From: a virus
DNA: 34,988 nucleotides
Reading direction: 5' to 3' (one strand)
Virus record (IMG/VR): IMGVR_UViG_3300003323_000248
Location: 1 to 34,988 of that record
Shown: positions 1-34,988 of the stretch, in pieces
Layout of the letters: each line of letters starts with the position of its first letter
Numbering within the stretch: the first letter of the stretch is position 1
Made by a program: the position numbers and the translations under genes
The notes under the pieces: generated by a model
What the model was told of the DNA's origin: nothing
The model's database searches: none
What the model saw: the letters and a program-made list of their open reading frames with translations, nothing else

Positions 1-187
1 TCCGTTCGGGGTCGCTCCAGGCCTTCGCTGGAGGGGTTGTCGGAACCTTCGGAGCCGGAGCGGGCGCCGAAGGCTTGTGCAGGTCGCAGGCCGGCCACGG
101 GCCGAACGTCGTCGTCCATCGCTTCGTGCATCCGGGGGCACGGCACAGGAGGGCGCGCTCGATGGCCTCGGCGGACTTGCGCGGCAT
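1..187 (-). CDS. Partial small Cys-containing protein, C-terminus off the window
   Basis: The reading frame starts at ATG 187-185, five bases after the stop codon of the DUF6475-like gene, and stays open to the window edge. The visible N-terminal 62 residues begin MPRKSAEAIERALLCRAPGC. They hold three cysteines and a histidine (C15, C20, C34, H37) that could form a small zinc knuckle, followed by a Pro/Ala-rich stretch. It is the last visible gene of the leftward replication operon and is probably translated together with the gene before it. I do not recognise the family and assign no function. Confidence 0.6.
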   Translation of the reverse strand, partial: MPRKSAEAIERALLCRAPGCTKRWTTTFGPWPACDLHKPSAPAPAPKVPTTPPAKAWSDPER

Positions 188-191
188 GGCT

Positions 192-755
192 CTACTGGAT
201 TCGCTTGATGGCCGGCGCGCGGGCCGCGAGGCGCTTCGCCATGTCCGGGGACTCCAGAGCCTTCGCCGCGTTCTCGGTCGCATGCTCGCCCTGAAGCTGC
301 AGCGGCGCGTCAGCGGGAGCGCCCCGCGTGGTGAACGTGCGATGGAAGTCGCAGAAGCGCCTCTGGAGGAACTGCTGTTCGTCGTTCGGGACGCGACAGA
401 TCGCCGACCAGCCGCCGAGCTGGCTGATCGTCTCGTGGATGACGGGATCGCCGAAGTCCACGGACGCATACGCGCCGACTTCGGACATCGCGCGTGTGAC
501 GCGATTCCAGGCCAGGAGCGCGCGATCCGTGAACGTGCCGCCCAGCTCGCGCACGATGTCCGCCGGCTTCGGCGGGAACTGGCCCTTCTCCGGGTGAACG
601 GCGTGCGCGTTCAGCGCACGGCGAACCTGCTCCAGGGCAGCGCCCTTGCAAGCCTCCCACCACACCGACAGCGCGAACTCGCTGGCGTCTTGTTTGTAGA
701 ACGCGAGTACCTCTGTGATGAGGCGGATGAACTCGGGCTGGTCACTCTTCTGCAT
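192..755 (-). CDS. DUF6475-like phage replication-module protein
   Basis: A 187-residue protein whose start overlaps the last 14 bases of the O-like initiator gene, so the two are probably translationally coupled. Residues 20-120 show a pattern I associate with the phage DUF6475 family: a helical N-terminus, QFPPKPADIVREL, then DRALLAWNRV and GDPVIHETISQLGGW. The family has no firm biochemical role. Its place directly after an O-like gene is where lambdoid phages keep a helicase loader (P or DnaC-like), so a role in loading the host helicase is a reasonable inference. No Walker A motif is visible, so it is not a DnaC-type ATPase. Confidence 0.75.
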   Translation of the reverse strand: MQKSDQPEFIRLITEVLAFYKQDASEFALSVWWEACKGAALEQVRRALNAHAVHPEKGQFPPKPADIVRELGGTFTDRALLAWNRVTRAMSEVGAYASVDFGDPVIHETISQLGGWSAICRVPNDEQQFLQRRFCDFHRTFTTRGAPADAPLQLQGEHATENAAKALESPDMAKRLAARAPAIKRIQ

Positions 756-1578
756 CGCTGCCCCCTTGGTTTGCCAGCCAGCGCTCGCCTACGGCGCGAT
801 TGCTCGCTTCGAGCTGCTCCTGGCGATTGACGTGTTGAGCGCCGGCCGGGCGCTCGCCCTTGACCCACTCGGCCTCGAAGCCTTGCCAGCCGCGCGCCAG
901 ACACTTCAGGATCGCCTGCTCGACTGTCCAGGATGCCTTCGAGGCCTCGGCCGCGATGCCATCCCAGGCGCGCGGCGTCAGCGGCGCGCGCTTCTTCCGG
1001 CGGAGCGCCAGGAACTCCTCGGCCGTCTCGCGCGTCAGGCCCTTCGCTTCGAGATCGACGACGGTGAGGGCGGGCACGGGTGCCGCGCGCTTGCGCGTGG
1101 CACTGGTATTCCCTGCCTCTGCCTCTGCTTCTACTTCTACTTCTGCCTCTGCATCGGTTGACGTGTTGATTTTCGTTGACCGCGTGTTGACACGTGTTGA
1201 CATGCCGCGACGCTCCCGGCTCTCCTGCTGCTTGACCCGCAGGTATTCCCGGCGGTCTTCGGCCTTGCGAAGCTCGCGGTACTTCTGGTAGTTGACGATG
1301 CGCCAGCCCCAGGAGCGATGCTCCTCCAGCAGGACGATGCGGCGCCCCTCCTCGTCCGGCGTGCGGCTCATCGGGTCAGGCTTGGCGAGTTCCTCGATCC
1401 CGCGCTGGATGATCTCCAGCGGCAGGCTCGTGCGCCTGGCGACGGCCTGCGGCGTCATGTCGATGTTGCCCTCCTGATCAGCCAAAATGATGAGCTGCTG
1501 GAACGTTACGAGCGCCTGCCAGGGGCCATTCGACGCCAGCGTTCCGTCGTACATCGATGCAAAGAGCTTGCCGAACAC
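742..1578 (-). CDS. Replication protein O-like initiator
   Basis: A 278-residue protein starting at GTG 1578-1576, with an AGGAA ribosome site five bases upstream. Residues 1-110 resemble the winged-helix DNA-binding part of phage replication O proteins (MTPQAVARRTSLPLEIIQRG, then WRIVNYQKYRELR). The middle is low complexity: a Thr/Asn/Ser stretch (about 125-141) and an acidic Glu-Ala/Glu-Val stretch (about 142-155). The C-terminal part ends with a segment around ARGWQGFEAEW, as in O-like and DnaD-like proteins. The Thr/Asn/Ser stretch is encoded by phased TGTTGAC repeats, matching the lambda arrangement where the origin lies inside O. The probable role is to bind the origin and recruit the host helicase with the next gene. 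Its promoter holds the same repeat as a palindrome, suggesting self-repression. Confidence 0.8.
   Translation of the reverse strand: MFGKLFASMYDGTLASNGPWQALVTFQQLIILADQEGNIDMTPQAVARRTSLPLEIIQRGIEELAKPDPMSRTPDEEGRRIVLLEEHRSWGWRIVNYQKYRELRKAEDRREYLRVKQQESRERRGMSTRVNTRSTKINTSTDAEAEVEVEAEAEAGNTSATRKRAAPVPALTVVDLEAKGLTRETAEEFLALRRKKRAPLTPRAWDGIAAEASKASWTVEQAILKCLARGWQGFEAEWVKGERPAGAQHVNRQEQLEASNRAVGERWLANQGGSDAEE
1115..1201. other. Putative replication origin: hexamer tract plus phased iterons
   Basis: Six tandem hexamers of pattern RCYTCT cover 1115-1150. Five copies of a GTTGAC/TGTTGAY repeat follow, at 1157-1162, 1164-1170, 1174-1180, 1185-1191 and 1195-1201. Repeat starts are 8, 10, 11 and 10 bases apart, close to one DNA turn, so a protein would contact them on one face. 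All copies point the same way. They lie inside the O-like gene, as the lambda origin does. That this is the origin is inference from position and repeat structure; no clearly AT-rich unwinding element is next to it. Confidence 0.55.
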
Positions 1579-1586
1579 GTGGTTCC

Positions 1587-1641
1587 TGTTGAGTAATGTT
1601 GACAGTCAACACTGTGTCAACATCCAGTCGGCACGTCAACT
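1587..1641 (-). promoter_or_regulatory. Promoter and palindromic operator of the O-like gene
   Basis: On the minus strand, TTGACA (1620-1615) and ATTACT (1597-1592) are 17 bases apart. The 15-bp palindrome TGTTGACTGTCAACA (1611-1597) fills the spacer between them. More copies of the same repeat lie at 1587-1593, 1616-1622 and 1635-1641. This repeat matches the iterons inside the gene. A protein bound here would block RNA polymerase, so autorepression by the O-like protein is likely. The -10 match is weak. Confidence 0.55.
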
Positions 1642-1697
1642 GCCCATCGGAAAAATATTCTTGTCGTTTCTAGTCATCTTCTGACTTGACAGGCATG

Positions 1698-1723
1698 AAA
1701 AAGCCCGCTCTATGGCGGTCTTT
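1698..1723 (-). terminator. Rho-independent terminator after the PAPS-reductase-like gene
   Basis: On the minus strand AAAGACCGC and GCGGGCTTT form a stem with one mismatch and a 6-base loop, ending in a run of T. It lies 19 bases past the stop of the PAPS-reductase-like gene and separates that unit from the O-like promoter. Confidence 0.7.
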
Positions 1724-1741
1724 GCCGGGGCGCGAGATCGC

Positions 1742-2560
1742 TCACTCTCCGCAGTGGAGCGCGCACGCGTGCGGGTTTCGTTTCTGGCCGCCCTTGGATG
1801 AAAACGGGCTCCGGTTGAGCTGCGCGGCGAGCCCCATGATGATGACGCGCCGCGAGCGGCCTACCTCGTCATGGACGTAGGCGCGCTCTATCGTCGCGTC
1901 GCCAGCGGCCTGGCACGGGAAGCACCCCACCCGGTCGAACCACTGGTACAGCGGGTTTGCTTCGGACTGCGGTCTGTCCTTCGGGTGGCCGCCCAGGTAG
2001 TCGAAAACCTCGGCTGTTGACCAGTCCAGGATCGGAAGGCGGAACATCACGCCGAGCCGCGCGAGCCGCTGCGGGTACTTCGCGAGCACCTCATGAGGCG
2101 GATACAGCTCCATGTCGACTTTGTCGCTGTAGCGCGCCCGGCGCTCGCCGCTCTCGGCCGAGCGCATGCCGTACCAGACCTGAAAGCCGCCCTCGGTGGA
2201 CTCCGTGATCCGCTTGCGTTTGTGTTGCAGCCTCGAACCCTGAGCCAGCGCCAGCTCGGCGAGGTAGCGTTTCGTCGGCCAGATTTTCAGCTCCTCCGTA
2301 CAGAACCGCGATCCGCCGTGAGGGAATCGGCGATGCTTCAGGATCTGCTCAGGCACGGAACCGGCGCTCACGGTGTCGATCTGGATCGGGCCGTAGAGGT
2401 CGCGGATGCGTTCCAGGTGCTGATAGGACAGTGGATGCTCCCACTTCGTATCGCAGAACAGACCCCGGATCTCGTGGGGCTCGAACTCCTGCCTCGCCAG
2501 CTTCAGGCAAACCTGTGAGTCCTTCCCGGTGCTGATCGGGATCACCACCTTCACCGCCAT
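1742..2560 (-). CDS. PAPS-reductase-like PP-loop protein
   Basis: A 272-residue protein of the phosphoadenosine phosphosulfate reductase / adenine nucleotide alpha-hydrolase fold (COG0175 type). Visible motifs are the nucleotide-binding PP-loop STGKDS (10-15), RFCTEELKIWP (86-95), the GMRSAESGERR segment (131-141), a CxxC pair (213-216) and two further C-terminal cysteines (266, 270) that may hold a metal or Fe-S cluster. Start ATG 2560 is chosen because it overlaps the stop of the upstream gene by ten bases; a longer in-frame reading would run through that gene. Members either reduce PAPS or activate sulfur for transfer, and phage members are mostly uncharacterised. Coupling to a methyltransferase-like gene raises the possibility of nucleic-acid modification, which is inference. 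Confidence 0.8.
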   Translation of the reverse strand: MAVKVVIPISTGKDSQVCLKLARQEFEPHEIRGLFCDTKWEHPLSYQHLERIRDLYGPIQIDTVSAGSVPEQILKHRRFPHGGSRFCTEELKIWPTKRYLAELALAQGSRLQHKRKRITESTEGGFQVWYGMRSAESGERRARYSDKVDMELYPPHEVLAKYPQRLARLGVMFRLPILDWSTAEVFDYLGGHPKDRPQSEANPLYQWFDRVGCFPCQAAGDATIERAYVHDEVGRSRRVIIMGLAAQLNRSPFSSKGGQKRNPHACALHCGE

Positions 2561-3177
2561 TGCCAGCACTCCTTCGCGATCTCGATCAGCGCGTTCCTGA
2601 ACGGCTCGGGCGTTGCGTTCCGGAGCTTCGTTTTGTCCTTGCCGCCCATCATGGCAATGATGCCGACGCGACGGGCCTTCTCGTAGCCGTACAGCTCCAG
2701 CGCGCGCGGGTGGATTCGCTGCTCGGTCTTGCCCCACATGAGTTCGGGCAGGTCGCGACGATGCACGCCGTAGACCACGAGCCACGTCGCCTTTCCAGCC
2801 GGATGACCGTAATGGCCCTGATAGACGCAGCATGTCCACCCGCCATCGCCGCTCGGCACCCACCCACCCGTGCGCGGCGGCTTGATCAGGCCAAAGGCGC
2901 CCCACGCGTGCGAGTCCGCAGGGTGCTCGATCACGCCGCCATGCTTGCGCACGTAGTCATGCGCGTGAGCGAAACATCCGCCATCGCCGCCGAGCTTGAA
3001 CTGGTGCGGCTTGCGCGTACTGCCGTGCCAGAACCTCCCCCAGCGCTGGCAAGGCGGGTGCGCCACGGCAGGGCCGATTCCCCAAGCTTTTCGCGCGTCC
3101 CTGGCCTCATCCCATGGCGATATGCCTTCCAGGCCGAAATAACAGCCTTCAGTCTCGACGTAGAGGGCGGCGATCAT
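2551..3177 (-). CDS. C5-cytosine-methyltransferase-like protein
   Basis: A 208-residue protein with an AAGGA ribosome site before ATG 3177. It carries PPCQRWGRFW (about 41-50), like the catalytic PPCQ loop of C5-cytosine methyltransferases. GVIEHPADSHAW (about 80-91) sits where those enzymes have ENV. QGHYGHPAGKATW (about 119-131) follows, and a C-terminal TPEPFRNALIEIA resembles the closing motif. It is shorter than a full methyltransferase and the usual N-terminal glycine-rich SAM loop is not obvious; the region with the large recognition domain is also missing. It could be a minimal methyltransferase, a binding-only relative, or a modifying enzyme working with the coupled PAPS-reductase-like protein. 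Confidence 0.6.
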   Translation of the reverse strand: MIAALYVETEGCYFGLEGISPWDEARDARKAWGIGPAVAHPPCQRWGRFWHGSTRKPHQFKLGGDGGCFAHAHDYVRKHGGVIEHPADSHAWGAFGLIKPPRTGGWVPSGDGGWTCCVYQGHYGHPAGKATWLVVYGVHRRDLPELMWGKTEQRIHPRALELYGYEKARRVGIIAMMGGKDKTKLRNATPEPFRNALIEIAKECWQWR

Positions 3178-3264
3178 TGGTTCCTTGTGGTTGCGTGTTG
3201 CCGGGATGGCCCCACTCGACAGGCGCGAGGCCTGGCGGCTGGGGCCGGCGCGAGGCCGGCGGAA

Positions 3265-3474
3265 TCACTCGTTGACGGGGCAGGCGGCGTAGTTGCCGAC
3301 ACGCTGCTGGTTCCAGCGCTGATGCTCTTGCCAGTTTCCGGTAGGCTTGACGACGGTCTGGAAGTGATCCGTCCTGTCACCGGCCTCGCGCGCTTCCTGG
3401 ATGGTGTCGAAAAACGGCGTAACGCGGATGCAGAGGTGATCGTTTCCAGTCCAGGCGGCGTACTTCGTGTTCAT
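3265..3474 (-). CDS. Small unknown protein of 69 residues
   Basis: I place the start at ATG 3474 rather than an in-frame ATG at 3546. The gene's promoter occupies 3511-3539, so the upstream ATG would not be in the mRNA. A GGAAAA stretch a few bases upstream is the likely ribosome site. The product begins MNTKYAAWTGNDHLCIRVTP and has a Trp/Gln-rich middle. No family is recognised. It is the first gene of the leftward unit that continues with the methyltransferase-like and PAPS-reductase-like genes, after an 87-base gap that holds a GC-rich inverted repeat but no T-run. Confidence 0.6.
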   Translation of the reverse strand: MNTKYAAWTGNDHLCIRVTPFFDTIQEAREAGDRTDHFQTVVKPTGNWQEHQRWNQQRVGNYAACPVNE

Positions 3475-3510
3475 GATGTTTTCCGGTTGGTTTCGTGCTG
3501 CGATGTACGT

Positions 3511-3539
3511 AGTATCGGATTTCCGAGACTCTCGGTCAA
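3511..3539 (-). promoter_or_regulatory. Early-type promoter with operator dyad
   Basis: On the minus strand TTGACC (3539-3534) and GATACT (3516-3511) are 17 bases apart. The spacer holds the perfect 13-bp palindrome CCGAGAGTCTCGG and a further CCGATA half-site overlaps the -10. The element matches five other promoters in the window nearly base for base. Transcription should start near 3504 and serve the 3474 gene and its neighbours. Confidence 0.8.
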
Positions 3540-3570
3540 GCGACACTCTCGAACTTTACAATTGACCACG

Positions 3571-3604
3571 AAAAAAGCCTCCAGGCGCAGAGGCGCGTGG
3601 AGGC
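3571..3604 (-). terminator. Terminator of the cro-parB leftward operon
   Basis: On the minus strand GCCTCCA (3604-3598) pairs with TGGAGGC (3583-3577), followed by six T. It lies 36 bases after the stop of the 3640 gene and just before the next promoter, so it closes the operon that begins at the Cro-like gene. Confidence 0.8.
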
Positions 3605-3639
3605 GAATGCCCGCCGGTGCGGGCCAGGGAGGAAGGGGG

Positions 3640-3879
3640 TCAGCCGGTGCCGCCAGCGCCGACACTGCGGTTCGGCTTGTTCAGTTCGGCGATAAGGGCG
3701 TCAGCGGCCAGGACGGACAGGCGAGCGATTTCGCGCATGTCCGCCGGGCTGGGCCAGGTGGCCCCGGCGCCGGCAATGCTTTGCATGGCGCGCGCGGCGA
3801 ATTCCTCGCGAATGGTCAGTCCGTAGGAGATTGTTCCCACTCCATCCGGGAACGCCGATGCTTCGGGATCCGTGATCAC
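3640..3879 (-). CDS. Small conserved-type phage protein, 79 residues
   Basis: The start is GTG 3879-3877, giving a GTGA overlap with the stop of the ParB-like gene; the longer frame reading upstream only shadows that gene. The segment YGLTIREEFAARAMQSIAG followed by an Ala/Leu-rich helix (ARLSVLAADALIAELN) is a pattern seen in small phage proteins near replication or recombination genes, usually unnamed. It ends 36 bases before the operon terminator. No function can be assigned. Confidence 0.7.
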   Translation of the reverse strand: MITDPEASAFPDGVGTISYGLTIREEFAARAMQSIAGAGATWPSPADMREIARLSVLAADALIAELNKPNRSVGAGGTG

Positions 3880-4766
3880 TTCGAGGCCTCGTCCAGCTCG
3901 TCCACCATGTCGCGCGTGCGCGTGTCCTTCGTGGGCTCTGTGGTTTGGCCGCCGAGCACCCACAACAATTCGGCGATGATCGCTCGATTGTGATGCTGGG
4001 CCTGGGCTTCTAGATCGCCGATGCGCTCCTCGATCTCCTTTCGCGTCTTGAGCTTCGGCAGCTTCTCGGCCGCCGCCTTCTCGGGCCGGAGGACTTCACG
4101 CTTCGCGCGGGCGCGGGCGTGGCCTTCCTTGCCGGCGGTGGAGCGGATGATCTCCTCCACCTTCGCGGTCTGCTGGGCCGGCGTCAGGCGCGCCATGTAC
4201 TTCGCGTCCGTGACGCCCAGGTAGCCGCCTTCGATGGCCTTCTGGACGGGCTTGGCGCAGTCCAGGAGCGACAAGTAGCCTTCCACGGTCTTGCGGTTGC
4301 AGCCGAAGGCCAGCGCCACGGCGTCGTCGTCCTGGCCGAGCGCCTTCATGCGCTGCATCTTGTTCGCGATGACCAGCGGCGGATCAGCCTGGCGGAGCTG
4401 GTTCGTCGCGACCATCACGCCCATCATGGTCGCGGCGCTGTCGCCCTTGCGTGTGGTCGCCGGAACCAGGATCATCGGGCGCCCTTCGGCGTCGAGGCGT
4501 CGGTTCGCCTCGGCCGCGTTCTTCACGCGCTGTCGGCCATCGACCACGAGCACGGCGCCGGTATCCGGGTCGCGGGTCACGATGATCGGTTCCAGCACGC
4601 CGTAGGCCATCATGTTGCGCACCGTCGCCTCATCGAACGGGAGCGCGTGGCGCTCGTCGTACAGCGGATGCGACGGGTCGGTGACGATGGTCAGCTTCTC
4701 GGGATAGAAGCTGAGCAGATTAGAGGAGCCGTCGGCTCCGTAGGTCGTTTTCGAGTTGGTTCCCAT
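3876..4766 (-). CDS. ParB-like protein with N-terminal ParB domain and HTH
   Basis: A 296-residue protein. Residues 20-110 look like a ParB/Srx-type N-terminal domain, with VDGRQRVKNAAEAN (75-88) in place of the ParB GERR-type box that in ParB proteins binds CTP. Residues 148-168 (DAVALAFGCNRKTVEGYLSL) form a helix-turn-helix like ParB proteins. The C-terminal third is charged and helical, probably a dimerising coiled coil. No ParA partner is present in the window, so plasmid-style partition is unlikely to be its only role. Phage ParB-like proteins can act as transcription factors or nucleases; no nuclease signature is evident here. It is the sixth gene of the leftward operon led by the Cro-like gene. 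Confidence 0.8.
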   Translation of the reverse strand: MGTNSKTTYGADGSSNLLSFYPEKLTIVTDPSHPLYDERHALPFDEATVRNMMAYGVLEPIIVTRDPDTGAVLVVDGRQRVKNAAEANRRLDAEGRPMILVPATTRKGDSAATMMGVMVATNQLRQADPPLVIANKMQRMKALGQDDDAVALAFGCNRKTVEGYLSLLDCAKPVQKAIEGGYLGVTDAKYMARLTPAQQTAKVEEIIRSTAGKEGHARARAKREVLRPEKAAAEKLPKLKTRKEIEERIGDLEAQAQHHNRAIIAELLWVLGGQTTEPTKDTRTRDMVDELDEASK

Positions 4767-4771
4767 GATGC

Positions 4772-5314
4772 TCAGTGTTTCGGTTGAAGTTCCCGCCGTT
4801 TTTGGCGGGTTCGTGCTGCAATGCTCTTGACCCGCTCCGGGTTCTGTTTAGCCCAAGCGGCGGTTTTCTTGTCCATACACGGTTTGCATGCCGTAGCCTT
4901 TTTCTTGACGCTGGATGCCCTGTTGTCCGCACTGAATTCGGACTCGCTTTTGACAACCCCGCACTTCTGACAGAGCTTCATTCCGGCCGGAAGTGTCCGC
5001 CACGAATCGCCGGGCATGCGACCGTGTTGAACGTTGCACCGCAGGCACACAAGCGCCATTGTTCCGTCTGCGTAATGCTGCAGGCTGATCGTTTGGTTCC
5101 CGCTCTCGGCTCGAATCCATCCCATGGAGCGACCGCAATCCGGGCACTCCATGGACTTGTGCATGGCCTCCAGTTGCTCCCATGTGGGCTGAGCCTTGCC
5201 TGCGGACTTCGATGACATCCGCATTTGCTTGAACCGGAAATGCTTCACGCACAGCCACTGATTCCCCTTCTGGCCGTGTGACTCCGCCCCGCATCGACGG
5301 CAAGGCTCGCTCAT
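4772..5314 (-). CDS. Zinc-finger protein, HNH/endonuclease-like fold possible
   Basis: A 180-residue protein with three cysteine clusters: CRRCG near the N-terminus, CPDCGRSMGW with LVCLRCNVQHGR in the middle, and CQKCGVVK with CKPCMDKK near the C-terminus. The last pair matches a treble-clef zinc ribbon common in phage HNH-type and endonuclease VII-like proteins. No clear HNH active-site trio can be picked out, so DNA binding is likelier than cutting. Its start overlaps the previous stop as ATGA, and the ParB-like gene starts six bases after it ends. Confidence 0.65.
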   Translation of the reverse strand: MSEPCRRCGAESHGQKGNQWLCVKHFRFKQMRMSSKSAGKAQPTWEQLEAMHKSMECPDCGRSMGWIRAESGNQTISLQHYADGTMALVCLRCNVQHGRMPGDSWRTLPAGMKLCQKCGVVKSESEFSADNRASSVKKKATACKPCMDKKTAAWAKQNPERVKSIAARTRQKRRELQPKH

Positions 5315-5529
5315 GCCGGAACAACCACCCGCTTCGCCATGAAATACGGATCTCGCTCGCGAACCGTGACGACTCCGAATGCATCGGCCACATTGCAGAT
5401 TTCGAGAACCAGGCCCAGGTGACTCGCGGCGCGGACGAGCGCGTTCGCGCGGTCGGCGATCTCCGAGGCCATCGCCTCGCGGGCGATCCGCTGGATCTGT
5501 TCTTCGGTCAGGAAGCGCATGGAAGCCAT
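5311..5529 (-). CDS. Unknown protein, 72 residues
   Basis: A small, mostly helical protein whose stop overlaps the next start (ATGA). Two in-frame starts are possible: ATG 5529 (MASMRFL) and ATG 5520 (MRFLTEEQ). The N-terminal half is helical (EEQIQRIAREAMASEIADRA). The C-terminal half has alternating hydrophobic residues that suggest strands. No family is recognised. Its place in the cro-parB operon suggests an early regulatory or host-takeover role. Confidence 0.6.
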   Translation of the reverse strand: MASMRFLTEEQIQRIAREAMASEIADRANALVRAASHLGLVLEICNVADAFGVVTVRERDPYFMAKRVVVPA

Positions 5530-5541
5530 GACGTTCTCCTC

Positions 5542-5766
5542 TCAGGGGATGCGGATGGCGGCGCCGTGGCCGGAGCCGCCTGAATAAACGTGTTCTTTCT
5601 GGTGCGCGATCTCACGTTTCACAGCAAAGATCGCTATCGCGGTTTTATCCCTGGCACGATCCAGCCGCTTCAGGTTGCGCTGACTGTTGCCTCCGAATGC
5701 CTCGATGTCGCATTCCTCATCGCGCAGCTTCAGTGCACGCTCCACAAGTCGGGTAAGGATGATCAT
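5542..5766 (-). CDS. Unknown basic protein, 74 residues
   Basis: The start at ATG 5766 overlaps the stop of the small membrane protein gene as ATGA. The product is charged and helical (RLVERALKLRDEECD, then RNLKRLDRARDKTA), ending in a Gly-rich tail. No family is recognised. Confidence 0.6.
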   Translation of the reverse strand: MIILTRLVERALKLRDEECDIEAFGGNSQRNLKRLDRARDKTAIAIFAVKREIAHQKEHVYSGGSGHGAAIRIP

Positions 5767-5882
5767 TTCGCGTCAATCTCCAATAGTTCGGTAGTCGAAT
5801 GCTTGTCGCTCGCGCTGATCAGCAGGGCGCACCCCAGGGCCACGAGTACCACGGCAATGACCGTGCGGATCCCGCTCCTCAC
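5763..5882 (-). CDS. Small single-span membrane protein, 39 residues
   Basis: The start is GTG 5882-5880, overlapping the stop of the Cro-like gene as GTGA. Its own stop overlaps the next start as ATGA. The longer in-frame reading upstream lies inside the Cro-like gene and is rejected. Residues 7-24 (TVIAVVLVALGCALLISA) form one transmembrane helix with a basic N-terminus and a polar C-terminus. No family is recognised. Small membrane proteins in this early position are sometimes superinfection-exclusion factors; that is only a suggestion. Confidence 0.65.
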   Translation of the reverse strand: MRSGIRTVIAVVLVALGCALLISASDKHSTTELLEIDAK

Positions 5883-6139
5883 GCCGCCCCCTGCGGTCGG
5901 ATCGGATTTGGCTTGTGGCGCCCATCGCGGTACGTCTCTTCGGAGAAACGCGGTTCCGCCGGTCGCCACGCCTCATCATCGGCGCGCAGCTCGCCGGCCG
6001 TGATCGCTTCGAGCTTGAGCTGCTGATGGTGCGGAATGCCGGTGTGCTTCCACTCGGAAACAGTGTTCTCCCGCATGCTCAGCGCCTTTGCAATGGCTCT
6101 GACAGTCAGGTACTTTGTGAGGGCGTCGTCCATAGTCAT
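5879..6139 (-). CDS. Cro/CI-like helix-turn-helix regulator
   Basis: An 86-residue protein with a lambda-Cro-like HTH: LTVRAIAKALSMRENTVSEW then GIPHHQQLKLEAITAG, matching the usual Cro pattern of a second helix, a recognition helix and an IP-containing turn. It is first in the leftward operon and faces a rightward early operon across 145 bases holding two divergent promoters with matching dyads. The likely role is to bind the dyads of the repeated early promoters. The -10 box (6151-6146) ends six bases before ATG 6139, so the mRNA probably starts at or very near the start codon and is leaderless, as lambda cI is from its maintenance promoter. An alternative start is ATG 6133. Confidence 0.8.
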   Translation of the reverse strand: MTMDDALTKYLTVRAIAKALSMRENTVSEWKHTGIPHHQQLKLEAITAGELRADDEAWRPAEPRFSEETYRDGRHKPNPIRPQGAA

Positions 6140-6145
6140 GGCGTC

Positions 6146-6174
6146 AGTATCGACGTTCCGATAGTCTCGGTCAA
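6146..6174 (-). promoter_or_regulatory. Leftward early promoter with operator
   Basis: On the minus strand TTGACC (6174-6169) and GATACT (6151-6146) are 17 bases apart. The spacer holds CCGAGACTATCGG, a near-perfect 13-bp dyad. It drives the Cro-like gene with essentially no 5' leader. Confidence 0.8.
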
Positions 6175-6219
6175 GCGATATTTGTCACGCACTTTTCGCG
6201 CAATTTCGAAGCGCGACTG

Positions 6220-6248
6220 TTGACTCCGAGTCTCGGATGTCCGATACT
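6220..6248 (+). promoter_or_regulatory. Rightward early promoter with operator
   Basis: TTGACT (6220-6225) and GATACT (6243-6248) are 17 bases apart, with CCGAGTCTCGG and the TCTCGGATGTCCGATA dyad between and over the -10. Transcription should start near 6255, 30 bases before the first gene of the rightward operon. Confidence 0.8.
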
Positions 6249-6284
6249 TCTTCCATCGCAACACGAAACGCACCGGAGGACAAC

Positions 6285-6503
6285 ATGGCCCGAGCACGCA
6301 CCACCACCTTCGTCTTTGATGGCACCGATTACTTCGTAGCCCACACGGATCAGGGTGGCGTCCGCTTCGGCCACAAGTCTCTCCACTGCATCGATTTCCC
6401 GCCCACCCATCACCTTTACGACGAGGCGCTGGCCCTGACCGAGGAAACCGCCGAAGATTTCCACGACATGCTCATTGAAACCGGCTTGCTCATGCTGGCC
6501 TGA
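6285..6503 (+). CDS. Unknown protein, 72 residues, first rightward early gene
   Basis: The start is ATG 6285 with a good GGAGGA ribosome site at 6275-6280. An in-frame ATG at 6237 lies inside the promoter and is rejected. The product has a strand-rich start (TTTFVFDGTDYFVAH) and an acidic helical C-terminus (EETAEDFHDMLIETG). No family is recognised. As the first gene after the early promoter it would be made immediately on infection. Confidence 0.65.
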   Translation: MARARTTTFVFDGTDYFVAHTDQGGVRFGHKSLHCIDFPPTHHLYDEALALTEETAEDFHDMLIETGLLMLA

Positions 6504-6514
6504 AGGAGTCCCGA

Positions 6515-6796
6515 ATGTCCCACCCTCTGAACCGCGTGGCGCAACAGCTCCGCGCCGCCCAGGACGCCAGCGACAAGCTGAACGCGTTCCTCGCCAAGCG
6601 CGCCGATGCCGGCCACTTCATCCGCACCATCGCGAAGGATCTGGAGGAAGCTCTAGCGCTGGCGGAAGCCTCGCTCATGGCGGCGCGCCCGAGTCTGACC
6701 GATCACATCACGCTCGACAGCTCGGAAGTCCGCATCGACGGCGCCACGCGCGTGGAGGGATCGGTGTGGCTGGATCTCGGCGAGCGCACCGCATGA
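6515..6796 (+). CDS. Unknown helical protein, 93 residues
   Basis: AAGGAGT precedes ATG 6515. The first 60 residues are predicted helical and Ala-rich (VAQQLRAAQDASDKLNAFLA). The last 30 look like strands. The stop overlaps the next start as ATGA. No family is recognised. Confidence 0.65.
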   Translation: MSHPLNRVAQQLRAAQDASDKLNAFLAKRADAGHFIRTIAKDLEEALALAEASLMAARPSLTDHITLDSSEVRIDGATRVEGSVWLDLGERTA

Positions 6797-7167
6797 AGGG
6801 CGCCGATTACACGACCGAGTTCGAGGACAGCGCCGCCGATCCCTACTTCCGCGCGGAATGGATCGGCTGGGTCGACTCCCCGCCCGACGCGCCGCCGCTG
6901 TCGTCGGTCTGCATCGACGGAACGACGGCCGTCGCCTGGGGCGAGCGCGATGGCGTCCTGTACATCCTGGATGCCTACGAGGTCGAAACCTCCGGCGCCG
7001 AGCCGGCGATCCCGTCGCGCACGTTCCGGCCGATGTTCCTGCCGCCCGCTCACCGGGTGAGCTGGAGCCCCGGGATCATCCTGGCGGCGGCCATCGCCAT
7101 CAGCACATCGACGCTTGCCGCTCTGCTGGTTCGCGTCATCGTCAACACCATCCGGAGCCATTCATGA
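6793..7167 (+). CDS. Unknown protein with C-terminal membrane helix, 124 residues
   Basis: ATG 6793 overlaps the previous stop as ATGA, and its stop overlaps the next start in the same way. The N-terminal 85 residues are soluble and acidic; residues about 92-117 (starting WSPGIILAAAIAIS) form one transmembrane helix followed by basic residues. This suggests a tail-anchored protein with its soluble domain facing the cytoplasm. No family is recognised. Confidence 0.65.
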   Translation: MKGADYTTEFEDSAADPYFRAEWIGWVDSPPDAPPLSSVCIDGTTAVAWGERDGVLYILDAYEVETSGAEPAIPSRTFRPMFLPPAHRVSWSPGIILAAAIAISTSTLAALLVRVIVNTIRSHS

Positions 7168-7391
7168 AGCACAACATCAACCCGAAGACCGGGCGAGTCG
7201 TCACCTCTGCAGGCATCGAAATCGGAGTGGCGCACCAAGCCCGACCGGCACCCATCGGAAGCCATGCGGAGGTGATTCAGGCCGCCCTGCTGCGGCCGCC
7301 CACCAGCCAGCGAGCGGTCGCAGTCCGCCACCTCTGCCGCAAGGCGATGCGCGCTGCCGGCCGCCTGGCGATCCTCGTCGCCGGCCACTAG
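7164..7391 (+). CDS. Unknown basic protein, 75 residues
   Basis: ATG 7164 is chosen for its ATGA overlap with the previous stop. The product begins MKHNINPKTGRVVTSAGIEI and ends with an Arg/Ala-rich helix (RHLCRKAMRAAGRLAILVAG). It is the last gene of the first rightward operon, six bases before the next promoter. No family is recognised. Confidence 0.6.
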   Translation: MKHNINPKTGRVVTSAGIEIGVAHQARPAPIGSHAEVIQAALLRPPTSQRAVAVRHLCRKAMRAAGRLAILVAGH

Positions 7392-7397
7392 TCTCGC

Positions 7398-7426
7398 TTG
7401 CCCGATAGTCTCGGATCTGCGATACT
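7398..7426 (+). promoter_or_regulatory. Early-type promoter for the rad52-like gene
   Basis: TTGCCC (7398-7403) and GATACT (7421-7426) are 17 bases apart, with the dyad CCGATAGTCTCGG in the spacer. It belongs to the repeated promoter set and sits 27 bases before the Rad52-like start codon. Confidence 0.75.
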
Positions 7427-7452
7427 GCACTCTTCTACAACCTGGACGCCCC

Positions 7453-8217
7453 ATGACGGACAACACCAAGCCCACCGGGCTCGCGCTGCTGCGCGTGCCT
7501 TTCCCCGATCACCAGATCGGCAAGCTCGCGAAAGCCAGCAAGGCGCAGAACGAGGCGGCGAAGGCCAATCGCGAATTGGGCGTTTCGTGCCGGATCTGCC
7601 ACACCTTCCACCACAAGAACGCCGTTCACCTGGACTATGTGGGCCATGCCGCCGTGACGGATCGCCTGCTGGAAGCCGATTCAGCGTGGAATTGGGAGCC
7701 CGTCGCCTTCGGCGAAAACGGTCTGCCGCAGTTCGACAACCTGGGCGGCCTCTGGATTCGCCTGACGGTGTGCGGCGTCACCCGCTACGGCTACGGCAAC
7801 GCCGATCCGAAGGGCTCTTACGCTGACGTAGGCGCGCGCGAGAAGGAGGTGATCGGCGACGCCCTGCGGAATGCCGCGATGCGGTTCGGCGTGGCCCTGG
7901 ATCTCTGGCACAAGGGGGAGCTTCACCCGCCCGAGGTGCCGAAGGACGACACGCCGCCCGGCCCGGACGATCCACCGTTCGACGGCCATCCGGCCGACGT
8001 GCCGAGCCGCCAGGACGCCGCGCCGCCTCCGCCGCCGGCCACGGATGGGAAGAGCGACTACCCGAAGGACGAGTTCGCGAAGGACTTCCCGGCCTGGAAG
8101 ACGGCCGTCGAAGCCGGCAAGAAGACCGCCGCTCAGGTGATCGCCATGGCCTCCTCTCGCTACCGCCTGAACCCCGTGCAGAAGGCGAAGATCGAGGCGC
8201 TTCGCCTGAAGGGTTGA
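7453..8217 (+). CDS. Rad52/Sak-type single-strand annealing protein
   Basis: A 254-residue protein. Residues 55-155 show the Rad52-like phage annealing pattern: YVGHAAVTDRLLEAD, WNWEP, GGLWIRLTVCGVTRYGYG, and the hallmark IGDALRNAAMRFGVALDLWH. These proteins coat single-stranded DNA and anneal complementary strands. A paired nuclease-like gene follows directly, making a two-gene recombination module like Red or Sak systems. Residues 160-200 are a Pro/Asp-rich linker and the last 50 residues are helical, possibly for partner or SSB contact. It has its own early-type promoter. Confidence 0.88.
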   Translation: MTDNTKPTGLALLRVPFPDHQIGKLAKASKAQNEAAKANRELGVSCRICHTFHHKNAVHLDYVGHAAVTDRLLEADSAWNWEPVAFGENGLPQFDNLGGLWIRLTVCGVTRYGYGNADPKGSYADVGAREKEVIGDALRNAAMRFGVALDLWHKGELHPPEVPKDDTPPGPDDPPFDGHPADVPSRQDAAPPPPPATDGKSDYPKDEFAKDFPAWKTAVEAGKKTAAQVIAMASSRYRLNPVQKAKIEALRLKG

Positions 8218-8224
8218 GTCTCGC

Positions 8225-8253
8225 TTGACCGAGAGTCTCGATTACCCGATACT
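8225..8253 (+). promoter_or_regulatory. Early-type promoter for the exonuclease gene
   Basis: TTGACC (8225-8230) and GATACT (8248-8253) are 17 bases apart, with CCGAGAGTCTCG in the spacer. A longer reading of the downstream gene would start with the TTG of this -35 box, which supports the later ATG 8285 as the real start. Confidence 0.8.
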
Positions 8254-8284
8254 CTCGTTTCCCATCCACAAACCCGGACACACC

Positions 8285-10132
8285 ATGGAACGAATCACCC
8301 ACCAGCTCACTCAGGGCTCGCCCGAGTGGCACCTGTACCGCGCGCGGCACGACAACGCCAGCGACGCCGCCGCGATGCTGAACTGCAGCCCCTACAAAAC
8401 GCGGAATGAGCTGCTGCATGAACGCTGGCTGGGCCTGCAGCCCGAGTTTTCGGACTACGTTCAGGAGCGCGTCCTGGATCGCGGCCACACGTTCGAGCAC
8501 CTCGCGCGCCCGCTCGCCGAGGCGATCCTGGGAGAAACGCTCTTCCCGGTGACGATGAGCCTGGGCTCCATGTCCGCGTCGCTGGACGGCCACACGTTCG
8601 ACGACAGCACCAATTGGGAGCACAAATCCCTGAACGAACAGCTCCTGGCCGTGATGCCGGAGGAGTTCAATCCGGGCTCCGACCTGCCGAAGTTCTACCG
8701 CGTGCAGATGGAACACCAGTTCATCCCCAGCGGCGCCGAACAGTGCCTGTTCACGGCCTCGAAGTGGAACGGCGAAGACCTGCTGGACATCCGGCATGCG
8801 TGGTACTACCCGGACGCCGAGCTGCGCGCCGAGATCGTGGCCGGCTGGGAGCAGTTCCACAAGGATCTCGCCGCCTACGTCCCGCCCGAGGCCGAGAAGC
8901 CGAAGCCGGCCGGCAAGCGACTCGATCAGCTCCCGGCCCTGCGCGTGACGATCACGGATGGCAAGCTGTCCACCGACACGAACCTGGCCGCCTGGAAGGC
9001 GCATGCGCTGAAGACCATCGGCAGTGTGAACCGCTCGCTGGTGACGGATGAAGACTTCGCCACGGCCGAGAACATGGTGAAGTGGTGCGAGACAGTGGAG
9101 ACGAACTGCGACACTGCGACGGCCTACGTCCGCTCGCAGGTCGAGGACATTGACGCAGCCCTGAGGGCGCTGGAGGACGTGAAGGCCGCCTCCGCGAAGG
9201 TGCGCAACGAATTGTCCAAGCTCGGCGACCGCCGGAAGAAGGAGCGGAAGGAGGAACTCGTGGGCGATGCTGTGGCCGCGCTCCACAAGCACGTCTCCGA
9301 CCTGAACCAGACGCTCGCGCCGTACCGCCTGCCGGCCATGGCCCCGGACTTCCAGTCCTGCGTCAAGGGAAAATCGAAGTTCGCGAACATGAAGAACGAT
9401 CTCGATTCACTGCTGGCGAAGTCGAAGATCGAGGCGAACGACATCGCCGAGAAGATGCGCGCGAACATCGCAGCCATCAACGCCAAGCCCGAATTCCTGG
9501 GCCTTTTCGCCGACGCCGCCGCCTTGATACTGCAGCCGGCCGACCACCTCGCGCTCGTGATCCGCACCCGCATCGCTGACCACGAGGCCGAGCTGAAGCG
9601 CAAGGCCGAGGAGGCAGCGCGCGCGGCCGAGGAGAAGATCCGCGCCGACGAGCGTGCACGAATCGAGGCCGAGGAGCGCGAGCGCCGCGCCCAGGCCGAA
9701 CGCGACGAGCAGGAACGCATCCGCCAGGCCGAGGCTGCCGCGCGTCAGGAACGCGAGGCCGCCGCCGCCGAGAAGCGCCGCCAGGACGAGGATTCCGTGC
9801 GCGAGCGCGCGCAGGCCGACGCCGACCTGGAGCGCATGGAGCCGACGCGCACCGAGCGCGTGGCCGAAACCGTCCATTCCGCCGGTCTGCCGGCCATGGA
9901 GGCGCCGACCCCGGCACCCGCGCCGGCTAGCGCTCTCGATGAGGAGGCGACGCTGAAGCTCGGCGATCTTTCCGACCGCTGGGGATGCGTGCTGAGCGCC
10001 AAGTTCATCGCCGAGCTTGGCGTTCATCCCCGCAAGATCGAACGTGCCGCCAGCCTCTACAGTGAGGGCGACTGGCTCCGCATCCTCCAGGCCATCGAAG
10101 CGCGCGCGCGCCGCCTGGCCGTACCGTTCTAG
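8285..10132 (+). CDS. YqaJ/lambda-exonuclease-like recombinase fused to coiled coil
   Basis: A 615-residue protein. Residues 1-200 match the YqaJ viral recombinase / lambda exonuclease fold: GSPEWHLYRARHDNASD, then a conserved acidic SLDG (99-102), WEHKS with the E-x-K pair (112, 114) and VQMEHQF (140-146). The catalytic D, E and K are therefore present. The enzyme should resect double-stranded DNA 5' to 3' to feed the Rad52-like annealer upstream. Residues 220-430 are helical. Residues about 440-535 form a long Glu/Arg/Ala coiled coil, and the last 60 residues are a small folded end. Phage YqaJ proteins are usually 200-350 residues, so this is a long fused form. Confidence 0.85.
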   Translation: MERITHQLTQGSPEWHLYRARHDNASDAAAMLNCSPYKTRNELLHERWLGLQPEFSDYVQERVLDRGHTFEHLARPLAEAILGETLFPVTMSLGSMSASLDGHTFDDSTNWEHKSLNEQLLAVMPEEFNPGSDLPKFYRVQMEHQFIPSGAEQCLFTASKWNGEDLLDIRHAWYYPDAELRAEIVAGWEQFHKDLAAYVPPEAEKPKPAGKRLDQLPALRVTITDGKLSTDTNLAAWKAHALKTIGSVNRSLVTDEDFATAENMVKWCETVETNCDTATAYVRSQVEDIDAALRALEDVKAASAKVRNELSKLGDRRKKERKEELVGDAVAALHKHVSDLNQTLAPYRLPAMAPDFQSCVKGKSKFANMKNDLDSLLAKSKIEANDIAEKMRANIAAINAKPEFLGLFADAAALILQPADHLALVIRTRIADHEAELKRKAEEAARAAEEKIRADERARIEAEERERRAQAERDEQERIRQAEAAARQEREAAAAEKRRQDEDSVRERAQADADLERMEPTRTERVAETVHSAGLPAMEAPTPAPAPASALDEEATLKLGDLSDRWGCVLSAKFIAELGVHPRKIERAASLYSEGDWLRILQAIEARARRLAVPF

Positions 10133-10137
10133 CTTTG

Positions 10138-10160
10138 TAGTGGTAGCATCGCTATCACTA
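10138..10160 (+). promoter_or_regulatory. Extended -10 promoter inside a start-codon hairpin
   Basis: TAGTGGTAGC (10138-10147) can pair with GCTATCACTA (10151-10160) around a 3-base loop; one pair is G-U. The second arm ends on the A of the HNH start codon. TGGTAGCAT (10141-10149) resembles an extended -10 box. An RNA starting near 10156 would lack the first arm and be free of the hairpin. The same TAGTGGTAGNAT stretch precedes the HNH gene at 18054. Confidence 0.55.
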
Positions 10161-10651
10161 TGAGCCTGACTCACGACAGACTGCGCGAAGTTCTGCGCTA
10201 CAACAAACGAACTGGCGTCTTCACCTGGAAAGTTGCTGCAGCACATCGGCGCAAAGCTGGCGATGTGGCTGGCAACGGATCCGGATACCAGGGGAGGCGC
10301 CGCATTCGGATTGATGGAACGCTGTACTACGCCTACAGGCTGGCATGGTTCTACGTCATGGGATCGTGGCCGGAGAACAAGATAGATCATCGCAACGGAG
10401 ATCCGACTGACGACCGATGGACGAATCTTCGAGACGTGACGCATGGCGTCAACATGCAGAACCAGCGAAGGGCCACAAGGCGAAACGCTACGGGCCTTCT
10501 CGGTGCTCACGTCACCAGGGAAGGCAGATTCACATCATCAATCACCACCGATCACAAGAAGAAGCGACTCGGATCGTTCGATTCGGCCGAGGCCGCTCAT
10601 GAGGCTTATCTGAAGGAGAAGCGCCGCTCCCATCCTGGCTGCACCATTTGA
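10160..10651 (+). CDS. HNH homing endonuclease with AP2-type DNA-binding domain
   Basis: A 163-residue protein. The HNH motif is IDHRNGDPTDDRWTNLR (75-91) followed by VNMQNQRRATRRNATG, with catalytic His 77 and Asn residues in place. The C-terminal part (GLLGAHVTREGRF... to EAAHEAYLKEKRR) is the AP2-like DNA-binding domain typical of free-standing phage endonucleases. It ends HPGCTI like the gene at 13370, so the two are related copies. It sits between the exonuclease gene and a KTSC gene and likely spreads by cutting related phages that lack it. A local promoter and start-site hairpin precede it. Confidence 0.85.
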   Translation: MSLTHDRLREVLRYNKRTGVFTWKVAAAHRRKAGDVAGNGSGYQGRRRIRIDGTLYYAYRLAWFYVMGSWPENKIDHRNGDPTDDRWTNLRDVTHGVNMQNQRRATRRNATGLLGAHVTREGRFTSSITTDHKKKRLGSFDSAEAAHEAYLKEKRRSHPGCTI

Positions 10652-10658
10652 GGACACC

Positions 10659-10967
10659 ATGACATTCAAGCGCAAACCGGCACAAGCATTCGAGACGACG
10701 CAACGCCCGCCCATCCAGATCCATTACGTCAAGTCCGACCAGCTCGCGGGCATCGGCTATGACCCCGAAACGCAGACGCTCGCCGTGATGTTCCGGCCGC
10801 CGGTCGGAAACTCGGCGACGGTCTACTGCTACCCCGGGATCACGCCCGAGCAGGCCAGCCAGGCGGCCGGCATGACCGGAACGCAGTTCCGCGCCATGAT
10901 CAAGGGCATCAAGTTCCAGAAGTTCAACCCGGAGCCCTGCCCGGTGAATCCGGACTACTCTGAATGA
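10659..10967 (+). CDS. KTSC-domain-like protein, 102 residues
   Basis: The pattern YVKSDQLAGIGYDPETQTL followed by VMFRPPVGNSATVYCYPGI and FRAMIKGIKFQKF matches the KTSC domain outline: a small domain with a conserved Ser, a GYD turn, a Tyr-rich strand and a closing Ile-Lys. KTSC proteins are often linked to RNA or DNA metabolism, but their exact role is not known. The stop overlaps the next start as ATGA. Confidence 0.65.
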   Translation: MTFKRKPAQAFETTQRPPIQIHYVKSDQLAGIGYDPETQTLAVMFRPPVGNSATVYCYPGITPEQASQAAGMTGTQFRAMIKGIKFQKFNPEPCPVNPDYSE

Positions 10968-11623
10968 ACCGGCGACAAGGCAAACGCGGCATGCCGCTCT
11001 ACGCGAGGATCTGCGCCCACCTCATGGCGGGCGCTTCCACTTCGCGCGAGGTGGCCGAGGCGCTCGGCGCGGGCGTCCTGGGCATCGTCCGCGTCATGCG
11101 GATCATGCGTCGCTACGAGCTATTGCACGTGGTGAGCTGGCGCCAGGATGTCCCGTGCGGCATCCCGAACGAGGTATGGGGCTTCGGCCCCGGCCGAGAT
11201 GCGCCGGCTCCGCTGACGCAGAAGGGCAAGGTTTCGAAGAAGCTGCCGAACTATGCGCTCATGCCGATCAGCATCGAAACCAGCTCCTTCGCGCGCGTGG
11301 TCAAGCACCTCCGCGAGACGTGCACCTACCACGAGCTTCGCGACGCCACCGGGCTCTCGAACTCGACTCTCGCGCCGCTGGTCGCGCAGTTGCGCGCGCT
11401 GGGCCTGATCCACACGTGCGAGTGGATCCGGAACGCACACGGGACGCCGACGCCGATCCTGCGGTGGGGCGCACGCTTCAGCGTGAAAGAGAAGAACGCA
11501 AGCCGGCCGGCGCCACTTGGCAAGGATCCCGCCAAGCGACTCGCGCGCCAGCATCGCGAGAAGTTCCGCAATCTCGCTCATCGGATCGTGCGCCCTGTTG
11601 CGCACGTCTCGGAACTCCGATAG
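10964..11623 (+). CDS. Putative winged-helix DNA-binding protein, 219 residues
   Basis: The protein seems to contain two helix-turn-helix units. One is near residues 12-50 (YARICAHLMAGASTSREVAE, then VRVMRIMRRYELLHVV). The other is near residues 105-150 (SFARVVKHLRETCTYHELRD, then NSTLAPLVAQLRALGLI). The second reads like a transcription-factor-type winged helix. The C-terminus is basic. It could regulate phage or host genes, but no named family is recognised. Its 3' end overlaps the operator cluster at 11607-11639. Confidence 0.65.
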   Translation: MNRRQGKRGMPLYARICAHLMAGASTSREVAEALGAGVLGIVRVMRIMRRYELLHVVSWRQDVPCGIPNEVWGFGPGRDAPAPLTQKGKVSKKLPNYALMPISIETSSFARVVKHLRETCTYHELRDATGLSNSTLAPLVAQLRALGLIHTCEWIRNAHGTPTPILRWGARFSVKEKNASRPAPLGKDPAKRLARQHREKFRNLAHRIVRPVAHVSELR

Positions 11624-11639
11624 TATCGGGATTCCGATT
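11607..11639 (+). promoter_or_regulatory. Triple overlapping operator, weak promoter
   Basis: Three overlapping dyads occur in 33 bases: TCTCGGAACTCCGATA (11607-11622), the perfect 13-bp CCGATAGTATCGG (11617-11629) and TATCGGGATTCCGATT (11624-11639). A GATAGT -10-like box lies at 11619-11624, but no TTGACC is at the usual distance. It is the densest copy of the dyad in the window and lies just upstream of the 11661 gene. Confidence 0.6.
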
Positions 11640-11660
11640 CCTCAACCACGAGATACACCC

Positions 11661-11834
11661 ATGGACATGCAATACATCCACCGAGTCGGCGTCCAGGCGG
11701 CCTTCCGCACGGCCCGCGAGCTGTACCCCACCGAAACGGATCAGCAGTGCCGCCAGCGCGTCGCCGATGAACTGTGCATCGACGTGCAGGCCGTCGAGGA
11801 CTCGCTGAAGCCGGCCGAAGGCCTGTCGGAATGA
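11661..11834 (+). CDS. Unknown protein, 57 residues
   Basis: ATG 11661 follows the operator cluster. The longer in-frame reading overlaps the previous gene and is rejected. The product is helical (VGVQAAFRTARELYP, then CRQRVADELCIDVQAVEDSL). The stop overlaps the next start as ATGA. No family is recognised. Confidence 0.6.
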   Translation: MDMQYIHRVGVQAAFRTARELYPTETDQQCRQRVADELCIDVQAVEDSLKPAEGLSE

Positions 11835-12250
11835 GTGCCGCCACTCAAGTCCCGATGCCCCACCCGTCGCTGCACGCGGGGCAACGCCTCGCGACCAGCG
11901 CCTACGCTCGCCATCAAGTGGCGGATTACGGCGACGCGCGCGCCGCCGAATCCGAACAACGCGCAATCAAGCTGCGAGAGCGGATCTCGGAGCTGGACGT
12001 GGAGTGCAACCTGCTGCACACGCGTGCCCGCGTCGCCGAGGAGGCTTTGCAGACCACCATCGAAGAGGCGCGTTCGCTGTTGTGGAATCCGCAGCCGCAA
12101 TGCTGCGGGAACACCGTCGTCGGCGCGGAGTACATGGGCTCGGTGGAGCTGGTCTGTTGTGGCGAACCCGAGCTGGACTCGCTCTCGGACGCCGAGATCG
12201 TCAAGCGCTTGCGCGAAATGTTCCCGCAACCGAAGGAGGCCCAGGGATGA
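11831..12250 (+). CDS. Unknown coiled-coil protein, 139 residues
   Basis: ATG 11831 overlaps the previous stop as ATGA and its stop overlaps the next start the same way. Residues about 35-85 form a coiled coil (EQRAIKLRERISELDVECN, then HTRARVAEEALQTTIEEA). Two Cys pairs, QCCGN and VCCGE, follow and may bind metal. No family is recognised. Confidence 0.65.
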   Translation: MSAATQVPMPHPSLHAGQRLATSAYARHQVADYGDARAAESEQRAIKLRERISELDVECNLLHTRARVAEEALQTTIEEARSLLWNPQPQCCGNTVVGAEYMGSVELVCCGEPELDSLSDAEIVKRLREMFPQPKEAQG

Positions 12251-12843
12251 CCATCGAAGCTCAAGCGCTCGCGCGCGCGATCCTGGAGAACGCCCAGGAC
12301 TTCCGGTGGACGGTGCAAGGCATGGGCTTCATGCGGCTGCACCTGGCCGGTCACTGCCGCCTCCACGTGTGGGACAAGCGCTTGCGCGTGCCCGGAGTGT
12401 CGATGATCCACGATCACCTCCAGTGGGCTTTGAACTCCACCATCCTCTCGGGCGAACTGGTGAATCGGATCTACCACGAATGCCCTGGCCCGCGACCGTT
12501 CGATTCGATCCCTGTTGTCAAATACAACTGGGCCACGATCAAGCCGGGCGCAGGATGCTTTTTCAAAAGCGGTGTACAGACAACATGGTTGACGCGGAAG
12601 ATGTTCCCGGCTCGCCTTTTGCCTGGTGACACTTATCGCCAGAAGCCGGACGTGATCCACGAAACGGACGCACAGGACGGGACGGTGACGATCATCCGGA
12701 AGGAGCCGACCGAGGATGACTCGGCCCGCGTCTTCTGGCCAGCCGGAACCGAGTGGGGCAGCGCCGAGCCGCGCCCGGCCACGCCCGACGAGGTACGCCT
12801 GGTCGCCGAGCGCGCGCTGTTCCGATGGGATGGCGCCGCATGA
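12247..12843 (+). CDS. Unknown protein with cupin-like features, 198 residues
   Basis: ATG 12247 is chosen for the ATGA overlap. The protein has a His pair in VSMIHDHLQWAL (about 52-63), then LSGELVNRIYHE. A later LPGDTYRQKPDVIHETDAQD precedes GTVTIIRKEP. The order of a His-x-His-like first box and a PG...H second box with short strands recalls cupin beta-barrels, which often bind a metal. This is a weak call from spacing alone. It lies in a run of small early proteins, so its target is unknown. Confidence 0.45.
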   Translation: MTIEAQALARAILENAQDFRWTVQGMGFMRLHLAGHCRLHVWDKRLRVPGVSMIHDHLQWALNSTILSGELVNRIYHECPGPRPFDSIPVVKYNWATIKPGAGCFFKSGVQTTWLTRKMFPARLLPGDTYRQKPDVIHETDAQDGTVTIIRKEPTEDDSARVFWPAGTEWGSAEPRPATPDEVRLVAERALFRWDGAA

Positions 12844-12902
12844 CGCCCTCACGCGCCCACCTGCGCCAGCTCCGCGACCTGCTGGGCCGATTCGCAAAAT
12901 GA
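12840..12902 (+). CDS. Candidate 20-residue micro-ORF
   Basis: ATG 12840 overlaps the previous stop as ATGA, and its own stop overlaps the next start as ATGA. It encodes MTPSRAHLRQLRDLLGRFAK, a short amphipathic basic helix. Double coupling suggests it is translated, either as a peptide or simply to carry ribosomes to the HNH gene. It may be a remnant. Confidence 0.45.
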   Translation: MTPSRAHLRQLRDLLGRFAK

Positions 12903-13369
12903 GCCTGCGCGCGCCGCTGGCGCTGGAGTCGTTGAAGGCCCGAACCGAACCGCGCCCGCAGTGGTTCGGGTTGGACGCGAGCCTGGGCGAATGCTGGTGC
13001 GCGCGCGGGCGCGGCGTGCGCCTGTGCCGTGGCGGCTACGCGCGCATGGACGTTCGCATTCGCGGGCTCGACTGGCAGACACGGCGCCTGTCCATGCACC
13101 TCGTCGCCTGGATCCTGGATCACCTGGGGCCGCTGTCGCGCGATGACTTGTGGCTGGCTTACTGCGAGGTGCGCGCGAGCGGGCTTCAATTTGATCACGC
13201 ATGTGAGTCGCCGGACTGCATACGACCATCGCACCTTCATGCACTCGTGACGCAGAGCGAGAACATCCGAGCCGGAAAAGATCGCTCATTCGCCAGGCTT
13301 GAGCGCTTGCAACTCGACGGCGCTGCGATCGATAATTGGGAGCCAGAACCGCACGAGATCGAGTTTTGA
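12899..13369 (+). CDS. HNH endonuclease-like protein
   Basis: A 156-residue protein. The motif FDHACESPDCIRPSHLHALV with TQSENIRAGK (about 101-131) is the Cys-containing HNH type found in many phages, with the expected DH, CxxPxC, P-x-H-L and ENxRRG-like end. The N-terminal half (RRLSMHLVAWILDHLGPLSR) is the usual lead-in. ATG 12899 overlaps the micro-ORF stop. It could be a homing nuclease or, with other phage genes, part of DNA processing. An HNH-AP2 gene follows directly after its stop codon. Confidence 0.75.
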   Translation: MSLRAPLALESLKARTEPRPQWFGLDASLGECWCARGRGVRLCRGGYARMDVRIRGLDWQTRRLSMHLVAWILDHLGPLSRDDLWLAYCEVRASGLQFDHACESPDCIRPSHLHALVTQSENIRAGKDRSFARLERLQLDGAAIDNWEPEPHEIEF

Positions 13370-13873
13370 ATGGAATCCAAACCGCTGCCTGACATCGAGG
13401 CGCTTCGAGCGCGTGTCCGATATGACCCTGAGTCCGGCTTGTTCCATTGGACTCACTACAACCGATCACAGCGTTATGGCGGAGTCGCTGGCCGCCCATG
13501 CCCTCGCGGCTACCTGCGAATTCAGCACGACGGCCAAAACGTGCAGATGCATCGCATTGCATGGCTGTTCATGACGGGGGAAGACCCTCACGGTAGGCAA
13601 ATCGACCACATCAACGGCGACAAGTCGGATAACCGATGGTCGAATTTGCGGCTGGTTGAGCCGGTGACGAATTCGCAGAACTTCAGGGGGCCGGGAGTGC
13701 TCAACACCTCCGGATTCTTGGGCGTCTCGTTTTGCAAGCGAACCGGACGGTTTCGAGCCACGATCCGACACGGGCAGCATCAACGATCACTCGGATATCA
13801 CGAGACTGCCGAGAAGGCTTATGCCGCATACCTCAAGGCGAAGCGCGAGCTTCATCCGGGTTGCACGATCTGA
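13370..13873 (+). CDS. HNH homing endonuclease with AP2-type domain, second copy
   Basis: A 167-residue protein with IDHINGDKSDNRWSNLR (78-94) and NSQNFRG as the HNH core, then GFLGVSFCKRTGRF as the start of the AP2-like domain. It ends HPGCTI like the gene at 10160, so the two are paralogues. ATG 13370 follows the previous stop with no gap. It has no local hairpin or extended -10 box, so it depends on read-through from upstream. Confidence 0.85.
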   Translation: MESKPLPDIEALRARVRYDPESGLFHWTHYNRSQRYGGVAGRPCPRGYLRIQHDGQNVQMHRIAWLFMTGEDPHGRQIDHINGDKSDNRWSNLRLVEPVTNSQNFRGPGVLNTSGFLGVSFCKRTGRFRATIRHGQHQRSLGYHETAEKAYAAYLKAKRELHPGCTI

Positions 13874-13897
13874 ATTGTAAAGATCGACCAGTCTCGC

Positions 13898-13926
13898 TTG
13901 ACCGATACTCTCGGATCTCCGATACT
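13898..13926 (+). promoter_or_regulatory. Early-type promoter for the 13955-15532 operon
   Basis: TTGACC (13898-13903) and GATACT (13921-13926) are 17 bases apart, with CCGATACTCTCGG and TCTCGGATCTCCGATA dyads. It is the closest match to the consensus of the set. The first downstream start is ATG 13955. Confidence 0.85.
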
Positions 13927-13954
13927 GCATGCACACCAACCGAGCGAGCCCGCC

Positions 13955-14077
13955 ATGCTGCTGATCTTCACCATCGAATCGGAGGCCCTGGCGTGCTTCC
14001 GCGCCCTGCAGAAGGCCCATCGCGCCCCGCAGATCACCGTGATGGGCGGCGTGTTCAGCGTCTCCTGCGCCTATTGA
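13955..14077 (+). CDS. Unknown protein, 40 residues
   Basis: This short frame starts MLLIFTIESEALACFRALQK and lies directly after an early-type promoter. It contains two cysteines and strand-helix-strand character. No strong ribosome site is visible. No family is recognised. It is supported by position and by the tight spacing of the operon. Confidence 0.5.
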   Translation: MLLIFTIESEALACFRALQKAHRAPQITVMGGVFSVSCAY

Positions 14078-14096
14078 GCATCAACCCGAGAGAACC

Positions 14097-14258
14097 ATGG
14101 ACAACGAACCCCCATTCCGCTTCCACAACCCGAAGCCCCCGCGCCATGAGGAACCCTTCTTCGACGCCGTGGTGATCCCGGCCGCCGTCGCCATCGCGAA
14201 GGCGCTGGCGATCGTCGGTGGCGTCGTCATCCTGATCGCGGTGGCGCGCCATGCGTGA
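14097..14258 (+). CDS. Small membrane protein, 53 residues
   Basis: A Pro-rich acidic N-terminus (PPFRFHNPKPPRHEEP) is followed by a hydrophobic stretch at about residues 24-51 (AVVIPAAVAIAKALAIVGG and on), long enough for one membrane helix. The stop overlaps the next start by eight bases. AGAGAA upstream of ATG 14097 is a weak ribosome site. No family is recognised. Confidence 0.6.
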   Translation: MDNEPPFRFHNPKPPRHEEPFFDAVVIPAAVAIAKALAIVGGVVILIAVARHA

Positions 14259-14502
14259 AGCTTCAGCGTGGGCGCCTGACGCCATCATCGTCAAGCACCT
14301 GGAGAACACGGCCGGGACACGTCTCTGGACGGTGACGCTGCCTAACGGGAAGGTCTACAAAGTGACGACGTATCCGGCTCCCTCCACGCTGGTCTACGTC
14401 GAGATCCCGCACAAGGTCGACCCGCGCTTTGGCGCTCGCGTCGTTCACCTCAAGAAATCCACCACGGACGCCATTCGACAGGCGATCAAGGATCATGGCT
14501 GA
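14251..14502 (+). CDS. Unknown protein, 83 residues
   Basis: A strand-rich protein (LWTVTLPNGKVYKVTTYP, then TLVYVEIPHKV) with a basic helical end (STTDAIRQAIKDHG). Both ends overlap neighbours by eight bases, the packing expected of real phage genes. No family is recognised. Confidence 0.65.
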   Translation: MREASAWAPDAIIVKHLENTAGTRLWTVTLPNGKVYKVTTYPAPSTLVYVEIPHKVDPRFGARVVHLKKSTTDAIRQAIKDHG

Positions 14503-14806
14503 AACCACGCAAGACACCATCGCGGATCTGCCGCGCTTGATCAACGAACGCGACGCCTTGAGCGACCGCATCCGCGCGCTGCAACAGCGCAAGCGCGCCA
14601 CCTTCGCGAAGTTCAAGGTCGGCGATCGGATCGAGTGGAATCACGGCCTGAACGGGAAGCGCCAGGGCATCGTTCGCGACTTCTGCGGCTACGATCACTC
14701 GGTTCCGGACTACGTTGTCGATCCGCTGCTGAAGAGCGGCGCGAAAGGCCGCCCGTTCGTGGTTCGCTCGTGGCACCAGCCGAAGCTCGTGGAGGCCGCG
14801 CCATGA
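14495..14806 (+). CDS. Unknown protein, 103 residues, KOW/SH3-like region
   Basis: A helical N-terminus (LINERDALSDRIRALQQRKR) leads into a small beta region FKVGDRIEWNHGLNGKRQGI with VRDFCGYDHSVPDYVVDPLL. The pattern of a VGDRI turn followed by a KRQGIV strand resembles SH3-like barrel domains that act in DNA or RNA binding. ATG 14495 overlaps the previous stop by eight bases. No named family is recognised. Confidence 0.6.
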   Translation: MAETTQDTIADLPRLINERDALSDRIRALQQRKRATFAKFKVGDRIEWNHGLNGKRQGIVRDFCGYDHSVPDYVVDPLLKSGAKGRPFVVRSWHQPKLVEAAP

Positions 14807-15177
14807 CCTATGCAACCACCCAGGCGAAGCGAGACGCAATGCGCGCGTACCGCCAGACCCCCGAGGGTCGCGCGGCGGCCAATCGCGCGAACGTGGCGCA
14901 TCGCAAGCGCTACCGCCAGCGCCAGCGCGCACGCGATGCCGTGAAGCGCGCGGTCGCGGCTGGCCGGCTCATGCCGCAGTGCTGCGAGCGATGCGGCGAT
15001 CCGGTGGCCGAGGCGCACCATCCCGATTACCGCCGGCCGCTGTTCGTGCAGTGGCTGTGCGACCCCGACCACAAGGCGGCGCATCGCGCGATGCGGCGAG
15101 GCTCCTCGCCGTTCTCGCGCGAGCGCTTGACCGACCTGTTCGCGAGCATCCTGCGGGCACAGGAGCGCCAGCGATGA
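14803..15177 (+). CDS. Basic zinc-finger protein, HNH-remnant-like
   Basis: A 124-residue protein with a very Arg-rich first half (AHRKRYRQRQRARDAVKRAV) and CCERCGDPVAEAHHPDYRRP with FVQWLCDPDHKAAH in the second half. The C-x-x-C...HH...C...H layout is the one used by many small phage HNH-like zinc proteins, but the canonical catalytic trio is not clear. DNA binding is likely; cutting is uncertain. ATGA overlaps link it to both neighbours. Confidence 0.65.
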   Translation: MTYATTQAKRDAMRAYRQTPEGRAAANRANVAHRKRYRQRQRARDAVKRAVAAGRLMPQCCERCGDPVAEAHHPDYRRPLFVQWLCDPDHKAAHRAMRRGSSPFSRERLTDLFASILRAQERQR

Positions 15178-15350
15178 AAGCCCGCCAGCACTTCTACAGG
15201 CTCGGCCAGAAGGCCGCCGCATGGCGGCTGGGCATAGGGCCAGGCTTCCGCGTCCTGTGCGGCCTGCCGACATCGCGCGCTCCAGATTGGGCCGTCGCTT
15301 GGTTCGATGCTGGCTACATGGATCAGGCCGGGTTTTGGGCGCGCCGATGA
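15174..15350 (+). CDS. Small protein with RMF/CrpP-like tail, 58 residues
   Basis: The end of the protein (PDWAVAWFDAGYMDQAGFW) with a preceding Cys in VLCGLP resembles the short Cys...W...AW..G(W/Y) pattern of ribosome-modulation-factor-like and CrpP-like proteins. If right, it might act on host ribosomes. The similarity is short and unproven. It is coupled to both neighbours by ATGA overlaps. Confidence 0.5.
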   Translation: MKARQHFYRLGQKAAAWRLGIGPGFRVLCGLPTSRAPDWAVAWFDAGYMDQAGFWARR

Positions 15351-15532
15351 GCACCGAGAAGCCACTGGCGCCAGGCTGCGGCTGTCGCCGCTGCCTGCGC
15401 GAGCGCGACGCGCGCGACGCCGAGGGATGGCCGATCCTGCTGGGGACGATGGTGGTCTGCCCGCGATGCGGTGGCAAGCGCTGCCCGGCCGCCTACGATC
15501 ACCGGAGCGAGTGCGCGAACCCACCGAGCTAG
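15347..15532 (+). CDS. Small Cys-rich zinc protein, 61 residues
   Basis: Two zinc clusters are visible: PGCGCRRCLRERD and MVVCPRCGGKRCPAAYDH ending ECANPP. The order CGCxxC...CPxCGxKRCPxAxxHxxxC is a pattern widespread in phage genomes, without known function. ATGA overlap joins it to the previous gene. It is the last gene before the leader region at 15533-15615. Confidence 0.7.
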   Translation: MSTEKPLAPGCGCRRCLRERDARDAEGWPILLGTMVVCPRCGGKRCPAAYDHRSECANPPS

Positions 15533-15547
15533 ACGAACGTTCAGATC

Positions 15548-15588
15548 CCCGGCACACTCGCCGGGCTTGCCCGCTGCAAGTTTGCAGC
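15548..15588 (+). promoter_or_regulatory. Two leader hairpins before the 15616 gene
   Basis: CCCGGC (15548-15553) pairs with GCCGGG (15560-15565), and GCTGCAAGTTTGCAGC (15573-15588) is a near-perfect palindrome. Neither is followed by a T-run, so they are not clear terminators. They may stabilise or regulate the mRNA of the last rightward gene. Confidence 0.4.
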
Positions 15589-15615
15589 AAACAACCACCT
15601 CCGAAGGAGATCCCG

Positions 15616-15894
15616 ATGAACGAGTTCCGATCCGCCCGCCGTTCCCTGCTGGCCCTGGCCGTGGCCGCCTGCATCGCCGTCGCCGACCGCTGCATGGGCG
15701 CCATCTACGACGTGGGCGCCTATGCCTTCAACGCGACCTGTCGCGCGCTGGCGTTCGGCTTCACGCTGTTCCTGAACCTGGCGCCGGCCCGTGTGGACGA
15801 GCTGCTGCCGCTGGAGCGCCAGAAGCTGACGGCCGCCCAGGCGCGCGCCATGCGCGCCGCCAAGCGCGAGCGCCCGGTGATCTTCGCGTCCTAA
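15616..15894 (+). CDS. Small membrane protein, 92 residues
   Basis: GAAGGAGAT precedes ATG 15616. Residues 9-24 and about 40-60 are hydrophobic (SLLALAVAACIAVADRC, then ATCRALAFGFTLFLNLA), giving one or two membrane helices. A basic Arg/Lys-rich C-terminus follows. It is the last rightward gene before the convergent terminator. No family is recognised. Being next to the lysis cassette, but on the other strand, it should not be taken as a holin without test. Confidence 0.65.
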   Translation: MNEFRSARRSLLALAVAACIAVADRCMGAIYDVGAYAFNATCRALAFGFTLFLNLAPARVDELLPLERQKLTAAQARAMRAAKRERPVIFAS

Positions 15895-15950
15895 CGCATG
15901 AGCCCGAGCACCTGAACGGCGCGGCCGGCGGCGCGCCGGCACGCACCATG

Positions 15951-15979
15951 AAAAAGGCCCGCGATTGCGGGCCTTTTTT
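15951..15979. terminator. Bidirectional terminator at operon convergence
   Basis: AAAAAGGCCCGC (15951-15962) and GCGGGCCTTTTTT (15967-15979) form a perfect 12-bp stem with a 4-base loop. Runs of T on both strands let it stop the rightward early operon and the leftward late operon. Confidence 0.92.
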
Positions 15980-16000
15980 CGTCCTGCCGCCGGGCAGGTA

Positions 16001-16396
16001 TCAGGCGGCGGCTTCCGACGCGCTGGAGGAGCCGCTGGCGGCCTCGGCGGGCGCGCCCGAGGTGCCGGTGGCCGCATCGATCTTGGCTTCCTCGGACTGC
16101 AGCGCGCCGGTCGCGGCATCGGCGGCGGCGCCGATGGCCGTGATGGCGTCGATGTCGGCCTGCGGGACGCCGTTGGCGAGCGACAGGGCAATCAGCTTGT
16201 CGATCTTCACGTTCGCGCTCTGGACTTCGGTCGCGAGGTTCTGGACGCGCTGGGCGGTGTCGGCGGTGGCTTGTTCGAGCGGGGTCAAGTGATGCTCCTT
16301 CAGGTGACGGAATTGGTCAGCGATGAACCGAAGGACGTTGCCCTCGGAAAGGAGGATGATACGCTCGATAGCACGCAGATCGGTGTTACCGGTCAT
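16001..16396 (-). CDS. Unknown Ala/Glu-rich protein, last late gene
   Basis: A 131-residue protein whose start (ATG 16396) overlaps the stop of the Rz-like gene. Residues 1-60 are helical (RAIERIILLSEGNVLRFIAD). Residues 50-80 are coiled (DTAQRVQNLATEVQSANVKI). The C-terminus is low-complexity Ala/Ser. It is the last gene of the late operon before the terminator. No family is recognised. Confidence 0.65.
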   Translation of the reverse strand: MTGNTDLRAIERIILLSEGNVLRFIADQFRHLKEHHLTPLEQATADTAQRVQNLATEVQSANVKIDKLIALSLANGVPQADIDAITAIGAAADAATGALQSEEAKIDAATGTSGAPAEAASGSSSASEAAA

Positions 16397-16902
16397 TTCA
16401 GGGCCTCGTAGTCCCTGACGCAGAGCTGACCGCTGGTGCGGAGGCCGGTGACGGTGGCGGCGAGGTCTGCAGCATCAGATTCCGCCTCTGCACGCGCGCC
16501 GAGAGCGCCTGCGTACAGTTTCTGCCATCGCACCACTTCGGCAGCGGCGTCGCCTCCGGCCTGGCCTCCGCCGGCAGCGGCGGCACTGGCGGCGGCGGCA
16601 GCGCGACGAACTGCGGCGTCCCGCAGGCGGTAAGCATCAGCGACAGCGCCACGCAGATCGGCAAGCTGGACGGCCTGCGTGGCAATTTGTTCATGGGCAT
16701 CACGGAGGTTCCCCTCTTGCAGTGCGGACGTTCGGGCGGCGCTGGCCGCCTGGGCGGCGCTGGCCGCCGCGACGGCGGCCTGGACTGGAGCCAGGGCCTC
16801 GCGCTTGACGCCCGCGTCATGGAAGCCGAGCCACGCGAGCACGGCGGCGACGAGGAGCGCGAGGCCCAGGGCCTCCAGCTCCAGACGGCTCAGCCCGAGC
16901 AC
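16393..16902 (-). CDS. Rz-like inner-membrane spanin (i-spanin)
   Basis: The start is GTG 16902-16900, one base after the stop of the preceding gene; a longer in-frame reading overlaps that gene. Residues 9-27 form one N-terminal membrane anchor (LEALGLALLVAAVLAWLGF). A long Ala-rich periplasmic coiled coil follows to residue about 160. This is the Rz layout. The Rz1 frame lies wholly inside it, a recognised arrangement. The two proteins join inner and outer membranes at lysis. Confidence 0.82.
   Translation of the reverse strand: MLGLSRLELEALGLALLVAAVLAWLGFHDAGVKREALAPVQAAVAAASAAQAASAARTSALQEGNLRDAHEQIATQAVQLADLRGAVADAYRLRDAAVRRAAAAASAAAAGGGQAGGDAAAEVVRWQKLYAGALGARAEAESDAADLAATVTGLRTSGQLCVRDYEALK
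16398..16700 (-). CDS. Rz1-like outer-membrane lipoprotein spanin, nested in Rz
   Basis: This frame lies entirely inside the Rz-like gene. MPMNKLPRRPSSLPICVALS leads to a lipobox LTAC with Cys at residue 26, so it should be exported and lipid-anchored in the outer membrane. The mature part is Pro-rich (VALPPPPVPPLP), as in Rz1 proteins. ATG 16700 is preceded by GAGGGG about ten bases away; ATG 16694 is the alternative start. Confidence 0.82.
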   Translation of the reverse strand: MPMNKLPRRPSSLPICVALSLMLTACGTPQFVALPPPPVPPLPAEARPEATPLPKWCDGRNCTQALSARVQRRNLMLQTSPPPSPASAPAVSSASGTTRP

Positions 16903-16903
16903 G

Positions 16904-17233
16904 TCAGGCGGCCGGCTTGGCGGCAGCGACGGCGGCCTGCACCTTCGCCAGGAGCGCGGCACGGCGCGCCAGCACGGCGTCCGCATTGGCCTTGATCTGC
17001 ACCTGGTCGGAGGTTTCGGCCAGGCGCTCGGCGAACGCGGTGGTCAGCTTCACCACCTCCTCGTCGGTATAGTCCTCCACGCGCTTCTCCGCGCGATGGA
17101 ACAGGGCTTTCGCCGCCTCCACGGCGCCGTCGATCTTCTTCGCGGCGAAGTGGTGCGCCAGACCGTAGGCCAGGACGGCGACGAGAATGCACAGGGCGAC
17201 GATCTGCAGGGTCGAAAGGTGGTCGAGATCCAT
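16904..17233 (-). CDS. Single-span membrane protein in the lysis cassette
   Basis: ATG 17233 with AAGGAG upstream is preferred over an in-frame ATG at 17263, which would overlap the endolysin. Residues 9-28 (LQIVALCILVAVLAYGLAHH) are one membrane helix, and residues 32-105 are charged and helical. It lies between endolysin and Rz. It could be an antiholin or a second holin, or an unrelated membrane protein; topology alone does not decide. Confidence 0.6.
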   Translation of the reverse strand: MDLDHLSTLQIVALCILVAVLAYGLAHHFAAKKIDGAVEAAKALFHRAEKRVEDYTDEEVVKLTTAFAERLAETSDQVQIKANADAVLARRAALLAKVQAAVAAAKPAA

Positions 17234-17244
17234 GTAGGGCTCCT

Positions 17245-17784
17245 TCAAGGGCGCCGCTCGCACAGCGCCTGTTCAGCGGCACGGCGCCGGGGGATTCCGG
17301 CGCAGTGGTTCGCGGGGTCGCGGCAGTCCTTCCCGCCAGCGAACACGAACTGCCCAATAGTAGCGCAGGCGCTGTCCAGCCGGCCCGCCCTCACCTTGCC
17401 GGGGATTGAAGAGCGGCAGACGGCGCCCGCGCCCATGTTGTAGCCCATGGACAGGAAGGCGCCGAGCTGGTTCGGGTTCAGCTTGACCAGCGCCGCGTCG
17501 CCGAAGCACGGGCGCAGGCCGTCGAACGTCTTCGTCAGGTCGGCATGCTCCAGCTCGTCGCACTCGGCCTGGGTGAACTCCTGGCCGGCGTGCATCGGCA
17601 GGCCGTCCGGCCCGAGCCCGGTGTGACCCCGGCAGGAGGTCGGCAGCTTCCAGCCATACACCACATCCGGATAGGTGTGCGTCACGTTCCCCTCGAATGG
17701 GTGCGTGATCGTGGTGGCAGCGCCCAGGCCAGCCAGGACGAGCGCGGCGAGCGCCCCCTTCGGTGGCGGTAGCCGTTCAGCCAC
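17245..17784 (-). CDS. GH24 (T4/P21-type) SAR endolysin
   Basis: A 179-residue lysozyme. Residues 29-56 show the GH24 active-site layout: PFEGN with catalytic Glu 31, YPDVVYGWK with Asp 40, and SCRGHTG with the Thr. LNPNQLGAFLSMGYNMGAG is the second family signature. Residues 10-27 are a weakly hydrophobic Gly/Ala-rich segment (GALAALVLAGLGAATTI), as in signal-anchor-release endolysins that wait tethered in the membrane until holin action. Several cysteines allow disulfide control. ATG 17784 overlaps the stop of the holin-like gene by eight bases. Confidence 0.88.
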   Translation of the reverse strand: MAERLPPPKGALAALVLAGLGAATTITHPFEGNVTHTYPDVVYGWKLPTSCRGHTGLGPDGLPMHAGQEFTQAECDELEHADLTKTFDGLRPCFGDAALVKLNPNQLGAFLSMGYNMGAGAVCRSSIPGKVRAGRLDSACATIGQFVFAGGKDCRDPANHCAGIPRRRAAEQALCERRP

Positions 17785-17986
17785 GGCGGACGGCCTCCTG
17801 GACGACGACGCGCGCCACGCCGCCGGCCGCCGCCAGGACGAACGAGATCAACGCACCGACGTTCGTCTGGCCGTTGACGTGGGCATCCCAGCCGGCTTGC
17901 AGAGCGGAGGCGATGGCCGCTGCGATGGCGAAGCGAACGCTCCAGAACTTGTGCCACGTGCTCGCGGCATCTTCGATCAGCTTCAT
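17777..17986 (-). CDS. Holin-like protein with two membrane helices
   Basis: A 69-residue protein: KFWSVRFAIAAAIASALQAG (13-32) and ALISFVLAAAGGVARVVVQE (45-64) give two membrane spans. The charged N-terminus MKLIEDAASTWHKFW resembles the small phage holin-like DUF7940 group. It overlaps the endolysin start, the typical holin-endolysin pairing. For a SAR endolysin it would be a pinholin-type partner. The upstream AGGAGG lies about 20 bases away, so translation may be weak or coupled. Confidence 0.72.
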   Translation of the reverse strand: MKLIEDAASTWHKFWSVRFAIAAAIASALQAGWDAHVNGQTNVGALISFVLAAAGGVARVVVQEAVRRG

Positions 17987-18011
17987 GGAATTACCGGGCG
18001 TCAGCCCCTCC

Positions 18012-18053
18012 TAGTGGTAGGATGATTGTCTGTTTTAATAAACTAGTGTTTAT
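18012..18053 (+). promoter_or_regulatory. Extended -10 promoter and hairpin before the 18054 HNH gene
   Basis: TAGTGGTAGGAT (18012-18023) matches the stretch before the 10160 HNH gene and reads as an extended -10 box. ATAAAC (18038-18043) pairs with GTTTAT (18048-18053) around a 4-base loop and touches the start codon. This would let the gene be transcribed against the late operon. Confidence 0.5.
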
Positions 18054-18611
18054 ATGCCGAAGACATACGCGGGGCCGCTTCGAGTCCTCTACCCAGCCGA
18101 GTACAGCTCCTGGCGGATGATGCTGGCCCGCTGCTACCAGCCCTCGAACGGATCATATCCCCGATACGGTGGAGCAGGCGTGCGCGTCTGCGTGCGGTGG
18201 CACACCTTCGCGAATTTCGTGGACGACATGGCGCCACGGCCGCCGGGATTGACCATCGAACGAATCCGCAACGGTGAGGGTTACCACCCGGATAACTGCC
18301 GATGGGCCACAAAGAAGGAACAAGGCCGCAACCGCTGGGGCAACCACAATCTCAAGTTCAAGGGCAAGACTCAGTGCCTAGCCGCATGGTGCGAGGAGAT
18401 CGGCATTAGCCACGCCACGGCGCGGACGCGCCTTCTGCGAGGCTGGACGGTGTCCAGGGCGTTCACAACGCCCGTCAGGGCCAGTAGGGGTTCTTCGTCG
18501 TCCGGAATCGCCCATCCGGCCCCTGCATCACCCCGTACTCTCCACGGGCCGGGCTCTGACTCTTCGGCGGTTCAGGCGTGGCTTTCGGGACAGGCGACCC
18601 CAGGGACTTGA
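18054..18611 (+). CDS. HNH-type homing endonuclease inserted antisense in the late operon
   Basis: The 185-residue reading frame has the layout of a large group of phage endonucleases: SSWRMMLARCYQP, RYGGAGVRVCVRW, FVDDM, then TIERIRNGEGYHPDN with CRWATKKEQGRN, and a DNA-binding end LAAWCEEIGISHATARTRLL. The recognisable protein ends near residue 140 (position 18473). Residues 141-185 are low complexity and lie antisense to the 56-residue late gene at 18475-18645. The gene therefore seems to have inserted just past that gene's stop codon and taken its tail from the target sequence. It is on the plus strand inside a minus-strand operon. Confidence 0.82.
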   Translation: MPKTYAGPLRVLYPAEYSSWRMMLARCYQPSNGSYPRYGGAGVRVCVRWHTFANFVDDMAPRPPGLTIERIRNGEGYHPDNCRWATKKEQGRNRWGNHNLKFKGKTQCLAAWCEEIGISHATARTRLLRGWTVSRAFTTPVRASRGSSSSGIAHPAPASPRTLHGPGSDSSAVQAWLSGQATPGT

Positions 18612-18645
18612 ACGGCTCCGGCGGCGGGTCGGTGGTGCGGGTCAT
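18475..18645 (-). CDS. Small Pro-rich late protein, 56 residues
   Basis: ATG 18645 overlaps the stop of the 18642-18950 gene as ATGA. The product starts MTRTTDPPPEPFKSLGSPVP and ends GRFRTTKNPYWP. It overlaps the antisense HNH frame for 137 bases. The ATGA coupling and in-register position between late genes support it as the real gene here. No family is recognised. Confidence 0.6.
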   Translation of the reverse strand: MTRTTDPPPEPFKSLGSPVPKATPEPPKSQSPARGEYGVMQGPDGRFRTTKNPYWP

Positions 18646-18950
18646 GGCCGGCTATTGCCCATGTGATCGAGCCGGAACTTCGAATCCAGCGCCATGTCGC
18701 GGATCTCTTTGATCTCCGCCGTCCTCACAGGAACGAGGGCCTTCAGGTTGTCCACGTCCACACGGAGAACCTGCTGGGAGGTGTCGGAGCGCGCCATGTA
18801 GGCATCGATCCTGTCGAAGTGATCCGACCACTTGCCGACCGACCAGGCCAGCGCACTCACCGCCACGGACAGCACCCCGAGCAGGGCCTGGGTCACGAGC
18901 TTGGCGGTTGCCGTATCGGCGTATCGTTCGAGCTTGGCTTGATCGAGCAT
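18642..18950 (-). CDS. Single-span membrane protein, 102 residues
   Basis: Three in-frame starts are possible: ATG 18989, 18968 and 18950. I favour 18950 because GGGGGAAG stands directly upstream. Residues 19-37 (VTQALLGVLSVAVSALAWS) form one membrane helix. The remaining 60 residues are a helical, charged domain (NLKALVPVRTAEIKEIRD). It lies between tail fibre and lysis genes and could be a holin or antiholin. Evidence is topology and position only. Confidence 0.6.
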   Translation of the reverse strand: MLDQAKLERYADTATAKLVTQALLGVLSVAVSALAWSVGKWSDHFDRIDAYMARSDTSQQVLRVDVDNLKALVPVRTAEIKEIRDMALDSKFRLDHMGNSRP

Positions 18951-19009
18951 TTCTTCCCCCGGATTCATATTTCGATCACCACCAGCCATCATTGAGTTAC
19001 GAAATGATA

Positions 19010-19025
19010 ACTGATCGCGATCAGT
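19010..19025. repeat. 16-bp perfect palindrome at tail-fibre stop codon
   Basis: ACTGATCGCGATCAGT is a perfect palindrome and includes the stop codon (19023-19021) of the tail-fibre gene. On the minus strand it is followed by TTATCATTT. It might be a weak terminator or protein-binding site. Confidence 0.5.
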
Positions 19026-20967
19026 AAACTCGAACGTCGCTGATGTATGCGCTGCCTCCGTATGCAACAGATCCCGGATAAAGGGTATTGTTGGCACTCG
19101 CACTCGTGCCGGGCGTGACGTTACTCCAGGTCGGGCCGCCAATAGCCGGATACTCTTTGCCCCCCTGCATCTCGTAGGTCGCGCCTCCGCCGCCGTGGAG
19201 CGTGATTCGGACTCGATAGATCCCGCCCGGAGTCCAGCCGGATCCCACCGTTCCGCGCAAAATGCCGTCCTCGTAGACGTTGACGATTCCGCCGCCCGCG
19301 AAATTCAGCGCATGCGCGAAATTGTTGTTCGAGTAGCCGCTGCCGATTGCCCCACCCAGGCTCCAGCCGACGCACCCCCATCCGGTGCTCGCATCGCGTG
19401 GCATGAACACATCGACCAGGAATCGCAAACCCTCGGCTCGCGCGAATGATGCAGTGGTGTGAAGGCCGTTTCCGTCCCAGGCTCCGGTTCCAAACACCTT
19501 GCACCACTGATATGTCGTATTGATCCCGACATTGCCAGCCACAGATTGCCCGATTGTCCAGACGGACGTATCGAGCGCGGGCTCCATGAAGTCGTCTCGG
19601 AAGATATAGCTGCCGATGGGGTCGGGAATGACGCTCCACGTCGATGGGATGAGGATGTAGGAGACGGAGCCGCTACCGGATCCGACAGGCGACGTTTCGA
19701 TTTCGCCGGCTACCCTCTTGCTGATCGCGAGGCTGAGTCTCGTGCTGAGGCGATCCGTACTTGAGTCGCTGATCTCGTTCGCGAAGTTCGGCCCCCACGT
19801 CCCAGCGATTCTCCAGATGATCCAGCACAAATCGAAGCATGTCACTTGCGTGACGATTGCGCCATAAGCGCCCGGCAAGAATGGCGCATGTGCACCGCCG
19901 CCGGAAACATTGACCGTCTTGACGGGAGAGGTGTCGATGAGGGTCTTTCGGTCGAAATACGTCGTCCACGGATCCGAATAGATTGGGATCGACGGATCGA
20001 TGATCACGGCACAAGAGCCCGAGCCGGATCCGGAGTAGGTCAGGCTGTTGACGGCCATCGGGCCGCTGACATCACGCACCTCCGAGCGACCAGCACCCCC
20101 GATCTGAGTCTGCCATGAGGCAGTCACGTACTTCGTCTGCGTCGCGACGACGTAGCTAAACGTGTCCGTCTGGAGCGGCTCGATTGCGTCAGGCTCCAGC
20201 AGTGCGCATTGCATAGCCATGTACGCCGCACCAGGCAGCGACCCGCCGCCGCCACCGGGCGCCCACTTGACGCCGTTCGGCTGAGTGCTATCGGCGGTCA
20301 GCACTTGACCATCAGAGCCCACAGCCACGCGCGTGGGTGCCCCGGCAGTCCCGCCCGCGATCATGTCGCCCTTCGTGGTCATGGGCGACGTGAGAACGGC
20401 CGACCACTTGAGCCCGAGGGCTTGCGTGCTGTCCGCCACGAGGGCCTGACCATCCGAGCCGACCGCCAATCGGCCGGGGGCGCCGCTGGATCCGCCCCCC
20501 ACCAAATCGCCCTTCGATGTGAAGACATCGGGCATCAGCGAATGAGTGCCATCCGTGGTGGATCCGGCGAGATCCGCCGCGATGGAGCCGCCCGTGATCG
20601 CAACGGAATTGTCATTCTGCGTCGCCATCGTTCCAAGGGGCGCCGCCACCTGCGGAAATAGTTGAGCGGTGCCGGCGGTCAGGAAGTTGTTTGCGAAATC
20701 ACCCGCAGCCCAATTCAGGGCCGTCGTCCCCTCCTGGGCCCGCACCACGGTGCACACATCGCCCGTGCGCGCGGTGCAATACATGATCTCGTACGTCTCA
20801 CCCGTGGCGGCATCGGTCAGCGTCAGTGTGAACGCCTGATCGACACCCGGGCTCGGGAACAGGCTGCCTGCGCCCGACGCCAGGGTCAGCGATGTGGCCG
20901 CGTCCGTGATGGCGGACGCCAGCGTGGACTTCGCATTGTTGGCGAACAGAAAGGTCGTGGTCGTCAT
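19021..20967 (-). CDS. Tail fibre / receptor-binding protein
   Basis: A 648-residue protein. Residues 1-105 form a beta-rich domain (TARTGDVCTVVRAQEGTTAL) that is closely matched at the start of the 21263-22399 gene and is probably the attachment end. Two repeats at about 151-189 and 198-236 carry KGD, GAP, AVGSDGQ and ADSTQ, a unit typical of phage fibre shafts. Residues 454-648 form a strand-rich C-terminal domain starting RDDFMEPALDTSVWTIG, compatible with a LamG/lectin-like sugar-binding fold. The likely role is host surface binding. It is the last tail gene before the lysis genes. Confidence 0.78.
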   Translation of the reverse strand: MTTTTFLFANNAKSTLASAITDAATSLTLASGAGSLFPSPGVDQAFTLTLTDAATGETYEIMYCTARTGDVCTVVRAQEGTTALNWAAGDFANNFLTAGTAQLFPQVAAPLGTMATQNDNSVAITGGSIAADLAGSTTDGTHSLMPDVFTSKGDLVGGGSSGAPGRLAVGSDGQALVADSTQALGLKWSAVLTSPMTTKGDMIAGGTAGAPTRVAVGSDGQVLTADSTQPNGVKWAPGGGGGSLPGAAYMAMQCALLEPDAIEPLQTDTFSYVVATQTKYVTASWQTQIGGAGRSEVRDVSGPMAVNSLTYSGSGSGSCAVIIDPSIPIYSDPWTTYFDRKTLIDTSPVKTVNVSGGGAHAPFLPGAYGAIVTQVTCFDLCWIIWRIAGTWGPNFANEISDSSTDRLSTRLSLAISKRVAGEIETSPVGSGSGSVSYILIPSTWSVIPDPIGSYIFRDDFMEPALDTSVWTIGQSVAGNVGINTTYQWCKVFGTGAWDGNGLHTTASFARAEGLRFLVDVFMPRDASTGWGCVGWSLGGAIGSGYSNNNFAHALNFAGGGIVNVYEDGILRGTVGSGWTPGGIYRVRITLHGGGGATYEMQGGKEYPAIGGPTWSNVTPGTSASANNTLYPGSVAYGGSAYISDVRVY

Positions 20968-20977
20968 GGTTCGCGGC

Positions 20978-21241
20978 TTACTGGCCGATCCAGGTGATTT
21001 TGTCGGAGGTGTTCGCGCCGACGATAAACAGGACGTTCAGATTCAGGACGTTCACCGTCACGGAGTCGCCAGGATCGAGCTGGAAGCCGTTGCCGAGCGT
21101 GACGCCGGCAGATCCGCCGATGTCGAGGGCAGCGGCATTCGACTTCGGTGCCTTGAGCGTGACGAGGCCCGAGGCGAATGCGACGTTCGGCAGCGCGACG
21201 GAGCTCGCGGTAGTGGCTTGCTGGCCGGTCTTGATGGTCAT
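20978..21241 (-). CDS. Small beta-rich tail-associated protein, 87 residues
   Basis: A strand-rich protein lying between the two fibre genes. The pattern GLVTLKAPKSNAAALDIGGS, then TLGNGFQLDPGDSVTVNV and ending DKITWIG resembles small single-domain beta sandwiches found beside phage fibres. It may decorate the fibre or baseplate. No named family is certain. Confidence 0.6.
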   Translation of the reverse strand: MTIKTGQQATTASSVALPNVAFASGLVTLKAPKSNAAALDIGGSAGVTLGNGFQLDPGDSVTVNVLNLNVLFIVGANTSDKITWIGQ

Positions 21242-21262
21242 CGGGATTTCCTTCGTGTTCGA

Positions 21263-22399
21263 TCACCAGCCGATGGCGATCCAGGAGATTTGATTGGCGT
21301 TCACTCGGACATTGAAGCTGGCGGTCGTGAATCCATCCACCTCCAACGCGGATGACTGGTTGTTGCACGAGCACACCACCGCAATGACTCCGTTCGGAAA
21401 TGAATGCGGGAACGTCACGGCCGTGGGTGAATTCGGGACGATCGAGCGCGTACCACCCTGAAGGTAGACTCCCGTTCCCGCCCCGCCAGGGCCGGGAAAG
21501 GCCTGGAATCCGGGGTTCGCGAGGCTCAGGTTTCCGCCCGCGAATGCGGAGGTGGCAACGGCGCCGACCTGCGCGGCGGTGTAGTCACCCGCCTGAGGAA
21601 CGACAGCGCCGGCCCGGCCGTTGAAGCTCGTGACGGCCGCCGCCGCCCAGGCAATCGCGGAGCCCGTCCAGCTCAGGACGGAGCCGACGACGGTCGGCGC
21701 GGGGACGAAGCCCGTTGTTCCGGGGGCGGTCTGCTGGAGGAGTTCGTTCGCCGCGCCACCCGCGATGCTGCCAGCCGTGCCGGAAGCTGGATTCGTGAGC
21801 ACGTAGGCACCCAGGAGCGCCGACCAGATTAGGACACACGGGTAGCCAGCAGCCGGGATGTCGCCAGCGTTAAGGTTCGATCCGCCGTACTTCACCACGT
21901 TCTCGGCCGCCAGAACCGTCGTCCCCAGCGTCAGCGTCAGCGTCACGGGGCCGGTGTTCGCATTGGCGGCACGCAGGGTGAAGCACAGCGAATCCGGAAG
22001 GTCGGTCAACTCTGAGTCCAGCGTGGCCGTCAGGCTGTTCACGCCGGTCGCGGTGCACGCGGTATAGATCGCCTGCTGAAGCTGATCGATCTGGATCATC
22101 TTCTCCAGGTCGCCGCGCGTCACGAGCTGCTGCACGATATCGCCCGCGTTCCACGTCACGGCCGTCGTGCCCTGCTGGCCGCGTTGCACCGTGCACACAT
22201 CGCCGGTGCGGGCCGTGCACAGGACGATTTCATTCGTCAGTTGCGTCGCCGCATCCTGGATCGTCATGAAGAAGCCCTGACCGGACGTGGGCGCCGGGAA
22301 TCGGCTTCCGGTGCCGCTGGCGAGGACGAGTGTCGTCGCGCCTGCCGTGATGCCGCTCGCCAGCGAAGAAGATGCGTTGTTGACGAAGAGGAGTTGCAT
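21263..22399 (-). CDS. Tail fibre protein with the duplicated N-terminal domain
   Basis: A 378-residue protein. Residues 1-105 match the start of the 19021-20967 fibre (FVNNASSSLASGITAGATT, CTARTGDVCTVQRGQQGTT). A middle region of about 110-235 is strand-rich. SFNGRAGAVVPQAGDYTAAQ (near 260-280) is a motif common in phage fibres just before the distal end. The C-terminus FPHSFPNGVIAVVCSC leads to a compact end. ATG 22399 shares one base with the previous stop (TGATG). It probably attaches to the baseplate and reaches the receptor. Confidence 0.78.
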   Translation of the reverse strand: MQLLFVNNASSSLASGITAGATTLVLASGTGSRFPAPTSGQGFFMTIQDAATQLTNEIVLCTARTGDVCTVQRGQQGTTAVTWNAGDIVQQLVTRGDLEKMIQIDQLQQAIYTACTATGVNSLTATLDSELTDLPDSLCFTLRAANANTGPVTLTLTLGTTVLAAENVVKYGGSNLNAGDIPAAGYPCVLIWSALLGAYVLTNPASGTAGSIAGGAANELLQQTAPGTTGFVPAPTVVGSVLSWTGSAIAWAAAAVTSFNGRAGAVVPQAGDYTAAQVGAVATSAFAGGNLSLANPGFQAFPGPGGAGTGVYLQGGTRSIVPNSPTAVTFPHSFPNGVIAVVCSCNNQSSALEVDGFTTASFNVRVNANQISWIAIGW

Positions 22400-23094
22400 C
22401 AGATTTGCACCGTGAAGGTGTACTGGAACGGCAGGCGAAGGATGCCGGAGTTTACTGCCGCCTTGAGTGCGCTGGCGAGCGCCGTGGGCGCATGCGTGCT
22501 CGCGACGACGCTGGCCTGATTGAATGCCATGTTCAGGCCGCCAAAGCCGGAGCGGCCGCCATAGAACGCTCCCCCGACGATCCTGACGTTCGAGTTCGAG
22601 ACGGTAATCAGCACGTCATAAGGGCTGGTGAACCTCACTGACACCTCGTAGGTCTGATCAGGGAAGATCGCACCGCGCAGGAAGCGCTCGACGCGGCGCT
22701 TCAGCCATCGGATCGAGAATTGATAACCGTCACCCTTGAATGTATTCCATTGGATGATCCGCTGATACGTCAGATCATCGGCAATGTAGTTCGTGGAACT
22801 GTTGACGAATTTCGATTCGTTGAACTCGTTCGCATTGAACTCGAAGGTATTGATCGGGCCGACCGCGCGCGGGCCGCCGGATGACAGGCTGGGTCGGAAC
22901 ACGCCATAAATGCTTGACGCCGCCCAGCTCAGGAGGTTCCCGGTCTGATTCAGGTAGACCGGAAGCTGGTAGTTGTTGACCTGATCGAGGTTCGCCTGAC
23001 TCAGCGCGTTGTAGGAATAGAAGAACGCGGAGACATTCGCATCGTCGTCGTACTGGACGTAGACGTAGGCCGGAATCTGATGCGTGATGTTCAC
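22399..23094 (-). CDS. Baseplate-to-fibre connecting protein (gpI/DUF2612-like position)
   Basis: The start is GTG 23094-23092, four bases after the baseplate J stop; the longer in-frame reading overlaps that gene. The 231-residue product has YQLPVYLNQTGNLLSWAASS, then DDLTYQRIIQWNTFKGDGYQ and IRWLKRRVERFLRG. These fit phage proteins that follow baseplate J and hold fibres, such as P2 gpI or the DUF2612 group. The exact family is not certain. Confidence 0.6.
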   Translation of the reverse strand: MNITHQIPAYVYVQYDDDANVSAFFYSYNALSQANLDQVNNYQLPVYLNQTGNLLSWAASSIYGVFRPSLSSGGPRAVGPINTFEFNANEFNESKFVNSSTNYIADDLTYQRIIQWNTFKGDGYQFSIRWLKRRVERFLRGAIFPDQTYEVSVRFTSPYDVLITVSNSNVRIVGGAFYGGRSGFGGLNMAFNQASVVASTHAPTALASALKAAVNSGILRLPFQYTFTVQI

Positions 23095-23098
23095 GGCT

Positions 23099-24295
23099 TC
23101 AGCCTTGAACGACAGCCACGTTGGCGGCAGAGGTGAAGAAGAACGACTCCGGATCACCCGAGATCAGCTCTCCGCCGGTCGGCGGATTCACCACCACGCT
23201 GTCGATGGTGACGACGAACGACAACACAGAGATCGCACTCTCGGGAATCGAGTCCTTCACAGCCTGAATGAACGTATCGCGCAAGATCAGGAGCGAGATC
23301 GGCTGACCCACCGCGATGGAGTTGATGTACGCCACGAGCGCCGGCTGGGCCAGCGCGGTGACGATGGCCGGAGAAACAAAGTTCGCGGTCGCGATGGTCT
23401 GCCACGTGCACACGATTCCCACCGTCTCCTGGGCGGGGACGACATACACGATCTGGTATGTGTCAGGGAAGTCGTTGATGGCGATGGTTTCCGTCGATCC
23501 GTGAGTGGCCGCACCCACCAAATCGAGAATGTTAAACATCGACTGATAAATGGCGCCCGCGACTTGGTAGGGATCGCCGCCCCCAACGATGACTTGCCAG
23601 CCGCCACCTGTCTGCCGGAACGAGATCAGGCGCGCCTGCACACCGCCCACATTCTGGAGCGCAGTCTTCACGAGCGTCCCGATGCCTGTGCTGACGGCTT
23701 GACCAGCCTGAATGACCTGGGCTTGGTATTGGGCGAGCGTCTGCGGATCACCACCCGGCACGCCTGTCGTCGGGTTGTTCACGAGGAGCGTGAAGCCATC
23801 GGGAACGCTGGTGATGACCTGCGTCACGGTGTTCTCGGGGATCGCCCACGTCCCCGAATCCACGGCAACGCAGAACGTCGGCTGGCTCGTTCCGACCGGG
23901 CCGGGGCCGGAAATGATGGCGGGGTCTTGCGTGACGTATTGATGGGTGCCATCGCTGACGATGAACCCGATGTTCACTACGAAGCCGGGCGTCCCACTGA
24001 ACGTCACGAAGACGCTTGTGTTCGAGCCGAGGCCGGGCCGTACACCGTAGACGAGCCCGAGCTGTTTCAGGATGAACTCGTTTGCCGTGAGCGGCGAGAT
24101 CGAATTGATCAGGTCAACAGAAGCCTGTTCCTGGACAACGAGCGCGCCCGTCGCCGTGCTGCTCATGTCCTCGATCAGCGACCCCGGGAGATCGGCCGTC
24201 AAGCCTGGTGCGCGCGCGACGGCGACCGCCAAAAGCTCGGCGTTCAGATCGTCAGGGCTGGCGGCGATTGCGCCGGAAGTCGTGATGGTTGGCAT
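23099..24295 (-). CDS. Baseplate J-like protein
   Basis: A 398-residue protein starting at ATG 24295, where the start shares one base with the previous stop. The longer frame reading upstream is rejected. The N-terminal part has ADLPGSLIEDMSSTATGALV and LTANEFILKQLGLVYGV. The middle has GGDPQTLAQYQAQVIQAGQA, and the end ISLLILRDTFIQAVKDSIP. This is the order of baseplate J / gp6-like wedge proteins. It forms the baseplate ring around the hub and triggers sheath contraction. Confidence 0.85.
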   Translation of the reverse strand: MPTITTSGAIAASPDDLNAELLAVAVARAPGLTADLPGSLIEDMSSTATGALVVQEQASVDLINSISPLTANEFILKQLGLVYGVRPGLGSNTSVFVTFSGTPGFVVNIGFIVSDGTHQYVTQDPAIISGPGPVGTSQPTFCVAVDSGTWAIPENTVTQVITSVPDGFTLLVNNPTTGVPGGDPQTLAQYQAQVIQAGQAVSTGIGTLVKTALQNVGGVQARLISFRQTGGGWQVIVGGGDPYQVAGAIYQSMFNILDLVGAATHGSTETIAINDFPDTYQIVYVVPAQETVGIVCTWQTIATANFVSPAIVTALAQPALVAYINSIAVGQPISLLILRDTFIQAVKDSIPESAISVLSFVVTIDSVVVNPPTGGELISGDPESFFFTSAANVAVVQG

Positions 24296-24615
24296 CAGTC
24301 GTAGACCTGGGATTGAATGAGCGTGCCATCCTTGAAGACGGCTTCGATGTTGTAGGTCGGCTGTCGCGCGGTATTGTCCTTCGCGAGCGTGAGCATCGCA
24401 AAATAGGGCGCGAATTGGCCCTGCGTGCGCGCCACGGCAGCGTCCGGAACGATCTGCGTGATCACAGATTGCTGCGCTGGGATGCCGTAGTTTCCGTAGA
24501 AGGGGCTTTCGCCTTGTCCCAGGCGGAGCGTCTGCACCAGCGTGGCGAGCCACACGTAGCCGTCTTCCGTGATCCGGAACCAGTGACCATTCGCGTCGCG
24601 GCCATACGTCCTCAT
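24295..24615 (-). CDS. Baseplate wedge protein (gp25/W-like position)
   Basis: A 106-residue protein upstream of baseplate J and downstream of the spike, the usual place of the gp25-like wedge. Visible segments are WLATLVQTLRLGQGESPFYG, NYGIPAQQSVITQIVPDAAV and RTQGQFAPYFAML. It should lock sheath to baseplate. The call relies on order and a recognisable LRLGQGES...YGNYG pattern of myovirus baseplate proteins. Confidence 0.7.
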   Translation of the reverse strand: MRTYGRDANGHWFRITEDGYVWLATLVQTLRLGQGESPFYGNYGIPAQQSVITQIVPDAAVARTQGQFAPYFAMLTLAKDNTARQPTYNIEAVFKDGTLIQSQVYD

Positions 24616-25403
24616 GCCGGTGCCCCCGAGTTGCCCGCGACGGGGCTGGAGCCGATATGGTAGCCGCCCGGCAGGTGCGTGTGAGACAGGAAGCTCTTGC
24701 CGCCGACTGTGAGCGTGGCGAACGAGCCCGCGCCACTGCAGGACAGCGAAGCGCAGCCGACACCGCCCACCACCGTCAGATCGCCACCAACAGCAGCATT
24801 CCCGGAGACTGCGAGCGTGCCGTTCATCACGGTGTCGCCGTTGACGGTCAAGTTCCCGTCGATGGTGGTCTGATCGGCTGTGATCGTGACGCCGCTCCCG
24901 TCAATCACGATGGTGACGCCCTTCCAGTTCAGCGAGATTTCATCCTCATTGAGGATCGCCTCCACATTCTCATCGATGGTGCGGATGATCACGCCGTTCG
25001 GCCCCTGGAGCAGAACAGCATTCGCGTCCGGGAGTACCCATGACTTGCGCCCGAGCGGGATGAACAGCATCGCCCCGAGGTTCGAAGGAAGCGACAGCGG
25101 CGCAAGCCCCGATCCCAGCTCGGTGATCCCACCCAGGCGCGCGCCAGCCGACACCACCACGCCCGTGTCACCCACCTGGATCGGCAGCATCACGTAGAAA
25201 GATTCCGCCACAGGGCATGTCACCCGGGGAAGCGTGGCCTCGCCGCTGTTCACGTCGAACGCGACGGTGACGATGGCGTTCTCGACCGCGACGACATGGC
25301 ACGGCCACGCCTGGCCGGCGAGCTGCTGGCCGTCTTTCACACCCTGCGCGATGGTGCGCGGCAGCGAGCGAGAAAGCGGCTTCTTCTGAGAGATCGAGGT
25401 CAT
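24612..25403 (-). CDS. Baseplate spike protein (gpV/gp138-like)
   Basis: A 263-residue protein. Start ATG 25403 overlaps the previous stop as ATGA. Residues 30-115 form an OB-like domain (AWPCHVVAVENAIVTVAFDV). Residues 160-235 are short beta repeats (TIDGNLTVNGDTVMNGTLAV), forming the beta-helix needle. SHTHLPG (240-246) is the HxH iron-binding tip seen in P2 gpV and phi92 gp138. The spike pierces the outer membrane at contraction. Confidence 0.85.
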   Translation of the reverse strand: MTSISQKKPLSRSLPRTIAQGVKDGQQLAGQAWPCHVVAVENAIVTVAFDVNSGEATLPRVTCPVAESFYVMLPIQVGDTGVVVSAGARLGGITELGSGLAPLSLPSNLGAMLFIPLGRKSWVLPDANAVLLQGPNGVIIRTIDENVEAILNEDEISLNWKGVTIVIDGSGVTITADQTTIDGNLTVNGDTVMNGTLAVSGNAAVGGDLTVVGGVGCASLSCSGAGSFATLTVGGKSFLSHTHLPGGYHIGSSPVAGNSGAPA

Positions 25404-26353
25404 TGTGAAGAGGCGTAGGTATCGACCAGCGTGCACCACGAGTCTGCCGATGTTGATCGGCTGTTCCCGAGGTGGCGGATGCTGCGGATCTGGAACTGAC
25501 CCTGGAATGCGGTCTTGTTCCGGAAGCGCGTGAAGCTGTTGGGTGTGTTGATGACGTTCGTCCCCTGCGGCATCGTGATGAGGTCGCCCACGTTCAGGTC
25601 AGCGCGAAGGACGGTCTTGAACTGCATCGTCCCCGCATCAATCCATGTCGGCTGCCCGATGAGATCGAGGAAGCTGATCGGCTTCGCCTTCGGCAGCGAT
25701 GTGCCGTCGAACAGGTGGAAGCCGTTCGCGGTCGCGACGATCTGAGCCCCCAGGTAGGTCGGATCCGGATTGATCACGTGGCTCGTATCGCTGACCCAGC
25801 GCGCGAACTGCGGGAGCGTTTTGTAGCTGAAGGGTTGATCCTCGGTGTAGACGAGAGACGAACTCCACGAGCCCGTCACCACCGCTCCCGGGAACGCGAT
25901 CTGCAGAGCCTGCGTCACGGCCGCCTGCAGCGTCATGCCCTTGCGCCAGTTGAACGTCAGGTTCACTGGCTTGACGTCCGTACCAGCCTTAGCCGTCACC
26001 ATCAGCTCCAGCGAGGATTGCATCCCCTGCCAGTTGCCGAAGCACTGAAAGACCGACCCCTTCAGCAGCACGCCGGCCTGAGCCGGGTTCGCCAGCGGCA
26101 ACCCCTTCGCCATCCCGCCGTAGATCGTGATGTCCGCGTCATTCAGGTCGTTCGCCTGCTGGATATCCGCGAAGTTCACGCCCGATATTTTCAGGTACGC
26201 ATTCCCCGCCGGATCGCCATAAGCGTAGGCCGGGATGTCGAATTCAACCTGGAGGGCGGCCCCGTTGATCGTGCCGTCCGGCTTGAACGCTGAATACAGC
26301 GCCAGCACGTTGTCGGTTCCGGGCGCGGTGATTCGAATGAAGTAGGCGCGCAT
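25400..26353 (-). CDS. Baseplate hub-like protein
   Basis: A 317-residue protein just upstream of the spike gene. Segments GAALQVEFDIPAYAYGDP, then LKISGVNFADIQQANDLND with ITIYGGMAKGLPLANP and GVLLKGSVFQCFGNWQG fit hub proteins that bind the spike and tube. Its start shares one base with the previous stop (TAATG). In a contractile tail it would sit between spike and tail tube, playing the gp27/gpD role. Confidence 0.75.
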   Translation of the reverse strand: MRAYFIRITAPGTDNVLALYSAFKPDGTINGAALQVEFDIPAYAYGDPAGNAYLKISGVNFADIQQANDLNDADITIYGGMAKGLPLANPAQAGVLLKGSVFQCFGNWQGMQSSLELMVTAKAGTDVKPVNLTFNWRKGMTLQAAVTQALQIAFPGAVVTGSWSSSLVYTEDQPFSYKTLPQFARWVSDTSHVINPDPTYLGAQIVATANGFHLFDGTSLPKAKPISFLDLIGQPTWIDAGTMQFKTVLRADLNVGDLITMPQGTNVINTPNSFTRFRNKTAFQGQFQIRSIRHLGNSRSTSADSWCTLVDTYASSQ

Positions 26354-27645
26354 TATTGTCCGACAGCGGTATGCCCCTCACTAGAGATTGCAACCCACTT
26401 ATCGACCCCGTTGCTCGTCAACACCCAATTCGTCCCACCGCTGGGCATCGCGGGAGAAGAACTCCAGCTCACGCCATCCGTAGAGAATCCGACCAATTGA
26501 CCGTCATTCGAAACGGTCAAGAAATATCCGAGGCCGAACTCAATCGAATACCAATTGGCGCCCGGCAGCATTCCCACGATAGCCCCGGATGGGGTGTCGT
26601 GACTGCTCCACGTGACCCCGAGATCACTGGATACCGATACCTTCGTGAGTTGCCCTCCGACCGGGTTCTGAGAGGCGACGAACGTACCATTTCCGAATGC
26701 GATGCGGGCCGTCGTGTTCAGTGAACTCGCAATTACTCCGCCGGCCACCCACGTATTACCGTTGTCGCTGCTGAGTAACGTGTGCCCGGTGTCGAGGGCG
26801 GCCAAGACGAATACCCCATCGCCGAAACCCGATGCGCCCCACTCACCAGAAGGCACACTCCTGGACGTGAAGTTGATACCGTCGGGCGAGTTCTGGATTG
26901 CACCAAGGGCGTCCCCGGCCCCGGCGCTCACCACAAAATGACCATTACCCGCCGCCACCACCTGACAAATTCCGTTGGGCCACGAATTCACCGGACTCCA
27001 TGAAACACCATTGTTGGATGAGTGCGCCGCCGCATTCGTGGTGAACCCATCCGATGTGAATAGCGTCACCCCGTCCTGATAGGCGGAACTCGCGGGCAGG
27101 ATATTGTGTCCGAAATTATTCTGGACGAAGGTCGGGGTTGACCACGTCACGCCATCCGGCGAACTCGAATATCCGAGGAAGCCGCCGAACATTTGACATT
27201 CTGCGATCCATACGCCATTTGCGTACGTGATGCTTCCCCAATAATTGACGCCGGTCAGCGTCGGGCCGGCCGTCCAAGTGGGAGGAGACGCCGGAGGCGG
27301 AGGCGGCGGGGGCGGCGGAGGCCCCGGCGGGACGTAGGCGGGCGCAGGCGGTCGCGCGAGCGGCACCGCCGGAATGCCCGGAATCTCGAAGACCTGGCTC
27401 GACTCCCGATAGATCATCGTCGTCTCGAAGTAACCGAGCGTGAGGCTCACGTTCGCGAACGACGGCGACCCGATCAAGGGGCGCGACAAAACAAGAGTCC
27501 CCGTCAGGTCGTAGATGTTGACGTAGAACCGCTGCGCGTACGCATTGAACGTGCAAATCACGTTGTAGGGCGCGCCATCGAGCGTGCACTGGAACTGGAA
27601 GTTCGCACTCGCAGACGGGGTGAACGGAATGATCGTGGAGGCCAT
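26353..27645 (-). CDS. Baseplate plug-like domain fused to Asp-box beta-propeller
   Basis: A 430-residue protein. Residues 1-90 (beginning MASTIIPFTPSASANFQFQC) resemble the small plug domain found next to the hub in Pam3-like myoviruses. Residues 98-122 are a Pro-rich linker with ten consecutive prolines. Residues 123-430 carry six Asp-box-like turns: SSPDGVTW (161-168), SSNNGVSW (209), NSPDGINF (252), SSDNGNTW (292), SSDLGVTW (339) and STDGVSW (388). These indicate a six-bladed BNR-type propeller. No sialidase Arg triad is obvious, so sugar binding is likelier than cutting. It is far longer than the roughly 100-residue stand-alone plug. Confidence 0.75.
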   Translation of the reverse strand: MASTIIPFTPSASANFQFQCTLDGAPYNVICTFNAYAQRFYVNIYDLTGTLVLSRPLIGSPSFANVSLTLGYFETTMIYRESSQVFEIPGIPAVPLARPPAPAYVPPGPPPPPPPPPPASPPTWTAGPTLTGVNYWGSITYANGVWIAECQMFGGFLGYSSSPDGVTWSTPTFVQNNFGHNILPASSAYQDGVTLFTSDGFTTNAAAHSSNNGVSWSPVNSWPNGICQVVAAGNGHFVVSAGAGDALGAIQNSPDGINFTSRSVPSGEWGASGFGDGVFVLAALDTGHTLLSSDNGNTWVAGGVIASSLNTTARIAFGNGTFVASQNPVGGQLTKVSVSSDLGVTWSSHDTPSGAIVGMLPGANWYSIEFGLGYFLTVSNDGQLVGFSTDGVSWSSSPAMPSGGTNWVLTSNGVDKWVAISSEGHTAVGQ

Positions 27646-27649
27646 TCGA

Positions 27650-28321
27650 TCAGCTCAAGGCGGAAGTATTGACGGGGCTCGCAGGCTGATTCGTCTGCGC
27701 GTTGCCGATGGACGTGGAAACTCCGCTGTTCCTGATCGGATCGGACACCGGCAGGCCGTTCGCGAGTTTGTTGTAGAGGTTATTGAAGGACTTCGTGGCG
27801 GCCTGCTGCGTGATCAGCGGCTGCACGAAATCCCACTGGAAAACCCCTTGCACCTTCTTGTCCCCGGCGTTCGAGATATCCCGCAGATTCAGCAGCAGGC
27901 AGTTCTCGTAGATATTGCCTGGGGTGGCAACCGTGAAGCTGCCGCCCGCGAGAATGTGCGCCGTGAGCTGCTGGCGGATGCGCGTGATGATCGCCTGGAT
28001 CGAGGGGTAGCTGTTCTTCGCGTCCGTGCGCGCGGGGCACGTCATCGACAGGCTGACCTTCAGGGCGTTCTGCAGCATCGCATTCGCGGCCATGTTCATG
28101 GACGCGAACGGGTATTCGGCCGCCGAGAAGTCCACCAGCGTCCCGCCGGGCAGCGGCCGGAAGTGGGCGAAATACTGGCTGTCGTCGGCGTAGTTGATCG
28201 TGTCGCTTCCCTCGGTGAGCGTCAGGATCGTCTGCTGGCCGTTCGGCAGGTTCGCCGCGATGCCGCCGACCATCAGGATGGGCGCGAGCTGGTAGGCCCG
28301 CTTGAACTCTTGCATCGACAT
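27650..28321 (-). CDS. Tail protein between tape measure and plug
   Basis: A 223-residue protein. SYPSIQAIITRIRQQLTAHI, then GGSFTVATPGNIYENCLLLN and FQWDFVQPLITQQAA resemble tail proteins, possibly the Dit-like group, at this position between tape measure and hub. It probably caps the tube at the baseplate. The C-terminus is Ser/Asn-rich and flexible. Family assignment is uncertain. Confidence 0.62.
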   Translation of the reverse strand: MSMQEFKRAYQLAPILMVGGIAANLPNGQQTILTLTEGSDTINYADDSQYFAHFRPLPGGTLVDFSAAEYPFASMNMAANAMLQNALKVSLSMTCPARTDAKNSYPSIQAIITRIRQQLTAHILAGGSFTVATPGNIYENCLLLNLRDISNAGDKKVQGVFQWDFVQPLITQQAATKSFNNLYNKLANGLPVSDPIRNSGVSTSIGNAQTNQPASPVNTSALS

Positions 28322-28325
28322 GGGG

Positions 28326-30035
28326 TCAGTGCGCCAGGGCTGCGACCGAGGCTTGCGCGCTGCCGCCGGTCTGGTTGTCGATCACCACCTTCACGCCGCC
28401 GGCCGTGAAGTTGCTGCGGCCGTTCTCTTGCTTCGTGATCGCGACGATCAGCTTCGCGAGCTGCTCCACGCTCGTCGGATCGAGCTGCTGATCCGCACCC
28501 AGGCCGGTCGCCTTCGAGACGTTCGCGATGTAGGCGGCCGTGTTGTTCTCGTTCCCGGGTGCGTACTTCGAAATGATGCCCCGGATCGTGCGCAGGCCGT
28601 CGCGGTTCTCGTAGAGCTGGAGCTGGTGCGCGAGCGCGCGAATCCCCTCGTCGTCGTTCGCGAAGGTCTGAAAGCCGGTGGTCGATCCGGGGATGCGCAG
28701 GTTCCCCGGGTTGTGGTTGCGCTCAGCGAGTGGAACGTGGCCGGTCAGGTGATCCCACGCGGCGCCATAGACGCGGCCGGCCGCGCGCAGCTTCTCCATG
28801 AACGTGGCCGGAGGCGCGCCGGCCGCCGGCATGCTCGACGCCGTGCCCTGCGACAGCTCGGCCTTCACCGCCGACTGCGGGAACAGCTTCGCGAGGTAGG
28901 ACGCCATGGTGTGGATGGCGCCCATGAACGTTTCCACGTCGTCGCTGAATTCCTTGCTGCCCAGGTACGCGCCGAGCTTCTGCAGGGCGTTTCCGACTTT
29001 CTCGATCCATGCCTGGAGGCCGCCACTCGACACGAACGCGTCGATGGCCTTCGCGATGCCATTGGCGAAGTCCGTCAGGTACGGCGTCAGCTTCGTCAAC
29101 CCCTTCAACAGGGACACCTCGATCTCCTGGCTCGCGCGATGCAGCGAGGTCAGGAAGTCTTGCCACGAGCGCCCCACCTCGTCGCCTTCGAGGAGCTTCG
29201 CGCGGTCGCGGCGATACGCTTCGATGGTCTGCGACAGCTCGGACTCGCTCAGCGACGATAGGCGCCGCAGATCATCGATCCCGACCAGCTCCGTCAGGCC
29301 ACGCGCCTGGGCGCCCTGCAGCGTCCCGCCGCCGGCCCGGAACGCCTGGACGATCTTCGGCAGGATCTCGGGCAGGATGTCGCCCGCGTTCTTCCCGTTC
29401 GGGTTCTCGCCGAGGGCATTGAAGATCCAACGCTTCGAGAGGTCGGACTGCGCGCCCGCGATGTTCGCCAGCGCCGATTCCGGGTCGATGTACTTCCCGA
29501 AATTCACGTTCGCCGCGCGAAGCTCGCCCGTGTTGATGCCCAGGCCCTGGGACTGCCGGCGCATGCTCGACGCGTTCGCGGCCAAGCCGCCCAGCCCGAA
29601 GCCAGAGGCGACCGCCGAGAAGGCGACCCACTTGGCCGCGCTGTAGGCGGCCGAGGCTGCATTGCGAGCGATGTCCGCTGTCCACTTCGCCGAGTCGCGC
29701 AGACCCTTCATGGACTCGGCGCGCTCGCGGCGCGCGTCGTCGCGGGCCTTCGATTGGAGCGCGAATTTCTTCCGGTCTGCCTCGAACGCCTCCTGGCGCG
29801 CCTTCTTCTCGGCCACGGCGTCGTCGCGGGAGCCCTTGGCGAGCTTGCTTTGCTTGGCCTGGGCGTCCGCGACCTTCTTCTTCACCCCGAGGGACTTGGC
29901 CTCCGCGTCAGCCGTCTCCGCGATCTCCTCGGCGAGCTTCTTGTTGTCGATGCGAAACTTCGCGAATGCTGCAGCGAAGGCCTGGAACTTGGAGTCCTGG
30001 ACATCGATCTCGACCACGCTTTTGCGATTCGTCAT
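28326..30035 (-). CDS. Tape measure protein with C-terminal peptidoglycan hydrolase-like domain
   Basis: A 569-residue protein. Residues 15-125 are a charged coiled coil. Residues 130-155 are Ala/Gly hydrophobic, as in tape measures. Residues 156-400 are helical. Residues 438-538 (ERNHNPGNLRIPGSTTGFQT, then IRGIISKYAPGNENNTAAYI) match the NNPGN-type virion-associated muralytic domain seen in phage P5-like proteins. The protein sets tail length and likely helps open the cell wall on entry. It begins 13 bases after the frameshifted chaperone frame ends. Confidence 0.82.
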   Translation of the reverse strand: MTNRKSVVEIDVQDSKFQAFAAAFAKFRIDNKKLAEEIAETADAEAKSLGVKKKVADAQAKQSKLAKGSRDDAVAEKKARQEAFEADRKKFALQSKARDDARRERAESMKGLRDSAKWTADIARNAASAAYSAAKWVAFSAVASGFGLGGLAANASSMRRQSQGLGINTGELRAANVNFGKYIDPESALANIAGAQSDLSKRWIFNALGENPNGKNAGDILPEILPKIVQAFRAGGGTLQGAQARGLTELVGIDDLRRLSSLSESELSQTIEAYRRDRAKLLEGDEVGRSWQDFLTSLHRASQEIEVSLLKGLTKLTPYLTDFANGIAKAIDAFVSSGGLQAWIEKVGNALQKLGAYLGSKEFSDDVETFMGAIHTMASYLAKLFPQSAVKAELSQGTASSMPAAGAPPATFMEKLRAAGRVYGAAWDHLTGHVPLAERNHNPGNLRIPGSTTGFQTFANDDEGIRALAHQLQLYENRDGLRTIRGIISKYAPGNENNTAAYIANVSKATGLGADQQLDPTSVEQLAKLIVAITKQENGRSNFTAGGVKVVIDNQTGGSAQASVAALAH

Positions 30036-30048
30036 GGCGCAGATTCTC

Positions 30049-30336
30049 TCAGGCGGGAGGCTTCGGGGCTAGGGCTCGAATCAGGTGTCGCATGCGATAC
30101 CTCTGCGCGTCACCCGCGCCGAGGTCGCCGAACCACCAGCTCACGAGCCGGTCTAGGCAATGATCGATGACAGATTCGGGGCCGGCTCCTCGGTCGAATC
30201 GACCTTCATCGACTTCACGTAGGAATCGATGAAGTCCGTACAGCTCCAGGAACCAAACTCCCAATTCAGCGATTCCGCGATCACCGGCAGCATCGTCTCC
30301 ACCAGGGGGCGGGGTGCAACCTTGAGCGCCGCCGTA
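30049..30336 (-). CDS. -1 frameshift extension of the tail assembly chaperone (T part of G-T)
   Basis: A -1 slip on the T8 run at 30343-30336 moves ribosomes from the chaperone frame into this 95-codon frame, which ends 13 bases before the tape measure start. It has no start codon of its own at a sensible place. The frame reads YGGAQGCTPPPGG, then LGVWFLELYGLHRFLREVDE and VSWWFGDLGAGDAQRYRMRH. The fusion would be about 234 residues (139 + 95). This is the lambda G/G-T layout. Confidence 0.75.
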   Translation of the reverse strand, partial: YGGAQGCTPPPGGDDAAGDRGIAELGVWFLELYGLHRFLREVDEGRFDRGAGPESVIDHCLDRLVSWWFGDLGAGDAQRYRMRHLIRALAPKPPA

Positions 30337-30752
30337 AAAAAAACGAGGCTGTTCAGCACCTCCAGGGCTTCGTCCTCGTTCAGGATCTCGCCCCTCTTCG
30401 CGACCGTGAACGGAACCGACTTCCAACCCCCTCCATCCGGGTCGGCGTAGCTGACCATCGTCAGGCGCTCGATCTCGGCCACGAGCCCGAGCTGGACGCC
30501 GCCAGGCTTGTCCCAGGTCTTCGCGCGCACGGCGGCCGACTTGAGGGCGCTGTAGGCGATCTGCGGGCCGACGAGGGCCAGGTGAACCGCGCCGTCGTCA
30601 TCCTTGCCGTAGCAGGCTTTGAAGACCGCGCCCAGCTCCTGGAAGAACAGCTCGAACGTGTCGCGCGTGATGGGCATGCTGTACACCAGCACGGAGCCGA
30701 ACTTCTCCGTCTCGATGGGGAAGCCCAGGCGCAGGTCTTTCGTGATCTTCAT
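30153..30752 (-). CDS. Tail assembly chaperone (G-like)
   Basis: A 199-residue protein upstream of the tape measure and after the tube, where contractile and non-contractile phages keep the tail chaperone. It starts MKITKDLRLGFPIETEKFGS. LNSLVFFTAALK (about 134-145) is encoded across the slippery T8 run. Chaperones of this type coat the tape measure while the tube polymerises and are not in the virion. ATG 30752 follows the terminator hairpin by 14 bases. Confidence 0.75.
   Translation of the reverse strand: MKITKDLRLGFPIETEKFGSVLVYSMPITRDTFELFFQELGAVFKACYGKDDDGAVHLALVGPQIAYSALKSAAVRAKTWDKPGGVQLGLVAEIERLTMVSYADPDGGGWKSVPFTVAKRGEILNEDEALEVLNSLVFFTAALKVAPRPLVETMLPVIAESLNWEFGSWSCTDFIDSYVKSMKVDSTEEPAPNLSSIIA
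30336..30343 (-). promoter_or_regulatory. Slippery sequence for -1 ribosomal frameshift
   Basis: On the minus strand eight T follow G and precede ACG. In the chaperone frame the codons are GTT TTT TTT ACG, giving the T TTT TTT heptamer. A -1 slip continues as TAC GGC GGC and opens the 95-codon extension. Confidence 0.78.
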
Positions 30753-30765
30753 GACGTGTCCAATG

Positions 30766-30792
30766 AAAAACGCCCCGGCGGGGCCGAGGCGT
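30766..30792 (-). terminator. Terminator/attenuator between tail tube and chaperone genes
   Basis: On the minus strand ACGCCTCGGC (30792-30783) pairs with GCCGGGGCGT (30779-30770) around CCC, with one G-U pair, then TTTTT. It would reduce transcription past the tube gene, keeping chaperone and tape measure low. Confidence 0.8.
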
Positions 30793-30816
30793 CATTGTCG
30801 CGCAGAACGAGCCCGA

Positions 30817-31257
30817 TCAGCTCGAAGTCCAGAGATCGCGGTTCGTGTAGTAGATGCCCTGGAAGCGCACCACGTACGTCGGATTCTGGCCGTCGAACGG
30901 GCCGGGCGCGGCCGTCAGGAGCTGGCAGTTTTCGAGCTGCCAGGACTCCATCGTTTCGGAATCGCCGATCACGTTCACCGAGCCGAGGCGGTTGTTCGTC
31001 TCGATCTGGTTTTTGTAGGCGTTCGCGAGCGCCTGCGTCTTCAGCAGGTGCATCTCGACCGTGGCGATCTGGTACGGCTCGGGCGAGCCGACGCCGCCCG
31101 TCAGCGTCGGCAGGAGGTGGCCGGCGTCGCCCTCGAAGGTGATCGAGATCGCCTCCTTCGCGAGGAACGGCGTCGTCACGCCCAGGCCGGGCAGGTCGGC
31201 GAAGACCACGGACGCCCTCAGGCGGTTCAGATTCCCCTGGTTGATGGGAGCGACCAT
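30817..31257 (-). CDS. Tail tube protein
   Basis: A 146-residue protein immediately after the sheath, the usual sheath-tube order. It is strand-rich: RASVVFADLPGLGVTTPFLA, AISITFEGDAGHLLPTLTGG, YQIATVEMHLLKTQALANAY and a closing TYVVRFQGIYYTNRDLW. These fit a tail-tube beta-barrel. It stacks as hexamers inside the sheath. ATG 31257 lies three bases after the sheath stop. Confidence 0.8.
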   Translation of the reverse strand: MVAPINQGNLNRLRASVVFADLPGLGVTTPFLAKEAISITFEGDAGHLLPTLTGGVGSPEPYQIATVEMHLLKTQALANAYKNQIETNNRLGSVNVIGDSETMESWQLENCQLLTAAPGPFDGQNPTYVVRFQGIYYTNRDLWTSS

Positions 31258-31260
31258 GGC

Positions 31261-32577
31261 TTAGGTTCCCTGCGCGATGTTGGAGACGACGAGCGAGATC
31301 ACGATCTGCGTGAAGCCGCGCGCCGGGGTGAACGAGAGCGAGAGGCCCGCGTACTTCCCGATGGCGTAGTCCCCCGGCTCCTCCGCGACGTAGGTCGTGA
31401 AGGGGATCGCGCCGACCGTGGGCTTCGGCGAGTTCAGCACGAGGCCGAACGCGACGCCGTTGTTCACCACCTGTTGCGCGACCTTCTGCAGCCGGTCGAT
31501 GCCGTTCTGGTTGTAGTACAGCGGATTCGTGGGGTTGTTCGAGCCGTTGATGACGGCCGCCGACAGCGCGCGATCCTGGTTGATGATCATCCAGTCCACG
31601 CTGTACCAGTAGTTCCACGGGTTCAGGTCGCCGAACTGGCCGTTCACGATCAGCCGGTTCGAGATCCCACCCTCCGCGCCCGTGCCGATCCAGTTCAGGC
31701 CGGCGGCCGTGAACGTGGTGATCTGCGTGGGCGACAGGACGTAGGGCGTCACGCCCGAGACGTAGCGGAACGACAACGGCGCGACCAGGCTGACCGGGCC
31801 GGGGTCGGCAACCAGCGTCTGGTAGAACACGGCGGCGGCCGAGAACTCGGTGATCGGCGCGTCCGGGCTCTGCAGCATGAGGAATTGCGACTTCACCGGG
31901 ATCGTCGTCCAGTTCGCGTAGTGCGCGATGGAGGTGGTCACGAAGAAGTAGACCGAGGCCGTGGTTCCCTCGTACTGGCGGAACAGCGTCGGCGCCGTGG
32001 CTTCCGTGTCCCACGTCTGCGGGACGAGGTAGCTGTAGAAGCGGATCGACGGGTTCGCGAGGTACGTGCCCAGCGCTGTGACGCCGTTCGCGGTCGTGTC
32101 GGTGCCCAGCTCCAGGACGTAGACGGCCTGCTGCGAGCCCTGCGCGAAGAACGTGTTGCCGGCGGCCTGCAGCTCGGTGACGGCTTCGAGCTGGAACGTG
32201 CCCGGCGTCGTCTCGGCGCCGGGGTTCGCGGCCAGCGGGTAGGTCACCGTGTCGGCATCGGTCGCCGTCACGGAGAACGTGCCCGAGTAGCCGCTGGGAA
32301 CCTGGCCGGCGAAGGTGGCGCGCACCGTCGCGCCTACGGGGATGGTGTGCGGGGCCGCGAGGTTGGCGGTCGCCGTGCCCGAGGCCCAGGTGATCGAGGA
32401 CACCGCGATGGGCGTCTTCAGGATCGCCGTCAGGTCGGCGAGCTGGCTGATCAGCGCGGTCGCGCCGTTCGCGAGCGTCGTCGCCCCCTGGGAAATGAAC
32501 GCCCCCGTCCGCTGCAGGGTCGAGGGCGTGCTGGCGACCTGCTGCGAGACGTTGACTATCACGATGGCGTTACTCAC
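31261..32577 (-). CDS. Contractile tail sheath protein
   Basis: A 438-residue protein. Start GTG 32577-32575 has a strong GGAGGT upstream, which lies inside the 3' end of the GIY-YIG gene. The N-terminus (VIVNVSQQVASTPSTLQRTG) and the C-terminal half (GVTPYVLSPTQITTFTAAGL, then SVDWMIINQDRALSAAVING and PTVGAIPFTTYV) resemble DUF3383-type phage sheaths. Residues about 55-130 look like an inserted beta domain. It is the main evidence that this phage is a myovirus. Confidence 0.82.
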   Translation of the reverse strand: MSNAIVIVNVSQQVASTPSTLQRTGAFISQGATTLANGATALISQLADLTAILKTPIAVSSITWASGTATANLAAPHTIPVGATVRATFAGQVPSGYSGTFSVTATDADTVTYPLAANPGAETTPGTFQLEAVTELQAAGNTFFAQGSQQAVYVLELGTDTTANGVTALGTYLANPSIRFYSYLVPQTWDTEATAPTLFRQYEGTTASVYFFVTTSIAHYANWTTIPVKSQFLMLQSPDAPITEFSAAAVFYQTLVADPGPVSLVAPLSFRYVSGVTPYVLSPTQITTFTAAGLNWIGTGAEGGISNRLIVNGQFGDLNPWNYWYSVDWMIINQDRALSAAVINGSNNPTNPLYYNQNGIDRLQKVAQQVVNNGVAFGLVLNSPKPTVGAIPFTTYVAEEPGDYAIGKYAGLSLSFTPARGFTQIVISLVVSNIAQGT

Positions 32578-33115
32578 GCGGCACCTCCGAATTGGTCATG
32601 TTGGCCTTTCGAGCGAAGCCGTTGCCTCGCATCATTTCCGATTGTCGCGCACGCCACTCCGGAGAGCGAATGCGCGACGCGATCTTGTTCCCCATCATGC
32701 GAGCGCTTCTTTCTGCCCGCTCCGCCTCATCCGCCACGCGACCAGCCGCATTCCGATTCCCGCGAGCCGATGCCGCTTTTCGGCGCTTCGTCTCCTCGCT
32801 ATCCTTCCAGCCCGAGCGGGTTGGAGTTTCGGGCGACCAGTTGTAGACCGGTCGGAACCGCGACATCCAGAATCCCTCCCGGGCAGTCCTGTCATCACCC
32901 GATTCCGTGCCGTCGAAGCGCTCCAGAATCTCGAAGACGAACGCCCGCTCACCGTGGGCGTTGAATGCGTTCTGCAGGTATCGTGAATGGTGCCTTCCCG
33001 CCCTCAACGCGCAGAGGTGAGTCGATTTGCGCGAGCGCAGATTCACGGTTTGACCGACGTAGCAATTACCGCTGTCCTCATGGACGATGCGATAAATGCA
33101 ACGAACGTCGGCCAC
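32570..33115 (-). CDS. GIY-YIG homing endonuclease
   Basis: A 181-residue protein starting at GTG 33115-33113. CIYRI (6-10) and CYVGQT (18-23) form the GIY-YIG pair. R27, H33 and E62 are plausible catalytic positions. The C-terminal half has NUMOD-like DNA-binding repeats (GWKDSEETKRRKAASARGNR, then RARQSEMMRGN). It sits between structural genes on the same strand, and its last residues overlap the sheath start by eight bases. Such genes spread by cutting related phages. Confidence 0.85.
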   Translation of the reverse strand: MADVRCIYRIVHEDSGNCYVGQTVNLRSRKSTHLCALRAGRHHSRYLQNAFNAHGERAFVFEILERFDGTESGDDRTAREGFWMSRFRPVYNWSPETPTRSGWKDSEETKRRKAASARGNRNAAGRVADEAERAERSARMMGNKIASRIRSPEWRARQSEMMRGNGFARKANMTNSEVPRE

Positions 33116-33128
33116 ACCACACCCAGGT

Positions 33129-33425
33129 TCAGTTGTAGTAGGCGACGAGCGTCTGGCCGGTGCCCGGAACGACCACGAGACCGGTCTGGAACGCCACGTT
33201 CAGATCGACGGCACCGACCTCGTTCGGGATGGCGGCCAGTTCGTTCGCGGCAGCGGCGGCGCCCGTGGTGGCGCAGTCGTTGACGGTGCCGGCAGCGCTG
33301 CCGGCGACGAGAACCTGGATCTTCAGGACGCGACCGGCGCCGACCTTCAGGACGGTCGCGGCCGTGATGTTGAGGCGGCGACCGCTGACGGGGACGTTCA
33401 TGGTCGGGATCGGGTACTGCGGCAT
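33129..33425 (-). CDS. Small strand-rich structural protein, 98 residues
   Basis: A protein starting MPQYPIPTMNVPVSGRRLN and ending GQTLVAYYN, with strands LKVGAGRVLKIQVLVAGSAA and DLNVAFQTGLVVVPG. This outline fits small phage decoration or fibre-type beta domains. It is placed between neck genes and the GIY-YIG/sheath pair, so it is probably in the virion. Family not certain. Confidence 0.6.
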   Translation of the reverse strand: MPQYPIPTMNVPVSGRRLNITAATVLKVGAGRVLKIQVLVAGSAAGTVNDCATTGAAAAANELAAIPNEVGAVDLNVAFQTGLVVVPGTGQTLVAYYN

Positions 33426-33430
33426 TTCTG

Positions 33431-34375
33431 CTACTCCGTTGTGATGGTGATGAAAGCGGATTCGATCAGCTTGCGCGCTTCGTCCCGGGCTCGCGCCTGG
33501 TAGTAGTTCACCTGCAGATCCATCGTCTTTTCCTGGGCGATGATCCCGAATTCCGATTGCGGTTTCTTGCCGTCGACGGGAACCGGGATGCTCATCGCTC
33601 CGTAGGCCTTGCCGTCGCCGGCATCGCCCGAATTCTGCAGTAGAGCACGCTGGAAGTCCAACACGCCCGCATTGCGGACGCCGTAGAACGTGAAGCGCAC
33701 GATCTCCTGAGAGAGCTGCGTCTGCGAGAAGTCGGGGCCGTACATCGGCGAGGCGCCGATGCCGCTCGTGTCGCCGATGTCAGCGGCCACGTAGGGAGGA
33801 ATCGCGTTCTGCGGCACGAGGAATGAGGGGTAGACCGGCAGGGCGTCGGTGGACATCGCCAGCCAGAACGGCAGCGAGTTCGACACCACGTTGTCCGCCG
33901 GGATGTCGGACGGGCTCGCAATGAACTGCGAGGCCTCGAAGGGCAGAAGCGCGCGGCCGGTGTAGTGCCAGATCGCAGCCTGGTCGTAGCGCTTTCGCTG
34001 GCCGTTGAACGCCGCGAGCGAGCCGTTCGGCAGCTCGAACACATACAGCAGATCGGCGGCGACCTGCTCGAACTCGATCACCTGCTCCTCGGACGTGAAG
34101 ATCACATCCTGCCGCGCGTAGGACTCAGCGACATCCTGGATCGTCGTCTGCGACAGGTGCAGGCTTCCCGAAAGGGAGAGCGTCAGCGCCTGGCTCGTGA
34201 TGGGCGGCGACACGCTGGCGGCCGGCGCGTAGAACACGAAGCCGTCCGCCGGCAGGACAAGGCGTTTGTACAGCGTGAACGTGAACTGCTGGCGCGCCGA
34301 GAGCTGCTCGACGCCAGCGCGCAGGGCCGCGCCCATGCCGGCATTGGGGGCCTTCGAGGCTTCAGCGAGGGTCAT
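33431..34375 (-). CDS. Structural protein, neck/tail connector region
   Basis: A 314-residue protein upstream of the sheath, in the head-tail connector zone. Segments include RQQFTFTLYKRLVLPADGFV, SLSGSLHLSQTTIQDVAESY, AAFNGQRKRYDQAAIWHYTG and VNYYQARARDEARKLIESAF. It has the length and position of conserved virion proteins of myoviruses, but I cannot name the family. Its start overlaps the previous stop. Confidence 0.6.
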   Translation of the reverse strand: MTLAEASKAPNAGMGAALRAGVEQLSARQQFTFTLYKRLVLPADGFVFYAPAASVSPPITSQALTLSLSGSLHLSQTTIQDVAESYARQDVIFTSEEQVIEFEQVAADLLYVFELPNGSLAAFNGQRKRYDQAAIWHYTGRALLPFEASQFIASPSDIPADNVVSNSLPFWLAMSTDALPVYPSFLVPQNAIPPYVAADIGDTSGIGASPMYGPDFSQTQLSQEIVRFTFYGVRNAGVLDFQRALLQNSGDAGDGKAYGAMSIPVPVDGKKPQSEFGIIAQEKTMDLQVNYYQARARDEARKLIESAFITITTE

Positions 34376-34824
34376 GCTTCACCGCTCGGCGTGCTGTTGG
34401 TGTCCACCCACGCCGTGGTAGCGGCGCGAAGCGTGCCCGTGTCGATGAACGACGGCCGGCGTCCGCCCTTCTTCAGCTTGAGGCGGTGGTTCACGCCCTT
34501 CAGCGCGGCCTCGGTGGGCGTGCCGCGAACGCCGATCTTCTCGATCTCGGACGTATCCAGGAAGATCACGAAGTCCTTCGCCACGTCTTGCTCGGCGGCG
34601 GCGAACGGGTTTTCCGGCGCGGGCGCGCCGGCCAGCATGTTGTCGATGGCGTCCTGGAGGCTGTCTGCACACTGCTCGCCGATCTTCTCCAGGTTCGCAT
34701 CCACGAAGACCGAATACAGGCCGTACTTCGCCTCCAGGATGTCCGCCAGGTCGCCCGTGGTCAGCCCTTCCTTCCCGCCGTTCGGGTGTGGCAGGTCGAT
34801 CACGCCCAGGTGAAGCGTGGGCAT
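34372..34824 (-). CDS. Neck/tail completion-type protein, 150 residues
   Basis: ATG 34824 shares one base with the stop of the upstream gene (TGATG), so it is chosen over ATG 34839. The protein has GDLADILEAKYGLYSVFVD, then CADSLQDAIDNMLAG and DTSEIEKIGVRGTPTEAALK. The GTPTEAALKGVNHRLK with RRPSFIDTGTLRA region is a pattern of phage minor tail or neck proteins. The exact role is not known. Confidence 0.6.
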   Translation of the reverse strand: MPTLHLGVIDLPHPNGGKEGLTTGDLADILEAKYGLYSVFVDANLEKIGEQCADSLQDAIDNMLAGAPAPENPFAAAEQDVAKDFVIFLDTSEIEKIGVRGTPTEAALKGVNHRLKLKKGGRRPSFIDTGTLRAATTAWVDTNSTPSGEA

Positions 34825-34988
34825 CAGCTGAGCCCCCACAGCGGCCCGAGCGACATCAGCGTGGCGATGGCGTTGCGGCCGTAGGGATCCTTCACGCGCT
34901 GCAGATCCTGCAGGCTCAGATCCGACAGCGAGCGACCGACCGTGAGGGACGTGGACGTGCCCTCATCGGCCGTCGCCGATATCACGCC
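34824..34988 (-). CDS. Partial late protein, N-terminus off the window
   Basis: A frame open at the right edge with its stop at 34826-34824. The visible C-terminal 54 residues include SLTVGRSLSDLSLQDLQRVK and YGRNAIATLMSLGPLWG. It is coupled to the next gene by TGATG. It lies in the head-tail connector zone; no family is recognised. Confidence 0.6.
   Translation of the reverse strand, partial: GVISATADEGTSTSLTVGRSLSDLSLQDLQRVKDPYGRNAIATLMSLGPLWGLS

Follow-up and report, generated by a model that had tools for sequence, protein, structure and literature searches.

A lambda O-like phage initiator whose linker iterons and promoter share a motif matched to five residues of the protein

The initiator gene and its repeats

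The window, which is the whole stretch of DNA analyzed here, spans the 34,988 bases of a virus record in IMG/VR. The features at and around its replication initiator gene are as follows.

192-755, minus strand: neighbor gene, DUF6475 (PF20081; weak phrog_2289 match), candidate helicase-loader partner
742-1578, minus strand: O-like replication initiator gene, 278 aa, GTG start (phrog_678 match; full-length relatives L014 and L018)
763-1086, minus strand: O-like C-terminal domain, about residues 165-272 (profile and model), presumed helicase-loader contact
1111-1152, minus strand: (GCAGAR)n hexamer tract of 7 units, adjoining the iterons and encoding AEAEVEVEAEAEA, presumed unwinding or loading element
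1157-1201, plus strand: five iterons, GTTGAC at 1157-1162, GTTGAT at 1165-1170, and GTTGAC at 1175-1180, 1186-1191, and 1196-1201
1180-1290, minus strand: long helix, residues 97-133, between the winged helix, which it follows directly, and the linker (AlphaFold2 model)
1228-1254, minus strand: putative specificity residues R109, Y112, L113, K116, and Q117 (top mutual-information columns; residue-base rules)
1297-1578, minus strand: winged-helix body, residues 1-94 (AlphaFold2 model; generic winged-helix matches)
1588-1593, plus strand: degenerate copy, GTTGAG (one mismatch), beside the ribosome-binding site
1597-1611, both strands alike: perfect palindrome TGTTGACAGTCAACA (7+1+7) upstream of the start codon, presumed operator
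1616-1621, minus strand: further exact GTTGAC copy upstream of the gene
1635-1640, minus strand: further exact GTTGAC copy upstream of the gene

By profile search, the product of the gene at 742-1578 is a lambda O-like initiator (residues 57-267 match phrog_678, "replication initiation O-like," with E = 1.3e-17), for which recruitment of the replisome is predicted. An AlphaFold2 model, built on a 70-row alignment and with pLDDT mostly >90 for the winged-helix body, predicted a winged helix with a long helix, a disordered linker (residues 138-159), and an O-like C-terminus. The N-terminal domain alone matched no Pfam or PHROG family above the cut-off. Phage_rep_org_N (PF09681) did not match it either, and was matched by 3 of 14 relatives, the best at only E = 0.012; some relatives gave only marginal matches to replication-initiator and helicase-loader families. 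In a structural search with VIA-align, the winged-helix body retrieved only generic winged helices (Z up to 8.4) with the long helix barely covered, and RepA of pPS10 and other initiators appeared only among the weak winged-helix matches. Structural matches of the DNA-binding domain to viral models exist; a Foldseek search of the PDB returned no hit with E under 0.05, and a PDB sequence search none better than E = 0.27. C-termini similar to that of the window protein were found, by sequence profile only, in viral loci and 13 phage records. The DUF6475 neighbor, which is 66-74% identical in three relatives (L014-L016), matched the helicase loader family phrog_2289 weakly (E = 6.5e-5). In Pseudomonas phage KLEP17-4, a gene with an O-like C-terminal domain is followed by a DnaC-type gene.

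Five same-direction iterons lie inside the O-like gene with start-to-start distances of 8, 10, 11, and 10 bases, just as the first-pass annotation had described them. The cluster occupies gene nt 377-421, in the linker DNA between the long helix and the C-terminal domain. The repeats are real and far beyond chance: among 300 simulated sequences of the same dinucleotide content, none carried four GTTGAC copies in 45 bp (maximum 3, usually 1). Since the in-gene copies begin at gene nt 377, 387, 398, 409, and 416, and thus in different codon frames, they cannot be put down to repetition at the peptide level.

Ahead of the gene, the 6-mer of the iterons recurs in a perfect 15-bp palindrome, TGTTGAC-N-GTCAACA, which is made of the copies at 1598 and 1605, lies 19-33 bases before the GTG start, and is the sole instance in the record. 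The palindrome and three further copies around it had been proposed before and were all recovered here, the copies at 1616 and 1635 being exact and that at 1588 carrying one mismatch. The palindrome had also been placed in the 17-base spacer of the promoter of the gene; its position upstream of the start codon held, whereas the promoter hexamers were not confirmed. A candidate -35 hexamer, TTGACA (1615-1620, minus strand), is itself formed by a repeat copy and is followed 17 bases on by ATTACT (3/6). A scan for the sigma-70 promoter consensus upstream of the initiator gene found no site, so the placement in the spacer is unproven. The GC skew of the window showed no clear turn at the site.

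Elsewhere in the window, with 1150-1210 and 1580-1645 set aside, TGTTGAC is found at 11 further positions; Markov models of different order predict 2-9 for the record as a whole, and a mild excess may remain. Two similar stretches, CCGAGACTCTCGG / CCGAGTCTCGG, at 3517-3535 and 6226-6240, the second of them upstream of a P22-Cro-like gene (5879-6139), are possible Cro/CI operators and are unlike the GTTGAC motif.

A motif common to linker and promoter and the residues that track it

Searches with the window protein and the full-length relative L014 returned about 100 viral loci, and a genome scan for relatives gave 13 bacterial or archaeal contigs. About 60 non-redundant relatives formed the comparison set. 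The N-terminal domain is the part conserved across relatives, and the C-terminal domains vary. The closest relative of the window's DNA-binding domain, L111, is 63% identical over residues 1-125. In tblastn searches, 50,697 phage records contained no match to the L014 protein or to the N-terminal domain of another relative (L091), and 72,556 plasmid records contained none to the latter; a cultured relative of the DNA-binding domain therefore did not come to light in this way.

The first-pass annotation would have taken repeats that are not conserved, next to a protein that is, as a refutation. That criterion would have misled here: what is conserved is the arrangement of the repeats and their matching to the protein, not their letters. 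The repeat sequence varies among relatives, with 21 versions of GTNNNN (repeats at individual loci include GTTGAC, GTTAGC, TGTCCCG, TGTAGAA, GTAACG, and GTGGAC), and the layout holds. Linker 8-mers were shared 5.0 times more with their own promoters than with other promoters (z = 13.6), compared with 1.0-1.7 times for control regions. When the word was chosen automatically, as the most repeated 6-mer before the tract, and sought in the last 100 upstream bases, it was present in the own promoter at 32 of 50 loci, compared with 6.4 after permutation (maximum 16) and 5 in own control DNA. With assigned motif words, in part picked by visual inspection, fixed ahead of any look at the protein columns, and taken from phylogenetically related loci, the own motif was present in the promoter at 38 of 60 loci (permutation expects 7.0, maximum 17); in the other 22 of 60 relatives, the exact own motif was absent upstream of the gene. 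An inverted pair of the own motif was found upstream in 21 of 60 relatives, compared with 2.65 by permutation. Most promoter copies lie <40 bases from the start codon, some overlapping it, and some loci also have copies 50-70 bases upstream. Absence of the promoter motif where the gene sits directly behind another gene was considered as a pattern and was not significant (p = 0.28, with a crude gene finder). One relative that is 47% identical in the DNA-binding domain (L002) showed no clear shared motif.

In an unbiased mutual-information scan, R109, Y112, L113, K116, and Q117 ranked top for motif positions 3 to 6, and all five residues fall on the long helix 97-133 of the AlphaFold2 model. Individual residues went with individual bases: R116 with C at position 5 (12/12 loci vs 2/48), M117 with T at position 3 (10/12 vs 0/48), and K or Q at 113 with G at position 4 (24/27 vs 2/33), while all 30 loci with C at position 6 had R or K at 109. 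In leave-one-out prediction, the motif was given exactly by the nearest neighbor in the helix for 42 of 60 loci and by the nearest neighbor in the body for 23 of 60; with all neighbors under 60% body identity, the figures were 16 for the helix and 1 for the body. A held-out set of 30 loci came largely from a single clade; here the motif predicted from the helix occurred in 23 loci and that of the body neighbor in 20, and where the two disagreed, the helix was right in 4, the body in 1, and neither in 5. By the author's reading of the table, the automatic motif in this set has C at position 5 in every R116 locus. A relative on a Spartobacteria contig (L102) with 29% body identity has the same five residues and carries GTCAAC in both gene and promoter. 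The body of L111 is 66% identical, yet its specificity residues differ and its motif is GTGGAC.

The comparison shows that a motif is common to the putative origin and the promoter and is matched to five protein residues. That a single protein recognizes both the in-gene iterons and the promoter palindrome, as had been proposed from the window, is strongly supported by this covariation of linker and promoter copies and by the tracking of the motif by the five residues. Because changes in the motif go along with changes at a few positions of the protein, the O-like protein very probably binds both the iterons and the promoter site.

Genes with other DNA-binding domains were also seen. Three named O-like relatives of this kind (L165, L167, and L168) have different linker repeats, and in one of them, gp72 of Pseudomonas phage KLEP17-4 (L168:2024-2824), the linker of the O-like gene carries GTGAACAGCA repeats. 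Limnohabitans phage DC33 (L165), whose 39-kb circular record includes an O-like replication gene, is classified there among the Inoviridae, an assignment that seems mistaken. Three further loci (L015:3181-4014, L016:3190-4014, and L012:628-1395) have a different N-terminal domain and linkers with GGATCAAG repeats; L015 and L016 resemble the window closely in the C-terminal domain and in the following gene, as if the DNA-binding domain and the origin had been swapped together.

The hexamer tract and the putative origin module

The first-pass annotation had left out the (GCAGAR)n tract, which completes the module, as well as the covariation of motif and protein. The tract encodes AEAEAE in most loci and in others is read in another frame or on the other strand. 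Within the AE runs of the relatives, the Ala codon is GCA in 115 of 115 cases, compared with 22% elsewhere. The tract is not very AT-rich (GC 0.50-0.54 vs 0.64 overall). A 6-mer repeated at least three times was found in the 85 bp before the tract in 50 of 57 loci and in 1-8 loci elsewhere in the gene. Iteron spacing across relatives peaks at 9-11 bp, and the iterons stand at fixed distances of about 10, 20, 30, 40, and 50 bases from the tract, with a phasing to it of R = 0.66 at period 10 (control, 0.17).

L111 carries its entire module outside the coding sequence, ahead of the gene and in inverted orientation, as TGTCCAC repeats ending in TGTCCACAGTGGAC before the start codon, and L034 has a non-coding, inverted module upstream of the gene in much the same way. 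The tract is reversed relative to the gene in L039 and L054; its polarity is therefore not absolute. At L098:2986-3384, the frame stops within the iteron cluster, and the iterons and a GCAGAG tract run on in non-coding DNA.

Taken together, the comparisons suggest that a DNA-level origin module is very probably embedded in the initiator gene. Judging from its position and from lambda and Tuc2009, the in-gene module is most likely the replication origin.

Proposed mechanism and comparison with known systems

We favor a reading, to which we give a probability of roughly 0.78, in which the initiator would bind two sites, an origin within its coding sequence and an operator just ahead of its start codon, and would repress itself. 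The DNA-binding unit (winged helix plus long helix 97-133) would read a GTNNNN half-site, which in the window is GTCAAC on the gene strand and GTTGAC on the window strand. Several protomers would line up on the five helically phased in-gene iterons, and the origin complex would act on the adjoining (GCAGAR)n tract, where the strands would presumably be opened. By analogy with lambda O and P, the C-terminal domain would recruit the host helicase together with a helicase loader, the latter probably encoded by the adjacent gene. Upstream of the start codon, the same winged-helix and long-helix unit, probably as a dimer, would bind the palindrome and its neighboring copies and thereby repress its own gene. 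On the available comparisons, both replication from the in-gene site and autorepression at the palindrome are most likely; the protein may also count origins, as the first-pass annotation suggested.

Other roles for the two sites were weighed. It is unlikely that the protein binds both sites and uses the promoter copies for activation or for control of origin transcription instead of autorepression. Transcription in the vicinity of the origin (pR, pO) affects initiation in lambda (PMC3985674), and sites 50-70 bases upstream at some loci would suit such a role, but the position of most promoter copies, within 40 bases of the start codon and in part overlapping it, is typical of repression. A main origin in the upstream cluster, with the in-gene copies titrating the protein or handcuffing origins, is distinctly unlikely. 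The upstream copies of the window do adjoin an AT-richer stretch (GC 0.36, 1650-1699), and L111 and L034 carry the complete module upstream of the gene; most loci, however, have the phased iterons and the tract in the gene and only an inverted pair or single copies in the promoter, and the 22 of 60 loci noted above have no exact motif upstream at all.

Two further explanations were weighed. The promoter copies might be the operator of another regulator of Cro/CI type, the motif being common by chance or through a -35 TTGACA. TTGACA is indeed part of the window motif and a P22-Cro-like gene is present at 5879-6139, but the promoter motif of the relatives equals their own iteron even when it is unlike TTGACA (TGTAGAA, TGTCCCG, GTAACG), and a common promoter element is excluded by the permutations, which makes this explanation very improbable. 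The view that the linker repeats are a mere by-product of a repetitive protein linker is barely credible: although the model shows a disordered linker and spacers of the AEAEAE type are common, the iteron copies stand in different codon frames, Ala in the AE runs is invariably GCA, some loci have the tract in a different frame or as its complement, and the module of L111 is non-coding.

More broadly, and with a little less than even confidence, we propose that these phage initiators form a family whose long helix, next to the winged helix, would read a 4-base code with at least 21 specificities, the origin module would form an in-gene linker, and the operator would use the same code. If so, a few helix residues changed together with the repeats would give a new, mutually blind replicon, and the hexamer tract would represent an unwinding or loading element of a novel type. 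In the window, a single DNA stretch is both coding linker and presumed origin. With about 60 initiators matched from sequence alone to their sites, comprising 21 distinct specificities, much of the recognition code should be readable. The matched set would allow replication origins and initiator promoters to be predicted in uncultivated phages, and the joint evolution of initiator, origin, and autorepressor specificity becomes directly testable.

In lambda (PMC3985674), the initiator gene O carries an iteron origin with four 19-bp iterons in its middle, and the O protein, like the product of the window gene, has an N-terminal DNA-binding part, a linker, and a C-terminal replisome part. In contrast to the 19-bp iterons of lambda, the window family has short GTNNNN half-sites about 10 bp apart together with the (GCAGAR)n tract. 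The same motif in the promoter of the initiator, present in the window, is not described for lambda in the passages of PMC3985674 consulted. The Rep gene of lactococcal phage Tuc2009 bears the record note "contains origin of replication," as proposed here for the window gene, and has CAACCA repeats in its linker and one copy upstream, like the window arrangement, whereas its C-terminus differs (Rep_Org_C) and no (GCAGAR)n tract was seen in it. At this locus (L170:7096-7878), the linker repeats are CAACCA(AATG) and AGGATAG, and one copy each of CAACCA, CAAATG, and GGATAG lies upstream. Sharing of a motif by origin and promoter may also exist in lactococcal phages. The Rep of TP901-1 was considered and set aside; it has a few linker repeats and shows no relation to the window DNA-binding domain by profile.

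In the F plasmid (RepE) and other iteron plasmids, direct iterons serve initiation, and an inverted repeat between promoter and gene serves autoregulation by the same protein (PMC13028717). The origin of such plasmids lies outside the gene and the presumed one of the window inside; no sequence relation to the RepE type was found, and unlike the RepE type, the presumed window operator uses the same full half-site as the iterons. Geminiviruses have short iterons that vary from virus to virus together with a few residues of Rep, which has an iteron-related domain (PMC2974675, PMC12548392), but these Reps are unrelated rolling-circle initiators of plant single-stranded DNA viruses, and their iterons lie outside the Rep gene. 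A partial literature search found intragenic origins and initiator autoregulation, and no description of this family or of the matching of motif and residues; nor do the same sources describe the (GCAGAR)n tract, the helix code, or the joining of these features in a single phage gene. The parts are known separately, as the intragenic origin (lambda, Tuc2009), iterons with an autoregulatory repeat (RepE), and coevolving iterons and Rep (geminiviruses). The proposal that the lambda layout and the plasmid Rep layout are combined in one gene, made from the window sequence at the outset, is supported by the comparison with relatives.
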